Assembly (NCBI GenBank): GCA_016463765.1
Contig: JAEMQS010000014.1
Location: 1-64,000, forward strand
Direction: 5' to 3'
DNA length: 64,000 nucleotides
Source of the DNA: Solirubrobacteraceae bacterium
GTDB taxonomy: Bacteria > Actinomycetota > Thermoleophilia > Solirubrobacterales > Solirubrobacteraceae
A program made the translations under genes and the position numbers. How positions within the stretch are numbered: position 1 is the stretch's first letter; each line of letters starts with the position of its first letter. This document shows positions 1 to 64,000 of this stretch, in pieces. The notes under the pieces are model-generated. The model saw nothing but the letters and a program-made list of their open reading frames with translations. It was not told the DNA's origin and did no database searches.

Positions 1-2050
1 GCTCGGCGACCTGCCCGGCGAACGCGTCGGCGATCCCCGCCGCGCCCTGCAGCTGGGAGGTCGCGCCGGCCAAGCTGCTGCTCGCGCTGTTGGCCGAGGT
101 CGTCGCGGCCGCGACCGACGCGACGGCGGCCTGGTAGTTCGGGTCGTCCTCGACCCCGGGGATCTGCGCAAGCTGGGCTGCGGCCTGCTCGAGCTGCGTC
201 ACGGTCTGCTGCGTCGCACTCGCGGCGCTCGAAACGGCCTGGCTGCTCGCGGCGACGTCGTCGGCCATCTTGCGCACCACCGGCGCGCCCTCGGTGACCG
301 GCGTGACCGCGGTGCCCAGGCCGCCCGAGATCTGCTTCGAGCCCGCGAGCGCGGAGGCCGACCCGTCGCGCAGCTTGCGCGACGCGTCGAGCGCCTGCGC
401 CAGGCCGTCGGAGATCTTCTCGGCGCCGTCGCGGGCCTTCGTCAGCCCGCCACGCAGCTCGCCCGCTCCCGCCTCGGCCTCGCCCGAGCCGCTGGAGAGC
501 TGCCCCGCGCCGCCCGCGGCCTCGCCGATTCCGGCCTTCAGCTCGGCGGCACCGGCACCGGCCTGGCCGAGGCCCTCCTCGAGCCTGCCCAGGTCCTTCT
601 TGCCGCCCTTGAGGAGCTTCGTCGACTCCCGGAGCTTGCGCGGGAGGACCGCGAGATCGCCGCTCGTCGCCGCGATCGCGCCCGGCCCGATCACCGACGC
701 GACCATCGGGTCCTTCGCGATGTCCGTCTGCAGCTCGTCGAGCTGCACGAGCGTCTTGCGGGTCGTGATCGGCGGTCCCTCGGAGACGACGAGCATGTTG
801 TACGGCGTGGGCCACCCCGGACCCATGACGGTGCTCACCCGCTCGAACGCGAGCCGGGCCGTGTCGTCCTCGGGCAGCAGGTCCACCGACGGCGGGCCGG
901 TCTTCAGGTTCAGCGCGGGCAGTGCGAGCACGACGAGCAGCAGGGTGGCGGCGGCGCCCGCGGGGACCGGGTGGCGAATGACGCTCGCGCCGCCGCCGGT
1001 CAGGCGGTGCCACCCGGCGACGAGGAACGGCGGAGCAGGGAAGCTGAAGGCCTGCAGCCGCTCGCCGAGCAGCGTCGTCAGCGCCGGGAGGACGACGACC
1101 GCCGCGCCCACGGCGAGGGTGGCGCTCAGCAGGACGCCGACACCGAGCGACGTGAGGATCTCGGTCGGCGCGATGAGCGTCGCGACGATGAGCGCCACGA
1201 TGAGCGCGGTCCCGCCGATCAGGATGCCGCGGCCGCCGGTGTCGACCGCGCCGAGCGCGGCGTGGGCGGGCGTCTCGTGCTCGTCCTCGACCTGCTCGCG
1301 CCAGCGGCGGTAGAACAGCAGGCCGTAGCCCACGCCGAGCGCGAGGCCCGTGGTCGCGCCGAGCGCCAGCGTGATGGCGTCGATCGGGATCGCCTTGCCC
1401 AGCAGCGCCACCGCGCCGAAGCTGCTGAACGCGGTCGCGGCGCCGAGGGCCGTCAGCGCCAGGGCCGCGATCGGGGTCCGCAGGATCAGGAGCAGGACCA
1501 GGAAGATGAGCGGCACGGCGAGCGCGATCGCCGTGCGCGTCGACGAGATCGCCGTGTCCTTGATCGCGATGTCGAGCGTCGGCTGGCCGGTGATGGACGT
1601 CGTGACCGGGCTGGTGATGCTCTTGGCGACGAGCGTGTCGAGCTCCTCCTGCCGGCCGGCGACCATCTCCTCCTCGGTCTGCGCGACCGACGCGACGATC
1701 ATCGCCGCCTCGGGCGACGGTCGGAGCTCCTTGGCCGTGTCGCCGCCGTCCCAGGCCGAGAGGACCCGGACGTCGGGCTGGTCCGCGAGGCGGCGGACGA
1801 GCGCCGGCCCCTGCTCGTCGAGCTGCGCCTTCGGACCCTCCAGCAGGATGGGGACGAGGACGCTCGGACCGAACTCGGACTCGGCGAGGTACTCGGCCCG
1901 CGAGGATTCGGTTCCCTCGACGACGGTGATCGACGGGGACAGCGACGAACTGACGCCGGCGCCGATGAGGATGAGCGCGACGGCCAGCGCGCCCCATCCG
2001 GCGAGCGCCGCTCGGGGATGCCTGATCGACAGCTGCGCGAGCTTGAGCAC
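1..2050 (-). CDS. MMPL/RND-family membrane transporter, C-terminus outside window
   Basis: Reading the minus strand from GTG at 2050, the frame stays open to base 1, giving about 683 residues with the end missing. An AGGAGAGG ribosome-binding site sits just upstream. The protein starts with one transmembrane helix, then an extracytoplasmic domain, then a block of hydrophobic helices interrupted by a short charged loop (YRRWREQ), and then a second soluble domain. This is the MmpL/RND layout: proton-driven export of lipids or hydrophobic molecules across the plasma membrane. The second soluble region, roughly residues 460-683, is a long Ala/Gly/Ser-rich stretch with heptad-like spacing, probably a coiled-coil hairpin. 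Family assignment is confident; the substrate is unknown. Confidence 0.85.
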   Translation of the reverse strand, partial: MLKLAQLSIRHPRAALAGWGALAVALILIGAGVSSSLSPSITVVEGTESSRAEYLAESEFGPSVLVPILLEGPKAQLDEQGPALVRRLADQPDVRVLSAWDGGDTAKELRPSPEAAMIVASVAQTEEEMVAGRQEELDTLVAKSITSPVTTSITGQPTLDIAIKDTAISSTRTAIALAVPLIFLVLLLILRTPIAALALTALGAATAFSSFGAVALLGKAIPIDAITLALGATTGLALGVGYGLLFYRRWREQVEDEHETPAHAALGAVDTGGRGILIGGTALIVALIVATLIAPTEILTSLGVGVLLSATLAVGAAVVVLPALTTLLGERLQAFSFPAPPFLVAGWHRLTGGGASVIRHPVPAGAAATLLLVVLALPALNLKTGPPSVDLLPEDDTARLAFERVSTVMGPGWPTPYNMLVVSEGPPITTRKTLVQLDELQTDIAKDPMVASVIGPGAIAATSGDLAVLPRKLRESTKLLKGGKKDLGRLEEGLGQAGAGAAELKAGIGEAAGGAGQLSSGSGEAEAGAGELRGGLTKARDGAEKISDGLAQALDASRKLRDGSASALAGSKQISGGLGTAVTPVTEGAPVVRKMADDVAASSQAVSSAASATQQTVTQLEQAAAQLAQIPGVEDDPNYQAAVASVAAATTSANSASSSLAGATSQLQGAAGIADAFAGQVAE

Positions 2051-2177
2051 GGACCTCTCCTGACCTTCCGCGGGACGTCTCGCACGCTACGGGCGCCAGG
2101 CGGCCGTGCCATCCGCAATCCGTCACCAACACATGTGCGGATTGGTACGGGTGCGGTGGGGGCCTCTCCCGGGCACC

Positions 2178-3959
2178 ATGTCTCTCATGACGTTGGGGAG
2201 ACTGGTACTGCAGGCCGCAGACCGGCACGCCGCGTACGTCGCGATGCAGGCCCCGGGAAGCGGAGGCTGGGCGGACATCTCGTTCGCCGAGCTCGGCCGG
2301 GCCGCGCGCGAGATCGCCGCCGGACTGCACGACCTCGGCCTCGGGCCGGGAGACCGGGTCGCCATCCTCGGCGCCACCCGGCCGGAGTGGACGCTCGCCG
2401 ACTGCGGCACGCTGCTCGCGGGCGCGACCGTCGTGCCGATCTACCACACCAACCCGGCGTCGGAATGCCGCTACGTGCTCGCGCACTCGGGCGCATGCGC
2501 GGTGATCTGCGAGGACGCCGACCAGCTGGCGAAGATCCGCGAGGTCCAGCCCGACTGCGTGGACCTGCGTCACATCATCACGATGGTGCCCACCGACGAC
2601 CGGGACGTCGTGTCGCTCGAGGAGCTCCGCGGCCGCGGCGTCGCGGCCGGCGCAGACGCGGACGCGATCGATCGCATCAGCGGCAGCGTGCGTGACGACG
2701 ACGTCGCGACGATCGTCTACACCTCGGGAACCACCGGCCCGCCGAAGGGCTGCATGCTCACGCACCGCAACGTCCTGGCGACCATCGACATGTACGCGCG
2801 GCAGGTGCGGATCGAGCCGGGCGACTCGGCCTTCTTCTTCCTCCCGCTCGCCCACGTGCTCGCTCGCGTGACGCAGTTCGTCGCGCTCGATTCCGGCGGC
2901 ACGCTGGCGTTCTACAGCCGCGACCCGGCGAAGCTCCTCGACGACATCGCGACGCTGCGACCGACCCACCTCCCGTCGGTGCCACGGCTCTTCGAGAAGA
3001 TCCACACCCGCGCGCTGGCGACCGCCGCCGACGAGGGCGGCGTCAAGGCCGCGATCTTCACGCGCGCGCTGAGCACGGCGCGACGGGCCCGGGCGATCGA
3101 GCGGGCCGGCAGGCGGCCGGACCCCGTGTTGCGCGCGCGCCGCGCGCTGGCCGACCGCGCCGTCCTGCACCGCGTCCGCGACCTGCTCGGTGGCCGCATC
3201 CAGCTCTGCCTGACGGGCGCGGCGCCCATCAGCGTCGAGGTCCTCGAGTTCTTCGACGCGTGCGGGATCGTGATCGTCGAGGGCTACGGCATGACCGAGA
3301 GCTGCGCCGCCGCGACGCTGAACACGCCGAGCCACGTGCGGTTCGGCACCGTCGGCCAGGCGCTCCCCGGCGCGGAGATGCGTGTCGCCGACGACGGCGA
3401 GGTGCTGCTGCGCGGTCCGCACGTCTTCCCCGGCTACTACCGCAACGAGGAGGCGACCCGCGAGACGATCGACGACGACGGCTGGCTGCACACCGGCGAC
3501 CTCGGCGCGATCGACGACGACGGGTACCTGCGCATCACCGGACGGGCGAAGGACCTCATCATCACGTCGAGCGGGAAGAACATCACGCCGTCGAACCTCG
3601 AGGCCGAGCTGCGCGAGTCGCGGTGGATCTCGCAGGCCGTGGTGTACGGCGATCAGCACCCCTACCTCGTGGCGATGCTGACCCTCGACCCGGAGGAGGC
3701 GCCATCGCTGGCGCAGCGGCTCGGCGTCGCCGACGACCCCGCGAAGATGGCCGCCGACCCGCGGGTCCGCGACGCGCTGCAGGAGGAGATCGACCGGGTC
3801 AACCGCGACGTGTCACGGATCTCGGAGATCAAGCGGTTCGGGGTGCTGGAGCGCGACCTCACGCTCGACGCCGACGAGCTGACGCCGACGCTGAAGGTCA
3901 AGCGCAACCGGGTGTACGAGCACCACCACGACTTCTTCGAGCACCTGTACGACGGTTGA
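2178..3959 (+). CDS. AMP-binding long-chain fatty-acid--CoA ligase
   Basis: Activates fatty acids through an acyl-adenylate to acyl-CoA. The 593-residue protein has the AMP-binding P-loop signature TSGTTGPPKGCMLTHRN, the A5-type motif YGMTES, the HTGDLG motif and the C-terminal hinge ITGRAKDLIITSSGKNI, all characteristic of FadD15/FAA-type ligases. The ATG at 2178 was preferred to one 72 bases upstream because the extra residues do not resemble the family; another ATG lies three codons in. It diverges from the MMPL transporter across about 130 bp, an arrangement that fits lipid metabolism, although joint function is inference. A hairpin terminator follows the stop. Confidence 0.93.
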   Translation: MSLMTLGRLVLQAADRHAAYVAMQAPGSGGWADISFAELGRAAREIAAGLHDLGLGPGDRVAILGATRPEWTLADCGTLLAGATVVPIYHTNPASECRYVLAHSGACAVICEDADQLAKIREVQPDCVDLRHIITMVPTDDRDVVSLEELRGRGVAAGADADAIDRISGSVRDDDVATIVYTSGTTGPPKGCMLTHRNVLATIDMYARQVRIEPGDSAFFFLPLAHVLARVTQFVALDSGGTLAFYSRDPAKLLDDIATLRPTHLPSVPRLFEKIHTRALATAADEGGVKAAIFTRALSTARRARAIERAGRRPDPVLRARRALADRAVLHRVRDLLGGRIQLCLTGAAPISVEVLEFFDACGIVIVEGYGMTESCAAATLNTPSHVRFGTVGQALPGAEMRVADDGEVLLRGPHVFPGYYRNEEATRETIDDDGWLHTGDLGAIDDDGYLRITGRAKDLIITSSGKNITPSNLEAELRESRWISQAVVYGDQHPYLVAMLTLDPEEAPSLAQRLGVADDPAKMAADPRVRDALQEEIDRVNRDVSRISEIKRFGVLERDLTLDADELTPTLKVKRNRVYEHHHDFFEHLYDG

Positions 3960-3961
3960 CA

Positions 3962-3996
3962 CCGACGTTCCTTGCGGTCAGCGCAAGGAACGTCGG
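3962..3996. terminator. Perfect 15-bp hairpin between convergent genes
   Basis: Arms CCGACGTTCCTTGCG and CGCAAGGAACGTCGG flank a 5-base loop. The hairpin sits between the stop of the acyl-CoA ligase and the stop of the VapC-like gene and can serve both strands. No T-tract follows, as is common in high-GC actinobacteria. Confidence 0.75.
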
Positions 3997-3999
3997 GTT

Positions 4000-4392
4000 C
4001 TACAGCTCGTCGAGCCCGATGACGAGGCCCAGCCGGTCGGCGCCGCGCCGAAGTCGCCCGTCGAGCGTCACCACACGGCGACCGGCCAGGCGGGCCAGCG
4101 CGACGTACTCTGCGTCGTAGGTCCGCGCCCAGCCCAGCTCACGCGCGACCGCCCACGCCTCGCGACCGAGCCGCGCCGGCGCCCGCCGCGCGACGGCCAG
4201 TCGTTCCAGTCGGTCGAGCATCACCTCGCCGTCCTGCACCGGAACCCGGCTCTGCCACACCTGCAGCCGCAGCGTGGCGCGGGCCTCCGACCACATGAGC
4301 GGCGGGGCGATGAGGTCGCCGCCCAGTCGCTCCAGCCCGCCTTCCTCGACGAGCGATGCCACGGCCACGCTCGCGTCGACGACGAACGTCAA
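4000..4392 (-). CDS. PIN-domain ribonuclease toxin, VapC-like
   Basis: A 130-residue protein starting MTFVVDASVAV. It has the PIN acidic residues: the first Asp at position 6, a Glu in MWSEAR near residue 35, and the later aspartates in TYDAEYVALA and VVTLDGRL. PIN toxins cleave RNA, often tRNA. The start codon overlaps the stop of the upstream antitoxin gene by 4 bases, the classic coupled toxin-antitoxin layout. Family is confident; toxicity and target are inferred. Confidence 0.88.
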   Translation of the reverse strand: MTFVVDASVAVASLVEEGGLERLGGDLIAPPLMWSEARATLRLQVWQSRVPVQDGEVMLDRLERLAVARRAPARLGREAWAVARELGWARTYDAEYVALARLAGRRVVTLDGRLRRGADRLGLVIGLDEL

Positions 4393-4637
4393 CGCCCGCG
4401 CCGGGCGTCATCGAGCGCGCCGACCCAGTCCGGCGCCGGAAGTCCCGAGGGGAGCCGTTTCCAGGCATCGGGGAGCGGGAGCGAGTCGGGACGCGTCACG
4501 AGCAGGTCAAGGTCGGCTTCCTCGATGACGTGCTGGGTGCCGACCTTCCGCGCGGGCAGGCGGCCCGAGCGGATCCAGCGGCGGATCGTCTCCGGGTCGC
4601 GGTCCACCCGCTTCGCCGCTTCGGGCACGGTCAGCAT
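4389..4637 (-). CDS. Excisionase-type helix-turn-helix antitoxin
   Basis: An 82-residue protein beginning MLTVPEAAKRVDRDPETIRRWIRSGRLPARKVG, a MerR/excisionase-like winged helix of the kind found in antitoxins paired with PIN toxins. The DNA-binding domain is N-terminal (about residues 1-50) and the C-terminal tail (about 51-82) should wrap the toxin. It is first in the operon and overlaps the toxin start by 4 bases. A TACGCT -10 box lies 9 bases before the ATG with no Shine-Dalgarno, so the transcript probably has almost no leader. Autoregulation is expected from the family but not seen directly. Confidence 0.82.
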   Translation of the reverse strand: MLTVPEAAKRVDRDPETIRRWIRSGRLPARKVGTQHVIEEADLDLLVTRPDSLPLPDAWKRLPSGLPAPDWVGALDDARRGR

Positions 4638-4684
4638 CGCTGGCGTAGCGTACTACAACACTCAGAGGATCTGGGCCTTCACGC

Positions 4685-6151
4685 TCACAGCGCCATGGCC
4701 ACGTACTTCGTCTCCAGGTACTCGTCGATGCCCTCGAACCCGCCCTCACGGCCGAACCCGGACTGCTTCACGCCGCCGAACGGCGCACCCGCGTTCGACA
4801 CCAGGCCCTGGTTCAGCCCAATCATCCCGGTCTCCAAGGCGTCGATGACCCGGAACGCCCGCTTCACGTCGCGGGTGTAGACGTACGCCACGAGCCCGTA
4901 CTCGGTCCGGTTCGCCGCGGCGATCGCCTCGTCGTCGGAGCTGAACGTCGTCACCGGCGCGACCGGGCCGAAGATCTCCTCGGTGAACACCCGTGCGTCG
5001 CCCGGCACGCCCGCCAGCACGGTGGGCTCGTAGAAGTACCCGGCGCCGTCCACCCGCGAGCCGCCGCACAGCACCTTCGCGCCGCGCGACACCGCCTCGT
5101 CGACGAGCTCGGCGACCTTGCCCCGCTGGTCGTCGTCGATCAGCGGGCCGAGCGTCACGCCCTCCTCGGTCCCGCGCCCGACCTGCATCGCGCCCATCTT
5201 CTCCGCGAGCTTCTCGGCGAACGCGTCGGCCACCGACTCGTGCACGTGGAAGCGGTTCGCGCTCGTGCACGCCTCGCCGCCGTTGCGCATCTTCGCGATC
5301 ATCGCGCCCTCGACCGCCGCGTCGAGGTCGGCGTCCTCGAAGACGAGGAACGGCGCGTTGCCGCCGAGCTCCATCGACACGCGGAGCACCTGCTCGGCCG
5401 ACTGCTCGATGAGCACCTTGCCGACCTCGGTCGACCCGGTGAACGACAGCTTGCGCGTGCGCGGGTCGCGGATCAGCGGCTCCATGACCGAGCCCGAGGA
5501 CTTCGCCGTGACCACGTTCAGCGCGCCCTTCGGCAGGCCGGCGCGGTCGACGATGTCGGCCAGCGCGAGCATCGAAAGCGGTGTCTGCTTGGCCGGCTTG
5601 ACGACCATCGTGCAGCCGGCCGCGATGGCCGGGCCGATCTTCCGGGTCCCCATCGCCATCGGGAAGTTCCACGGCGTGATGAACAGGCACGGACCGACGG
5701 GCTGGCGCTGGACCAGCACGCGCGCGGTGCCCTTCTCGTTCATGCGGAAGTCCCCGGTGATGCGCATCGCCTCGCCGCTGAACCAGTGCAGGAAATCGGC
5801 GGCGTAGAGGATCTCGGCCTTCGACTCGGCGACGGGCTTGCCCATCTCCAGCGTCATGAGCAGCGCGAGCTCGTCGGCGCGCTCCACGATCTCGTCGTAG
5901 GCACGGCGCAGGATCTCGCCGCGCTCGCGCGACGGCAGCGCGGCCATCTCCGCGCCCGCCTCACTTGCCGCGGTGAGCGCCGCCTTCGCGTCGTCGACGG
6001 TCGCGTCGGCGACCTGCGTGAGCTCGGTGCCGGTCGACGGGTCCTCGACGCTCAACGTCCCGCCGCCGGTCGCGTCGCGCCACGAGCCGCCGATGAACAG
6101 CCCCTTGGGGACGGCGTCGACGGCGGACTGCTCGGTGGTGGCGACGGCCAT
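4685..6151 (-). CDS. gabD: NAD(P)-dependent succinate-semialdehyde dehydrogenase-like aldehyde dehydrogenase
   Basis: A 488-residue aldehyde dehydrogenase. The general base Glu is in SMELGGNAPF and the nucleophilic Cys in NGGEACTSANRF; GSTEVGK is the cofactor-binding loop. Motif details (GGNAPF, EACTSANRF, C-terminal GREGGFEGIDEYLETKYV) match the succinate-semialdehyde dehydrogenase branch, which oxidises succinic semialdehyde to succinate in GABA breakdown. A GAGGAG ribosome-binding site precedes the ATG. No GABA transaminase lies next to it, so the exact aldehyde is inferred. It appears monocistronic. Confidence 0.9.
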   Translation of the reverse strand: MAVATTEQSAVDAVPKGLFIGGSWRDATGGGTLSVEDPSTGTELTQVADATVDDAKAALTAASEAGAEMAALPSRERGEILRRAYDEIVERADELALLMTLEMGKPVAESKAEILYAADFLHWFSGEAMRITGDFRMNEKGTARVLVQRQPVGPCLFITPWNFPMAMGTRKIGPAIAAGCTMVVKPAKQTPLSMLALADIVDRAGLPKGALNVVTAKSSGSVMEPLIRDPRTRKLSFTGSTEVGKVLIEQSAEQVLRVSMELGGNAPFLVFEDADLDAAVEGAMIAKMRNGGEACTSANRFHVHESVADAFAEKLAEKMGAMQVGRGTEEGVTLGPLIDDDQRGKVAELVDEAVSRGAKVLCGGSRVDGAGYFYEPTVLAGVPGDARVFTEEIFGPVAPVTTFSSDDEAIAAANRTEYGLVAYVYTRDVKRAFRVIDALETGMIGLNQGLVSNAGAPFGGVKQSGFGREGGFEGIDEYLETKYVAMAL

Positions 6152-6207
6152 GGCGGGACTCCTCGGGGGCGACGTACGGGACCTCGCGTCAGCCTACCCA
6201 GCCGCGA

Positions 6208-6246
6208 CTGTCGCATTCACGGCGACTATCGCCGTGAACGCGACAG
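6208..6246. terminator. Hairpin terminator between two minus-strand genes
   Basis: Arms CTGTCGCATTCACGGCGA and TCGCCGTGAACGCGACAG pair over 18 positions with one mismatch around a 3-base loop. It lies just downstream of the stop of the secreted protein gene (read on the minus strand) and upstream of gabD. Confidence 0.7.
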
Positions 6247-6254
6247 CGGCAACC

Positions 6255-7163
6255 TCAGCCGGTGCCGAACAGCGCCGGCGCGATGGTGACGACGCCGCGC
6301 TCGTCGAGGTAGCTCGCCACCACCGACCCGTCCGTCGCGATGCTGTCGACCGACGCCGGCAGCGCCCGGCGCTGCTCCATGAGCTCGACGTCGTCAGGTT
6401 CGCCCGAGCCGAAGCGCGTCGTCTGCCACGCCGTGGTGTCCTCGAGCCACGCCGCGCGGTAGCGGGTGGTCGTGACGCTGTGCGGGATGTCGTCGCGCCG
6501 GGAGGTCAGGGTCACGACGCCACCGTCGCCGGAGGCCCGGCGCAGCGCGACGCCGCCGCCGCGGCTGGAGTTGTAGGTGTACGCGACGCGCGAACCGCTG
6601 CCCGTCACCGACGTCTCCCGCGCGAGCGTAGACGTCAGCCTGCGCGTCGCCCGGCTGCGGCGCGAGTAGACCGTGACGCCCGTGCGGGTCCCGCCTCCGC
6701 GGCGGACGAACGACCACGTGCCGAGGTAGACGCTGGGTGCGGTCTCGCTGTACGTGGAGGTCGACAGTGCGCCCACGCGCGACTCGGTCCCGGCGACGAC
6801 GTCGTAGGCCCAGACGTCGCACCCCGAGATCGCGGACGTGCCCGAGCACCGTGAATACGCGACGACGAGCCGGCGCTGGCCGAGGTCCGAGCCGACGACG
6901 TCGCTGCCGATCGCGGGATCCGGCGGCGCGCCGAAGTCCGGGATGTCCGGGACCGACACGACGCGGGTCGCCGGGTTGCGGACGGTCAGGCGCCAGCGGC
7001 CGTTCGGGGCGGGCGCCGCCCACGCGTACCACCCGCCGCCGGCGGCGAGATTGCGGGCGTCTGGGGCTGCAGCGAGGAGGCTGTCGGCGGCAGCGGGCGC
7101 CGCCGACAGGGCAAGGGCGGCCAGCGGGAGCGCGGCGCCGAGGAGACGAACGAAGCGGGACAT
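6255..7163 (-). CDS. Secreted protein of unknown function, propeller-like
   Basis: A 302-residue protein with a clear signal peptide (MSRFVRL, hydrophobic core, cleavage near AAPAAADS). The mature part is a series of beta-strand-rich segments with Trp/Tyr and alternating charged loops such as GCDVWAYDV and RYRAAWLEDT, suggesting a WD40/TolB-like propeller; I see no catalytic motif. A GGAGG ribosome-binding site precedes the ATG. The gene sits between gabD and the ThDP enzyme without obvious functional links. Confidence 0.72.
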   Translation of the reverse strand: MSRFVRLLGAALPLAALALSAAPAAADSLLAAAPDARNLAAGGGWYAWAAPAPNGRWRLTVRNPATRVVSVPDIPDFGAPPDPAIGSDVVGSDLGQRRLVVAYSRCSGTSAISGCDVWAYDVVAGTESRVGALSTSTYSETAPSVYLGTWSFVRRGGGTRTGVTVYSRRSRATRRLTSTLARETSVTGSGSRVAYTYNSSRGGGVALRRASGDGGVVTLTSRRDDIPHSVTTTRYRAAWLEDTTAWQTTRFGSGEPDDVELMEQRRALPASVDSIATDGSVVASYLDERGVVTIAPALFGTG

Positions 7164-7207
7164 ACTGCTGGAACCTCCGGGGCCGCGAGGTGTTGCGGCC
7201 TTTCTCC

Positions 7208-8857
7208 TCAGGCCGAGACGGTCTCCGTCCCCAGCTCCTCGCTGAAGGCCACGTCCTGCGAGTAGTCGATGGGCACCACGATGAGCGACGGCACGTCGAG
7301 CGTGAGCGCGTGGCGGAGCTGCGGGCCGAACTCTTCCGCGGACTCGGTGCGCCACGCCGGGATGCCGAACGACTTGGCGAGCGTGACGAAGTCCGGATTG
7401 GTGAAGTCGGTGCCGAAGTGGTCGCCGAACTTCTTGTCCTGCTTCCACACGATCGAGCCGTACTGGCGGTTCTCCCAGATGACGTTGACGATCGGGGTCT
7501 TCAACCGGGTGGCGGTCTCGAGCTCCTGCATGTTCATGAGGAACCCGCCGTCGCCGTTGACCGTGACGACCTTGCGGTTCGGGTAGACGAGCTTCGCGCC
7601 GATCGCGCATGGCAGCGCGAAGCCCATGCCCGCCAGGCCGTTGGCGATGAGGACGGTGTTCGGCTCGTGGGCGGGGAACATCCGCGCGATCCACAGCTTG
7701 TGCAGGCCCACGTCGGAGATGAGCATGTCCTCGCGGCCGAGCGCCTGGCGGATCTCCCACAGCACGCGGGGCGGCTGCATCGGGAACCCGGTGTCGTTCT
7801 TCGCGGCCTCGAACCGGCCGACGATGAGGTCGTGCAGCCGGGTCGAACCGCCCGCGTGCGGCACGTCGCGGGCCTCCTCGGCCAGACGGCTGAGCACGTG
7901 GTAGATGTCCCCGATGAGCTCGACCTCGGGGATGTAGTTCGTGTCGATCTCCGCCGGCTGGGAGTCGATCATCACGATCTTCTTGTCGGCCTTCGGGTTC
8001 CAGTGCTTCGGCGCGTGCTCGACGAGGTCGTAGCCCACGCAGATCACGACGTCGGCGTCCTCGAAGCCCGCCAGCGCGTAGTCGCGCGAGTGCAGGCCGA
8101 CGGTGCCCAGCGAGTGCGCGTCGTCGGCGTCGAGCACGCCCTTGCCCATGAACGTGTGCGCCGCCGAGATGCCCGTCGCGCGGCAGAACTCCCGCAGAGC
8201 CGGCGCGGCGCCCGCGCGCACGACGCCGTTGCCGGCGAGGACCACGGGGTTGATCGCGCTGCGGATGAGGTCGACGGCCTTGAGCAGTTCGCGAGCGCCG
8301 GGCTCGGGCTCGACGGGCTTGCGGCGCTGCAGCGGCTCAAGTCCCTCGACGGTCTCCGCCATGACGTCCTCGGGCAGCTCGAGGTGCGTGGCGCCGGGCT
8401 TCTCGGACTCGGCGACCTTGAACGCCTTGCGCACGACCTCAGGCACGATGTCCGGCGAGTTGATGCGCGCGTTCCACTTCGTGATCGGCGCCATCAACGC
8501 GACGATGTCGAGGTACTGGTGCGACTCCTTGTGCATCCGCTCGAGGTCGCCCTGCCCCGTGATCGCGACGAGCGGCGCGCGGTCGAGGTACGCGTCGGCG
8601 ACCGCGGTGACGAGGTTCGTCGCGCCCGGCCCGAGGGTGCCCAGGCAGACGCCGGCGCGCCCGGTCAGCCGCCCGACCATGTCCGCCATGTAGGCCCCGC
8701 CCTGCTCATGGCGAACGGGAACGAACGTGACCGACGAGCGATCGAGCGAGTGGTTGAGGTCCAGCGTCTCCTCACCGGGGATGCCGAACACCCACTTCAC
8801 GCCCTCGGCTTCGAGGCATTCGACGAACAGATCTGAGGCGCGACGCGGGGAGCTCAC
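7208..8857 (-). CDS. Acetolactate synthase-like thiamine-diphosphate enzyme, large-subunit type
   Basis: A 549-residue ThDP enzyme. The N-terminal Pyr domain has the catalytic Glu in VPVRHEQGGAYMAD, a central Rossmann-like domain follows, and the C-terminal PP domain has the ThDP/Mg motif VNGDGGFLMNMQELETA. Architecture and the segment LGTLGPGATNL match the acetolactate synthase/AlsS group: pyruvate to acetolactate. No regulatory small subunit (ilvN) and no ilvC follow, so this may be a catabolic enzyme or a related carboligase rather than the branched-chain amino acid enzyme. The GTG start gives the expected N-terminus SSPRRASDLFVECLEAEGV; in-frame extension upstream is not family-like. Confidence 0.87.
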   Translation of the reverse strand: MSSPRRASDLFVECLEAEGVKWVFGIPGEETLDLNHSLDRSSVTFVPVRHEQGGAYMADMVGRLTGRAGVCLGTLGPGATNLVTAVADAYLDRAPLVAITGQGDLERMHKESHQYLDIVALMAPITKWNARINSPDIVPEVVRKAFKVAESEKPGATHLELPEDVMAETVEGLEPLQRRKPVEPEPGARELLKAVDLIRSAINPVVLAGNGVVRAGAAPALREFCRATGISAAHTFMGKGVLDADDAHSLGTVGLHSRDYALAGFEDADVVICVGYDLVEHAPKHWNPKADKKIVMIDSQPAEIDTNYIPEVELIGDIYHVLSRLAEEARDVPHAGGSTRLHDLIVGRFEAAKNDTGFPMQPPRVLWEIRQALGREDMLISDVGLHKLWIARMFPAHEPNTVLIANGLAGMGFALPCAIGAKLVYPNRKVVTVNGDGGFLMNMQELETATRLKTPIVNVIWENRQYGSIVWKQDKKFGDHFGTDFTNPDFVTLAKSFGIPAWRTESAEEFGPQLRHALTLDVPSLIVVPIDYSQDVAFSEELGTETVSA

Positions 8858-8953
8858 GACAGTTCCGTACCCTGGATCGAGGGGTGTGACGCCATCCGGG
8901 CGCACGCTACCACCGCGCAACTTGCGTCCCCGCGCCGTGTCCCCTGCAACGGA

Positions 8954-10372
8954 ATGCGTCTGAAGCTCGCCATCATCTCCGCGCTCACGGTTGCGCTCCT
9001 CGCGGCGCCCGTCGCCGACGCCGCGACCCGCGTGATCGTCCGCGGTGCGGGCTTCGGCCACGGGGTCGGCCTGAGCCAGTACGGCGCCTACGGGTTCGCC
9101 AAGCGCGGAACCGACTACCGCACGATCGTCAAGCACTACTACCGTGGGACCGAGCTGCGGACGCTCGACGCCGAGCAGACGGTGCGCGTGCTGCTGCAGA
9201 CGGCGGGCACTGTCCGCGTGAGCAACGTCCGCCGGATCGCGGGCGGCCGCGCGCTGTCCCCGGGGACGACCTACACGGCGCGCGGCTTCGGCTCGGAGAT
9301 CGTGCTGCGGACGAGCGCCGGCCGGTCGGTCGGGCGCTTCGCCGCGCCGCTGCGGCTCGTGGGCGCCGACGGCGGTCTGCGGCTGGGCGGCCGCGCCGGC
9401 AACGGCGTGAGCAACGGCCGCTACCGCGGGGACCTCGAACTGCGCCCGACGAGTGTCGGCGTCAACGCGATCAACGCCGTCGGGCTCGAGGACTACGTGC
9501 GCGGCGTCATCTCCGCCGAGAGCCCGGCGTCGTGGCCCGCCGCCGCGCTGCAGGCCCAGGCGGTCGTCGCCCGCACGTACGCGATCACGACGAACAAGCC
9601 CGGCGCGGGCTTCGACCACTACCCCGACGTGCGCTCGCAGGTCTACACCGGGATCCGCGCCGAGTACGCGTCCACGGACGCGGCCGTCCGCGCGACTTCC
9701 CGTCAGGTCGTCACCTACCAGGGCAAGCCGGTCGTGACGTACTTCTTCTCGACCTCCGGCGGGAAGACCGAGAACGTCGAGAACTCCTTCATCGGGTCCG
9801 ACCCCAAGCCGTGGCTGAAGAGCGTCGACGACCCGTACGACAGCGTCTCGCCGAAGCACCGCTGGGGCCCGTACCGCTGGACGCCGGCCCAGGCCAAGAA
9901 GCGGTTCGGCTCGTGGGTGAAGGGCTCGTTCCGCGGGGTCACGGTCGTGCGCCGCGGCGCGTCGCCGCGCATCGTCTACGCGGACATCGTCGGGAGCCGG
10001 GGCCGCACGCGCGTCTCCGGCCCACAGATCCGCGCGCGCCTCGGCCTCGACGACACCTGGGTGACGTTCCGCGTCATCGGCACGACCGCCAAGCCGCCGG
10101 CCTCCACCGGCGGCGGCGCGTCACCGCGCGTCCGCGGCTTCGCCCAGGCGAGCACGCCGCGCGGCGTCCTGCGCGGGTCCGTCCGGGGCGGCGCCGCGGG
10201 CGTCGGCGGGCGGTGGCTGAAGATCGAGCGCCGCTCGGCCGCGGGCACCTGGTCGACCGAGCTGGAGACCCGTGCGGAGACCGACGGCACGTACCGCGCC
10301 GCGGTCCGTCGTCCCGGCGCCTACCGGGTCCGTGTCGGCGTGGACACCGGGCCCACGGTCCGCGTCCGGTAG
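8954..10372 (+). CDS. SpoIID/LytB-domain secreted protein
   Basis: A 472-residue exported protein: signal peptide of about 23 residues (ending VADAATR), then the SpoIID/LytB domain with the signature GHGVGLSQYGAYGFAKRG near the N-terminus and LEDYVRGVISAESPASWP in the middle (about residues 178-195). SpoIID homologues are lytic transglycosylases acting on peptidoglycan lacking stem peptides; in non-sporulating actinobacteria their role is cell-wall remodelling. The C-terminal 110 residues are a Gly/Arg-rich, beta-strand-type extension. The 3' end overlaps the convergent GGDEF gene by 52 bases. Confidence 0.9.
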   Translation: MRLKLAIISALTVALLAAPVADAATRVIVRGAGFGHGVGLSQYGAYGFAKRGTDYRTIVKHYYRGTELRTLDAEQTVRVLLQTAGTVRVSNVRRIAGGRALSPGTTYTARGFGSEIVLRTSAGRSVGRFAAPLRLVGADGGLRLGGRAGNGVSNGRYRGDLELRPTSVGVNAINAVGLEDYVRGVISAESPASWPAAALQAQAVVARTYAITTNKPGAGFDHYPDVRSQVYTGIRAEYASTDAAVRATSRQVVTYQGKPVVTYFFSTSGGKTENVENSFIGSDPKPWLKSVDDPYDSVSPKHRWGPYRWTPAQAKKRFGSWVKGSFRGVTVVRRGASPRIVYADIVGSRGRTRVSGPQIRARLGLDDTWVTFRVIGTTAKPPASTGGGASPRVRGFAQASTPRGVLRGSVRGGAAGVGGRWLKIERRSAAGTWSTELETRAETDGTYRAAVRRPGAYRVRVGVDTGPTVRVR

Positions 10373-11355
10373 TCGTCGCCGCGCTTGGCGGCGAGCTGGT
10401 GCGCGTCGGCGGCGGCCATGAGGCTCGCCGCATCGTCCGCGTCGCCGGGGAAGAACGCCCAGCCGACCGCGGCGGTCAGCGGCTCGCCGCCCGCGTCGAC
10501 GGTCGCCAGCCGCTCGTGCAATGCCCCCACGAGCCGCTCGATGCCGTCCGCGTCGATGTCCGGTGCGAGCACGCTGAACTCGTCGCCGCCTTGGCGCGCG
10601 ACGGTGTCCGACTCCCGGACGGTCTCGCGCAGCGCCGCGGCGGCGCGGCGCAGGACGTCGTCCCCGGTGGGGTGGCCGAACTCGTCGTTGACGGCCTTGA
10701 AGCGGTTGAGGTCGAGCGTCACGAACGCGAGCGTCTCCCCGGACCGGTGGTGGCGGAGGATCTCGTAGTCGAGGCGCTCGTCGAGCAGCCGGCGGTTGCC
10801 CACCCCGGTCAGCGGGTCGCTGCGTACCTGGTCGCGCAGCAGGCGGGCCTGGCGCAGCTCGCCCGCGCGGAGGATGGCGACGACGGCCGTGAGCGCCCAC
10901 ACGGTCGGCAGGCCGATGAGGACCGTGCCCTGGGTGTCGGGGCTGCCCTCCCCGGTCAGGACGGGGAGCAGCATGCACGCCGAGAGAAACGCGAGGTGGA
11001 CGACGACGAAGGCCCGGCGCTCGAACGCGAAGCCCACGAGCGGACCGATGAGCAGGTAGGTCCACACGATCACGGTGGCGTCGGGTTCCGCCACCGCGAC
11101 GCCCCAGGTCGCCAGCAGGCACGCCAGCGGCGGCAGGACGTGGAACGCCCACGGGGGCATCCGCCGCCAGGGCAGGAGCAGGACGACCGCGCCGGTGAGG
11201 GAGGTCGTCGCGCCGACGACGATCAGCGGGGAGACCGGCGGCCCGTCGATCGCCAGGAGGACGAGCATCGCGAGCAGCGGAGTGAAGAGCAGGCCGAGGC
11301 CGGCCGCCACCGCGACAACCCGCAGACGATCGACGTCGAACCCTGCCCGTTCCAC
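10321..11355 (-). CDS. Membrane diguanylate cyclase, 6TM-GGDEF
   Basis: A 344-residue protein. About six hydrophobic helices span the first 170 residues, including the recurring MPPWAFHVLP segment. A GGDEF domain follows, beginning DPLTGVGNRR. The active-site GGDEF is intact, and RESD placed five residues upstream is a complete RxxD inhibitory site. The enzyme should make cyclic di-GMP from two GTP with product inhibition. GTG start. It is the first of three related cyclase genes within 6 kb; the sensory module is of the same type in all. What it senses is unknown. The 3' end overlaps the SpoIID gene tail to tail. Confidence 0.9.
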   Translation of the reverse strand: MERAGFDVDRLRVVAVAAGLGLLFTPLLAMLVLLAIDGPPVSPLIVVGATTSLTGAVVLLLPWRRMPPWAFHVLPPLACLLATWGVAVAEPDATVIVWTYLLIGPLVGFAFERRAFVVVHLAFLSACMLLPVLTGEGSPDTQGTVLIGLPTVWALTAVVAILRAGELRQARLLRDQVRSDPLTGVGNRRLLDERLDYEILRHHRSGETLAFVTLDLNRFKAVNDEFGHPTGDDVLRRAAAALRETVRESDTVARQGGDEFSVLAPDIDADGIERLVGALHERLATVDAGGEPLTAAVGWAFFPGDADDAASLMAAADAHQLAAKRGDDYRTRTVGPVSTPTRTR

Positions 11356-11403
11356 CCACCAGTCATCGGCGCGAACGGGCGGCGCCTCAACCCCAGACCC
11401 GGA

Positions 11404-12273
11404 TCAGGTGTAACAGCTGCCCGGCCGCGCCGGCGTGCGCCAGTAGTAGTTCGCCATGGTCTCGGTAACCGTGCCGTTGTAGGCGTAGTAGCCGTTGACC
11501 ACGCCGTTCAGGCCGACTTCCCAGTGGTAGAAGCTCGCGCCGCCCTGGCTCGTGTACTCGATGACCCACGAGCCGTCGGCGTTCTGCTGCGCCCCGACGA
11601 CCGTGTACGACCCGACGGTGTTGATGTCCGAGCCGCTCACCGGCGTGCAGCGGCGGTACTCGAACGAGAAGTCGGGCATGTGCTCGTAGCGGTTCTCGAC
11701 CTGGCAGATCGGCCAGCGCCCCGCCTGACAGTCGCTGAACTCGCTGTTGAGGAAGTAGCCCTTGATCGACTCGAACGCCTCGGTGCCGGTCAGGACCCGG
11801 CCGGGCGCCTTGAAGAGCGGCGTTGCGGGAGCGGGCGTCGGATTGGCCGGCGCGGGGGTCGGGTTCGCGCCCGTCCCGCCGCCGGGAGCACCGGCGGTGA
11901 TCGTCGCGCTGATCGTCGACCGCCGGTTGGCGCGCGACCGGATGCGCAGCGACACCTTCCCGCCGGCGAGCGCCTGCACCTTCGTCGCGTCAGCCCCCTT
12001 GTAGGCCTTGCTGCGCCACGTCCCGAGCTTCTTTCCAGTCACCTTCCCGGTGCCGCGCGTGAGCTTGTACGTCTTGCCGCCGCCGACCGCGCTCACGGTC
12101 TTCGGCCGCTGCCGCGCTGACAGCGTCTTGTCGCTCGACAGGACGACCACGAGCCGCGATGCGCCGCTCTTCGTGTCGATGGTCACGGCCGCCGAGATCT
12201 TCGCCTCGGCGGTAGCGGGCAGGAGCAGTGTGAGGAGCGCGAGAAACGCGGCGGCAGGAACGCGTCGAGACAT
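11404..12273 (-). CDS. Secreted protein with Pro-rich linker, unknown function
   Basis: A 289-residue exported protein: signal peptide ending TAEAK, a beta-rich N-terminal domain (about 25-125) full of Lys/Arg/Thr, a linker made of repeated NPTPAPA units, then a C-terminal domain (about 150-289) with conserved-looking Cys, Trp and Tyr residues and a terminal GSCYT. The C-terminal Cys pairs (SDCQ, ICQ, RRCT, GSCY) could form disulfides. A GGGAGA ribosome-binding site precedes the ATG. I do not recognise either domain. It lies between two diguanylate cyclase genes. Confidence 0.75.
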   Translation of the reverse strand: MSRRVPAAAFLALLTLLLPATAEAKISAAVTIDTKSGASRLVVVLSSDKTLSARQRPKTVSAVGGGKTYKLTRGTGKVTGKKLGTWRSKAYKGADATKVQALAGGKVSLRIRSRANRRSTISATITAGAPGGGTGANPTPAPANPTPAPATPLFKAPGRVLTGTEAFESIKGYFLNSEFSDCQAGRWPICQVENRYEHMPDFSFEYRRCTPVSGSDINTVGSYTVVGAQQNADGSWVIEYTSQGGASFYHWEVGLNGVVNGYYAYNGTVTETMANYYWRTPARPGSCYT

Positions 12274-12318
12274 GGTCTCCCGATTGTTCCGCGCGCCGCG
12301 CCACGCCGCAACCCGGTG

Positions 12319-12774
12319 CTATGCGAACGCGCGGACCAGGAGCTCGGACACGCAGACCGGCTTCTCGCCCCCCTCGCGCTCGAACGTCTGCGCGATGGTG
12401 AACTGCACGCCGCCCGCGACGTCGGACACCTCGCTGATCGTCGCGCGCATCCGCACCTTGCTGCCGACCGGCAGCGGCGACGGGAAGCGCACCTTGCCGA
12501 GGCCGTAGTTCATGGCGAACGCGAAGCCGTCGAACGACACGATCTCGTCGTTGAACTTCGGGCCGAGCGACAGCGTGTAGAAGCCGTGCGCGATCGTCCC
12601 GCCGAACGGCGTGTCCTTGGCGCGCTCGGGATCGACGTGGATCCACTGGTGGTCGCCGGTGACGTCGGCGAAGTCGTTGATCGCCTCCTGGGTGACCTCG
12701 TGCCAGTCGCTCACGCCGAGCTCCTCGCCGACCTTCGCCTTCAGTTCGTCGATCCCGTTGATCGTGACGGCCAT
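12319..12774 (-). CDS. MaoC-like (R)-specific enoyl-CoA hydratase
   Basis: A 151-residue hot-dog-fold protein. The hydratase-2 motif is complete: DFADVTGDHQWIHVDPERA, with the catalytic Asp and His, followed by FGGTIAHGFYTLSL. These enzymes hydrate 2-enoyl-CoA, or act on related thioesters. A strong AGGAGGAAGG ribosome-binding site lies upstream of the ATG. It sits alone between signalling genes and may support the lipid metabolism seen elsewhere in the window (acyl-CoA ligase, methylmalonyl-CoA epimerase). Confidence 0.9.
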   Translation of the reverse strand: MAVTINGIDELKAKVGEELGVSDWHEVTQEAINDFADVTGDHQWIHVDPERAKDTPFGGTIAHGFYTLSLGPKFNDEIVSFDGFAFAMNYGLGKVRFPSPLPVGSKVRMRATISEVSDVAGGVQFTIAQTFEREGGEKPVCVSELLVRAFA

Positions 12775-12826
12775 GTGCGCGCCTTCCTCCTGGGGGTGGA
12801 TTCCCCGGAGATGGTGCCAGGGCCGG

Positions 12827-13855
12827 TCAGGCGGCGGTGTCGCGCCCGAACCGCGGCGCGGCGGCTGCGAGCAGCGGTGGGGTGGGGCGGACCTTGTCGG
12901 CCCGCTGACGCTCGTCGGCGATCTCGATGAGCTCGGCCGACCCGCGTGCGTCCGTCGGGTAGATCGCGTAGCCGATGGCGGCCTCCAGCGGCGTGCCGCC
13001 GGCGTCGACGGACCTCAGCGCACCCCGGATGTGCGCGACGATCTCGGCAGCGTCACGCGCGCCCGCCTCCGGCGCGAGCACGGCGAACTCGTCGCCGCCC
13101 TGCCGGGCGACGGTGTCCTGGCCGCGGACCGCGGCGCTGAGCGCGGCGGCCGCGTCCTGGAGCAGCACGTCGCCGGCACTGTGGCCGAGTTCGTCGTTGA
13201 TGCGCTTGAAGCCGTTGAGGTCCAGGACGATGAGCGCCATCTCGCGCCCGGTCCGCTCGTGCCGTGTGAACTCGTAGTCGAGGACCTCCTCGAACACCCG
13301 GCGGTTGCCGATGCCGGTCAGCGGATCGCGCCGCGCGAGCCCTTCGAGCTCCTGCGCCTGATCCTCGGCGTGCTGCCAGACGAGCATCACGAACATCCCG
13401 AGGCCCCAGGTGATCGGGACCATGAGCAGCGTCGCGAGGACCGTCACCGCGTTGGTCTCGACCAGCACCAGCGGCGCCATGAGCGCGACCGTGGCGAACG
13501 CGATGTGCGCGGCGATCGCGCGCGGCGTCTCGATCATGAAGGCGATGGCCGGGCCCGCGAACGCGAAGAGGCCGACGATCACGGCGCCGTCTGGTGACAG
13601 CGACATCGACGCCAGCGAGATCTCGGTGACCACGATGACCGGCAGCAGGTGGAACAGCCAGCCGGGCATCCGGTCGGTGGGCACCTGCGTGATGAGCAGG
13701 CCGGTGACGACGGCGAGTCCGCCGACCCAGAGGATCGGGGTGGTCCCCAGGACGAGGTGCGCGACCAGCGCAAGACCACCCGTCCCGATGAAGATCGAGG
13801 CAGTGGTGTAGCGCACGTTGCGCTGCCTGGAGATGCGGCGGGAGAGGCGCATCAT
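12827..13855 (-). CDS. Membrane diguanylate cyclase, 6TM-GGDEF
   Basis: About 342 residues with six predicted transmembrane helices in the first 180 (including the family segment RMPGWLFHLLP) and a GGDEF domain starting RRDPLTGIGNRR. The active site QGGDEF and the RGQD inhibitory site are both intact. It is the closest neighbour, in sequence and position, of the double-module cyclase at 13934-16150. The start is uncertain: ATG at 13855 or 13852, or GTG at 13861 or 13885, none with a clear ribosome-binding site. Product is cyclic di-GMP; the input signal is unknown. Confidence 0.88.
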   Translation of the reverse strand: MMRLSRRISRQRNVRYTTASIFIGTGGLALVAHLVLGTTPILWVGGLAVVTGLLITQVPTDRMPGWLFHLLPVIVVTEISLASMSLSPDGAVIVGLFAFAGPAIAFMIETPRAIAAHIAFATVALMAPLVLVETNAVTVLATLLMVPITWGLGMFVMLVWQHAEDQAQELEGLARRDPLTGIGNRRVFEEVLDYEFTRHERTGREMALIVLDLNGFKRINDELGHSAGDVLLQDAAAALSAAVRGQDTVARQGGDEFAVLAPEAGARDAAEIVAHIRGALRSVDAGGTPLEAAIGYAIYPTDARGSAELIEIADERQRADKVRPTPPLLAAAAPRFGRDTAA

Positions 13856-13933
13856 GATCACTATCGGCCGACGGCGACCGTCCACTGAGGACGAGCTGCC
13901 GAAACTGGTCGAGTGTCCAGCGGATGTCTCGGA

Positions 13934-16150
13934 TCACACGGGGAAATCGGCCCGTGCGCCGCGCCACATGGCGCTGAGCTGCGTGCCGTCCCCGGAATCC
14001 CGGCGCCGCGGGCCCTTGTCCGCGCGCTGCCGGGCATCGGCCACCTCGACGAGGTGCTCGCGCTCGGTCGCGTCGTCCGGGAACACCGCGGAGCCGATCG
14101 CTCCCGCGAGGTTGGTCCCGCCGCCCGCGTCGACATCGCCGAGTGCCTCGCGGACGTTGCGCACGATCCGCGCCGCCTCGGGTGCGCCGGCCTCCGGCGC
14201 GAGGATGCAGAACTCGTCGCCGCCCTGGCGGGTGACGGTGTCCTGGCGGCGCACGGCGGCCCGCAGCGCCGTCGCGGCAGCGCGGAGGACCTCGTCGCCG
14301 GCGAGGTGGCCGAGCGTGTCGTTGACCCGCTTGAAGTCGTTGAGGTCGAGCACGATGAGGGCGAACTGCCGGCCCGTGCGGGCGTGGCGCGTCAGCTCGT
14401 AGTCCAGGCGCTCGCCGAGCAGCCGCCGGTTTCCTACCCCGGTCAGCGGGTCGCGGCGCATGAGCCGCCCGAGCTCCTCGGCCTGCTCCTCGACGATCCG
14501 CCAGGGCAGGGCGATGAACAGGACCATCGCCCAGAGGCCCACGGTGGTCGCGACGACCGCGACGAACGTCACGTCGTCGTACGGGGCGTAGAGCAGCGGC
14601 AGGGCGATCAGGAACGTCGTGAACGCCGTCTGCACCGCCATGCCGCGCCGCGTCTCCATCATGAAGCCGATCGCCGCGCCCACGAACATGAAGAACGGCA
14701 TCACGAGATACCCCGATGGGCCGACGGCCCAGACCGCGGCGGTGGCGACCAGCGCCGCGCACAGCGGCCCGAGGTGGAACCACGCCGCCGGCAGCCGGTC
14801 GGTCGGCGCGAACCGCATGACCAGGCCGACCGCGACGGCGACCGGGGTCATCAGCAGCAGACGCGGCTCGTCGACGAGCAACGCTCCCGCGGCGGCCGCG
14901 AGCGCGCCGAACAGGTAGACGAACATCACGGCCACGCGGACGCTCGGCTGCCGGCTGACCCGGCGCGAGAGCGGCACGTGATCCTCTTCGCCCGAGGGCA
15001 GCGGGACACTCGCCGGCAGTTCGATCGGCACGGGGCGCTCGAAGGCCTCGGGCAGGATGATCTCGCCGAGCCCGACCGACGACTGCAGCTTGTCGTCGCG
15101 CTGGCGCGCATCGGCCTGGTGCAGCAGCGTCTGCGGGTCCCGTCCGTCCTGCGGGAACGTCGCAACGCCGACGGCGGTCGTCAGCGGCCGGCCCGCGGCA
15201 TCAACGGTGGCGAGCACGCCGCGGATCGTCGCAACCAGGCGTGCCGCATCCTCGGCGCCCGTCTCCGGCGCGATGATGCAGAACTCGTCGCCGCCCGGGC
15301 GGGTGACGGTGTCCTGGCCGCGCAGCGCGCTGGTAAGCAGCGCCCCGACCTCGCGGAGGAGGTCGTCACCGGCGGTGTGGCCGAGCCGGTCGTTGACCTG
15401 CTTGAACCCGTTGAGATCGAGGACGAGCAGCGTGAGCGGCAGGCCGGTGCGGCTGTGGCGGGCCATCTCGTAGTCGAGCCGCTCGCCGAGCATCCGGCGG
15501 TTGCCCACGCCCGTGAGCGGATCGCGGCGCACGAGCTGCTCGAGCATCGCGCCCTGGGCCTCGGCCGTTCCCCAGACGAGGTGGATGAACGCCGCGAGCC
15601 CGGCCGCGCAGACGAAGCTCGCCAGGAGGGCGGCGTCGGTCGCCGCGTTCGTGTCCGCGAAGAGGGCGAGGCCGAGCACGACCGCCGCGGCCAGCGTCCA
15701 CTGGAAGACCCTGCCGGCACGCCCCTCGATGACGAAGGCGATCGTCGGCCCGACGAACACGAAGAGGGCCGCGACGGTGCCGCCATGCGGTTCGAGTGTC
15801 GCCACGCCGACGGCCCATGGCGCCAGGATCAGGATCGGAAGCCCGTGATACCAGGCCGGGTGCATCGTCCGCAGCGGCGTGCCGACCACGAGCGCGGCCG
15901 AGAGCAGCGCGAGCACCCCGCTGAGGCGGATGGCGCCGTTGTCGAACATCTCGGCTGCCGGGAACGTCAGGATGCCGATGACCGTGAGCAGGCCGACGGT
16001 GATGATCTTGCCGCGGTTCTGGCGGCTGATCTGGCGGGCGAGGGTCTCCGGCTCGGTCGGGCGATACCCGATCAGGCGCAGGGTGCGCAGGACACGCAGA
16101 AGCGGCTGCGGGTAACGCGACGAACGCGTCGCAGGTGTTGCACGAACCAT
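13934..16150 (-). CDS. Double-module membrane diguanylate cyclase, (6TM-GGDEF)x2
   Basis: A 738-residue protein with two complete copies of the 6TM-GGDEF unit in one chain. The first copy has helices at about 50-200 and GGDEF at 286-290; the second has helices at about 400-550 and GGDEF at 643-647. Each catalytic motif is preceded by an RxxD inhibitory site (RGQD, RRQD). The copies share DPLTGVGNRR, LGERLDYE and ADARQR segments, so they arose by duplication and in-frame fusion. One chain could form the catalytic GGDEF pair within itself. ATG 16150 was chosen; GTG 16171, with a TATTTA box just upstream, is possible. Confidence 0.9.
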   Translation of the reverse strand: MVRATPATRSSRYPQPLLRVLRTLRLIGYRPTEPETLARQISRQNRGKIITVGLLTVIGILTFPAAEMFDNGAIRLSGVLALLSAALVVGTPLRTMHPAWYHGLPILILAPWAVGVATLEPHGGTVAALFVFVGPTIAFVIEGRAGRVFQWTLAAAVVLGLALFADTNAATDAALLASFVCAAGLAAFIHLVWGTAEAQGAMLEQLVRRDPLTGVGNRRMLGERLDYEMARHSRTGLPLTLLVLDLNGFKQVNDRLGHTAGDDLLREVGALLTSALRGQDTVTRPGGDEFCIIAPETGAEDAARLVATIRGVLATVDAAGRPLTTAVGVATFPQDGRDPQTLLHQADARQRDDKLQSSVGLGEIILPEAFERPVPIELPASVPLPSGEEDHVPLSRRVSRQPSVRVAVMFVYLFGALAAAAGALLVDEPRLLLMTPVAVAVGLVMRFAPTDRLPAAWFHLGPLCAALVATAAVWAVGPSGYLVMPFFMFVGAAIGFMMETRRGMAVQTAFTTFLIALPLLYAPYDDVTFVAVVATTVGLWAMVLFIALPWRIVEEQAEELGRLMRRDPLTGVGNRRLLGERLDYELTRHARTGRQFALIVLDLNDFKRVNDTLGHLAGDEVLRAAATALRAAVRRQDTVTRQGGDEFCILAPEAGAPEAARIVRNVREALGDVDAGGGTNLAGAIGSAVFPDDATEREHLVEVADARQRADKGPRRRDSGDGTQLSAMWRGARADFPV

Positions 16151-16258
16151 GTCCACGGCTGAAACCAGCACTTCGCGCCTAAATATGGCGTATCAGTGCC
16201 CCGGTGGCGAGGAATCGGGCCTACGTCGTTCGTCCAGGCTCGGTGACGACGGGTCATG

Positions 16259-16277
16259 CCTCGTCCCCCCAACGAGG
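16259..16277 (-). terminator. Short hairpin downstream of the ABC1 kinase gene
   Basis: CCTCGT and ACGAGG pair around a C-rich 7-base loop, about 12 bases beyond the stop of the ABC1 kinase gene. It is a weak candidate terminator without a T-tract. Confidence 0.4.
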
Positions 16278-16288
16278 TGCACCGGATT

Positions 16289-17665
16289 CTACGCGCGCAC
16301 GCCGTTCCAGTGCGCTGCATCACGGACGCCGAGCTCCGTGGAGGGCTCGTCGTCGGACAGGTACTCCAGCGCCATTGCGCCCCAGTCCGCGCCGGCGCGC
16401 AGCTCGCCCAGGACCGCGAAGAGCATGCCCTCCATCCGCCGGATGAGCAGCGCCTGCGGGGGAATGGTCTGGCGGCGCATCTGCTCGAAGTACGGCGAGC
16501 GCGGCGACGAGCCGACCTCGATCGCGACGCGGACGTACTCCGGATCGAGGCGGCGGAAGCCGGGCACGAAGTACCACTCGCCGGCGCTGCGCAGCTGCTG
16601 GAGGACCTTCTCGGGCTCGAAGGTGTCGGGCTCGGGCAGGTAGCCGAGGGCCGCGAGGCCGGCATGGACGGCGTCGGCGTCGCTGTCGATGATGGCGCGC
16701 GCGAGCGCCCGCTCGCCCTCGAGGTAGTCCTCGGGCACGTACCGCATGAGGCCGAAGTCCAGGAAGCACACGCGGCCGTCGTCGGCGAGCAGGTAGTTGC
16801 CGGGATGCGGGTCGCCGGCGGCCAGGTGCGCACGGGTGAGCAGGCCGTAGAAGAACCGGTAGACGATCTCGCCGAAGCGGTCGCGCTCCTCCTCGGGCAG
16901 CGCCTTGATCTCGTTGAACCCGCGGCCGTCGACGAACTCGGTCACGAGCACGCGTCGCGTCGACATGGCCGTGTCGACCTCGGGAACCCGGATGTCCGGA
17001 TGGCCGCGCAGGGCACGGGCGACCGTGCGCTGGTGCTGCGCCTCGAGCTCGTAGTCGAGCTCCTCGCCGATGCGCTCGCGCAGCTCCGCGCTGATCGCCT
17101 TGACGTCGAGCCCCGGAGCGAGCCGCTTGGCGAGCGGCAGCAGCATCCCGATGTTCCGCAGGTCGGTCTCGACGGCCTCGGCGACGCCGGGGTACTGCAC
17201 CTTTACGGCGACATCGCGCCCGTCGTGGGTGGTCGCCCGGTAGACCTGCCCGATGGACGCGGCGGCGATGGGCGTCTCGTTGAACTCCGCGAAGTGGTCG
17301 GAGACCTTGCCGCCGAGGTCCTTGCGCAGGACCTTCTCCATGTCCTTGAACGGGACCTTGGGCGCGTCGTCGCGCAGAGACGCCAGCTTGTCCTTGAACT
17401 GCTCGCGCTCGGACTCCGGGATGAGGTCGAAGTCGATGGTGGACAGGACCTGGCCGAGCTTCATGGCCGCGCCCTTCATCTCCCCCAGCCGCGCGACGAG
17501 CTCCTCGGCGGTCTCCATGGCGCGCTTCTCGTTCGCGGCCTGCGCTTTCTCGTCGCTGCGGGCGCTGTTCGCCGCGCGTGTCCCCGCCCACTTCAGGCCC
17601 TGGCCGGCGACCATGCCGCCGAGCTTGGCGGTACGACCGATGCGGGAAGTGGGGATCTTGGCCAT
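16289..17665 (-). CDS. ABC1/UbiB-family atypical kinase
   Basis: A 458-residue ABC1 (AarF/UbiB/ADCK) protein. It has the N-terminal KxGQ motif (MKLGQVLS) typical of the family, the Ala-rich nucleotide loop AAASIGQVYRA, the catalytic segment AAGDPHPGNYLL and the metal-binding FLDFGLM. Family members are ATP-binding proteins supporting isoprenoid-quinone or lipid biosynthesis; no ubi or men gene lies nearby, so its process is unknown. The ATG at 17665 gives the normal N-terminus. It diverges from the membrane-protein operon starting at 17728. Confidence 0.9.
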   Translation of the reverse strand: MAKIPTSRIGRTAKLGGMVAGQGLKWAGTRAANSARSDEKAQAANEKRAMETAEELVARLGEMKGAAMKLGQVLSTIDFDLIPESEREQFKDKLASLRDDAPKVPFKDMEKVLRKDLGGKVSDHFAEFNETPIAAASIGQVYRATTHDGRDVAVKVQYPGVAEAVETDLRNIGMLLPLAKRLAPGLDVKAISAELRERIGEELDYELEAQHQRTVARALRGHPDIRVPEVDTAMSTRRVLVTEFVDGRGFNEIKALPEEERDRFGEIVYRFFYGLLTRAHLAAGDPHPGNYLLADDGRVCFLDFGLMRYVPEDYLEGERALARAIIDSDADAVHAGLAALGYLPEPDTFEPEKVLQQLRSAGEWYFVPGFRRLDPEYVRVAIEVGSSPRSPYFEQMRRQTIPPQALLIRRMEGMLFAVLGELRAGADWGAMALEYLSDDEPSTELGVRDAAHWNGVRA

Positions 17666-17727
17666 GGCAGGGAGGGTACGGGTGCGGTGCTGGACCGGAT
17701 TGCGGGGTGGACGTACGATGGCGGGGC

Positions 17728-18279
17728 ATGGGAACCGCAACGGTGCGTGAGCAGTCAGGGACGGTTACGGGCCGGCGGGTGGCCGGGCAGGTGGCGCTGG
17801 GGCGCGCGCTGGGCATGCTCTCCGGCGGGGCGCTGATCGTGGGGCTCGCGGTGATCGATGGACCGGACACCGTCGCACTGGCCGTCGGCCTCGGTGTGGG
17901 GCTGCTCATCGTCCTGCTCGAGCGGCTCCGCCCTGCCAACGCGACGCTCGGGGGTGTCCGGCGGGCGTCTGAGGTGTCGGCGCCGGTCGACGTCGCCGCT
18001 GAACGCTGGCGGGACGGGCCGCTCGCCTGGGGCACGAACGTGGCCCTGGCCATCATCATCGCTGCCGCCGCGCGCACGCTCTTCGGCGACGGCGCCGCCC
18101 AGGTCGCCGTCCTCGCGTTGGTCGTGGGGGCCGCGAATCTCGCCTCGTGGTTCGCGATCCGCCGGCTGGAGCGCACGCGCGAGTGCCTTGCCGTCGAGCT
18201 GGCGGGGGACGAGCCGGATGGCGATGGGCGTGTGGTGCTGTGCCGGCGGGCCGGGGCCATGGCGGCGTTCGGGCGATGA
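17728..18279 (+). CDS. Four-helix membrane protein, unknown function (operon gene 1 of 3)
   Basis: A 183-residue protein with two pairs of hydrophobic helices (about 30-70 and 100-150) separated by a roughly 30-residue basic/polar loop, ending in GDGRVVLCRRAGAMAAFGR. It is not recognised. A TACGAT -10 box lies 8 bases before the ATG, suggesting a very short leader. The stop overlaps the start of the next gene (ATGA). Its helix layout and its C-terminal pattern (Arg-Val-Val followed by an AAFG ending) recur in the next gene, which suggests paralogy. Confidence 0.7.
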   Translation: MGTATVREQSGTVTGRRVAGQVALGRALGMLSGGALIVGLAVIDGPDTVALAVGLGVGLLIVLLERLRPANATLGGVRRASEVSAPVDVAAERWRDGPLAWGTNVALAIIIAAAARTLFGDGAAQVAVLALVVGAANLASWFAIRRLERTRECLAVELAGDEPDGDGRVVLCRRAGAMAAFGR

Positions 18280-18869
18280 CGCTCACCGACCTGGCCCAGC
18301 GACTGCGGCTCGTGGAGCGCGCCCCGACGCGGGCGCGACGAATCACCGGGCTCCACCGCCTGGCGAGCCCGATGGCGGCGACGCTGGGCGGAGCGCTCGT
18401 CTTCGTCCTCGACCTGGTGCCGCTGCCCGACAGCGCCTGGGAGGTCGCCTCCGGAGTCGTCGGAGCCCTCCTCGTCCTCACGTTCGTGCTCTTTCAGACA
18501 GGACCGTCCCCACAGGATGTCCGGTCGGCCACGGTGCTCCACGAGCTTCCCCCGCTGGAGCAGGTCAGGGCGGGCCGGACCGTGCTGACCTCCGCGCGCG
18601 AAGCGGGTGGGGCGTTCGTCGCGCTTGGGGTCATCGGGCATCTCTGGCCTGAGGGGGTGGTCGCGCTGATCACCACCCTGGCGATCGTCGTGCTGACCGA
18701 GATCACGGAGACCGTCCTCCTCCTGCGTGCCGAACGCGCTCGGGGAGGAACGGCGCTGGAGGTCCCATCCGACGGTGGGACGCGCGTGGTGGTCTATCGC
18801 CCGCACAGTGCGGAGGCGGCGTTCGGGCAGCCACGTCGCCCATCACTCGGCGCTGGGGCCCGCCTGTGA
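18276..18869 (+). CDS. Four-helix membrane protein, unknown function (operon gene 2 of 3)
   Basis: A 197-residue protein with the same layout as its upstream neighbour: helices at about 30-75 and 110-150, a polar middle segment, and the C-terminal pattern GGTRVVVYRPHSAEAAFGQ. Its start overlaps the previous stop by 4 bases and its stop overlaps the next start (GTGA), so the three genes are translationally coupled. No known domain is visible. Confidence 0.7.
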   Translation: MTLTDLAQRLRLVERAPTRARRITGLHRLASPMAATLGGALVFVLDLVPLPDSAWEVASGVVGALLVLTFVLFQTGPSPQDVRSATVLHELPPLEQVRAGRTVLTSAREAGGAFVALGVIGHLWPEGVVALITTLAIVVLTEITETVLLLRAERARGGTALEVPSDGGTRVVVYRPHSAEAAFGQPRRPSLGAGARL

Positions 18870-19459
18870 TCGACACAAGACGCCGAGCAGACACGGAGTG
18901 GGCGTCGCCGGAACAGCCCACGACTCCAGCCCCGTTCGAAGAAGACGTGTCACTCGTCGACGAGTTTGCCCGCGTCCCGAAGCCTCGGCCCGGCGTCGGC
19001 GTCTACCTCGGGCTCGCGATGGTCGCGGCGATCGCGGTCTGGATCACCGGAACCGCCGACCTCCAGGAGGCCGCACTGGCCGCACTGCTCATCGCCGTGC
19101 CGACGACCCTCGGGCGACTCTATGGCGATCACCAGCGGATGGCGCGGGCGCTGCCCGCCTCGGCGAACGACGTCCTGGCTGCGGACGACGACGAGGACGA
19201 GCGGAGCGGCGTCGTGGGCGCAGCGCTCCTCGGCGTGGTGATCGCGGGGCTTCTCGCTGCGACGGGCGCCCTGTTCGGCGAAGGCGTCTGGTGGGGGGTC
19301 GGCGCCACTGTCGGCATCGTCATCGGCTCGGACCTCCGCGCGCTCGCCCTCCGCGCGCTCGTGCCCAGGCTGCACCCGGATGCCATCCTCGGCCATCGCC
19401 TCGACGGCGACGGTGACGACGTGTACCGGCTCTTCGCCCTCGAGCCCCCCACAGGCTGA
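18866..19459 (+). CDS. Four-helix membrane protein, unknown function (operon gene 3 of 3)
   Basis: A 197-residue protein with an acidic, Pro-containing N-terminal tail of about 40 residues, two hydrophobic hairpins (about 44-80 and 115-152) separated by an acidic loop (ADDDEDERSG), and a C-terminal GDGDDVYRLFAL segment that resembles the ends of genes 1 and 2. GTG start overlapping the previous stop. Product and function are unknown; co-translation of three similar proteins points to a hetero-oligomeric membrane complex, which is inference. Confidence 0.68.
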   Translation: MIDTRRRADTEWASPEQPTTPAPFEEDVSLVDEFARVPKPRPGVGVYLGLAMVAAIAVWITGTADLQEAALAALLIAVPTTLGRLYGDHQRMARALPASANDVLAADDDEDERSGVVGAALLGVVIAGLLAATGALFGEGVWWGVGATVGIVIGSDLRALALRALVPRLHPDAILGHRLDGDGDDVYRLFALEPPTG

Positions 19460-19460
19460 A

Positions 19461-19669
19461 CGTCGAAATGTGGCGGTTGATCCGATCGAGCGTCGAAATG
19501 TGGTGGCTGGCGCGACCATATTTCGACGTTCGCTCCTGACCGCCCGCCCAGCCCGCATTCCCTCCGGGCACCGGCGCCCTCGGACCGCCCCACCGGCCCA
19601 ACGTCGAAATGTGGTGCCCCCAGCCACCACATTCCGACGCTCACCTCGCAGAACCACCACATCCCGACG
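19461..19669. repeat. Six-copy 16-bp motif CGTCGAAATGTGGTGG, three direct and three inverted
   Basis: Forward copies lie at 19461-19476, 19491-19506 and 19602-19616; inverted copies at 19516-19528, 19624-19639 and 19654-19669, with one to three substitutions each. The second forward and first inverted copies, and the third forward and second inverted copies, face each other 7-9 bases apart and can form hairpins. The cluster fills the 262-bp gap between the membrane-protein operon and the exonuclease gene. It may be a REP-like terminator cluster or a protein-binding array. Confidence 0.85.
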
Positions 19670-19721
19670 TTCGGCGCCCCGCCGCGGAGCGTCGCCCCGG
19701 CCCCGGATACCCTCCGAACCC

Positions 19722-20588
19722 ATGCCCGGCCCGCTCCTCGCCGTCGACGCGCCGTCGCTGCTCTACCGCGCGTTCTTCGCCCTCCCGTCCTCCATCAAGG
19801 GCGCCGACGGCCATCCCGTCAACGCGCTGCTCGGCACCGCGAACCTCATCCTCTTCGCCGTCGAGCGCCACGAGCCCCGCGCCGTCGCGCTGTGCTTCGG
19901 CGCCGAGGCCGCGCACTACCGCACCGACGCGTTCCCCGCCTACCACGCCGACCGCCCGCCCATGCCCGACGAGCTGGCCCGCCAGTGGGAGGACGCCCCC
20001 GCGTTCTTCACCGCCTTCGGGTGGACCATCCACCACGCCGGCGACCTCGAGGCCGACGACCTGCTCGGCTCGTTTGCGCGCATCGAGGAAGAGGCCGGCG
20101 GCACCGCGCTGCTGTTCACCGGTGACCGCGACATGTTCCAGTGCGCCACCGACCACGTCAGCGTCCTGTACCCGCGCGGGGGCAAGGACGGGCCGGAGGT
20201 CATCGACCCCGGCGCCGTCCGCGAGCGCTACGGCATCGACCCCGAGCAGGTCCCCGACTTCATCGCGCTGCGCGGCGACCCGTCCGACGGCCTCCCCGGC
20301 GCCAAGGGCATCGGGGAGAAGACCGCGCGCGACCTGCTGCGCGAGCACGGCTCCCTCGAGGGCCTGCTCGATGAGGCGCACAAGCCCGTCCCCAAGCTCA
20401 AGCCGCGCGTCGTCGGCACGCTGACCGCGCAGGCCGACGAGCTGCGTGCGTTCAAGGACATCGCGTCGCTGCGCCAGATCGACGTCGAACGTCCGCACGA
20501 TGCGCCTCTTGATGCCGAAGCAGCCGCCGCTGCTGCCCGTGCACGCGGCATCATGCGGCTGGCCGAGCGCTTGCAGGCGCTCGCCTGA
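19722..20588 (+). CDS. 5'-3' exonuclease, FEN/PolA N-terminal family
   Basis: A 288-residue stand-alone version of the DNA polymerase I 5'-nuclease domain. It has the N-terminal metal ligand in LLAVDAPSLLYRAFFA, the acidic cluster LEADDLLGSFA and FTGDRDMFQ, the helix-hairpin-helix segment LPGAKGIGEKTARDLL, and GDPSDG. Such proteins remove 5' flaps and RNA primers on DNA. A TACCCT -10 box lies 8 bases before the ATG, with no Shine-Dalgarno. Confidence 0.9.
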   Translation: MPGPLLAVDAPSLLYRAFFALPSSIKGADGHPVNALLGTANLILFAVERHEPRAVALCFGAEAAHYRTDAFPAYHADRPPMPDELARQWEDAPAFFTAFGWTIHHAGDLEADDLLGSFARIEEEAGGTALLFTGDRDMFQCATDHVSVLYPRGGKDGPEVIDPGAVRERYGIDPEQVPDFIALRGDPSDGLPGAKGIGEKTARDLLREHGSLEGLLDEAHKPVPKLKPRVVGTLTAQADELRAFKDIASLRQIDVERPHDAPLDAEAAAAAARARGIMRLAERLQALA

Positions 20589-20625
20589 CGCTCACCTCCC
20601 CGCTCCCCCTGCCGACCACCTGACC

Positions 20626-22440
20626 GTGACCCTGCGCCTGTCCGTGCTCGCGACCCTGCTCGCGCTCTTCGTCCTGCCCGCTGCCGCGACCGCGGCCGTG
20701 CCCGACGCCATCCCGCTCACGAACTGGGACTTCGCGCTCGACGACGGCAAGATCGGCCTCGACCAGGGGTGGGCGACCGGCGAGCCCGAGGCCGGCTGGG
20801 CGCCCGTCACCGTGCCGCACACCATGCAGGCCGGGTTCAGCCAGCGGGAGTTCGAGGGCACCGTCGGCTGGTACCGCCTGCGCTTCGCGGCACCCGACAC
20901 GGTCGCCGCCGGCTACCGCTGGGCCGCCCGGTTCGAGGGCGCGCGGCGCACCGCGACGGTCTGGCTCAACGGTCAGCAGATCGGCACCCACAGCGACCCG
21001 TACACCCCCTTTGAGCTCGAGCTGCACGGCCTGCGCCCCGGGGAGATGAACACGCTCGTCGTGCGCACGGACAACGTCCGGCCGCAGGGCATCCGCGAGG
21101 GCTGGTGGAACTACGGCGGGCTCGTCAGACGGGTCAGCCTCGTCCCGCGCGGCACCGCCCATCTCGACAACACGGCCGTCCTGCCCCGCCGCGTGTGCGG
21201 CAGCGTCGGCTGCCAGTGGACGGCGATGGTCGACACCGAGATCGTCGCCGGGCCCGCGGGCGCGCCGCCCACGACCGTCGAGCTCGACCTCGCCGCGCCC
21301 GACGGCACCGTCACCGCCGGCAGCGCGCCGGTGCGGGCGCTTGCGCCCAACGAGCGGACGTCGCTGCGCTACGAGGTCGTCGTCGGCGGCCGGATCTTCC
21401 TGTGGTGGCCGCAGAACCCCGCGCTCTACCGCGCCGAGGTCCGGCTGAACGCGGGCGAACGGACCGAGGACGTCGACCGCTCCCGGGTCGGCCTGCGCAC
21501 CGTCGCGGTCCGCGACGGCCTGCTCCAGCTCAACGGCCGGCCCATGACCCTCCGCGGCGCATCGGTCCAGGAGGACCTGCCGGGACGCGGCGCCGCGATG
21601 AGCGACGCGGACGTCGACCGGATCGTCGCCGACGTCGAGGAGCTGAACGCCGACGTCACCCGCGCGCACTACCTGCTCGACGAGCGGCTGCTGCAGAAGT
21701 TCGACGAGCGCGGGATCCTCGTGTGGATCCAGGCGCCGGTCTACCAGCGCGACAGCGATCTCGACGACGACGCCCGCCGCGCGTTCGAGTTGCAGAGCGT
21801 GCGCGACACGGTCCGCGAGGCGCGGCGCCATCCCAGCGTCATCGTGCACTCGGTCGCCAACGAGCTGAGCCCGGAGCCCGACCGGCGCGTCGGCACGCGG
21901 CGGTTCCTCGCCAGCGCCGAGAAGATCGCGCGCGAGCTCGACCCCACGCGCCCCATCGGGCTCGACCTCTACGGCTACCCCGGGTACGGCCGCCAGCGCT
22001 CACACGCGCGGTTCGACATCCTCGGGATCAACCACTACTTCGGCTGGTACGAGGGGCGGCCCGGCCACTCGACCCGCAACTTCGACGGGCTCGTCCGTCA
22101 CCTGCGGGCGATGCACCGCCGGTACCCGAAGCAGGCGCTCGTCATCACCGAGTTCGGCGCCGAGGGCGTGCGCGAAGGTCCCGCGACAGCGAAGGGGACT
22201 CTCGGGTTCCACACCCAGTACCTCCGCCGGACGCTCGACGTCGTCGACAGCGAGCGGTACCTGTCCGGCGCGCTGTACTGGACGGCGCGCGAGTTCGCGG
22301 TCCGTCCGCGGTGGCAGGGCGGCGACCTGTACGCCGGCGATTCGATCCACAGCAAGGGCCTGCTGTTCTTCGACGGACGGCCCAAGCCGGCGTGGTTCGT
22401 CGCCCGTCAGCGCTTCGCCGACGTGCCGACGTTCCGATGA
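20626..22440 (+). CDS. Secreted glycoside hydrolase family 2 protein
   Basis: A 604-residue protein with a signal peptide (cleavage near ATAAVPDA). The GH2 layout is visible: a jelly-roll sugar-binding domain with WYRLRF and VWLNGQQIG, an Ig-like middle domain, then a TIM barrel. The acid/base is Glu413 in SVANELSPE and the nucleophile Glu509 in VITEFGAEG. GH2 enzymes are beta-galactosidases, glucuronidases or mannosidases with retaining chemistry; the sugar here is unknown. The GTG at 20626 is chosen because it begins the signal peptide. It acts outside the membrane, suggesting polysaccharide scavenging. A TetR gene follows after 21 bases. Confidence 0.9.
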   Translation: MTLRLSVLATLLALFVLPAAATAAVPDAIPLTNWDFALDDGKIGLDQGWATGEPEAGWAPVTVPHTMQAGFSQREFEGTVGWYRLRFAAPDTVAAGYRWAARFEGARRTATVWLNGQQIGTHSDPYTPFELELHGLRPGEMNTLVVRTDNVRPQGIREGWWNYGGLVRRVSLVPRGTAHLDNTAVLPRRVCGSVGCQWTAMVDTEIVAGPAGAPPTTVELDLAAPDGTVTAGSAPVRALAPNERTSLRYEVVVGGRIFLWWPQNPALYRAEVRLNAGERTEDVDRSRVGLRTVAVRDGLLQLNGRPMTLRGASVQEDLPGRGAAMSDADVDRIVADVEELNADVTRAHYLLDERLLQKFDERGILVWIQAPVYQRDSDLDDDARRAFELQSVRDTVREARRHPSVIVHSVANELSPEPDRRVGTRRFLASAEKIARELDPTRPIGLDLYGYPGYGRQRSHARFDILGINHYFGWYEGRPGHSTRNFDGLVRHLRAMHRRYPKQALVITEFGAEGVREGPATAKGTLGFHTQYLRRTLDVVDSERYLSGALYWTAREFAVRPRWQGGDLYAGDSIHSKGLLFFDGRPKPAWFVARQRFADVPTFR

Positions 22441-22461
22441 CGCGCGTATCGTGCGCGCTGC

Positions 22462-23067
22462 ATGCCCGCCGATGACCTGACCCAGCGCCGCCGGCGTGAG
22501 ATCGCCGACGCCGCCGCGCTGACCTTCGCCGAGCAGGGCTACCACGCCACCGGCATCGCCGACATCGCCCAGCGGCTGGGCATCGGACACGGCACGTTCT
22601 ACCGCTACTTCAAGAACAAGCGGGACATCCTCGAGTACGTCCTCGACGAGGTGACGGTCCGCCTCGGGGAGGTCTTGGCGGCCGAGGACCCCACGTCGAC
22701 GACGACCGTCGAGGAGTACCGCGCGCAGGTCGAGCGCATCGGGATGGGGCTGTTCGAACTCTTCGGAGCCGAGCCTGCGATCGCGCGTCTCTTCTACGTG
22801 GAGGGCGTCGGCGCCGACCACGAGTTCTCCGAGAAGTGGATGGACCTGCAGGGCGCCTTCGCCGCCGTCACCGCCGCCTACCTGCAGAACGGCGTCGATC
22901 GCGGGTTCCTGCCGGCGGACCTCGACATCGAGGTCACGTCCCGCGCGGTCAACGGCATGATCTTCGCCGCGCTGCTCGCCGTCATCCGCGACGACGACCC
23001 GGCCGCCGAGGGCGAGCGCTGGGTCGCCGGCATCACGCGGATGATGTTCGGCGGGATCGCCGCCTGA
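22462..23067 (+). CDS. TetR-family transcriptional regulator
   Basis: A 201-residue regulator. The N-terminal helix-turn-helix is typical: ADAAALTFAEQGYHATGIADIAQRLGIGHGTFYRYFKNKRDIL. The C-terminal half is an all-helical ligand-binding domain. A TATCGT -10 box lies 9 bases before the ATG. It faces the SRPBCC/monooxygenase pair tail to tail, so either that pair or the glycosidase upstream could be a target; neither is shown. Confidence 0.92.
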   Translation: MPADDLTQRRRREIADAAALTFAEQGYHATGIADIAQRLGIGHGTFYRYFKNKRDILEYVLDEVTVRLGEVLAAEDPTSTTTVEEYRAQVERIGMGLFELFGAEPAIARLFYVEGVGADHEFSEKWMDLQGAFAAVTAAYLQNGVDRGFLPADLDIEVTSRAVNGMIFAALLAVIRDDDPAAEGERWVAGITRMMFGGIAA

Positions 23068-23076
23068 GGCCGGGGG

Positions 23077-23604
23077 TCAGACCGTCGCGGTCTCGCGCGG
23101 CGGAGCGACCGGCGCCTGCGGCTTGATGATCTTCTTGATCCCGCTGATCGCGAACTTATTGCCGGGCGCCAGCAGCGGGCCGAGCACCTTGCCGAGCTTC
23201 GCCGCGTGCTTGCCGCCCGGGTCGAGCGCCATGACCCAGGTCAGGCGGGTCCCGCGGCTGGTCGGCTCCAGGATGAAGTCCTCAGCCAGCGCCTTGAGGT
23301 AAGGCTTGGACGCGCTTGTCACCGTGAACGTCGCGCGGCGCCCCTCCTCCCAGCGGTAGAACTCTTCCTCGACCTCGACGGAGCGCCCGATGCGCAGCGT
23401 GCGCACCGCACCCTCGCCCAGCGGCCGCGGGGTGACCCACCGCAGGCGGTCGAGGATCGGCATCCACGACCACATCTCGTCGGAGCCGAGCGCCTCGAAG
23501 ACGGCGGCGGGCGGGGCGTCGAGGTCGACCGTCGCGGTGACGACGATCGGCGCCGTCTTCAGGAACTGGTCGTCGACACGACGGACGGAGTGGGGGAAGG
23601 CCAT
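23077..23604 (-). CDS. SRPBCC-fold (polyketide cyclase/START-like) protein
   Basis: A 175-residue protein with the SRPBCC pattern: an N-terminal strand followed by LDAPPAAVFEALGSDEMWSWMP, strands around VRTLRIG and ATFTVTSASKPYLK, and a long C-terminal helix. These proteins bind hydrophobic ligands or act as cyclases/aromatases. Its start lies 46 bases inside the end of the upstream monooxygenase gene, so the two are probably translationally coupled and act on related substrates. Ligand unknown. Confidence 0.85.
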   Translation of the reverse strand: MAFPHSVRRVDDQFLKTAPIVVTATVDLDAPPAAVFEALGSDEMWSWMPILDRLRWVTPRPLGEGAVRTLRIGRSVEVEEEFYRWEEGRRATFTVTSASKPYLKALAEDFILEPTSRGTRLTWVMALDPGGKHAAKLGKVLGPLLAPGNKFAISGIKKIIKPQAPVAPPRETATV

Positions 23605-25088
23605 GTGGGCGAGTCCTTAACGGGGGTGGACCGGGAAACCGTACGGTAGTTCGAGAGATCGAAGTGGCGCGTGCGGCGCCGGTGATGGAGCGTGCTCCAC
23701 GGATACATGAAGCTGTTGCGGCCGTTGCTGTCGAAGTAGTAGCTGCCGCAGCCGCCGGCGTTCCACACGGTCTTCTGCAGCGCGTCGTCGACCCGGCCGT
23801 TGTACTCGCGCTGGACGTCCTCGCGGATCTCGACGGTGGTGAGCGTCTCGCGGTCCATCGCCTCGAGCGCCGAGACGACGTACCGCATCTGCTGCTCGAG
23901 CAGGACGGTCGCCGACGAGTGCCCATTGCCGAGGTTCGGGCCCAGCAGCACGAAGAGGTTGGGGAAGCCGCTGACCGTGGTGCCCAGGTAGCCGCGGGGG
24001 CTGCCCTGCCAGACCTCGGACATCGTGCGGCCGTCCCGCCCGCGCACGAGGTCCGCGACGGGCATGTCGAGAATCTTGAAGCCCGTCCCGAAGATGATGG
24101 TGTCGGCCTCCCGCTCGACGCCGTCGGCGCCGACGACGGAGGTCGGCCGGACCTCCGTGACCGCGTGCGGGACCACGGTGACGTTGTCCCGCGTGAGCGA
24201 CGGGTAGTAGCTGTTGCTCATCAGGATGCGCTTGCACCCGATGGTGAAGTCGGGCGTCAGCGCGGCGCGCAGCTGCGGGTCGCGGACCTGCCGGGCGAGG
24301 TGACGCTCGGCGAGCCGCTGGACCGGCCCCATCGCCCCGGCGTGCCGAGTCGCCCACCCCAGGCCCTCGGCCGCGATGCGCAGCCCCTCGTGCGCGGCGC
24401 GCTGCGCGGCGGGGCGGCGGCGGTAGAGGCGGCGCAGCGCCGCGGGGTACGGGCGGTCGGGCTTGGGCAGCACCCAGTGCGGGGTGCGCTGGTAGAGGTC
24501 GAGGTGCGCGACGTCCGGCGCGATCTTCGGGACGAACTGCACCGCGGAGGCGCCGCTGCCGATGACCGCGACGCGGCGTCCGCGCAGGTCGTGGTCGTGG
24601 TTCCACCGCGATGAGTGAAACGTGGTCCCCGTGAAGGTGTCGAGCCCGGGGAGGTCCGGGATGAGCGGCTCGTGCCACGGCCCGGCGCCGGCGATGAGGA
24701 CACGCGCGGCGTAGTCGCCGTCGCTCGTCGTCACCACGTGCCAGCGCGCGGCGTCCTCGGACCACGTCGCGGACTGCACCTCGACCCCGAGGCGGAGATG
24801 CTCCCGCAGGCCGGTTCGGTTGACGACGTCGCCGAGGTAGGCCTGGATCTCGGGCTGGGGCGCGAAGATGCGGCTCCAGTCCGGGTTCGGCGCGAAGCTG
24901 AAGGAGTAGAGCGTGGACGGCACGTCGCACGCGCAGCCCGGGTAGGTGTTGTCCCGCCAGGTGCCGCCGGGCTCCTCGCCGCGGTCGATGACGACGAAGT
25001 CGTACCGGCCGGCCGCCCGCAACTGCGCGCCCGCGCAGACCCCGGCAAAGCCGGCACCGAGGATGAGCGCGTCTACGTCTCGGACCAT
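23559..25088 (-). CDS. Flavin-binding monooxygenase, Baeyer-Villiger type
   Basis: A 509-residue class B flavoprotein. The FAD fingerprint LILGAGFAGVCAG is at the N-terminus, the NADPH fingerprint VIGSGASAVQF is mid-protein, and between them is the signature FTGTTFHSSRW, matching FxGxxxHxxxW of Baeyer-Villiger monooxygenases. These insert oxygen next to a ketone to give esters or lactones; the substrate is unknown. ATG 25088 gives the family N-terminus. A TATCAT -10 box lies 9 bases upstream, with a palindrome just beyond. Co-occurrence with an SRPBCC protein suggests degradation of a cyclic or lipid substrate. Confidence 0.9.
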   Translation of the reverse strand: MVRDVDALILGAGFAGVCAGAQLRAAGRYDFVVIDRGEEPGGTWRDNTYPGCACDVPSTLYSFSFAPNPDWSRIFAPQPEIQAYLGDVVNRTGLREHLRLGVEVQSATWSEDAARWHVVTTSDGDYAARVLIAGAGPWHEPLIPDLPGLDTFTGTTFHSSRWNHDHDLRGRRVAVIGSGASAVQFVPKIAPDVAHLDLYQRTPHWVLPKPDRPYPAALRRLYRRRPAAQRAAHEGLRIAAEGLGWATRHAGAMGPVQRLAERHLARQVRDPQLRAALTPDFTIGCKRILMSNSYYPSLTRDNVTVVPHAVTEVRPTSVVGADGVEREADTIIFGTGFKILDMPVADLVRGRDGRTMSEVWQGSPRGYLGTTVSGFPNLFVLLGPNLGNGHSSATVLLEQQMRYVVSALEAMDRETLTTVEIREDVQREYNGRVDDALQKTVWNAGGCGSYYFDSNGRNSFMYPWSTLHHRRRTRHFDLSNYRTVSRSTPVKDSPTWPSPTPSVVSTTSS

Positions 25089-25112
25089 GCGGTGAGAATG
25101 ATACATCGTTCC

Positions 25113-25127
25113 GTGAACTGGATTCAC
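25113..25127. promoter_or_regulatory. Palindromic element GTGAACTGGATTCAC, candidate operator
   Basis: A 5-bp inverted repeat (GTGAA/TTCAC) within GTGAACTGGATTCAC, placed between the divergent monooxygenase and FG-GAP genes. A nearly identical copy lies before the second FG-GAP gene (26853-26867), with one base different over the 18-bp core. Conservation across the duplicated promoters suggests a shared regulator. On the minus strand it overlaps the -35 region of the monooxygenase promoter. Confidence 0.6.
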
Positions 25128-25178
25128 CACATGGACTCCGATATCGCGCAGTATCCGGGCCCCGTCCAAGGAGACCTC

Positions 25179-26804
25179 ATGCGCACCCGTTTCATCCCTG
25201 CCCTTGCCGCCGGCGCGCTCGCGCTGGCAGGCGCGTCAGCCGCCCACGCGGCACCGCTGCCACTGGGCGGCACGTTCGGCATCACCTACCCCGCCGTAGG
25301 CCCCGATGACATCGTTGGGCCCTTTCTCGCAGGCCCCCTCGGCGACCTCAACGGGGACGGCGCGGACGAGTACACCATGCTCGCGAAGTTCACCTCCGAG
25401 ACCGGCCCGCCCCGGGCGCACGTCGTGTTCGGCAGCCCGACGCGGCGCAACGTGAGCCTCGAAGGCGCAGATTCCCGGGTGCGCGACTACGAGGGTGTGC
25501 ACTTCGCCCCCGCGGGCGATGTCAACGGGGACGGCACCGACGACGTCATCGTCTCGACGTTCGTCACCGACATCAGCGTCGCGCCGACTGTGGTCGTCGT
25601 CTACGGCGGCCCGGGCATCGCCGACGTCCGCCTCGACCAGCCGGGCGCGCGCGGCTTCCGCATCTTCAACGCGCAGCAGGTCGCCCGCGCCGGAGACATG
25701 AACGGCGACGGCCGCGACGACCTGTTCGTGACCGACAGCGCCGAGGACGGCGACGTGACCGGCGGCGCCATCCTCTTCGGCAAGGTCAACACCCTGCCGA
25801 TGAACGCCGCGGTGGCCGGCCCTGGAAAGGTGCGCCTCTCCTCGAGCGTGGTGGCACCGATCAGTGACTCCTCCCCGGTTGCCGCCGGTGACGTCAACGG
25901 CGACGGTCTCTCGGACATCGCGTTCAAGACCCGGGACGACCGGGTCTCGGTCCTCTTCGGCTCAGGGTGGCTCCGTCCCGCCGACGTCGACGCGCCCGGG
26001 CCCCGCGGGTTCATCATCGAGGGGACCTGGGGCGGCGTCCACGCCGACACCCTGGACTTCACCGGCGACCGTCGCGCGGACCTCATCGTGTCGAACGGCA
26101 GCACCGACCTCGCGGTCGTGCCCGGCAAGACGACGTCGACGCCCGTGTCGCCGTGGTCGGCGGGGTCACCCGCGATCATCGTTCCCTCGTCCGCGCCCGG
26201 GGGCGGCCGGGCCAACGACAGCGTCGCCGTGGTCGACGACCTCACCGGGGACGGGCGCGCCGACCTGCTCACCAGCACGGACCTCGGAGTCGTGCACGTG
26301 GCTCCCGGCCAGCGCACACCGGGCACCGTGACGCTGGGCGCAAAGGTCGGCGGCGTGTTCGCGTCCACGCTGAAGTCGGCCGGCGACGTGGATGGCGACG
26401 GGCGGAAGGACGCCATCGCCTGGGAGATCGTGTTGCCCATCGGGCCGTCCCAGGAAGGGTTCCGCGCGACGCAGACGCTCATCACGGCCGGGGCCGACGT
26501 GCTGGCGCCGCGCCTGCGCGCGCCGTACCTGTCCAATCCGTCGTTCCGCGTCGGCCAGGGGACCCAGGTTCAGGCCACCGTCTCCGAGGCCGCGCAGGTC
26601 GAACTGGTCATCCGGCGAACGAACGGGACGGTCGCCGGAACGGTACGGGTGCCCGCGTCGTCGAAGCTCATCCAGTTCAACTGGGACGGCCGCGTGAACG
26701 GCCGCGCGCTGGCGCCCGGTGACTACGTCACGACCGCGACCCCGGTCGACCTCGCGGGCAACCGCGGCGAGGGCACCGCGATCCCGTTCACGATCCTGCC
26801 CTGA
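25179..26804 (+). CDS. Secreted FG-GAP/VCBS repeat protein, copy 1
   Basis: A 541-residue exported protein: signal peptide ending AAHAAPLP, then about seven FG-GAP units with the calcium-binding loop GDVNGDGTDD in variants (GDLNGDGADE, GDMNGDGRDD, DDLTGDGRAD, GDVDGDGRKD), as in integrin-alpha-like propellers. The last 90 residues resemble an FlgD-type Ig domain (VELVIRRTNG, DWDGRVNG-like, PGDYVTTATPVDLAGN). No catalytic residues are evident; binding or adhesion is the likely role. An AAGGAG ribosome-binding site decides the start at 25179. A paralogue follows at 26901. Confidence 0.85.
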   Translation: MRTRFIPALAAGALALAGASAAHAAPLPLGGTFGITYPAVGPDDIVGPFLAGPLGDLNGDGADEYTMLAKFTSETGPPRAHVVFGSPTRRNVSLEGADSRVRDYEGVHFAPAGDVNGDGTDDVIVSTFVTDISVAPTVVVVYGGPGIADVRLDQPGARGFRIFNAQQVARAGDMNGDGRDDLFVTDSAEDGDVTGGAILFGKVNTLPMNAAVAGPGKVRLSSSVVAPISDSSPVAAGDVNGDGLSDIAFKTRDDRVSVLFGSGWLRPADVDAPGPRGFIIEGTWGGVHADTLDFTGDRRADLIVSNGSTDLAVVPGKTTSTPVSPWSAGSPAIIVPSSAPGGGRANDSVAVVDDLTGDGRADLLTSTDLGVVHVAPGQRTPGTVTLGAKVGGVFASTLKSAGDVDGDGRKDAIAWEIVLPIGPSQEGFRATQTLITAGADVLAPRLRAPYLSNPSFRVGQGTQVQATVSEAAQVELVIRRTNGTVAGTVRVPASSKLIQFNWDGRVNGRALAPGDYVTTATPVDLAGNRGEGTAIPFTILP

Positions 26805-26813
26805 CGCCCATGA

Positions 26814-26843
26814 CCGTCTGCCCCGCTGCGGCGGGGCAGACGG
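26814..26843 (+). terminator. 13-bp perfect hairpin after FG-GAP copy 1
   Basis: CCGTCTGCCCCGC and GCGGGGCAGACGG pair around TGCG. A very similar hairpin follows copy 2 at 28588-28621. Confidence 0.8.
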
Positions 26844-26852
26844 GCGGGGACC

Positions 26853-26867
26853 GTGAACGGGATTCAC
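26853..26867. promoter_or_regulatory. Palindromic element GTGAACGGGATTCAC, second copy
   Basis: Differs from the copy at 25113 by one base in the 15-bp core; flanking CCG and ACC are also kept. A TAGGGT -10 box at 26889-26894 lies 6 bases before the ATG of FG-GAP copy 2, so this element is close to the -35 position of a leaderless promoter and could act as an operator. Confidence 0.6.
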
Positions 26868-26900
26868 CGCAACGCGCCTGCTCAGACATAGGGTCGCGGG

Positions 26901-28565
26901 ATGTCTGCTCTCGATGCCCTCTTGCGGGCCGGACGACGGACGGCGCTCGTCGTCACCGCGTCCGGCCTCATGCTCGCGCCGGCCGCCGACGCCCAGTTGC
27001 GCGGCGCGACCGGCGTCACCTACCCGGGCGAGAACATCATGGTCCCGGCACTCACCGCTGGGCTCGGCGATGTCAACGCCGACGGGTTCGGGGACCTGAC
27101 CGGTTTCAGCCGCCTCCCCACACCGGACGAACCCGGGATGCCGGACAGCTTCACGCTCTTCGGCGCCCGAGTGCAGACGAACATCGACCTGACCGCCGTG
27201 TCGCCGCGGCTCAAGCTGTTTCCGACGACCGTGTTCCGTCCCGCCGGAGACGTCAACGGAGACGGCCGGGACGACGTGCTGGTCGCCGTCGGCGGGCCAC
27301 CGAGCGGCACTCCGACTGTGTACGTCGCTGTCGTCTTCGGCGGACCGGGGGTTGAGAACGTGCGACTCGATCGCCTCGGCTCCCGCGGCTTCCAGATCCG
27401 CGGCGAGGACGGATGGGTGCCCGTCGGGGACGTCAACGGGGACGGGCGTGCCGACCTGGCCACGATCACGCGCGACAGCTCGGTCTACGAGAGCGACATC
27501 GAGGGCGTCACCGTGCTGTTTGGCAAGACCACGTCCAGCGCCGTCGACCCGGCGAATCCGGGCAGCGGCGGGGTCCGGCTGACGTCCAGCGTCGGGGAGC
27601 CCACCCCCGAGGGCAGCAGCATCGCCGCCGGTGACCTCAACGGCGACGGCCGGGGCGACATCGCCCTGATGACCGGCACGCGGCGCGGCACCGCCATCTT
27701 CGGCGCGGCGAACTTCGGCACCGTCGACCTCGACGCCCCGGGGACCCGCGGGTACCGCATCGACGAGCTCAACGGGCTCCAGTCCGAGACCCTGGACTTC
27801 ACCGGCGACCGCCGAGCCGACCTCATCGCGTTCACCGGCGACAACCCGTACAGCCTCAACGCGTCGATCGTCCCCGGCCAGGCAAGCTCGGCCCCCGTCA
27901 GCGCCCTGCCGGATGGCGTCGGCCCCGCGATCGGGATCCCGGCGCGCAACCTCGTCCAGGATTCCGCGTTCGCCCCGGTCGCGCCGGTCGGCGATGTGAA
28001 CCGCGACGGGCGCCAGGACGTCGTCGGCGCCGCCCCCTTCACGGGGCAGGTGTTCCTCTACTACGGGCGCGCAGCGCGGGGAGAGGCCCCGGCCGGACCG
28101 CAGATCCCCGGGGTGTTCGCCAACGTGCTGCGGCCCGCGGGGGACGTCGACGGTGACGGCGCCCCTGACGTCCTCGCCAGCCAGCTGAGCTTCAGCGAGA
28201 GCACGGCCGGACGGCCTCGTGACCGCAACACGCTCCTCACGCGCGGTCGCGACATCCTCCCGCCCAGCTGGGTCGGCGAACTCCCGGCGATCGTGCCCAC
28301 CGCGTTCCGCCCTGGCGACTCCACCGACATCAGGGCCACCGTGAGCGAGCCGTCCACGGTTGAGCTCGTCGTTCGGCGGGCCAACGGGTCCCTCGTCGGC
28401 ACGGTCCGTTTCCCGATGACCATCGCGTCGCAGGCGGCCGACTGGGACGGGCGGGTCAACGGGAAGGCGCTGCCGCCGGGTGACTACCGCACGACCGTGA
28501 CGCTCACCGACGCCGTCGGGCTTCGGAGCACCCCCGCCGTCGTGCCCTTCACGATCCTGCCCTGA
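26901..28565 (+). CDS. Secreted FG-GAP/VCBS repeat protein, copy 2
   Basis: A 554-residue paralogue of the upstream gene. It has a non-canonical N-terminal export signal (MSALDALLRAGRRTALVV then a hydrophobic run ending APAADAQL), the same opening sequence GVTYPGENIMVP, about seven FG-GAP loops (GDVNGDGRDD, GDVNGDGRAD, GDLNGDGRGD, GDVNRDGRQD, GDVDGDGAPD) and the same C-terminal Ig-like domain ending VPFTILP. The shared TLDFTGDRRADLI segment makes the duplication plain. Probably a surface or extracellular binding protein. Transcription appears leaderless. Confidence 0.85.
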   Translation: MSALDALLRAGRRTALVVTASGLMLAPAADAQLRGATGVTYPGENIMVPALTAGLGDVNADGFGDLTGFSRLPTPDEPGMPDSFTLFGARVQTNIDLTAVSPRLKLFPTTVFRPAGDVNGDGRDDVLVAVGGPPSGTPTVYVAVVFGGPGVENVRLDRLGSRGFQIRGEDGWVPVGDVNGDGRADLATITRDSSVYESDIEGVTVLFGKTTSSAVDPANPGSGGVRLTSSVGEPTPEGSSIAAGDLNGDGRGDIALMTGTRRGTAIFGAANFGTVDLDAPGTRGYRIDELNGLQSETLDFTGDRRADLIAFTGDNPYSLNASIVPGQASSAPVSALPDGVGPAIGIPARNLVQDSAFAPVAPVGDVNRDGRQDVVGAAPFTGQVFLYYGRAARGEAPAGPQIPGVFANVLRPAGDVDGDGAPDVLASQLSFSESTAGRPRDRNTLLTRGRDILPPSWVGELPAIVPTAFRPGDSTDIRATVSEPSTVELVVRRANGSLVGTVRFPMTIASQAADWDGRVNGKALPPGDYRTTVTLTDAVGLRSTPAVVPFTILP

Positions 28566-28580
28566 CACTCCGCAGTGTCA
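28563..28580 (+). terminator. 7-bp hairpin overlapping the stop of FG-GAP copy 2
   Basis: TGACACT and AGTGTCA pair around CCGC; the first three bases of the left arm are the stop codon of FG-GAP copy 2. A larger hairpin follows 8 bases later, giving tandem terminators. Confidence 0.55.
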
Positions 28581-28587
28581 TGAAGTT

Positions 28588-28621
28588 GACAGTCTGCTCC
28601 GCCGCAGCGGGGCAGACTGTC
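28588..28621 (+). terminator. 15-bp hairpin after FG-GAP copy 2
   Basis: GACAGTCTGCTCCGC and GCGGGGCAGACTGTC pair with one T-G wobble around CGCA. Its core is nearly the same as the hairpin at 26814-26843, so the duplication that produced the two FG-GAP genes included the terminator. Confidence 0.75.
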
Positions 28622-28648
28622 CTCTCCGACCCCGACCCGGAGACCTCC

Positions 28649-29068
28649 ATGACCCGTCGCCTCGCCCTCCCCTTCGCCGCGCTCGCCGTCCTCGCGTTCA
28701 CCGGCACCGCTGATGCCGCCACGAAGAACGGCATCACGCCGGTCTCGCCGAAGCAGAACGCCACGCTCGGGACCGGCGCGACCCCGACGTTCAAGATGAA
28801 GGTCCGCGGCAAGGGCCAGGTCTGGGTCCACGTCTGCCAGAGCAAGAAGAAGGACGCCGACGGCGTGATCTGCAGTGACGAGAGCATCGGCCAGGCCCGC
28901 AAGAACGGCCGGAACTACGAGTACACCCCGAAGTTCTTCGACTTCCCGGACTTCTGGCTGAACTCGCCGGGCACCTACTACTGGCAGGCCCACCGCATCG
29001 ACTGCTCCTCGGGCACCGACGACTGCAAGAAGGAGGGCCCGATCCGCAAGCTGAAGGTGTCGACCTGA
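28649..29068 (+). CDS. Small secreted protein, Ig-like, unknown function
   Basis: A 139-residue protein with a signal peptide ending TADAATK. The mature part resembles a single Ig/fibronectin-like domain (PVSPKQNATL, FKMKVRGKGQVWVHV, GTYYWQAHRIDC) with four cysteines that could form two disulfides. It is preceded by a hairpin and a CCGGAGACCTCC ribosome-binding region. It is in the same orientation as the FG-GAP genes and may share a surface role; this is inference. Confidence 0.75.
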   Translation: MTRRLALPFAALAVLAFTGTADAATKNGITPVSPKQNATLGTGATPTFKMKVRGKGQVWVHVCQSKKKDADGVICSDESIGQARKNGRNYEYTPKFFDFPDFWLNSPGTYYWQAHRIDCSSGTDDCKKEGPIRKLKVST

Positions 29069-29069
29069 G

Positions 29070-30146
29070 TCAGTTCGTGTGCTTGACGGTGATGACGTCA
29101 CCGTCCTGCATCACGTAGTCGCGTCCCTCGATGCGCAGGGTGCCCCGGTCGCGCGCCTGGCTGTAGCCGCCGGCGTCGAGGAGCTCCTCCCAGTTGACGA
29201 CCTCGGCGCGGACGAACCCCTGCTGGATGTCGGTGTGGATCTCCCCCGCCGCGTGCCAGACGGTGAGTCCGCGCTTGAGGTGCCACGACTGTGCCCGGAC
29301 GCCCGAGCCGACGGTGAAGAACGTGTTCAGCTCGAGCAGGTCGAAGGCGCCGCGGACGATCCGGACGAGCCCGGACTCCTCGACGCCGAGCTCCTCGCGC
29401 ATGACCGCGGCCTCGTCGTCGTCGAGCTCGCTGAGCTCCGCCTCGATGCGTGAGCTGATCGCGACGGCCTTCGCCCCGGTCGCCTCGGCGTGCTCGGCCA
29501 CCGCAGCGGGGACGACGCTGTCGCCCTCGTCGACGTTCGCCACGAAGAGCACCGGCTTGGCGGTCAGCGGCTGCACGGTCTGGCCGCGGTCGACGTCGTC
29601 GGGCATCGGCGACTGCCGGGCGGGCTTGCCCTCGTGGTAGCCCGCGATGAGCTGCTCGAGCCACGCCTGCTCGGCGATCGCGGCCTTGTCGCCGCCGCGC
29701 GCGGTGCGGACCACGCGCTCCAGGCGCTTCTCGGCCTGCTCGAGGTCGGCGTAGATCAGCTCGGTCTCGATCGTGTCGATGTCCGCGCGCGGATCGACCT
29801 TGCCCTCCGGGTGGATGACGTTGTCGTCGACGTGGCAGCGGACGACGTGGACGATCGCGTCGGTCTCCCGGATGTTGCTCAGGAACTGGTTGCCCAGGCC
29901 CTCGCCCTTGTGGGCGCCGGCGACGAGGCCCGCGATGTCGTGGAAGTCGATCGTGTCGGCGACGATCTCGCTCGCGCCGATGGTCTCGGCGAGCTTGTCG
30001 AGGCGGTCGTCATGGACGGGGACGACCGCGACGTTCGGCTCGATCGTCGTGAACGGGTAGTTCGCCGCCTCCGCGCCCGCCTTGGTGAGCGCGTTGAACA
30101 GCGAGGACTTCCCCGCGTTGGGCATGCCGACGATCCCGATCTTCAC
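29070..30146 (-). CDS. ychF: Redox-regulated ATPase YchF
   Basis: A 358-residue Obg-family P-loop protein. The N-terminus has GMPNAGKSSLFNALT (Walker A) and the switch region NYPFTTIEPN. The base-specificity motif reads NVDE instead of the NKxD of GTPases, the YchF hallmark that favours ATP. A coiled-coil insertion spans about 130-180 and a C-terminal TGS domain ends with DGDVITVKHTN. YchF binds ribosomes and modulates translation and stress responses. GTG start. Confidence 0.96.
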   Translation of the reverse strand: MKIGIVGMPNAGKSSLFNALTKAGAEAANYPFTTIEPNVAVVPVHDDRLDKLAETIGASEIVADTIDFHDIAGLVAGAHKGEGLGNQFLSNIRETDAIVHVVRCHVDDNVIHPEGKVDPRADIDTIETELIYADLEQAEKRLERVVRTARGGDKAAIAEQAWLEQLIAGYHEGKPARQSPMPDDVDRGQTVQPLTAKPVLFVANVDEGDSVVPAAVAEHAEATGAKAVAISSRIEAELSELDDDEAAVMREELGVEESGLVRIVRGAFDLLELNTFFTVGSGVRAQSWHLKRGLTVWHAAGEIHTDIQQGFVRAEVVNWEELLDAGGYSQARDRGTLRIEGRDYVMQDGDVITVKHTN

Positions 30147-30164
30147 GGCGCAGCACCATAGTGG

Positions 30165-30548
30165 TCAGACGATCCACGGGGGCGTGCCGCGCGGCGCGTC
30201 CTCGCCGGGAACGAAGACCGATGCGGTGCCGTCGCCCGCGACGAGCGCGACGGTGTCCTGCACGGCGGTCACCTGCCGCTCGATGCCCGCGGGCACAGCG
30301 AGGGTGTCCCCGGCGTGCAGCTCCACGGTGCCCTGCCGGGTCTCGACGGCGACTGCGCCTTCGAGCACGGTCCAGATCTGCTCGGTGTCGAAGATGTGCG
30401 GCGGGCCCTGCTGCCCGGCAGTCATCGCGACCCGCCAGAGGCTGAGGTTGTCGGTGCCGCCCAGCGTCGGAGACGCAAGGGTCGTCATGGCGGCGTTCGG
30501 GGTGTCGGTGCGGCGGGTGTCCGCGGCGCGGACCGGGGCGAGGGACAT
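30165..30548 (-). CDS. Cupin-domain protein
   Basis: A 127-residue single-domain cupin: HIFDTEQIWTVLEGAVAVETRQG forms the first conserved box and ELHAGDTLAVPAGIERQVTA the second. Metal ligands are incomplete compared with classic cupins (His, Glu present), so the enzymatic role is uncertain; small cupins often bind sugars or act as dioxygenases. ATG 30548 is preferred because GGAG lies 6 bases upstream; an ATG four codons earlier is possible. It diverges from a MarR gene across a 63-bp promoter region, suggesting regulation by that MarR protein. Confidence 0.82.
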   Translation of the reverse strand: MSLAPVRAADTRRTDTPNAAMTTLASPTLGGTDNLSLWRVAMTAGQQGPPHIFDTEQIWTVLEGAVAVETRQGTVELHAGDTLAVPAGIERQVTAVQDTVALVAGDGTASVFVPGEDAPRGTPPWIV

Positions 30549-30570
30549 GGCGAACTCCATTCGTCAACGT

Positions 30571-30601
30571 GGTTGTCTATATCGTACACCAGGTTGTCTA
30601 T
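30571..30601. promoter_or_regulatory. Tandem GGTTGTCTAT operator repeat, 21-bp period
   Basis: GGTTGTCTAT occurs at 30571-30580 and 30592-30601, exactly two helical turns apart, between the divergent cupin and marR starts. The second copy overlaps the TATCGT -10 box (30599-30604) of the marR gene. It is a likely MarR-binding site that would block both promoters. Confidence 0.65.
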
Positions 30602-30611
30602 CGTGTCGACC

Positions 30612-31082
30612 ATGCCCTCCGACCGCCTCGGCTTCGAGCTGCCCCTCCTGCTCCTCGGCGCGTTCCGCACGCTCATCGACGACCTGCACGCGGAGCTCGC
30701 CGACTCCGGGCACCCTGACGCCCGGCCGGCACACGGGTTCGCCCTCCAGGCGATCGGCCCCGACGGCGTGAGCGTGACCGAGCTCGGCCGGCGCCTCGGC
30801 GTGAGCAAACAGGCCGCGGCCAAGACGACAGCGGCGCTCGTCGACCTGGGCTACGCCGCGCGCGAAGCGGACCCCGCCGACCGACGCGCGCTGCTCGTGC
30901 GCCGCACCGCACGCGGCGAGGATCTGCTGGCGCGCAGTGCCGCGTCCTTCGAACGGCAGCACGAGAACCTGGTCGCCGTCCTCGGCGCCCGCCGGGTCCG
31001 CCAGCTCGAGGACGACCTGGAGACGCTCGCCGGGGACGCGCGCCTGGCCCGGCTCACCGACATCGCGGGTTGGCTGGGCTAG
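30612..31082 (+). CDS. MarR-family transcriptional regulator
   Basis: A 156-residue winged-helix regulator: VSVTELGRRLGVSKQAAAKTTAALVDLGYAAREADPADRRALLVRRT is the recognition helix plus wing. MarR proteins usually repress a divergent gene and release DNA on binding a phenolic or similar ligand. The ATG lies 7 bases after a TATCGT -10 box, so the mRNA is probably leaderless. The natural target is the divergent cupin gene and its own promoter. Confidence 0.92.
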   Translation: MPSDRLGFELPLLLLGAFRTLIDDLHAELADSGHPDARPAHGFALQAIGPDGVSVTELGRRLGVSKQAAAKTTAALVDLGYAAREADPADRRALLVRRTARGEDLLARSAASFERQHENLVAVLGARRVRQLEDDLETLAGDARLARLTDIAGWLG

Positions 31083-31642
31083 CGCCCGGCGCTGCCGACC
31101 GCCGTCCCCAGCACGGCGCCCGCCGCGATATCGCTCGGGTAGTGCACCCCGAGGTAGACCCGGGAGACCGCCATGGCGGTCGCACCCGCGTACAGCGGAC
31201 CCGCCGGCAGCAGCGGCGAGTACGCCCGCGCGGCGGCAAAGGACGAGCACGCGTGGGCGCTCGGGAACGACAGGCCGGTGGGCGTCTGCATGAGCGCCGG
31301 GAGGCCCTCGATCGCGGGGCGGCTGCGGCCGATCGCCGCCTTGATCGCGGTGTTCGCCAGGTACGCGCCGCCGACCGCGGCGGTCGCGCGGGTCCACTGC
31401 CCGCTGCGGCGCCGGTCCAGGACGACGCCCGCGATCCCGATCGCCAGCCAGACGGCCGCGTGCTCTCCGGTGTGGGAGAAGCGGCGGACAGGCTCGACGA
31501 GCTCCGGGACGTGCAGGTCACGGCGGATCGCGTGATACAGGCGCAGGTCCATGCGCGCAATGCGGCGGCCGACCGGGCCGGAGCTCAGGCGGGCGCGGAG
31601 CGCCGCGCGTGCGCCGGGGGTGGGCTGGGACGAGGCCGCCAT
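31079..31642 (-). CDS. PAP2-family membrane phosphatase
   Basis: A 187-residue phosphatidic-acid-phosphatase-type protein. The three PAP2 signature parts are present: KAAIGRSRP, PSAHACSSF and SRVYLGVHYPSD with the catalytic His. Several transmembrane helices surround them. It removes phosphate from lipid phosphates such as phosphatidate or undecaprenyl diphosphate. The start at 31642 is chosen over in-frame codons upstream for lack of homologous sequence. It overlaps the marR stop tail to tail by 4 bases and diverges from a lipid kinase gene, which fits lipid metabolism. Confidence 0.9.
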   Translation of the reverse strand: MAASSQPTPGARAALRARLSSGPVGRRIARMDLRLYHAIRRDLHVPELVEPVRRFSHTGEHAAVWLAIGIAGVVLDRRRSGQWTRATAAVGGAYLANTAIKAAIGRSRPAIEGLPALMQTPTGLSFPSAHACSSFAAARAYSPLLPAGPLYAGATAMAVSRVYLGVHYPSDIAAGAVLGTAVGSAGR

Positions 31643-31740
31643 CCCCAGCCACGCTAACGCGCCGCAGGAACGGGTCGCCCTGCGACCGTTTCCTGACACA
31701 AGTCGCGTTACCCCCGGCCCCGACCGGGCATGATGGCCCG

Positions 31741-32610
31741 GTGCACGTCACGCTCGTCCATAACCCAGGGTCCGGCAAGGGCAGCGACGCGGAGGAGCTC
31801 GCCGCGGCGCTCCGCGACGCCGGCGCCACCGGCGTGACCCCGCGCGCGATCGACACCATCGACGACGCGCCGCCCGAGCCAGGAACCGACCGCGTGGTCG
31901 TGGCGGGCGGCGACGGGTCGATCGCGCCGGTCGCGGTCTGGGCCGCCGGCGCCGGGGTGCCGTTCGCCGTCATCCCGTCCGGCACCGCCAACGATTTCGC
32001 CCGCGCGCTGGAGCTGCCCACCGACACCGACGAGGCCGCGAAGCTCGCCGCCGACCCCGACGCGGCCACCCGCACGCTCGAACTCGGCCGCGCCGCCGGG
32101 CGCCCGTTCGTCAATGCCGCCAACGCGGGCCTCGCCACCCACGCCGCGCGGGCGGCCACCCCGCTGAAGCAGAAGCTCGGCCCGCTGGCCTACGCGGTCG
32201 GCGCCGTCCGGGCCGGCATCAGCGAGCACCCGCTCGACGTCACCGTGCGCGCCGACGGCGAGGAGCGCTTCCGCGGAAGCGCCTGGCAGGTCATCGTCGC
32301 GGCGACCGGCGCCTTCGGCGGCGGATCGACCATCACCCCGGCGAACCCCGACGACGGCATCCTCGACGTCACCGTCATCACCGCCGGGCCGCGTCCCGGA
32401 CTCGTCCGCCGCGCGTTCGGCCTGCGCCGCGGCACCCTGCACGACCAGGACGGCGTCGAGCGCATCACCGGGCACGACATCGAGGTCATCCTCCCCGCGC
32501 ACGAGCCGTGGAACGTCGACGGGGAGCTCTGCGACGAGCTCACCGACGCCGCCGGCAAGACGGCGTTCACCGTCGAGCATCACGCGATCCGCGCGGTGGT
32601 GCCGTCGTGA
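31741..32610 (+). CDS. Diacylglycerol kinase-family lipid kinase
   Basis: A 289-residue protein with the DAGK catalytic domain: HNPGSGKG, the nucleotide motif VAGGDGSIAPVA and PSGTANDFARAL, and a C-terminal beta-sandwich with WNVDGEL. It resembles YegS/DgkB lipid kinases that phosphorylate diacylglycerol or related lipids. GTG start. The stop overlaps the start of the cardiolipin synthase gene (GTGA), so the two form a coupled phospholipid operon. Confidence 0.9.
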   Translation: MHVTLVHNPGSGKGSDAEELAAALRDAGATGVTPRAIDTIDDAPPEPGTDRVVVAGGDGSIAPVAVWAAGAGVPFAVIPSGTANDFARALELPTDTDEAAKLAADPDAATRTLELGRAAGRPFVNAANAGLATHAARAATPLKQKLGPLAYAVGAVRAGISEHPLDVTVRADGEERFRGSAWQVIVAATGAFGGGSTITPANPDDGILDVTVITAGPRPGLVRRAFGLRRGTLHDQDGVERITGHDIEVILPAHEPWNVDGELCDELTDAAGKTAFTVEHHAIRAVVPS

Positions 32611-33890
32611 GCCGCGCCGCGTGGGCGTGGCCCGTCGCGCTGACCGCCGCCGGGGTCGCCTGGTACGGCGCGGAGTCGCTGCGCCACCGCCGCGAGCAGG
32701 GCGACGGCTACGAACTGCACCCCGGCCAGCCCACGGTCGCCGACCGCGAGTTCCTCTACGCCGCCGAGGCACTGACCGCCGCCCCCATCAGCCACGGCAA
32801 CGAGATCGAGCTGCTCATCAACGGCGACGCGATCTTCCCCTCGTTCCTGGAGACCATCCGGGAGGCGGAGAAGACGCTCAACCTCCTGACGTACGTGTAC
32901 TGGAAGGGCGATATCGCCCGCGACGTCGCCGACGCCCTGTGCGAGCGCGCCCGCGCGGGGGTCGAGGTCAACGTCCTGCTCGACGCGGTCGGCACCGCGA
33001 AGATGGAGTCCGTCCTGCTGAAGGACATGCGCTCCGCCGGGGTGACCGTCGCGCGGTTCCGTCCCCCGAAGCCGTATGCGATGAAGCGGATCAACCACCG
33101 CACGCACCGCAAGCTCCTGATCGCCGACGGGAAGATCGGGATGACCGGCGGCGTGGGGATCGCCGAGGAGTGGACGGGCGACGCGCAGGACCCCGACCAC
33201 TGGCGCGACACGCACGTCCGCGTGTGTGGCCCCGTGGTGCGCGGGCTGCAGGGCGCGTTTGCCGAGAATTGGCTGGAGGCGACCGGCGACGTCCTCGTCG
33301 GCGACGGCCACCTCCCGCACCTGGACGAGCTTGACGGCGGGGGCCCGATGCAGGTGGTGCGCTCGTCGGCCGGCGTCGGCGACACGAACGCCGAGGCGCT
33401 GTTCTTCCTCGCGATCGCGTGCGCGCGCGAGCGGCTGCACCTCACCGCCGCGTACTTCGCGCCCCGCCCCGCGTTCGTGAAGGCCCTGTGTGACGCGGCA
33501 GGCCGCGGCGTGGAGGTCAAGGTCCTCGTACCGGGCCCGCACATCGACAAGGAGCCCGTCCGTATCGCGGGCCGCGCCGTGTACGAGGAGCTCATGGACT
33601 GCGGGGTGCGGGTCTTCGAGTACCAGCCGACGATGCTCCACGCCAAGTCGCTGGTGATCGACGACGCGTGGGCGGCCGTCGGCAGCGTGAACTTCGACAA
33701 CCGCTCGTTCGCGCTCAACGACGAGACGACGCTGTGCGTGCAGTCAGAGACCTTTGCGGGGCTGCTGGACGCCCAGTTCGCCCGCGACCTCGAGGTCTCC
33801 GAGGAGATCCACGCGGGCCGGTGGGCCGAGCGCAGCACCGGGCACCGCGTGCTCGAAGCCGCGGCCCGCCTCGCGCGGCGCGAATTGTGA
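32607..33890 (+). CDS. Cardiolipin synthase-like phospholipase D protein
   Basis: A 427-residue PLD-superfamily protein with one N-terminal transmembrane segment and two HKD motifs: HRKLLIADGKIG (about residue 167) and HAKSLVIDDAWAAVG (about residue 343). The paired motifs make one active site, transferring phosphatidyl groups between phosphatidylglycerol molecules to form cardiolipin. It is coupled to a diacylglycerol kinase-family gene, supporting a membrane lipid role. Actinobacteria often use a different (CDP-alcohol) cardiolipin synthase, so related transphosphatidylation is also possible. Confidence 0.9.
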   Translation: MSRAAWAWPVALTAAGVAWYGAESLRHRREQGDGYELHPGQPTVADREFLYAAEALTAAPISHGNEIELLINGDAIFPSFLETIREAEKTLNLLTYVYWKGDIARDVADALCERARAGVEVNVLLDAVGTAKMESVLLKDMRSAGVTVARFRPPKPYAMKRINHRTHRKLLIADGKIGMTGGVGIAEEWTGDAQDPDHWRDTHVRVCGPVVRGLQGAFAENWLEATGDVLVGDGHLPHLDELDGGGPMQVVRSSAGVGDTNAEALFFLAIACARERLHLTAAYFAPRPAFVKALCDAAGRGVEVKVLVPGPHIDKEPVRIAGRAVYEELMDCGVRVFEYQPTMLHAKSLVIDDAWAAVGSVNFDNRSFALNDETTLCVQSETFAGLLDAQFARDLEVSEEIHAGRWAERSTGHRVLEAAARLARREL

Positions 33891-33906
33891 AGACCTGACG
33901 AACACG

Positions 33907-33935
33907 CGCAACCCCGGTCTGGACACGGTGTTGCG
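33907..33935 (+). terminator. Hairpin between cardiolipin synthase and RTX genes
   Basis: CGCAACCCCG pairs with CGGTGTTGCG with one mismatch. It follows the cardiolipin synthase stop by about 16 bases and ends 8 bases before the RTX gene start. Confidence 0.55.
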
Positions 33936-33942
33936 AGCGGTG

Positions 33943-36246
33943 ATGATCCGGACCCCACGCGTCGTGTTCGCCCTCGTCGCCTGCGCGATCGCGGCCGCCC
34001 TCGCAGGCGCCATGGCCGCCAGGGCCGACGCGCGGACCATCCTGCTCGCCAGCGGCGACGGCAACGTCACGCTGACCGACACCGCCACGAACCGCGTCAC
34101 GGCGCGGCTGCCCGTCGGCGGCGTCACCGTCGGCGCGGTGATCACGCCCGACGGCAACCGCGGGCTCGTCGCCTCCGGCAATCGCGTGCTGGCGGTCGAC
34201 ATCCCGGCCCGCACGATCGCCGCGACGGCGACCCTGCCGGCGCCGGTCCGCGCCATCGCCATGACGCGCGACGGGACCCGGGTCCTGGCGGCGGTTCCGG
34301 GCGGCATCATCGTCCTCGACGTCGCGACCATGGCCCGTGTGGGCGCGGTGTCGCTCAACGGCGCCCAGCCGACCTCGATCGCCGTCGCGCCCGACGGTCG
34401 CCGCGCCGCAGTGGCGCTGCGCGGCGGGCGGCTCGGCCTCGTCGACCTCGTCGGCAGCCGCCTGAGCCGCCGCGCGCGCACCGGGACCCTCGGCGCCGTC
34501 GCGTTCTCCCCCGGCGGGGCGCTGTGGGCCGCCTCCACCCGCGGCGAGCTGCGCCGCTACAGCCGCGTGACCGGGCGGATGCTGCAGCGCATCGACGTCA
34601 AGCGCGGCGTCGGCGCCGGCCTCGCCATCTCGCCCGATGGGCGCCGCGCGCTGGTCGGCGCACTTGCGGGCAGTCGCGCGGCGGCGGTGGTCGACCTCCG
34701 GCGCGGACGGCTCGTCACCCGGCTGCGGACGGGCACCGGCCCCGGCAGCCCGGTCTTCTCGCCCGACACCTTCCGCGCGTACGTCGCCGACCGCGGCAGC
34801 CGCACGGTCTCCGTCCTGGCGACCTCCTCCTGGCGGCGTCTCACGGTCCAGCGACTGGGCGCCGGTGCGCGTCCGAACGCCCTGCAGGTCCAACCCGGCC
34901 TGGCGATCAAGCGGGGCACCGAGGGCGACGACATCCTCGTCGGCTCGCGCCTGGCCGACCAGCTCGAGGGGCTCGGCGGCAACGACACCCTGCGCGGCTT
35001 CCGCGGGAACGACCGGCTGTTCGGCGGGCCCGGGAACGACACCCTGGAGGGCGGGGCGAACAACGACCTGGCCGACGGGGGCGAGGGCGACGACCGGATC
35101 AGCACCCAGTCGGGAGACGACACCCTGATCGGCGGCCTAGGCAACGACGTCCTGTTCGGCGGTACCGGCAACGACCGCCTCGACGGCGGCGAGGGCAACG
35201 ACTACCTCGACGGCGGCGACGGGGACGACGAGATCGAGGGCGGCGAGGGCGACGACCGGATCGTCGAGGCCGGCCTGGGCGACGACGTGCTGCTGTCGGG
35301 CGGACCCGGCAACGACTACATCGACGGCGGGCGCGGCGGCGACCGGATCGAGGGCGGGCCGGGCAACGACACGCTGTTCGGCCGCACCGGCGCCGAGACC
35401 ATCCTCGGCCAGGACGGCGACGACACCATCGACGGCGGCCCGGCGGGCGACCTCATCTACGGCGCCGACGGCGCGGACAGCATCCGCGGCGACGCGGGCC
35501 GCGACCGGATCTTCGGCGGGTCGGGCGACGACACCATCGACGGCGGGACAGGGGAGGACACCCTGAGCGGCGGCGACGGCAGCGACGAGATCGTCGCCGG
35601 CCCCGGCCGGGACAACGTGACCGGAGGCCGGGGCAACGACATCATCCGCGTCGCCGACGGCGACCAGGACACCGTCGACTGCGGGGCCGGGATCGACACG
35701 GTCTACGTCGAGAGCACCGCCCCGTCGCGCGACCGGCTGCGCAGCTGCGAGACCGTCATCCCGATCGCACCCGAAGCGTCCACGGACGCGCCGCCGCTGA
35801 CGACGACGCTGCTCGGCGGTGTGGGCAACGACGTCATCTTCGGCACGCCGGGGCCGGACACCATCATCGGCCGCGACGGCAACGACGAGCTGTACGGCAA
35901 CGAGGGCGACGACTACGTTGACGGCGAGTACGGCAACGACACGCTCCGCGGCGGGCCGGGCACCGACGAGCTCCACGGCCGCGACGGCGACGACGTCGTC
36001 CTCGGCAACGAGGGCGACGACCGGATCTACGGCGAGCGCGGCAACGACATCCTCAACGGCGGGCCCGGCAACGACAGCATCTACGGCGGGTTCGACGACG
36101 ACACGATCAGCGGCGACGAGGGCGATGACCGGATCAACGTCGTCGGCCTCGGGGTCGACCGGGTGTCGTGCGGGCCGGGAGACGACACGGTCTACGCCGG
36201 GCCCGAGGACATCATCGCGCCCGACTGCGAGCGCGTGCTGCGCTAG
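33943..36246 (+). CDS. Beta-propeller/RTX calcium-binding secreted protein
   Basis: A 767-residue exported protein. An N-terminal signal peptide (VVFALVACAIAAALAG, cleavage near ADARTI) is followed by about 300 residues of YVTN-like propeller repeats (TPDGNRGLVA, TRDGTRVLAA, APDGRRAAVA, SPDGRRALVG, SPDTFRAYVA). Two blocks of RTX nonapeptides (GGxGNDxLx type), about 30-40 units in all, come next, separated by a spacer with two Cys. RTX repeats bind calcium and fold outside the cell. Sec-type export is unusual for RTX proteins, which normally use a C-terminal type I signal. GTG at 33940 is an alternative start. Confidence 0.87.
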   Translation: MIRTPRVVFALVACAIAAALAGAMAARADARTILLASGDGNVTLTDTATNRVTARLPVGGVTVGAVITPDGNRGLVASGNRVLAVDIPARTIAATATLPAPVRAIAMTRDGTRVLAAVPGGIIVLDVATMARVGAVSLNGAQPTSIAVAPDGRRAAVALRGGRLGLVDLVGSRLSRRARTGTLGAVAFSPGGALWAASTRGELRRYSRVTGRMLQRIDVKRGVGAGLAISPDGRRALVGALAGSRAAAVVDLRRGRLVTRLRTGTGPGSPVFSPDTFRAYVADRGSRTVSVLATSSWRRLTVQRLGAGARPNALQVQPGLAIKRGTEGDDILVGSRLADQLEGLGGNDTLRGFRGNDRLFGGPGNDTLEGGANNDLADGGEGDDRISTQSGDDTLIGGLGNDVLFGGTGNDRLDGGEGNDYLDGGDGDDEIEGGEGDDRIVEAGLGDDVLLSGGPGNDYIDGGRGGDRIEGGPGNDTLFGRTGAETILGQDGDDTIDGGPAGDLIYGADGADSIRGDAGRDRIFGGSGDDTIDGGTGEDTLSGGDGSDEIVAGPGRDNVTGGRGNDIIRVADGDQDTVDCGAGIDTVYVESTAPSRDRLRSCETVIPIAPEASTDAPPLTTTLLGGVGNDVIFGTPGPDTIIGRDGNDELYGNEGDDYVDGEYGNDTLRGGPGTDELHGRDGDDVVLGNEGDDRIYGERGNDILNGGPGNDSIYGGFDDDTISGDEGDDRINVVGLGVDRVSCGPGDDTVYAGPEDIIAPDCERVLR

Positions 36247-37298
36247 GAGCGGGTCCGCCGCGGGCGCCGCGTCTCGTCGCGGATCTCGCCGACGAGCTCT
36301 TCCAGCACGTCCTCCAGCGCGGCCACGCCGAGCACGGCGCCGTCGGCGTCGACCACCCGCGCGAGGTGCGCGCCCGTGCGCTGCATCTCGGCGAGCACGT
36401 GCCGCAGCGGCGCTGTCGCGGTGACGGCCGGCAGCGGACGGACCCACCGCTCGGCGATCGGGCGGAGGCGGTGGCGCTCCTTGACCTCGAGCGCGTCCTT
36501 CAGGTGCAGGTAGCCGGTCAGCTCGCCGTCCGCGGACTTGACCGGGAACCGCGAGAACCCGGTGCGGGCCGAGAGCGCCTCGACCTCCTCCGGCGTGACC
36601 TCGAGCGTCACGGTCTCCAGGGTGTCGAGCGGCAGCAGCACGCTGCGAACGTCGCGCTCCTCGAACTGCAGCGCGCCGAGCAGCAGATGCTCCTGGGTGG
36701 GTTCGAGCAGCCCCTCGCGACGCGACTCGTCGACCAGGCCGGCGACCTCGTCGCGCGTGAACGCGCTGGTGACCTCATCCTTGGGCTCGACGCCGACCGC
36801 GCGCAGGATGCTGTTCGCGATCCAGTTCATGAAGGTGATCGCCGGGCCGAGGCCGCGGACGACGAGCAGCAGCATCGGGCCGAGGATCAGCGCCGACCGG
36901 TCCGGGCGGGCGAGCGCGATGTTCTTCGGCACCATCTCGCCGATCACGACGTGCAGCGAGCCGATGATCGACAGCGCGATCGCGAACGCGACCGGGTGCA
37001 CGAGGGAGTCGGGGATGCCGAGATCGTGGAACGGACCTTCGAGCAGATGCGCGATCGCGGGCTCGCCGAGGTAGCCCAGGCCGAGCGAGCAGATCGTGAT
37101 GCCCAGCTGCGCGCCGGCCAGCATGAGCGAGACCTGCTCCATGGCGCCGAGCGTGATCCGCGCGGTGCGCGACCCCTCCTGCGCCAGCGGCTCGATCGTG
37201 CTGCGGCGCGCGGAGATGATGGCGAACTCGGCGCCGACGAAGAACGCGTTGAGCCCGAGCAGGATGATCGAGAGCCCGATCGCGAGCGGTTCACTCAT
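36243..37298 (-). CDS. CNNM/CorC-like membrane protein (DUF21-CBS), shorter paralogue
   Basis: A 351-residue protein: DUF21 transmembrane domain (residues 1-150, with FFVGAEFAIISARR and GEMVPKNIAL) and a CBS pair (about 205-335). The C-terminal CorC_HlyC domain is missing, unlike in the neighbouring paralogue, so it ends just after the second CBS (VGEIRDETRRPRR). These proteins are linked to magnesium/cobalt efflux. Its start overlaps the end of the upstream CNNM gene by 8 bases, forming a paralogous operon that probably makes a heterodimer. Its 3' end overlaps the RTX gene. Confidence 0.9.
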   Translation of the reverse strand: MSEPLAIGLSIILLGLNAFFVGAEFAIISARRSTIEPLAQEGSRTARITLGAMEQVSLMLAGAQLGITICSLGLGYLGEPAIAHLLEGPFHDLGIPDSLVHPVAFAIALSIIGSLHVVIGEMVPKNIALARPDRSALILGPMLLLVVRGLGPAITFMNWIANSILRAVGVEPKDEVTSAFTRDEVAGLVDESRREGLLEPTQEHLLLGALQFEERDVRSVLLPLDTLETVTLEVTPEEVEALSARTGFSRFPVKSADGELTGYLHLKDALEVKERHRLRPIAERWVRPLPAVTATAPLRHVLAEMQRTGAHLARVVDADGAVLGVAALEDVLEELVGEIRDETRRPRRTRS

Positions 37299-38640
37299 CG
37301 TCGTCCTCCTCGTGCGGGAGGGACTCGGCGTGCAGGAGGACGCGATCGACGCGCAGCCCGTCCATCCGGGTGACGGTCAGCGTGACCAGCACCGGGCGTC
37401 CCTCGAGATCGCGGACGTGCAGCTGCGCCTGGTCGTCGACCTCGGGGACCCGCTCGAGCTCCTCGGCGAGCAGGCCGGCAATGGTCTCCGACTCCTCGCC
37501 CTCGGGGAGCGCGAGCCCGACCGCGCGGCCGACCTCGTCGGGGCGCAGCAGGCCCGAGAGCGCCCAGTCCCCGTCCGGGGTGCGGCGGATCCGCGCGTCG
37601 AGGCGGTCGTGCTCGTCGACGACCTCGCCGACGATCTCCTCGACGACGTCCTCGAGCGTGACGACCCCGTCGACGTCGCCGAACTCGTCGACGACGATCG
37701 CCATCTGCAGGCCGCCGTCCTTGAGGTCTTCCAACAGCCGGTCGAGGCCGACGCTGGACGGGACGACGCCGGGCGGGGCCATGATCGTGTCGATGGGCGC
37801 GGTCCCGCGCTCCTCCACGGGGACGGCGACGGCCTGCTTGACGTGGGCGATGCCGACGATCTCGTCCGGCTTGTTGCCGGTCACCGGGAAGCGCGAGTAG
37901 CCCGTCAGGCGCGCGGTCTCGATGATCGCGATGACCGGCGCGTCGTGTGGGAGCGTGCGCATGCGCGGCCGCGGGGTCATGACGTCGCTGGCCGTCCGCT
38001 CGCTGAACTGCAGCGACCGCTGGAGCAGCGTCGCGGTGGACATCTCCAGCGTGCCCTCAGCGGCCGAGCGGCTCACCAGCGACGCCAGCTCGCTCGCCGA
38101 CCGCGCCGACGCGAGCTCCTCCTGCGGCTCGATGCCGAGCCGCCGCAGGATGGCGTTCGCCGCGCCGTTGAAGGTGCGCAGGAGCGGTCCGGAGACGGTG
38201 CTGAAGAGCCGCATCGGCCGCTGGACCGCGCGGGCGGTCGCCAGCGGATGCGCGATCGCGAGGTTCTTCGGGACGAGCTCGCCGAGGACCATCGTGAAGC
38301 CGGTCGCCAGCGTCAGCGCGATGATCACGGCGACGCCGCTGACCGCACTCGACGGGACGCCGAGCGTCTCCAGCGGACTGTCGATCAGCCGCGCGATCGC
38401 CGGCTCGGCCAGGAAGCCGATCAGCAGGTTCGTCAGCGTGATGCCCAGCTGGGCGCCGGACAGCTGCGTCGACAGGGAGCGGAGCGCCGCGAGGACACCC
38501 CGCGCACGTGCGTCGCCACCGTCTGCGTCACGCTCGACGCTCGGGCGGTCGACCGTGACGAACGAGAACTCCGCGGCCACGAACACGCCGCACGCGGCCA
38601 CGAGGCCGAGCGAGATGATGATGAGGAGCACCTCGATCAT
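37291..38640 (-). CDS. CNNM/CorC-like membrane protein (DUF21-CBS-CorC)
   Basis: A 449-residue protein with the complete three-part layout: DUF21 membrane domain (AACGVFVAAEFSFVTVDR, GELVPKNLAI), two CBS domains (about 210-340, with GYSRFPVTG and VVDEFGDVDGVVTLEDVVEEIVGEV) and the C-terminal CorC_HlyC domain. Proposed role is Mg2+/Co2+ export gated by nucleotide binding to CBS. It is upstream of, and overlaps, the shorter paralogue, an arrangement common in actinobacteria. Confidence 0.93.
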   Translation of the reverse strand: MIEVLLIIISLGLVAACGVFVAAEFSFVTVDRPSVERDADGGDARARGVLAALRSLSTQLSGAQLGITLTNLLIGFLAEPAIARLIDSPLETLGVPSSAVSGVAVIIALTLATGFTMVLGELVPKNLAIAHPLATARAVQRPMRLFSTVSGPLLRTFNGAANAILRRLGIEPQEELASARSASELASLVSRSAAEGTLEMSTATLLQRSLQFSERTASDVMTPRPRMRTLPHDAPVIAIIETARLTGYSRFPVTGNKPDEIVGIAHVKQAVAVPVEERGTAPIDTIMAPPGVVPSSVGLDRLLEDLKDGGLQMAIVVDEFGDVDGVVTLEDVVEEIVGEVVDEHDRLDARIRRTPDGDWALSGLLRPDEVGRAVGLALPEGEESETIAGLLAEELERVPEVDDQAQLHVRDLEGRPVLVTLTVTRMDGLRVDRVLLHAESLPHEEDDDE

Positions 38641-38689
38641 CGAGGGCCCCTCCGAGGACTTCGAACTGGTTCGCCGTCAGGCAACTGGC

Positions 38690-38896
38690 TCAGCCGAACC
38701 CGATCCGTTGCTCGTCGCGGTCCGTCTTGACGTAGATGACCTGGCTGAGGTTGACCCGCATGGTGCCGTCCTCGACCTTCACGTCGTACCACTCGCCCTT
38801 CGGGAGGGCCTCGAGGAGCGCGTCCAGCTCGCTGTCCTCCAGCTTGACGGGGACGGGGGCCGTGAACTGCAGCCCCAGGGTCACGCGCTGCGCCAT
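38690..38896 (-). CDS. Small conserved-looking protein, unknown function
   Basis: A 68-residue protein beginning MAQRVTLGLQFTAPVPVKLED and containing VNLSQVIYVKTDRDEQRIGFG. It looks like a compact beta-rich domain; the layout resembles short actinobacterial regulators such as DUF3107 but I cannot claim homology. It lies immediately downstream of the methylmalonyl-CoA epimerase gene with a 2-base gap, so it is probably co-transcribed. Confidence 0.65.
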   Translation of the reverse strand: MAQRVTLGLQFTAPVPVKLEDSELDALLEALPKGEWYDVKVEDGTMRVNLSQVIYVKTDRDEQRIGFG

Positions 38897-38898
38897 GT

Positions 38899-39312
38899 CT
38901 AGTGCTCCTTCGAGGGCTCGACGAGCTCGGTCAGCACGCCGCCGGTCGATCGGGGGTTCAGGAAGGCGACGCGGGAGTTGCGGATCCCGGTCCGCGCCTC
39001 GCGGTCGATGAGCTTCAGGCCGAGCTCCTTGATGCGGGCGAGCTCGGCGTCGATGTCGTCGACCTGGTAGGCGACGTGGTGCATGCCGGGCCCGTTTTTC
39101 GCGAGGAACTTCGCGACGGTGCCCTCTCCGGGCACGGCGGGGGCGATGAGCTCGACGTGGTTCTCGCCGACGTCGAAGAGCGCGGCGTCGACGCCTTGCT
39201 CCATGACGGTCTGGCGGTAGACCTCGCCGAGGTTGAAGTCGCGCTCGTAGAGCGCGAGCGCGTCGTCGATGTTCTCGACGGCGATGCCGATGTGGTCGAT
39301 CCGGGTGAACAC
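38899..39312 (-). CDS. mce: Methylmalonyl-CoA epimerase
   Basis: A 137-residue VOC-fold protein. Metal ligands are visible: His in TRIDHIGIAVENI, His in PGMHHVAYQVDDID, and Glu in the final strand VLTELVEP. It interconverts the 2R and 2S forms of methylmalonyl-CoA, linking propionyl-CoA from odd-chain or branched substrates to succinyl-CoA. GTG start. No mutase gene is in the window. It follows ftsH by 10 bases. Confidence 0.93.
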   Translation of the reverse strand: MFTRIDHIGIAVENIDDALALYERDFNLGEVYRQTVMEQGVDAALFDVGENHVELIAPAVPGEGTVAKFLAKNGPGMHHVAYQVDDIDAELARIKELGLKLIDREARTGIRNSRVAFLNPRSTGGVLTELVEPSKEH

Positions 39313-39322
39313 GCAGCGGAGT

Positions 39323-41377
<2,055 letters not shown>

Positions 41378-41445
41378 ACCCGGGGAATCGACCGCAATCG
41401 ACCGAGGGTTGAGCGCCCGGCCGACCAATCGACTACGTTCGGCGC

Positions 41446-43140
41446 GTGGACCCGCTGTCCCGGCATCTGCGCTGGCCCGGCCGGACCGCCGCCGAGCGGG
41501 AGGCCGAACTGCTCCGCCTGGGCTTCATCCGCGAGGCCCCGACCCGGTGGCTGGATCCGGCGCTGCTGGTCCGCTCGGGCGTCCAGTCCGTCGTCTCCGC
41601 CGCGTTCGGCCGCTTCGCCGACCGGCGCGAGTCGCAGGCGTCGGTCGAGCAACCCGTGTTCACCGGCTACGCCGACCGCGACGAGGTGCGGCTGGACTTC
41701 GTCGCCGACACCGGTGACGGCTGGCCGGCCACGATGTCGGTGGCGTGGCTGCTCGGGCGGCCGGAGCTGCGCGTCGAGGGTGAGGACATCCCGCTGCCGC
41801 GCGCCGACGCCCTGCTCGTGGGCGGCGACCTCGTGTACCCGGCGGCGGACCGCACCGCCTACGAGCACCGCTTCGTCGGCCCGTTCGCGGGCGCGCTGCC
41901 GTGGGCCGAGCCCGCGCCGCACCTCTTCGCCATCCCCGGCAACCACGACTGGTACGACGGCCTGGTCGCCTTCACCCGACGCTTCTGCCAGCAGCAGTGG
42001 GTCGGCGGCTGGCAGACCTGGCAGCGCCGCAGCTACGCCGCGCTCCAGCTGCCGCACGGCTGGTGGGTGTGGATGCTGGACATCCAGCTCGACGACCTCG
42101 TCGATGACGCGCAGCTCGACTGGTTCCGCGCGGCGGCCGCGCAGATGGCCGACGGCGACCGCGTGATCCTGGTCACCGGCAAGCCGAGCTGGCTGCGGGT
42201 GTCCTCACGGCAACCGTTCCCGCCCGCATGGGAGAACCTCGCGTACGTCGAGCGGATCGTGCACGAGGCGGGCGGTGAGGTCGGGCTCGTACTGACCGGC
42301 GACCTGCACCACTACGCGCGCTACTCGTCACCGTACGGGCCGGACCGCATCACGTCGGGCGGCGGCGGGGCGTACCTCTCGCCGACGCACACGCTCCCGG
42401 ACGACGTGGCGCTGCCGCCTCGCCGCGGCGAACCCGGCGTGTCGTACACACGCGAGGCCGCGTACCCCGACGCGTCGACCTCCCGGAAGCTGGGCTGGGG
42501 CGTCCTGCGCCTGGCCACGCTGTCGCCGGGCCTCGGCGCGGTGATCGCGGGCGTCTACGCGCTGCTGGCGGCGACAATGCTCACGGCGCTGAGCACGGCC
42601 GACGAGGGGACGTTCCTGGAGCGGGCGGTGAGCGGGACGGGGATCGTGCTGGCGCTCCTCCTGGTCGCCGCGTTGATCGTGCAACTCGATGCGCCGGCGC
42701 CCTGGCGCCAGCTGGTGGGTGGACTGCACGCGGCGGGCCACGTGGCGCTGTGCGCGGTCGTGGTGTGGGCGGTGGTCGGCGCGCAGGAGCCTGGGTTCGT
42801 CGACGGCTCGCTCGCCCTGGTTGCCGCGGCGGCGGTGGGATTCGTCGCGGGGACGACGCTGCTCGCGGCGGTGCTGCTCGCCGTCAGTGCGGCGTTCGGC
42901 CCGCGCGCGCGGGAGACGGGGAACCAGGTCTTCGCGGCGCAGGGGATCGAGGACCACAAGAGCTTCCTGCGACTGCATCTCGACCGGGATGGCGACCTGC
43001 ATGTCCACGCGCTGGGCGTGGAGGAGATCTGCCGGGACTGGACCGGGCCGTTCGAGGGGCGCGAGGAGGCGCGGTTCCGGCCGGTGGCGGGACGCGAGCC
43101 GCGGGTGCGACGGGTGGACGTGGTGCCGCCGGTGCGGTAG
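41446..43140 (+). CDS. Membrane-anchored metallophosphoesterase
   Basis: A 564-residue protein: an N-terminal cytosolic phosphoesterase domain with the calcineurin-type metal motifs LLVGGDLVYP, FAIPGNHDWYDG and VLTGDLHHYARY (residues about 125-290), then four transmembrane helices (about 355-480) and a C-terminal cytosolic tail. Substrate is unknown; nucleotides or lipids are possible. The GTG lies exactly 6 bases after a TACGTT -10 box, so transcription is leaderless. I do not know a characterised family with this soluble-then-membrane order. Confidence 0.85.
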   Translation: MDPLSRHLRWPGRTAAEREAELLRLGFIREAPTRWLDPALLVRSGVQSVVSAAFGRFADRRESQASVEQPVFTGYADRDEVRLDFVADTGDGWPATMSVAWLLGRPELRVEGEDIPLPRADALLVGGDLVYPAADRTAYEHRFVGPFAGALPWAEPAPHLFAIPGNHDWYDGLVAFTRRFCQQQWVGGWQTWQRRSYAALQLPHGWWVWMLDIQLDDLVDDAQLDWFRAAAAQMADGDRVILVTGKPSWLRVSSRQPFPPAWENLAYVERIVHEAGGEVGLVLTGDLHHYARYSSPYGPDRITSGGGGAYLSPTHTLPDDVALPPRRGEPGVSYTREAAYPDASTSRKLGWGVLRLATLSPGLGAVIAGVYALLAATMLTALSTADEGTFLERAVSGTGIVLALLLVAALIVQLDAPAPWRQLVGGLHAAGHVALCAVVVWAVVGAQEPGFVDGSLALVAAAAVGFVAGTTLLAAVLLAVSAAFGPRARETGNQVFAAQGIEDHKSFLRLHLDRDGDLHVHALGVEEICRDWTGPFEGREEARFRPVAGREPRVRRVDVVPPVR

Positions 43141-43141
43141 C

Positions 43142-43190
43142 CGCAACGACGTCGAGAACCTCGCGCTCTGCGAGAGCTTCTCGCGTTGCG
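43142..43190. terminator. Long imperfect hairpin between convergent genes
   Basis: CGCAACG...CGAGAA.CTCGC pairs with GCGAG..TTCTCGCGTTGCG around GCTCT or similar, with a 4-base internal bulge. It lies between the phosphoesterase stop and the DUF1385 gene stop and could terminate both. Confidence 0.6.
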
Positions 43191-43230
43191 TCTGATCCCG
43201 GACCGCGGCGGGTCGAGCCCGAGAGAGCGT

Positions 43231-44034
43231 CTACGCCGCCGCGCCCTCGACCCGCAGGATTTCCGCCAGCGCCGCCTGCCCCACCGCGAGCTGCCGGTCA
43301 TCCGGCTCCCGCGTGCCCAGCAGCCGCTGCAGCTCATGCCCCGGCACCCGCAGCGCACCCGCAAGCGCACTGTCGTGATGGCGCTCGGCCCACGCGAAGA
43401 CCTCCACGGCCGCGCCGATCGACGCCAGGCCGACCGCCGCCTGCGCGCCCGGACCCGGGTTCGCCACCACGCGTCGCAGGAGCGCGGCGCCCGCGATGTT
43501 CAGCGTCAGCAGCGGCGTCATGAGGTGCGACCCGCAGCGGTCATGTTCCTTCGCGGTGTCACGCGCGTCGTCGTCGGCCTCGTACGCGCCGATCGCCTTG
43601 TGCTCGGCGCCGTGGTAGGCCGCCAGCTCGCCCGAGCGCAGCGCGATGAGCGACGGCGCCAGGCCGATGCCCGCCAGCAGCGCTTCGCCGGCGGCGCCAC
43701 GGACGCGGCGGTTGCGGCGCAGGATCTGGGTGGCGATCGACGTCGCGAGCATCGTGCCGAGCACCGTCCTGCTTTCGAACGGCAGGCGCGCCTGCGGCAG
43801 GTTCTTGCGGACGATCGGGATGACGACCATCGCCTCGCCGAGACGCAGCACGCCGCGGGCGCCCGGCACGTCGTCGAAGCCCTTCGCGCGCGGCTTCGGG
43901 CCCGACGCGACGTGGATCTCGCCGTCGTCGCCGCGGGCCGCGGCCGCCCAGTGGGTGGGGCCGTGGACCAGCAGGCCGTTGCGCAGCGCCATGCCGCCGA
44001 GGCGGAGCTTCGGTGTCGTGTCTTCGTCGGTCAT
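43231..44034 (-). CDS. DUF1385/YqhQ-family membrane protein
   Basis: A 267-residue protein with the DUF1385 signatures LRLGGMALRNGLLV near the N-terminus, YHGAEHKAIGAYE in the middle and HDRCGSHLMT, followed by hydrophobic helices. The conserved His/Glu/Cys residues suggest a metal site; function is not established (YqhQ is linked to envelope processes). ATG 44034 overlaps the stop of the peptidase gene (ATGA), so the two are coupled. Confidence 0.88.
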   Translation of the reverse strand: MTDEDTTPKLRLGGMALRNGLLVHGPTHWAAAARGDDGEIHVASGPKPRAKGFDDVPGARGVLRLGEAMVVIPIVRKNLPQARLPFESRTVLGTMLATSIATQILRRNRRVRGAAGEALLAGIGLAPSLIALRSGELAAYHGAEHKAIGAYEADDDARDTAKEHDRCGSHLMTPLLTLNIAGAALLRRVVANPGPGAQAAVGLASIGAAVEVFAWAERHHDSALAGALRVPGHELQRLLGTREPDDRQLAVGQAALAEILRVEGAAA

Positions 44035-45344
44035 GCGGCACCTCCGAGAAGGTCGAGGGTGACGTCGCGGAAGCACTGCGCCGCGAACCCGAGGTCGCGG
44101 ACGTCGATGCGCTCGTCGGCGCCGTGGATGAGCGGGGCGATGTCGTGCAGCGACATGTGGCGCTGGGGGAAGAAGCCGTAGGCGACGACGTCGTCGCCGA
44201 ACGTCGAGCGCCAGGTGCGCGAGTCGGTGAAGCCCGGAAGAATCGTCGGGATCGTCGACGCGCCCGGGTCGTTCTCGCCGATCCAGCGCTCGATGCTGTC
44301 ACGTAGCGGGGAGTCGACCGGTGAGGCGTTGCCCATCACCTGCTCGGCGAACTCGATCGTGAAGCCGGTGTCGCCGAGGACGTCACGGATGCGCTCCTCA
44401 GCCTTGTCGCGGCCCAACCCCGGCGGGACGCGGCAGTCGACCGACAGCTCTGCCATCGACGGGATGACGTTGATCTTCTCGCTCGCGCGGATCTTGGTCG
44501 GGGCGAACGTCACGCCGAGCATCGGCTCGACGAGCGCCGCCAGCCGGGCGTCACGCGCGCGGAGCTGCTCGAGGGCGACGCCGGGGTCGCCGTTGACGTC
44601 GAGGCCCAGGCCGCGGAGCAGCGCCTCGGGGGCCGGGGTGAGGTCGAAGCCCGGCTGCTGCGAACCGAGGCGCTCGATGATCGGCGCCATCTTCAGCAGC
44701 GCGTTGTCGCCCATCTTGGGATACGACGCGTGGCCGGCGACCCCGTCGGTGCGCACCCGGAAGCGGAAGACGCCCTTCTCGGCGACGCACACCCCGTAGC
44801 GGCGCGCGCCGTCGTACTCGAAGTGCGCGCCCGCGCCCTCGTTCAGCACGTAGTTCGCGCGCACGAGGTCGGGGTGGTGCTCGCAGATCCACTGGGCGCC
44901 GAGCGAGCCGCCGGTCTCCTCGTCGGCGAGGACGACCACGAGCAGGTCACCGGCAGCGGGGCGCCAGCCCGACTGCGCGAGGTCGAGCGCGGCGGCGACC
45001 TCGCAGGCGGTCTGGGACTTCATGTCGAGCGCGCCGCGGCCCCAGAGGAAGCCGTCGGCGACGTCGCCCGACCACGGGTCGTGTGTCCACTCAGACGCGG
45101 TCGCCAGGACGGTGTCGACGTGGCTCAGGAGCGCGAGAACCGGGCCGTCCGCGGTGCCGCGCAGGCGCGCGACGAGGTTCATCCGCTCGGGCTCGGCGCC
45201 GACGAGCGTGACCTCGAACCCGGTGTCGCGCAGCAGGCCGGCCAGCCACTCCTGTGCGACCCGCTCGTTCCCGGGCGGGTTGACCGTGTTGAACTGGATC
45301 AGCCGCTGGAGCAGCGAGGTCGCGGATGCCTGCAGGTCCCCCAT
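44031..45344 (-). CDS. M20-family metallopeptidase (ArgE/DapE/carboxypeptidase type)
   Basis: A 437-residue zinc hydrolase. Metal and catalytic residues are visible: SHVDTV, the bridging Asp in GRGALDMKSQ, and ADEETGG with the catalytic Glu; a dimerisation domain sits at about 190-300 and a C-terminal His in RHMSLHDIAPL. The family removes amino acids or acyl groups from small peptides and acylated amino acids; the exact substrate cannot be told. It is coupled to the downstream DUF1385 gene. Confidence 0.92.
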   Translation of the reverse strand: MGDLQASATSLLQRLIQFNTVNPPGNERVAQEWLAGLLRDTGFEVTLVGAEPERMNLVARLRGTADGPVLALLSHVDTVLATASEWTHDPWSGDVADGFLWGRGALDMKSQTACEVAAALDLAQSGWRPAAGDLLVVVLADEETGGSLGAQWICEHHPDLVRANYVLNEGAGAHFEYDGARRYGVCVAEKGVFRFRVRTDGVAGHASYPKMGDNALLKMAPIIERLGSQQPGFDLTPAPEALLRGLGLDVNGDPGVALEQLRARDARLAALVEPMLGVTFAPTKIRASEKINVIPSMAELSVDCRVPPGLGRDKAEERIRDVLGDTGFTIEFAEQVMGNASPVDSPLRDSIERWIGENDPGASTIPTILPGFTDSRTWRSTFGDDVVAYGFFPQRHMSLHDIAPLIHGADERIDVRDLGFAAQCFRDVTLDLLGGAA

Positions 45345-45368
45345 GGCATGCAGGCTATCCCCACGCGC

Positions 45369-45551
45369 TCAACGCGGGGGATCCTCGTCGACGGTGTGCG
45401 GACCGCGCGGCGACGGCGGCTCCGAAGGCGCCGGCTCGCCGTCGTGCAGTGGCTGGCCGAACTCCGGGCAGGACTCGTTGCGGCACTCCCACCCCTCGTC
45501 GGGGCCGAGGGCGCGCGTGGCAGGTTGGCCGCAGGTGGGGCAGACATTCAT
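45369..45551 (-). CDS. Small zinc-ribbon protein
   Basis: A 60-residue protein, MNVCPTCGQPATRALGPDEGWECRNESCPEF followed by an acidic Pro-rich tail. The CPTC pair and the CRNESC pair (five cysteine-spaced residues apart) make a treble-clef-like zinc ribbon. No other domain fits in it. ATG 45551 is preferred because it starts at the first Cys cluster. Role unknown; such proteins often bind nucleic acids or act as adaptors. Confidence 0.65.
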   Translation of the reverse strand: MNVCPTCGQPATRALGPDEGWECRNESCPEFGQPLHDGEPAPSEPPSPRGPHTVDEDPPR

Positions 45552-45633
45552 GCAGACGTTGTACCGCGACTGCACAGATCCGTCACAAGATGCGCGCAAG
45601 TCCGCCACATCACGTCGCTAGCCTCCGCCGCCG

Positions 45634-46481
<848 letters not shown>

Positions 46482-46485
<4 letters not shown>

Positions 46486-47336
46486 TCGCCGACGTCAACA
46501 CCATCGCGGTCTACGCCCTGCGCGAGGCGCTGCGGCGCAAGGTCCTCATCGTGGTCCTCGTGCTCACCGGCGCGTTCCTCGGGCTGTACGGCTGGGGCAC
46601 CGCCGAGACGTTCGACGCCGTCACCGCCCGGCCCGACGAGCCGCTCGTGCGCGAGCAGACCGTCGTCGGCGCCACGCTGCTCGGGCTGGCGATGTTCGTG
46701 ACGCTCTTCCTCGGCACGGTGCTCGCGGTGTTCCTCACGCTCAACGCGGTGCGGGGAGACGCGGAGCGCGGGCTGTTGCAGCCGCTGGTGGTCCGGCCGA
46801 TGGGGCGCGTGTCGTTGCTGCTCGGGCGCTTCTTCGCGGCCGCGACGGTGTGCGGCGGGTACGTGCTGCTGGTCTACGGCATCGCGGTCCTGCTCACCGG
46901 GACGCTGGGGGACTTCACCCCGGACGACATCGTCGGTCCCGGGATCGCGCTCGCCGCCGCGGTCGTGGTGGTCGTCGGCGTGGCGCTGCTCGGGTCGACC
47001 GTGCTGTCGGCGACGGCGAACGGGATCGCGGTCTTCATGGTCTTCGGCGCGGGACTCGCCGCCGGGCTCATGGGCCAGATCGGCGAGGCGCTGGACAGCG
47101 ACACGCTCGAGGACATCTCCAGCGTCGCCGCCTGGGTCCTGCCGTTCGAGGCGCTCTACCAGCAGGCGCTCTACCTCCTGACCGCCAGCACGCAGAACTT
47201 CGAACGCGTGGTCATCACGCTCGGGCCGTTCGGGGGCGCACGCGACGGCGGCGCTCTGCTGTGGCCGTGGGCCGTGGCGTACCTGGCGATGGTCTGGGCC
47301 GCGGCGGCCTGGCGCTTCGGTCGCATGGACCTGTGA
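46482..47336 (+). CDS. ABC-2 transporter permease
   Basis: A 284-residue membrane protein with six predicted helices and the N-terminal segment YALREALRRKVLIVVLVLTG typical of ABC-2/NosY-like permeases, plus a large extracytoplasmic loop early on. With the preceding ATPase it forms an exporter; the cargo is unknown. GTG start overlapping the ATPase stop. It also overlaps the next gene, ChrA, by 4 bases, so the three genes are coupled. Confidence 0.88.
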
Positions 47337-48490
47337 GCGAGCCCGCCCGCACTGTCCCGGCCTCGGAGGTCCTGCGCGAGTGGGGGCGGATCGGGGTGGT
47401 CGGTTTCGGCGGACCGCCCGCGCACGTCGCGCTGCTGCGCCAGCTCTGCGTCGAAGAGAAGCAGTGGATCGACGGCCGCCACTTCGAGGACGCGAACGCC
47501 GCGACCGGGCTGTTCCCCGGGCCGGCGTCCACCCAGCTGGCGATCTTCATGGCCCACCACGTCGCGGGGGTGCGCGGCGCGCTGGTCGGCGGCCTGGCGT
47601 TCATCCTGCCCGGGCTGCTGATGATCCTGGTGCTCAGCGCCGCGTATCTCGGCGGGTCGCCGCCCGACTGGATGCGGGGCCTGGCCGCGGGCGCGGGCGC
47701 TGCCGTCGTCGCGGTCGTCGTCCAGGCCGGGGTGGGCTTCGGGCGCGCCGCGCTGGACGGGCGCGAGGGCGCGCAGCGCGTGCGGGCGATCGCCTACGCC
47801 GTCATCGCCGCCGCGGTGACGATCGTCGCCGGCGCGTGGGTCGTGCTCGCGCTCGTGGGCTGCGGGCTGTTCGAGCTCGCCCTGCGCCGCAGCGGGTGGG
47901 CTGACCGCACGATGTCGATCGCACTGCCCGCGCTCGTGGTGGCGGCGACCGGCCTCGCCGCGCTGCCCGACCTGGTGTGGACGTCGCTGAAGGTCGGCGC
48001 GCTCAGCTACGGCGGGGGGTTCGTGATCATCCCGCTCATGCAGGCCGACGCCGTCAACAACGGCTGGATGACCGAGGCGCAGTTCGCGGGCGCCGTCGCG
48101 TTCGGGCAGATCACGCCGGGTCCCGTGGTGCAGACCGTGGCCGTCGTCGGCTACGCGGCGGCCGGCATCGGAGGTGCGCTGCTCGCCGCGTTCGTGGCGT
48201 TCGCGCCGTCGTTCCTCATCGTGCTGATCGGCGGCGAGCGGTTCGAGCGCTTCCGCCAGAACGCCAACGCCCGGGCGTTCCTCGACGGAGCCGGGCCGGC
48301 GGCCGTCGGGGCCATCTTCGGCGCGGCCGTGCCGCTGCTCGCTGGCGTCACCGAACCGTGGCAGCTCGGAGTGCTGGTGGCCGCCGCGATCGCCCTCTTC
48401 GCCGGGCGCATCGGGACCGTGCCGGTCCTCCTCGGTGCCGGGGCCGCGGGAGCCATCGCGGCGCTCGCAGGCGCCGCCGTTCCAGCCTGA
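47333..48490 (+). CDS. Chromate transporter, ChrA family
   Basis: A 385-residue protein with two homologous halves. Each carries the ChrA motif: GFGGPPAHVALL and FPGPASTQLAIF in the first, LSYGGGFVIIPLMQ and GQITPGPVVQTVA in the second, as in long-chain CHR proteins that export chromate. About 10-12 helices are predicted. The start overlaps the permease stop (GTGA), so it is part of the exporter operon. A hairpin terminator follows. Confidence 0.92.
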   Translation: MSEPARTVPASEVLREWGRIGVVGFGGPPAHVALLRQLCVEEKQWIDGRHFEDANAATGLFPGPASTQLAIFMAHHVAGVRGALVGGLAFILPGLLMILVLSAAYLGGSPPDWMRGLAAGAGAAVVAVVVQAGVGFGRAALDGREGAQRVRAIAYAVIAAAVTIVAGAWVVLALVGCGLFELALRRSGWADRTMSIALPALVVAATGLAALPDLVWTSLKVGALSYGGGFVIIPLMQADAVNNGWMTEAQFAGAVAFGQITPGPVVQTVAVVGYAAAGIGGALLAAFVAFAPSFLIVLIGGERFERFRQNANARAFLDGAGPAAVGAIFGAAVPLLAGVTEPWQLGVLVAAAIALFAGRIGTVPVLLGAGAAGAIAALAGAAVPA

Positions 48491-48498
48491 CTTTGTCG

Positions 48499-48534
48499 CT
48501 CACCACAGGTCCGCAGCCGCAGACCTCGTGTGAG
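48499..48534 (+). terminator. Hairpin terminator after ChrA
   Basis: CTCAC...AGGTC pairs with GACCT...GTGAG around a C/G-rich loop, starting 8 bases after the chrA stop. Confidence 0.6.
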
Positions 48535-48651
48535 ATCCAATGTTCCAGATCGGCTGGCGGCAGTTCACATAGGGCTCAGTATCTTCGAACAATGGGAGAG
48601 GCGGTGGTCCTGTCATGGACGACCGGTAAGGGTCCGCAAGGGGGAATACAC

Positions 48652-51600
48652 GTGCATCGTGTGCTGTGCTTGGCGACGCTGGCAGTCGCGTTCATCCTGT
48701 CAACCGCCGGCACGGCCGCCGCGGCCGACCCGCTCCGGCTCGCCGCAGCCGCCGCCGGGCCGATCACGCTGAGCGACACCAAGGCCGAACCGCAGGACAC
48801 CACCGCGGGCGCCCACTCCCCGTTCGACGTCGCGTTCACCCTCAACGGCACCGGTGACCCCACGACCGGCGACCCGATCCGCGACCTCCAGCTCGACCTT
48901 CCGTCGGGCCTCCTGGGCGCGATCACCTCCGCCGACGAGTGCTCGCTCGCCGACCTCGCGGCGGCCACCTGCGCCGACGAGACCAAGCTCGGCAGCGTCG
49001 AGATCGACCTGAGCTTCATGCTGTATTTCGTCTCCGGTGGCGTGCGCTCGCCCGGGACCCAGGCGCCGCAGGACATGCGCAACTTCGGGTCGATCTACCG
49101 GATCCCGACCCGCGGCGCCGAGCCGGCGCGCCTGGGCATCGTCATCAAGCCGTCGCTCTGCGTGTTCATCTACGACCCGGAGTGCAAGTTCCCGACGCTC
49201 GTCGGCCCGCCGGTCGTGCTCGAGTCCCCGGTGGCCGTCCGCAGCGCGACCGACGGCGGCCTGTCGACGGCCGTCAAGGACATCCCCAAGACGGTCCCCA
49301 TGAACACCACGGGCACCGCCGAGATCGACCTGATGATCAAGACCATGCGGATCCGGCTGAACGCCGCGTCCGGTCGCGGCGACGCGTTCATGGTCAACCC
49401 GACGACGTGCGGCCCGGCGACCACGGAGCTCGAGGTCACGACCTACGCGGGCGCGACCGCCGACGCCAGCCCGTCCTTCACCCCGACGGGCTGCGAGAAC
49501 GTCCCGTTCGACCCGACCATCGCCGTCGGGGTCGACGCCGCGGGCGCGGACCTGCCCACGGGCGTCACGGTCGACGTCGGTCTGCCGTACTCCGACGACC
49601 CCACCGAGATCGCGCAGACCCAGCCGCGCGAGGCCATCGTGAAGCTGCCGGCCGGCATGGAGCTCTCGCCCAGCATCGGCTCCGGCGGTCTCGAGGGCTG
49701 CACCGACGCGCAGTTCGACCGCGGATCGACCGGGCCGTCGAGCTGCCCGGCCGCATCCCAGGTCGGCACGGCGCGCTTCTCCTCGCCGCTGATCGCCGAC
49801 GCGGTCGAGGGCAAGGTCTTCCTCGCGACGCCGAAGCCCGGCGGTCCGCCGCTGCGGATCTTCGTCGTCGCCGAGCAGAGCGGCGCGCCTGACGCACTGC
49901 GCATCAAGCTCGAGGGTCGCTCGGACCCCGACCCGCAGACCGGCCAGGTGACGACGACGCTGTCGAACATCCCGCCGCTGACGTTCACGGAGTTCCGCCT
50001 GCAGTTCCGCGGCGGCCAGCACGCCGTGTTCTCCACGCCGCGCACCTGCGGCACCTACACGACGACGACCTCGTTCGCCCCGCACAGCGGCAACGCGGCC
50101 AAGACGCCGTCGGCGAACATCGAGATCGCGGGCGACTGCCCCGACCCGAACGCGTTCACGCCCTCCGTGGGCGTGGCGAGCGCGCCGACGCAGGCCGGCT
50201 CCTTCGCCGCCCTGCAGCAGTCGATCGTGCGCCCCGACCGCCAGGCGCGCATGCGCAGCCTGAAGCTGTCGCTCCCGCCGGGCCTGCTCGGCAAGCTCCC
50301 GGGTGTCGCGCAGTGCCCGATCGCCGCCGCGCGCGCCGCGCAGTGCGGTGAGGCCACGCAGGTCGGCACCGTCGCGGCCGACGCGGGCCCCGGCCCGGCG
50401 CCGCTGCGCGTCAACGGCCCCGTGTACCTGTCCGAGCCGATCGACGGATCGTTCGCGAGCCTCGCGATCGTCGTCCCCGCCCGCGTCGGCCCGATCGATC
50501 TCGGCACGACCGTGACGATCGCGCGCCTGCTGGTCCGTCCCCAGGACCAGGGCCTCGACGTGTACGCCGACGAGATCCCGCTGCGCCAGGGCGGCGTCGC
50601 GTTCTCGCTGCGCGGCCTGAACCTGTCGATCGACCGGCCGGGCTTCACCATCGCCCCGACGTCGTGCGCGCCGCTGCCGGTGAGCGCGACCCTGACCTCC
50701 GACCTCGGCGCCCAGGCGCCGGCCACCGCCACGTACCAGGCGACCGGCTGCGACAAGCTGCCCTTCGCGCCCGAGATGGACGTGCAGCTGCGCGGCGACC
50801 GCGAGCGGATGGTCGAGAACGGCAACCCGAGCCTCGAGGTCAAGGTCCGTCAGACCGAGGGCCAGGCCGGGATGAAGGCCGTCGAGGTCAAGCTGCCCGA
50901 GGGCATCGCCACGGATCCCGAGGTCCTGGGCCAGGCGTGCCCCGCCGCGGTGTTCGCCGCGGGCCAGTGCCCGAAGGAGTCGGTCGTCGGCCAGGCCCGG
51001 GCGGTCACCCCGCTGCTGGGCACGCCGATGCGCGGCGACGTGATCTTCGTCGCCCAGGCCGCAGGCGGTCTGCCCGACCTGCACGTGCTGCTGCGCGGTG
51101 AGCTGTCGGTCAACCTCGTCGGCAAGGTGCGCGTCGCGCCCAACGGCCAGCTCATCACGCGCTTCGAGGGCATCCCGGACGTCCCGATCAAGGAGTTCGA
51201 CCTGCGGGTCAACGGCGGGTCGCGCGGCCTGCTCGTCGCGACCGAGGACATGTGCCAGCGGGCGCCCAGCGTCGAGGCCGAGCTCCTCGCGCACAGCGAC
51301 GCCAAGACGGCCTACACCAAGCGGGTCGGGATCCCGGTCTGCCGCTCCTCGCAGCAGGTCCGCGTCAGCAGCCTGCGTGACGGGCTGCCCGCGCTGCGCA
51401 TGCGCGTCGCGGGCGGGCCGCGCAAGGTCCAGGCCGTCCGCCTGACGCTGCCGCGCGGGCTGACGTTCAGCCCCGAGCAGGCGCGGGACCTCATCCGCCT
51501 GAGCGCCAGCGGGATGCCGGCCGGTGCGAAGCAGCGCGCGCAGGTGCGAGTCACGAGCACCGCCATGGAGATCACCCTCCCGGGCGGTGGCGCTCGCACG

Positions 51601-51771
51601 GTGAACGTCCTCGTGAGCAAGGGCGCGCTGCGCGCGGCGCCGGCGCTGCGCAGCCAGCGCAGGCCGCGACTGCGGTTCCGCGTGCAGGTCACGCAGCCGG
51701 GCCTCGAGCCCCGCACGCGGACCTCGTCGACGCAGCCGATCCGCTCGGTCACCCGCGTCGTCCCACGCTGA
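48652..51771 (+). CDS. Large secreted repeat protein of the Thermoleophilia LPxGL-Cys type
   Basis: A 1039-residue exported protein: signal peptide ending TAAAADPL, then four related modules. Each has a hydrophobic LPxGL start, a Cys pair split by a short insert followed by a VG or SxVG turn (C..A.C..ET.LGSVE, C..AQF..SCPAASQVG, C..A..AQCGEATQVG, C..A.F..GQCPKESVVG), then a G-V-F/Y-L strand and an FR-GG strand ending in another Cys. TGCEN/TGCDKLPF linkers recur. The GTG has a GGGGGA ribosome-binding site. No catalytic residues; a cell-surface structural or binding role is likely. Confidence 0.82.
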   Translation: MHRVLCLATLAVAFILSTAGTAAAADPLRLAAAAAGPITLSDTKAEPQDTTAGAHSPFDVAFTLNGTGDPTTGDPIRDLQLDLPSGLLGAITSADECSLADLAAATCADETKLGSVEIDLSFMLYFVSGGVRSPGTQAPQDMRNFGSIYRIPTRGAEPARLGIVIKPSLCVFIYDPECKFPTLVGPPVVLESPVAVRSATDGGLSTAVKDIPKTVPMNTTGTAEIDLMIKTMRIRLNAASGRGDAFMVNPTTCGPATTELEVTTYAGATADASPSFTPTGCENVPFDPTIAVGVDAAGADLPTGVTVDVGLPYSDDPTEIAQTQPREAIVKLPAGMELSPSIGSGGLEGCTDAQFDRGSTGPSSCPAASQVGTARFSSPLIADAVEGKVFLATPKPGGPPLRIFVVAEQSGAPDALRIKLEGRSDPDPQTGQVTTTLSNIPPLTFTEFRLQFRGGQHAVFSTPRTCGTYTTTTSFAPHSGNAAKTPSANIEIAGDCPDPNAFTPSVGVASAPTQAGSFAALQQSIVRPDRQARMRSLKLSLPPGLLGKLPGVAQCPIAAARAAQCGEATQVGTVAADAGPGPAPLRVNGPVYLSEPIDGSFASLAIVVPARVGPIDLGTTVTIARLLVRPQDQGLDVYADEIPLRQGGVAFSLRGLNLSIDRPGFTIAPTSCAPLPVSATLTSDLGAQAPATATYQATGCDKLPFAPEMDVQLRGDRERMVENGNPSLEVKVRQTEGQAGMKAVEVKLPEGIATDPEVLGQACPAAVFAAGQCPKESVVGQARAVTPLLGTPMRGDVIFVAQAAGGLPDLHVLLRGELSVNLVGKVRVAPNGQLITRFEGIPDVPIKEFDLRVNGGSRGLLVATEDMCQRAPSVEAELLAHSDAKTAYTKRVGIPVCRSSQQVRVSSLRDGLPALRMRVAGGPRKVQAVRLTLPRGLTFSPEQARDLIRLSASGMPAGAKQRAQVRVTSTAMEITLPGGGARTVNVLVSKGALRAAPALRSQRRPRLRFRVQVTQPGLEPRTRTSSTQPIRSVTRVVPR

Positions 51772-51777
51772 TCACCT

Positions 51778-51803
51778 CCCGGGGCGAGTAGCCTCGCCCC
51801 GGG
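51778..51803 (+). terminator. 11-bp hairpin abutting the rarA start codon, -10 box beginning in its loop
   Basis: CCCGGGGCGAG and CTCGCCCCGGG pair perfectly around the 4-base loop TAGC. The right arm ends one base before the rarA ATG. The hexamer TAGCCT (51789-51794) begins in the loop and is placed as a -10 box 9 bases before the ATG. It could terminate the upstream gene and also be melted by rarA promoter opening. Confidence 0.65.
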
Positions 51804-53144
51804 ATGGACAGCCTCTTCGATCCCGAGCCGGACGTCGCCAGGAGCTCGGCGACGCCGCGCGGCCCGCTCCCGGCCCGGATGCGGCCCGCGACGCTCGACG
51901 ACGTCGTCGGCCAGGCCCACGTGCTGGGCACGCCGGAGGAGCCGACCGCGCTGCGACGCGCGATCGACGAGGGTCGCGCGCACTCGATGGTGCTCTACGG
52001 CCCGCCCGGGACGGGCAAGACGACGCTCGCGCGGATCGTCGCTGCCAGCGCGAACGCCGCGTTCGAGGAGCTCTCGGCGGTCGAGGCCGGCCGCCCGCAG
52101 GTGCGTGAGGTCATCGAGCGCGCACGGCACCGGCAGGCCCAGGGCACCGCCACGATCTTCTTCCTCGACGAGATCCACCGCTTCAACAAGGCCCAGCAGG
52201 ACGCGCTGCTCCCCGCCGTGGAGGAGGGCCTGCTCACCCTCATCGGGGCGACAACCGAGAACCCGTACTTCGAGGTCAACTCCGCGCTGCTGAGCCGCGC
52301 GCAGGTCTACGAGCTCCAGCCGCTGGGCGAGGAGGACGTGCTGCTCCTGCTGCGCCGCGCGATCGAACGCGGCGAGTGCGGCGGGACCGAGGTCCAGGAC
52401 GAGGCGCTGGAGTTCTTCGCCGCGCGCAGCGGCGGCGACGCGCGGTCGGCCCTCGGCGCGCTGGAGCTCGCGTGTGAGACCAGCAGCGTCGTCGACCTGC
52501 CCGCCGCCGAGGAGGCGCTGCAGCGCAAGGCCGTCCGGTACGACAAGGGCGGCGACCAGCACTACGACCTCATCAGCGCGTTCATCAAGTCGATCCGCGC
52601 GTCGGACCCCGACGCGGCGCTCTACTACCTGGCGGTGATGCTCGAGGGCGGCGAGGACCCGCGCTTCGTGGTGCGGCGGCTGGTCATCAGCGCAAGCGAG
52701 GACGTCGGCAACGCGGACCCGCGCGGGATCATGGTCGCGACGGCGGCCGCCGCGGCGGTCGAGCACGTCGGGATGCCGGAGTGCGCCCACGCGCTGGCGC
52801 AGGCGACCGTCTACCTCGCGCTCGCGCCGAAGTCCAACAGCGCATACCTCGCGCTCGGCGCCGCGCGCGCGCACGTCCGGCAGTTCGGCGCCGCCCCCCC
52901 GCCCGCGTCGTTGCAGGACTCCCACTACGCCGGCGCGGCGGAACTCGGCCGCGGCACGGGCTACGACTACCCCCACGACCACCCGCAGCATCTGAGCGCC
53001 AGCGAGGTGCGTCCCGACGAGCTCGACGACGTGCGCTTCTGGGCGCCGGACGACACCGAGGCCGCGATGCGCGATCGGTGGGACCGCATCCGCCAGGCGC
53101 GCGGCGACCGTCCCGGCGCCCCGTGGCGCCCGCCCGGGCGTTGA
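51804..53144 (+). CDS. rarA: Replication-associated recombination protein A (RarA/MgsA)
   Basis: A 446-residue AAA+ ATPase. Walker [13 protein letters not shown], Walker [21 protein letters not shown], sensor 1 [18 protein letters not shown] and the C-terminal tetramerisation region ([30 protein letters not shown]) match RarA/WRNIP1, which acts at blocked replication forks. The N-terminus begins MDSLF, typical of the family. An adjacent hairpin contains its candidate -10 box. Confidence 0.95.
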
Positions 53145-53164
53145 CGCCGGACGGGTCTGGCACG

Positions 53165-54745
53165 ATGGCGCACGTGACCGTCACCTCGGTGAGCCCGATC
53201 GACGGCGCCACGCTGGGCAGCGTCCCGGCGACGGCGCCCGACCGCGTCGCCGCGGAGGTCGAAGCCGCTGCCCTCGTGCAGCCGCTCTGGGCCCAGCTGC
53301 GGCTGACCGACCGCGCGCGGTACCTGCGCCGCGCCGCGCAGGCCGTGATCGACGAGTGGGACGAACTCAGCGAGCTCCTCGTCCGCGAGGGGGCGCGGCC
53401 GCGGGCCGAGGTCGCCACCATGGAGCTGCTGCCCGCCGTCGACACGCTGCAGTGGCTGGCCGACGCCGGGCCGAAGGTGCTCGGGACACGGCGCGTCCCG
53501 GTGTCGCGCACCCTGTTTCCCGTCAAGCGGGCGCGGCTGACCCACGCGCCGCTCGGCGTCGTCGGCGTGCTGACCCCCGCGTCGGAGCCGTTCGCGACCC
53601 CGCTCGGGGACGTCGCCGTCGCCCTGATGGCCGGCAACGCGGTGCTCCTGGCGCCGAGCGCCCTCGCCCCGCTGGCCGCCGAGCGGGTGCTGCGGGTGTT
53701 CGCCCGGGCCGGCATCCCCGAGGGCCTCGTGCGGGTGCTGCACGGCGGTCCCGAGGTCGGCCGCGCACTCGTCCGCGCCCCGATCGCCCAAGTCCGGTTC
53801 ACCGGCAGCGACGAGGCGGGACGCGACGTGGAGGCCGCCCGCGCCCGCGAGCTGCACCGTGCGGCGATCGACGTCGGCGGGCGGGACGCGATGCTCGTCC
53901 TGGCCGACGCCGACCCCGAGCGCAGCAGCGTCGGCGCGACGTGGGCGGCGTTCGCCCACGCAGGTCAGTGCGGCGGGAGCGTCAAGCGCGCGTACGTCGT
54001 GGCGTCCCGCGCGGAGCGGTTCGTCGCCGACGTCTCCGCGCTCGCGCGCGCCATGCGCGTGGGCGACCCGCGCGAGGCGGAGATCGAGATCGGCCCGCCG
54101 CTGGCCGCCGACCGCGTCGAGACCGTCCGCAAGCTGGTCGACGCGGCAGTCGCGGGCGGCGCGACGCTGCACTGCGGCGGAGTCGTCGACGACGTGCCCG
54201 GCCTCGCCGGCCCGGCGCTCGCCCCCATGGTGCTCACCGCCGTCCCCGCGGATGCTGACCTGCGATCAGCCGCGGTCCCGGGCCCGGTGCTCGTCGTGGA
54301 CACCGTGGCCGACGAGGACGAGGCGATCGTCCGCGCAAACGCCGCCCGCGGCGGACTCGGCGCGTCGGTCTGGACGGCCAACCGCCATCGCGGCACCAGG
54401 ATCGCGCGCGAGCTGCGTGCCGGCATGGTGTGGGGCAACGACCACCAGGTCACTCGCGCCGCACCACAGCTGCCGTGGGGTGCCATCGGCGGGGCGGGAC
54501 TCGGTCGCGCGCGGGGCGCCGACGCGTTGCGGGCGTCCGCCGAGCCCAAGCTCATCACGTGGGACCCGCCCGGCGGCCGTGCCGCCTGGTGGGCGCCCTA
54601 CGACGGCACCGCGGTCGCCGCGTGGCACGCGCTCGCGCAGCTGCGCTCGGTCCGCGACCAGGACCGCGAGGACGCACTGCGCACCGGGGTCCTCCCGCTC
54701 GCGCGGATCGCGGCCCGCACCGCGCGCGCGGCCCGGCGCGACTGA
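53165..54745 (+). CDS. Aldehyde dehydrogenase with Glu-to-Asp change at the general base
   Basis: A 526-residue ALDH-fold protein. The catalytic Cys is at residue 269 in [15 protein letters not shown]. The usual ELGG segment reads IDVGGRD, so the general base Glu is an Asp (residue 236). The C-terminus has about 40 residues beyond the ALDH core. The change is conservative but should lower hydrolysis, so it may act as a non-canonical (for example CoA-acylating or coniferyl-type) aldehyde dehydrogenase. ATG 53165 follows RarA by 20 bases. Confidence 0.85.
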
Positions 54746-54763
54746 GGCCGCGCAGGGGACACA

Positions 54764-54797
54764 CACCGCCTCCGCAGCCGGAATGCGGAGCGGAGGC
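54764..54797 (+). terminator. 10-bp perfect hairpin after the aldehyde dehydrogenase
   Basis: CCGCCTCCGC pairs with GCGGAGGCGG around a 14-base loop, beginning about 19 bases after the stop. Confidence 0.7.
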
Positions 54798-55043
54798 GGG
54801 GGTGCGTTGGGCGGGCAGCCTTCGGGAGACGGGAAGAGGGATCTACCCCAGCCGGCGGCCCGGTTCCCTCGCGGCCTGGGGGGCCACCGAGGTTGTCACA
54901 GGGACAGGGCCACTCTCTGGCGGGTCGCCCGTCCTGTCAAGGAATCCAGAGCGCAGACCAAAGCGCCCTGTCGGCGCGCCAGACTTGCGTTGCGTGGCGT
55001 TGTCGCCTCCGCCAAGGACGGGCCCTCCCGCTACGCTGACTCC
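54798..55043. other. 246-bp non-coding region with multiple possible stem-loops
   Basis: No convincing gene. Possible helices include CCTCG.GGCC with GGCC..CGAGG, GGACAGG with CCTGTC enclosing smaller stems, and GCGC pairs. I compared it by eye with cobalamin, TPP, glycine and SAM riboswitch cores, RNase P, tmRNA and SRP RNA and saw no match. The TACGCT -10 box 6 bases before the downstream ATG suggests the next gene is leaderless, which argues against a 5' leader RNA. Confidence 0.4.
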
Positions 55044-55784
55044 ATGCCAGCCGCCGCCTACGCCGGGAAGGAATGCGTCTGCCAGTTCAAGCGCGGGATC
55101 TGCGATCAGACCTGCGTGAAGGACATGCTGGACACGCCCTTCTACATCGCGTGCCTGAAGCTCAAGGGACGCAAGTGCCTCGTGGTCGGCGGTGGCGCAC
55201 TGGGCCTGGAGAAGACCGAAGGCCTGCTCGCCTGCGACGGTGACGTGACCGTCATCGCCCCGGAGGTCGGCCCGGAGCTCGAGCAGCTCGCGGCCGAGGG
55301 GTCGATCACGTGGGAGCAGCGCGAGTACGGCGGCGCCGCGGACCTCGAGGGCGTGTTCATGGTCATCGCGTGCACCGATGACACCGACGTGAACATCAAG
55401 ATCTACGACGACGCCGAGGCGCGGGCGATGCTCGTGAACATCGTCGACGTCCCGCCGCTGTGCAACTTCATCCTCCCGGCGCTGGTGCGCATGGGCCCGC
55501 TGGCCATCGCGATCTCCACGGCGGGTGCGTCGCCGGCCCTCGCCAAGCGGATGAAGCGCGAGGTCGCCGAGCTGTTCGGTGACGAGTACGCGACGCTGGC
55601 GATCATGCTCAACGACGCGCGCGGCTGGGCCAAGGGCACGCTGCCCACCTACCAGGACCGCAAGGCGTTCTTCGAGGAGATCGTCAACGGCGAGCCGGAC
55701 CCGATCGCGCTCCTGCGCGCCGGGGACTCGGCCGCGGTCGCGGACCTCATCGCCGCGGCGCAGCGCACGCACCAGCCGGCCTGA
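55044..55784 (+). CDS. Precorrin-2 dehydrogenase/sirohydrochlorin ferrochelatase-like protein with Cys-rich N-terminus
   Basis: A 246-residue protein. The NAD-binding motif [16 protein letters not shown] at about residues 47-62, the segment [27 protein letters not shown] and [16 protein letters not shown] match Met8/SirC/CysG N-terminal domains, which oxidise precorrin-2 to sirohydrochlorin in siroheme synthesis. The first 30 residues add four cysteines (positions 11, 13, 20, 24) that could hold an iron-sulfur or zinc site. TACGCT lies 6 bases before the ATG. No hemA/cysG partner is adjacent. Confidence 0.85.
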
Positions 55785-55792
55785 GCCCCCGC

Positions 55793-55812
55793 CACGCCGC
55801 ACCGGCGGCGTG
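55793..55812. terminator. 8-bp hairpin between convergent genes
   Basis: CACGCCGC and GCGGCGTG pair around ACCG, between the precorrin-2 dehydrogenase-like gene and the fibronectin-III gene. Confidence 0.65.
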
Positions 55813-55829
55813 ACGGAGACCGAAAAACG

Positions 55830-57863
55830 TCAGACCGCGCCGGCGCGCGGGGTGAGCGCGAGGTCCAGCGTGTTGCCCCCGCCCTTGGTCAGCGGGTTGA
55901 GGAACGGCTCGAGCAGCCCGCAGCCGGTCAGGTCGCTGATCGCATAGCGGCCGGTCAGCCGGCCGCCCCGCAGCGCGTCGAACCCGTCGGGCGACGACAG
56001 CTGCGCCACCGTCGCCGAGCGGGTCTGGCACGTGTCCTGCGGCGTCAGCGGCAGCACCCCGAACAGGTACAGCTGCGGCAGCCGGATCTTGAACCGCGCC
56101 TGCGCGGTCAGCTGACCGCCGGTCAGCGTGCCCCGCACCTGGTCGCTCTGCGCGAACGCGATGTCCGCCGTCACCGGGATCAGCCCGAGGACCTGCAACC
56201 GCGCACGGGTACGGTCGAGCTGCAAGTCCCCGGAGAACGCGCCCGTCGCCAACACGAGCTCGGGATCGATCCGACCAGAGAGCGGCACCGTCCCCCGCGT
56301 GAGCGTCTTCAGCACCGACACGCCCGCAATGTCGAACCCATACGTCACCGTGGTGTCCGACGGGGTGGCGACCGTGATCTCCTCGCTGAACTCGCCGTAC
56401 TGCAGTCCCGGCAGGTCAACGGCGCGCACCCGGAACGTGTAGGCGGTGTCTTTGGTCAGACCGGTGATGGTCGCCGAGGAGTCCGTGACCTCAGCGACCT
56501 TCTTGGCACCCTGGAAGACCTGGTAGCCCGCGATGCCGCCACATTCGCCGTCGCTCGACGGCTCCCAGGAGAGATCGATCGACGTCTCCCCGGTGGCCGT
56601 GCCGGTGAGACCGCGAACGCGCGTGGGCGGCTCATCACTGTCGGTGGGGAACTCGATGGTGATGCTGGGCCCGTACTCCGAGTACTGGCCGGCGTCGTCG
56701 TACGCGCGGATCGCGATCTCACGAACCAATCCGGGGGCACCGCCACATCCGAAGTCCAGCTTGTAGCTCGTGACCCTTCCGACGTCGACGGTCTCGTCGT
56801 CGTAGCGGAGTTCGTAGCCGGCGACGCGATCGTCCGCGGACGGGTCCCAGTACAACTGGACCGACGTCGACGTGATGTCGTTGATCGAGCGAAGGTACGG
56901 CTCCCCCGGGGCCTCGATCGGCTCGCGCTCGTCGGGGTGCGTCGTGATCAGGACCTCGTCGCTGAACTCCGAGAACCGTCCGCTCTCGTAGACGGCCCGC
57001 ACCTTGAACCGATACTCCGTGCTCTCGGCAAGGTCCGAGATCGCTGCTGACGTCCCGGGCACCGTCTGGACCTTCACGCCGTCCTGGTGAATCTCGTAGG
57101 CCGTGACGGCATCGTCATCGTCGTCCACAAGTGTGCTCCACGACAGCTCGGCCGCGTCCCACCCGGTCGCCATGCCGGTGAGACCCGTAACGCGCGGCGG
57201 CGTGACGCCGAATGGCGGCAGCGTCCTGTACTGACCGGGTGGGTCAAGGACACACGGCACGTCGAACGTGTCCGGGTTGCCGTCGCTGTCGACCGGGACA
57301 ACCGGGGGCAGCACGATCGGCGATCCATCAGCGCGCACGGCGGCGACGTTCAGGTCGAGCTTGTCCACCGTGATCTTCACCTGGCCCGCCTGGGGGAAGG
57401 TCAGCGGGGGCGTCTTCCCGGTCAGCCCCTCGAAGCGCAGCGGCGGAGCGGCCGGCATGGTGACCTCGGGGATCGTCATCCAGAACTGCACCGGCAGTGT
57501 GAAGTTCGGCGCGATCACCGTCGAGGTGACCCTCGCAAGGCCGGATATCTTGCTGACGCCGATGAGGTCGAGGACCTCGTACGCGTCCGGATCCTGCATC
57601 TCGGCGTTCGCGGTGATGGCGAACGAGGTGGGGTCCGACTGGTCTGGGATCGCCGCATCGAAGGTGGCCGTGAGGCCGGTCTCACCCATCAGCGGATAGG
57701 TGCATTGGTACGTCTGCGTCAGCTGCGCAGCATGCGCGGGTGCTGCCGCGGCACACGCGGCCAGGGCGGTGATGCCGGCGGCAGCCAGCACGCTCCGCAC
57801 CCGATGAGACCTGAGGGACACTGGGATCCTCCGATGGACGTCGACTCGAGGCAGTCTCGCCAT
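55830..57863 (-). CDS. Secreted fibronectin type III protein
   Basis: A 677-residue exported protein: a long signal sequence (hydrophobic core LAAAGITALAACAAAA, cleavage near AHAAQL), an N-terminal beta-domain starting QTYQCTYPLMGETGL (residues about 50-210) that resembles actinobacterial DUF6801-like domains, three fibronectin-III repeats (about 225-310, 325-415, 420-510; each with the ELSW/DLSW or QLYW pattern and a conserved Tyr/Arg near the end), and a C-terminal beta domain with a Cys pair. A GGAGG site precedes the ATG. It is probably a surface adhesion or carbohydrate-binding protein. Confidence 0.83.
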   Translation of the reverse strand: MARLPRVDVHRRIPVSLRSHRVRSVLAAAGITALAACAAAAPAHAAQLTQTYQCTYPLMGETGLTATFDAAIPDQSDPTSFAITANAEMQDPDAYEVLDLIGVSKISGLARVTSTVIAPNFTLPVQFWMTIPEVTMPAAPPLRFEGLTGKTPPLTFPQAGQVKITVDKLDLNVAAVRADGSPIVLPPVVPVDSDGNPDTFDVPCVLDPPGQYRTLPPFGVTPPRVTGLTGMATGWDAAELSWSTLVDDDDDAVTAYEIHQDGVKVQTVPGTSAAISDLAESTEYRFKVRAVYESGRFSEFSDEVLITTHPDEREPIEAPGEPYLRSINDITSTSVQLYWDPSADDRVAGYELRYDDETVDVGRVTSYKLDFGCGGAPGLVREIAIRAYDDAGQYSEYGPSITIEFPTDSDEPPTRVRGLTGTATGETSIDLSWEPSSDGECGGIAGYQVFQGAKKVAEVTDSSATITGLTKDTAYTFRVRAVDLPGLQYGEFSEEITVATPSDTTVTYGFDIAGVSVLKTLTRGTVPLSGRIDPELVLATGAFSGDLQLDRTRARLQVLGLIPVTADIAFAQSDQVRGTLTGGQLTAQARFKIRLPQLYLFGVLPLTPQDTCQTRSATVAQLSSPDGFDALRGGRLTGRYAISDLTGCGLLEPFLNPLTKGGGNTLDLALTPRAGAV

Positions 57864-57979
57864 CCCGCCTCCGTCTGAGTAGGTGAATCTCGCTCAGTAC
57901 TGTCCGTGGGCTCGCGGCGCCCGCAATCACGGGCGATACGCGCGCCCGTCGAGGGAGAGCTGGCGTCTCGTCTACGACG

Positions 57980-58020
57980 CCTGGTTGGCACGTCGCCGTC
58001 AGCGGCGACGTGCTGCCAGG
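57980..58020. terminator. Long perfect hairpin, agmatinase stop codon in its loop
   Basis: CGGCGACGTGC and GCACGTCGCCG pair perfectly, extended imperfectly by CCTGG/CCAGG arms; the 4-base loop contains the stop codon of the ureohydrolase (57999-58001). It is a strong terminator overlapping the last codons of that gene. Confidence 0.7.
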
Positions 58021-58961
58021 CCCGTCAGCGTCTCCCGAACGATCCGGTCGGCCACCAGCGCCGTGATGTCCGCCGATGCGACCATCGTCGGGATCACCTC
58101 GACGAGGTCCATCCCGATCAGCTCCGCGCGCTCGCCGATCGCGCGACACGCCCACAGCAGGTCCGCCGACGTCATCCCACCCGGCTCGGGTGTCCCGGTG
58201 CCCGGGGCGAACGCCGGGTCGAGCACGTCGATGTCGACGGACAGGAACACCGGCCCGTCCCCGACGGCCGCAACCGCCTCGTCGACGATCGCGCGGATCC
58301 CGCGGTCGCGTACGTCGTGCATGAACAGCGCCGTGATGCCCTGCTCGCGCTGCCAGCCGAACTCCTCCTCGCCCGGCCAGTAGCCACGCAGCCCGATCTG
58401 CACGTACCGCGCGGGATCGACGAACCCGTCGCGGACGAGGCGGTACATCGGCGTGCCGTGGGAGACCTCGACGCCGAAGACCTCCGTCCCGGTGTCCGTG
58501 TGCGTGTCGAAGTGGATGAGCCCGACCGGGCCGCCGTGGGCCTCCGCGCACGCGCGGATGTCCGGCTCGGCGATCGAGTGGTCGCCGCCGAGGACGACCG
58601 GCAGGGCGCCCGCGTCGAGGACCTGGCGGACCGTCGTGCGAATCGCCTCGTGCGTGCGCGCGGGATCGGCAGGCAGGACGGGCGCGTCGCCGAAGTCGAC
58701 GACCTTCAGCTCGGCGAACGCGTCGAGCTTCGCCTCGAGGTGCGGGCCCGGCGGGCAGCTCGCCGCACGGATGGCCCGAGGGGCGAACCGCGTGCCGGGC
58801 CGGTCGGAGACGAGGTCGTCGGTCGGCGCGCCGACGATCGCCACGTCGACCCCGGCGAGCTCCGCCGGGTCCTCCGTGTAGGGCATACCGGAGAAGGTGA
58901 GCAACCCGGCAAAGTCAGGCTTCTCTCCATATTGGGCCCAGCGTGCGAGCGGGTCGATCAT
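57999..58961 (-). CDS. Agmatinase/arginase-family ureohydrolase
   Basis: A 320-residue binuclear-metal hydrolase. The metal-ligand motifs of the family are intact: VVLGGDHSIAEP, IHFDTHTDT and SVDIDVLDPAFAPGTGTPEPGG. The family splits a guanidino group to urea, acting on agmatine, arginine, guanidinobutyrate or, in the GdmH subgroup, free guanidine. The substrate cannot be decided here. It lies 900 bp from a guanidine-I riboswitch on the other strand, so free guanidine is worth considering. The start overlaps the stop of the VapC-like gene by 4 bases. Confidence 0.92.
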   Translation of the reverse strand: MIDPLARWAQYGEKPDFAGLLTFSGMPYTEDPAELAGVDVAIVGAPTDDLVSDRPGTRFAPRAIRAASCPPGPHLEAKLDAFAELKVVDFGDAPVLPADPARTHEAIRTTVRQVLDAGALPVVLGGDHSIAEPDIRACAEAHGGPVGLIHFDTHTDTGTEVFGVEVSHGTPMYRLVRDGFVDPARYVQIGLRGYWPGEEEFGWQREQGITALFMHDVRDRGIRAIVDEAVAAVGDGPVFLSVDIDVLDPAFAPGTGTPEPGGMTSADLLWACRAIGERAELIGMDLVEVIPTMVASADITALVADRIVRETLTGLAARRR

Positions 58962-59323
58962 GGGCGGATGCTACGGAAGCCGAACTTCGTGGCGAGCAGA
59001 TCGAAGTGGCGGTCGACGTGGAGCACGTCCGCGCCATGCTGCTGCGCGCAGGCACCGATGATGAGGTCCGGGAGTGGGATCCGATGCTCGCCGGTGGCAG
59101 CCAGCTCGCGCTGCGCGGCCTCGGCCGCCTCGATCGTCGCGTGATCGATGCGCAGGTCCCGGTACGCGCCAAGGTCCTGCTCGAGGACATCGAAGTCCGT
59201 GGCCGAGCGCGCGCTGTGGAGGATCTCCATCCGCGTGATCGCGCACATGCAGAGGTCACCCAGCTCGACGAGCTCGGCCCCGCCGCGCACCCACGCGGAC
59301 TTGTCCAGGAGGATCAGCGCCAC
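58958..59323 (-). CDS. PIN-domain ribonuclease toxin, VapC-like (second system)
   Basis: A 121-residue PIN protein: first Asp in ILLDKSAWV (residue 7), Glu in RMEILHSAR (residue 33), Asp in LPDLIIGACA (about 85) and Asp in HVDRHFDLL. GTG start. It overlaps the upstream antitoxin by 10 bases and the downstream agmatinase by 4, so the three genes read as one operon. Confidence 0.88.
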   Translation of the reverse strand: MALILLDKSAWVRGGAELVELGDLCMCAITRMEILHSARSATDFDVLEQDLGAYRDLRIDHATIEAAEAAQRELAATGEHRIPLPDLIIGACAQQHGADVLHVDRHFDLLATKFGFRSIRP

Positions 59324-59571
59324 GCGTCGTCGCCAACCAGGCGCTCGACGTCAACGAGCTCACGGGCGCGGTCGAGCCCAGCACGCTGACGAACGCGGCG
59401 CGCGTCGAGGGCGGCGAGCTCGGCCTCCAGCGCGCGCCCGCCCACTTCGGCGAGGCGCAGCAACAGCAGCCGCCGATCGGTGATCTCCGGCCAGGCCCGC
59501 TCGGCGAGATCGAGCAGCTGCGCGGTCTGCCCCGTGTCGGTGACGGTGTAGCGCGGGTGCGTGGTCGGCAC
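59314..59571 (-). CDS. VapB-type antitoxin
   Basis: An 85-residue protein, VPTTHPRYTVTDTGQTAQLLDLAERAWPEITDRRLLLLRLAEVG then a helical tail ending DAWR. The size and helical N-terminal region fit a VapB/Arc-like or unclassified antitoxin, but the DNA-binding motif is not obvious. GTG start 6 bases after a TACACT -10 box, so leaderless. First gene of the operon; overlaps the toxin by 10 bases. Confidence 0.72.
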   Translation of the reverse strand: MPTTHPRYTVTDTGQTAQLLDLAERAWPEITDRRLLLLRLAEVGGRALEAELAALDARRVRQRAGLDRARELVDVERLVGDDAWR

Positions 59572-59599
59572 GGCGCGAGTGTAGCACCGGGGCCTCGGA

Positions 59600-59674
59600 G
59601 GTGCGACACCGCCCGAAACAAGATTCTCCGACCATGTGTACAAAGCCGTATCCACATGTTTGGCCCGTCGCACC
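59600..59674. promoter_or_regulatory. Nested inverted repeats in the vapB/riboswitch intergenic region
   Basis: GGTGCGAC (59600-59607) faces GTCGCACC (59667-59674), and inside it CATGTG (59633-59638) faces CACATG (59653-59658). The pairs lie between the antitoxin promoter and the riboswitch and are candidate operator sites, for example for toxin-antitoxin autoregulation. No -35/-10 pair for the riboswitch could be assigned confidently. Confidence 0.35.
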
Positions 59675-59710
59675 GTATGAGGGCGAGACGGACACCCATA
59701 CCTTGAATGG

Positions 59711-59815
59711 CGCCCTAGGGTTCCGCTGCTGGCCACACAGCAGGACAGGTCCGAGAGGGCAGGCCGGCACCACACATAGCCGCGCCCACACGGAGGGACA
59801 AAAGCCCGGGAGATC
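59711..59815 (+). promoter_or_regulatory. Guanidine-I (ykkC) riboswitch aptamer
   Basis: The conserved blocks of the ykkC type 1 aptamer occur in order: CCTAGGGTTCCG (59714-59725), a hairpin CTGCTG...CAGCAG, GGTCCGAGAG (59748-59757), and ACACGGAGGGACAAAAGCCC followed by GGGAGA. Guanidine-I RNAs bind guanidinium and turn genes on. The CCGAGAG and AAAAGCCCGGGAGA forms differ from the ppGpp- and PRPP-binding ykkC variants as I remember them, so guanidine is the likely ligand. It precedes a hydrolase-transporter operon. Confidence 0.9.
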
Positions 59816-59830
59816 TTTGATCTGCCGGGC
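59804..59830 (+). terminator. Riboswitch terminator, sharing the aptamer 3' strand
   Basis: GCCCGGGAGATC (59804-59815) pairs with GATCTGCCGGGC (59819-59830) with one G-G mismatch around TTT, followed by ATTTCGCGTTTCT. The left arm is part of the aptamer, so ligand binding would prevent terminator formation, making an ON switch. Confidence 0.75.
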
Positions 59831-59843
59831 ATTTCGCGTTTCT

Positions 59844-59857
59844 AGGGGGCTTTTCGC
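59844..59857 (+). promoter_or_regulatory. Ribosome-binding site complementary to aptamer segment
   Basis: AGGGGGCTTTTCGC precedes the ATG. GGGCTTTT (59847-59854) is exactly complementary to AAAAGCCC (59800-59807) in the aptamer core, so the ribosome-binding site can be masked in the ligand-free state as a second layer of control. Confidence 0.6.
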
Positions 59858-60462
59858 ATGGAGCTCATCGGTTCGACGGCACTCGTCGTCATCGATATTC
59901 AGAAAGGGGAGGTCATGGGCCAGGAGGCCTGTGGCATCCCGATCATGGACGGCGGCGCCGAGCGCCACGCCCGGTCGCTGGAGATCGTGCAGGCGGCGCG
60001 CGCGGCGGGCATCCCGCCGATCTTCATCCAGGAGGTCCACAAGCGCACACTGGTGGACTTCGGTCGAGAGCTCGACGGCGCGGAGACCATCCACGGCCTG
60101 GAGGGCGACGAGGCGACCGAGCTGGCCGAGGGCTTCGAGCCCCTCCCCGACGAATACCTCATCCGCAAGCGCCGCTACTCGGCGTTCTTCGGCACCGAGC
60201 TCGAGATCGTCCTCAAGGCGTACAAGGCCGAGACGCTCGTCCTGATCGGCGCGCTCACCGACGTCTGCGTGCACTACACGTTCGCCGACGCGCACCAGAG
60301 CGACTACCACCTGCGGGTCGTCACCGACTGTGTCGGCGGGTCCTCGCAGGAGGCGCACGACGCGTCGCTGCGGGCCATGGAGTACCTGCAGCGCGACGCG
60401 CTCGTCACGAGCGACGAGACGCTCGCTGCCTTCTCCGCGTACGCCAAGGAGCCGGCCGCGGC

Positions 60463-60466
<4 letters not shown>
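59858..60466 (+). CDS. Isochorismatase-like cysteine hydrolase under guanidine-I riboswitch
   Basis: A 202-residue isochorismatase-like hydrolase (IHL). The catalytic triad is visible: Asp13 in VVIDIQKG, Lys104 in IRKRRYSAF and Cys137 in ALTDVCVHYT. IHL enzymes hydrolyse small amides and ureas such as biuret, nicotinamide, carbamoylsarcosine and guanylurea. Riboswitch control points to a guanidine-related substrate, for example guanylurea; this is inference. It is first in an operon with a dipeptide-type ABC transporter and overlaps the next gene by 4 bases. Confidence 0.92.
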
Positions 60467-62282
<1,816 letters not shown>

Positions 62283-62286
<4 letters not shown>

Positions 62287-63164
62287 GTGCCATCACCCGT
62301 GTCGGCGGACCCGCGTCGCGCATGTGGCGCGGCCGCCCGGCACTCAGCCCCGGCGCCCTGAAGGGCGAAACCGTCTGGCACGCGCTGATCCCGGTGGCCA
62401 TCCTCAGCCTCGTCATTCTCATCGCGCCGGTGCTCGCGCCGTACGGCGGCACCGATGTGAACCCGGTCGGCGCCCTGCAGTCACCGTCCCCCGACGCGTG
62501 GTTCGGCACCGACGAGATCGGGCGCGACGTCTTCAGCCGGATCCTCATCGGCATCCGCACGTCGTGGTTCGCGGCGCTCGGGGTCATCCTCCTCGGCACG
62601 ATCATCGGCGGCCTCATCGGCGCCATCGCGGGTGCGTTCGGCGGCAAGGTCGACATGGTCCTGATGCGCATCACGGACCTCTTCCTGTCACTGCCCGCAC
62701 CGGTCCTGGCCATCGCCGTCATCGCCGCGATGGGCCCCAGCCTGCGCAACACGCTCATCGCCCTGAGCATCGTGTGGTGGCCGTGGTACGCCCGCATCGT
62801 GCGCGGCGAGGTCCGCGCGCTCGCCGCGCGACCGCACGCCGAAGCCGCGCAGCTTGCGGGCGTCAGCCGCACGCGCCTCGTGCTCAAGCACCTCCTTCCC
62901 GGCGCCGCGGCGCCGGTGATCGTGACGATGTCGCTCGACGTCGGAAACCTCATCCTCGCCCTGGCCGGCCTGTCGTTCATCGGCCTCGGCGCACCTCCGC
63001 CCGCGCCCGAACTGGGAGCCATGAGCGCGCGCGGCCTGCAGTACCTGTTCGGCCACCCCTGGGTGCCGATCGCTCCCGCCGCCGCCGTGGCGCTCCTGGC
63101 GCTCGCGGCAAACCTCCTCGGCGACGCCATCAATCGCCGGCTCGACCAAAGGACCACTCGATGA
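62283..63164 (+). CDS. ABC transporter permease, DppC/OppC type
   Basis: A 293-residue inner-membrane permease: N-terminal helix, DppC-type GTDEIGRDVFSRILIGIRTSW segment, four to five further helices and the EAA loop (AEAAQLAGVSRTRLVLKHLLPG). With the fused ATPase and the binding lipoprotein it forms a dipeptide/oligopeptide-family importer. The partner DppB-type permease is not in the window and may follow the binding protein. The start overlaps the ATPase stop (ATGA). Confidence 0.93.
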
Positions 63165-64000
63165 CCCGCAGGACCACCACGCTGCTCGCGGTGCTCGCCG
63201 CGGGGGCCCTGGCCGTCACCGGCTGCGGCTCCGCAGAGAAGACCGACTCGGCATCCAGCTCGTCGGGGGACAGCAAGACGCTGCGCATCCCGTACCTGGC
63301 CGACATGTCCGTGCCCGACCCCGATGTCTTCTACGACATCGAGGGCAACGGCGTGATCCTCAGCCAGTACGAGGGCCTCCTGAAGTACAAGGCGGGCACG
63401 CTCGACATCGAGCCGAACCTCGCCACCGAGTACGAGGTCTCCGACGACGGCAAGACCTACACGTTCACGCTGCGCGACGACGTGACGTTCCACTCCGGCC
63501 CGAAGATGACGTGCGACTCGGTGAAGGCCGCGTTCCAGCGCCGTGTCGACGTCGACCAGGCCCCCGCGTGGATGCTCGCCGACGTCAAGTCGATGACGTG
63601 CGAGAACGCCACGACGTTCGTCATCGAGCTGAAGAACAAGGTCACGCCGTTCCTGCACTACATGGCATCGAGCTGGGGCCCGAAGGTCGTCGGCCCGGAG
63701 GCGATCGAGACGAATGCCGGCGACGACTTCGGCCAGACGTTCCTGGAGACCAAGGGCGACGGCACCGGCCCGTACAAGCTGTCCTCGTTCAAGCGCGGCA
63801 GCGCGTACACGCTGACCAAGAACGCCGAGTACTGGGGTACGCCCGCGAACTTCGAGGAAGTAATCCTCTCGATCACGCCCGACATGGGCACGCAGCGCCT
63901 GAAGCTCGAGAAGGGCGACCTCGACGTCATCCTCCACGGCTTCCCGGCGTCCGAGCTGGAGTCGCTGCCCGACAGCGTCACGGTCGAGAAGCAGGACTCG
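63161..64000 (+). CDS. Dipeptide-type solute-binding lipoprotein, truncated by window end
   Basis: At least 280 residues, open to the window end. The lipobox LAVTGC gives a lipid-anchored Cys after a signal peptide. The mature sequence has the SBP family 5 layout: LRIPYLADMSVPDPDVFYD, ILSQYEGLLKY, PNLATEYEVSDDGKTYTFTLRDDVTFHSG and GTGPYKLSSF. It captures substrate for the transporter. The usual ligands are peptides, but riboswitch control suggests a guanidine-related compound. ATG overlaps the permease stop by 4 bases. Confidence 0.93.
   Translation, partial: MTRRTTTLLAVLAAGALAVTGCGSAEKTDSASSSSGDSKTLRIPYLADMSVPDPDVFYDIEGNGVILSQYEGLLKYKAGTLDIEPNLATEYEVSDDGKTYTFTLRDDVTFHSGPKMTCDSVKAAFQRRVDVDQAPAWMLADVKSMTCENATTFVIELKNKVTPFLHYMASSWGPKVVGPEAIETNAGDDFGQTFLETKGDGTGPYKLSSFKRGSAYTLTKNAEYWGTPANFEEVILSITPDMGTQRLKLEKGDLDVILHGFPASELESLPDSVTVEKQDS

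What the first reader, a model, noticed from the sequence alone, without database searches (positions are those of the whole stretch)
13934..16150. Double 6TM-GGDEF diguanylate cyclase fusion
One chain carries two membrane sensor modules and two GGDEF domains, both with intact active site and RxxD inhibitory site. Diguanylate cyclases normally need two chains to form the active site; here a single chain could supply both halves. The copies are clearly similar, so this is a fused tandem duplication.
Basis: partly seen in the sequence, partly recalled or inferred. Interest (0 to 1): 0.6.

Follow-up and report, generated by a model that had tools for sequence, protein, structure and literature searches.

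The report
Double-barrelled single-chain c-di-GMP synthase family
One bacterial membrane protein carries two complete copies of the sensor-plus-enzyme unit that normally has to pair up as two separate proteins to make the signal c-di-GMP; it belongs to a family that arose by fusion several times in one group of soil and water bacteria, and its layout matches that of animal adenylyl cyclases.

Summary
One 745-codon ORF (13934-16171) encodes 6TM-GGDEF-6TM-GGDEF, with both active sites and both RxxD inhibitory sites intact. It is fused in three genomes of the genus, including the closed Svornostia abyssi chromosome, so it is not a frameshift or assembly artefact. It is also not unique. I collected 70 distinct doubles from Thermoleophilia, mostly Solirubrobacterales, and none in the sampled genomes outside that class. 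In the tree, N halves group with N halves and C halves with C halves inside each double family. That means at least four, and probably six or seven, separate fusions. The window's two halves are not each other's closest relatives, so a recent self-duplication is unlikely. Both active sites are kept together in 62 of 70 doubles and lost together in 5. The inhibitory site is usually kept in one half only, normally the C half; the window protein belongs to the minority that keeps both. AlphaFold gives a confident single-chain arrangement (pTM 0.82; 0.80 for a double of another family), and the top structural hits are mammalian adenylyl cyclases along their whole length. Best reading: a covalent, pseudo-heterodimeric diguanylate cyclase. 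Catalysis within one chain is inferred, not shown.

The parts
13934..16171 (-). Gene for the double 6TM-GGDEF protein (P0002, 745 aa; GTG at 16171, alternative ATG at 16150)
   Evidence: ORF, coding composition, orthologues in three genomes
15548..16018 (-). First 6TM module (residues 52-208); TM6 helix continues without a break (176-215) into GGDEF1
   Evidence: hydropathy, AlphaFold secondary structure
15089..15526 (-). GGDEF domain 1 (residues 216-361)
   Evidence: Pfam PF00990
15311..15322 (-). Inhibitory site 1, RGQD (residues 284-287)
   Evidence: sequence
15281..15295 (-). Active-site motif 1, GGDEF (residues 293-297)
   Evidence: sequence
14966..15082 (-). Linker between halves (residues 364-402); low-confidence, flexible in the model at 382-397
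14477..14947 (-). Second 6TM module (residues 409-565); TM6 helix 533-572 runs into GGDEF2
14021..14455 (-). GGDEF domain 2 (residues 573-717)
   Evidence: Pfam PF00990
14240..14251 (-). Inhibitory site 2, RRQD (residues 641-644)
   Evidence: sequence
14210..14224 (-). Active-site motif 2, GGDEF (residues 650-654)
   Evidence: sequence
12827..13885 (-). Downstream single-copy 6TM-GGDEF paralogue (P0003), 50% identical to the C half of the double; next to the double in all three genomes of the genus
10321..11355 (-). Further single-copy 6TM-GGDEF paralogue (P0004)

Best explanation
P0002 is a membrane diguanylate cyclase built as a covalent dimer. Two different but homologous 6TM sensor-GGDEF modules sit in one chain. 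Each TM6 helix runs directly into its GGDEF domain. The two helices are thought to pack side by side, so that the two GGDEF domains face each other and each contributes one GTP-loaded half-site to make c-di-GMP (inferred). The two 6TM modules can then read two signals, or two faces of one signal, and set the relative orientation of the GGDEF domains (inferred). Product binding at the RxxD sites locks the pair in an inactive orientation (established for PleD and tDGC, inferred here). Such fusions arose several times from single-copy 6TM-GGDEF genes lying in tandem.
For: Shown: the architecture, intact A- and I-sites and purifying selection on both halves. Shown: 70 distinct doubles, with both A-sites intact in 62, both degenerate in 5 and only one intact in 3 (Fisher p = 1e-5, not corrected for descent). 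This is what is expected if both half-sites serve one reaction. Shown: in four double families Arg of RxxD is kept almost only in the C half (N 0/18, 0/11, 2/19, 0/4 against C 18/18, 9/11, 17/19, 3/4), and in another family only in the N half (3/11 against 0/11). One inhibitory site per chain is enough if N pairs with C. AlphaFold puts the two halves in a confident relative position (pTM 0.82 for P0002, 0.80 for a 23%-identical double of another family); two freely placed halves would give about 0.5. Foldseek ranks full-length human adenylyl cyclases first for both models. A solved single-module 6TM-GGDEF enzyme, ImcA, is a homodimer (PMC10904736). An unfused counterpart exists in the same genome: two single genes on C231 with an ATGA overlap.
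Against: No activity or oligomeric state is known. Retention of both A-sites also fits a dimer of doubles with N:N' and C:C' pairs. The model coordinates could not be inspected for A-site geometry, and global TM-scores to adenylyl cyclases are low (0.3-0.4), so the match is one of domain order and local fold, not of overall pose. The two predictions used overlapping alignments. The A-site and I-site counts include related sequences; on the tree there are only about nine A-site changes, and three of the losses are one-sided.
Confidence: 0.6

Rival explanations
1. The double protein works as a dimer (or larger assembly) of chains. The N-terminal GGDEF domains pair between chains and so do the C-terminal ones, giving two catalytic units with different regulation; the fusion only keeps two cyclases together.
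For: Both A-sites are conserved in most doubles, which this also predicts. Single-module 6TM-GGDEF proteins are homodimers (ImcA, PMC10904736). In most doubles only one half keeps RxxD, which could mean one inhibited and one uninhibited unit.
Against: The confident intrachain arrangement in two predictions makes a second chain unnecessary. A-sites tend to be lost together, whereas two independent units could decay separately.
Confidence: 0.25
2. Only one half is the enzyme in practice; the other is a sensor or GTP/c-di-GMP-binding regulator, or pairs with the neighbouring single-copy paralogues P0003 and P0004.
For: In many GGDEF-EAL composites one domain is inactive but regulatory (PMC9587094). 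P0003 lies directly downstream and is the closest relative of the C half.
Against: Both A-sites of P0002 are intact and under purifying selection. One-sided A-site loss is seen in only 3 of 70 doubles.
Confidence: 0.12
3. Assembly or frameshift artefact joining two neighbouring genes.
For: Tandem paralogues lie next to each other, which can mislead assembly.
Against: The fusion is conserved at 78% and 65% identity in two other genomes, one of them a closed chromosome, with the linker conserved and codon periodicity continuous.
Confidence: 0.01

Closest known systems
ImcA (Pseudomonas aeruginosa 6TM-GGDEF diguanylate cyclase, PDB 8WCN)
   Same: Six TM helices feeding into a GGDEF domain; Foldseek aligns about 350-360 columns with each of the two models
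   Different: ImcA has one module and forms a homodimer of two chains (PMC10904736); here two different modules are fused
Mammalian membrane adenylyl cyclases (AC5, AC8, AC9)
   Same: Order 6TM-catalytic-6TM-catalytic in one chain, origin by duplication and fusion of a 6TM-cyclase progenitor (PMC9552081), top Foldseek hits over the whole chain
   Different: Catalytic domain is class III adenylyl cyclase, not GGDEF (the two folds are related). In the mammalian enzymes one of the two sites has become regulatory (own knowledge); here both half-sites are kept. Global TM-scores are low. The resemblance is convergence in layout, not membership
Classical GGDEF diguanylate cyclases (PleD, WspR, tDGC)
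   Same: Same catalytic domain, A-site and RxxD I-site
   Different: Those enzymes need two chains; here one chain holds both GGDEF domains
Rv1625c (Mycobacterium tuberculosis 6TM adenylyl cyclase)
   Same: Bacterial 6TM-cyclase single module regarded as progenitor of a fused eukaryotic enzyme
   Different: Homodimeric and unfused; here singles and fused doubles coexist in one genome

Membership tests
GGDEF diguanylate cyclase (PF00990) | Significant match to the GGDEF domain | tested here: met
   Two domains, 243 bits in total against a cut-off of 23.8
GGDEF diguanylate cyclase (PF00990) | A-site: GG(D/E)EF, first metal Asp, Asn and Asp of the guanine site, conserved C-terminal Lys | tested here: met
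   All present in both halves
GGDEF diguanylate cyclase (PF00990) | RxxD inhibitory site and secondary Arg (PleD R313) | tested here: met
   Present in both halves
GGDEF diguanylate cyclase (PF00990) | Makes c-di-GMP from GTP | not testable with these tools
   Needs an assay
Single-chain (pseudo-heterodimeric) cyclase | Two catalytic modules in one chain, conserved as a fusion | tested here: met
   Three genomes of the genus; 70 doubles overall
Single-chain (pseudo-heterodimeric) cyclase | N and C modules are stably distinct (N groups with N, C with C) | tested here: met
   Trees; for the window's own family N with N is supported (87/94) and C with C is unresolved (46/66)
Single-chain (pseudo-heterodimeric) cyclase | Catalytic domains pair within the chain | tested here: inconclusive
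   pTM 0.82 and 0.80 indicate a defined intrachain arrangement, but coordinates could not be inspected
Class III adenylyl cyclase | Class III cyclase homology domain | tested here: not met
   No adenylyl cyclase match in Pfam or NCBIfam; only GGDEF
Named membrane sensor families (MASE, 5TM, 7TM and others) | Pfam match to a named membrane sensor domain | tested here: not met
   No Pfam model matches the 6TM modules

The most novel reading that the evidence does not exclude
Thermoleophilia evolved, several times over, single-chain pseudo-heterodimeric diguanylate cyclases with the layout of mammalian adenylyl cyclases. Each chain makes c-di-GMP by itself, reads two different membrane signals, and has usually kept just one of the two product-inhibition sites.
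Probability: 0.5. Interest if true: 0.75.

Novelty: new variant of a known kind. Interest (0 to 1): 0.6.

Why it matters
Diguanylate cyclases are textbook obligate homodimers, so it is hard to ask what each subunit and each inhibitory site does. A natural single-chain version makes each half separately mutable. The same bacteria also hold unfused singles, an ATGA-overlapping pair and several independent fusions, so the steps from homodimer to pseudo-heterodimer, which for animal adenylyl cyclases must be inferred from one ancient event, can be compared directly. The recurrent one-sided loss of the inhibitory site is a testable prediction about product inhibition.

Tried and rejected
Artefact: rejected by conserved fusions. 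Recent internal duplication: N+C exclusive clade rejected at AU p = 0.030. Four-fold fusions hinted at by about 1500-aa open frames in relatives: on extraction these held only two GGDEF domains. Complementary split of the inhibitory site (primary RxxD in one half, secondary Arg313 in the other): no such pattern, Arg313 varies freely. A class III adenylyl cyclase relationship by sequence: none. Doubles outside Thermoleophilia: none intact in phylum samples of Actinomycetota, Proteobacteria and Chloroflexota (the thresholds could miss doubles with very different sensors; the two long-span hits, in an Actinoplanes genome and in one proteobacterial genome, had in-frame stops, most likely neighbouring unfused genes). 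Literature: searches of the open-access library for tandem, dual or double GGDEF proteins returned GGDEF-EAL proteins or unrelated text in every passage I read; most hits were judged from title and abstract only. Subscription papers and preprints were not searchable.

Full report
What is there. The finding's coordinates hold a gene on the minus strand, 13934..16171, 745 codons. The protein has six hydrophobic segments, a GGDEF domain (216-361), a linker, six more hydrophobic segments and a second GGDEF domain (573-717). Both GGDEF motifs, both metal aspartates, both guanine-site residues, both RxxD motifs and both secondary arginines are present. No Pfam model covers the 6TM modules.

It is not an artefact. 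The same fused ORF exists at 78% identity in Svornostia abyssi (closed chromosome; Baekduiaceae, Solirubrobacterales) and at 65% in a third genome of the genus, each with the P0003 orthologue next to it. The linker is conserved and codon periodicity runs through it. From the dN and dS values, dN/dS is about 0.15 and 0.12 in the two GGDEF domains, 0.24 in the linker and 0.46 in the first 6TM module. Synonymous sites are quite diverged, so these are rough.

It is one of a family. The window's genome has 74 GGDEF and 26 EAL domains in 4.57 Mb and three further double 6TM-GGDEF ORFs (L021, L023, L024). Searches of relatives, order and class, followed by extraction and re-scanning, gave 70 distinct doubles. 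All are in Thermoleophilia. Samples of the phylum and of two other phyla gave none intact; these thresholds are strict, so absence elsewhere is provisional.

How the doubles arose. In a tree of 198 modules, N halves cluster with N halves and C halves with C halves within each double family, and the N and C clades of a family are neighbours. If there had been one ancestral fusion, all N halves would form one clade. The GGEEF-type family, the two families of genus code g26 and the Svornostia/g21 group lie in separate clades, with single-copy genes among or beside them, so at least four separate fusions are needed; L227 and L024 look like two more. The C231 pair in the same genome shows the unfused state: two single genes whose stop and start overlap as ATGA. 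For the window protein, the N half groups with the N half of the C164 double (87/94), the C halves are unresolved, and an exclusive N+C clade is mildly rejected (p = 0.030). So the halves were already distinct modules before this gene and C164 diverged; this is fusion of tandem paralogues, not a recent self-copy.

What selection has kept. Both A-sites are intact in 62 doubles, both degenerate in 5, one-sided in 3 (Fisher p = 1e-5). The RxxD arginine is treated differently: in four families almost only the C half keeps it, in one only the N half, and in the window's family both. Most single-copy genes in the set keep RxxD (130 of 147 with an intact A-site; these were fetched by similarity to P0002, so the sample is biased). 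These are counts of related sequences, not independent events; parsimony gives 21 changes for the arginine and 9 for the A-site on the tree. The pattern - both catalytic half-sites kept, one inhibitory site dropped - is what a chain that pairs with itself would show.

Structure. AlphaFold models of P0002 (53-row alignment) and of a distant double, L039 (23% identity), have pLDDT 86 and 88 and pTM 0.82 and 0.80. With two halves of equal size, such pTM values mean that the relative placement of the halves is predicted with confidence. Each TM6 helix continues about 20 residues into the cytoplasm and ends at a GGDEF domain. Foldseek against the PDB ranks full-length human adenylyl cyclases first for both models, over 820-970 columns, with low global TM-scores: same order of parts and related local folds, not the same overall pose. 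ImcA, a solved 6TM-GGDEF enzyme, is a homodimer.

Mechanism and limits. DGCs need two GTP-loaded GGDEF domains (PMC7825114 abstract), and product binding at RxxD locks GGDEF domains in a non-productive pose (PMC4215984). The best reading is that P0002 supplies both GGDEF domains itself. Shown: architecture, conservation, recurrent fusion, joint A-site retention, one-sided inhibitory-site loss, confident intrachain arrangement. Inferred: catalysis within one chain, signal integration by two 6TM modules, inhibition mode. A dimer of doubles with N:N' and C:C' pairs remains possible.

Known or new. Layout and inferred origin parallel the eukaryotic membrane adenylyl cyclases (PMC9552081). In the open-access literature I found no description of double 6TM-GGDEF enzymes. 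I rate it a new variant of a known kind.

Noticed in passing
window 19450-19675: Cluster of six short, partly palindromic units (CGTCGAAATGTGGTGG and its complement). The 16-mer has 29 copies with at most one mismatch in the genome against none for the reversed control, often as close inverted pairs: a dispersed REP-like element.
   Followed up: partly
window 19380-20588: The mechanical ORF of the 5'-3' exonuclease runs through the REP-like cluster; the real start is probably near 19720, after it.
   Followed up: no
L022 (G000:C231), about 1885-1895: Two single-copy 6TM-GGDEF genes overlap by four bases (ATGA), a translationally coupled, unfused counterpart of the double gene.
   Followed up: yes
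L026 (G000:C109) 1235-2500: A 422-aa protein without a membrane-sensor array holds two GGDEF-like domains, both degenerate at the active site.
   Followed up: no
L140 (G022:C54): Four double 6TM-GGDEF genes in a row within about 10 kb; two of them (3128-5332 and 6486-8873) have lost both active sites.
   Followed up: partly
L061: The contig titled 'Bifidobacterium breve' (CAMCUD010000006.1) carries the Svornostia-type locus at 65% identity; the record's name looks wrong.
   Followed up: no
window 11404-12273: 289-aa secreted-looking protein without any Pfam match, between P0004 and a MaoC-like gene.
   Followed up: no
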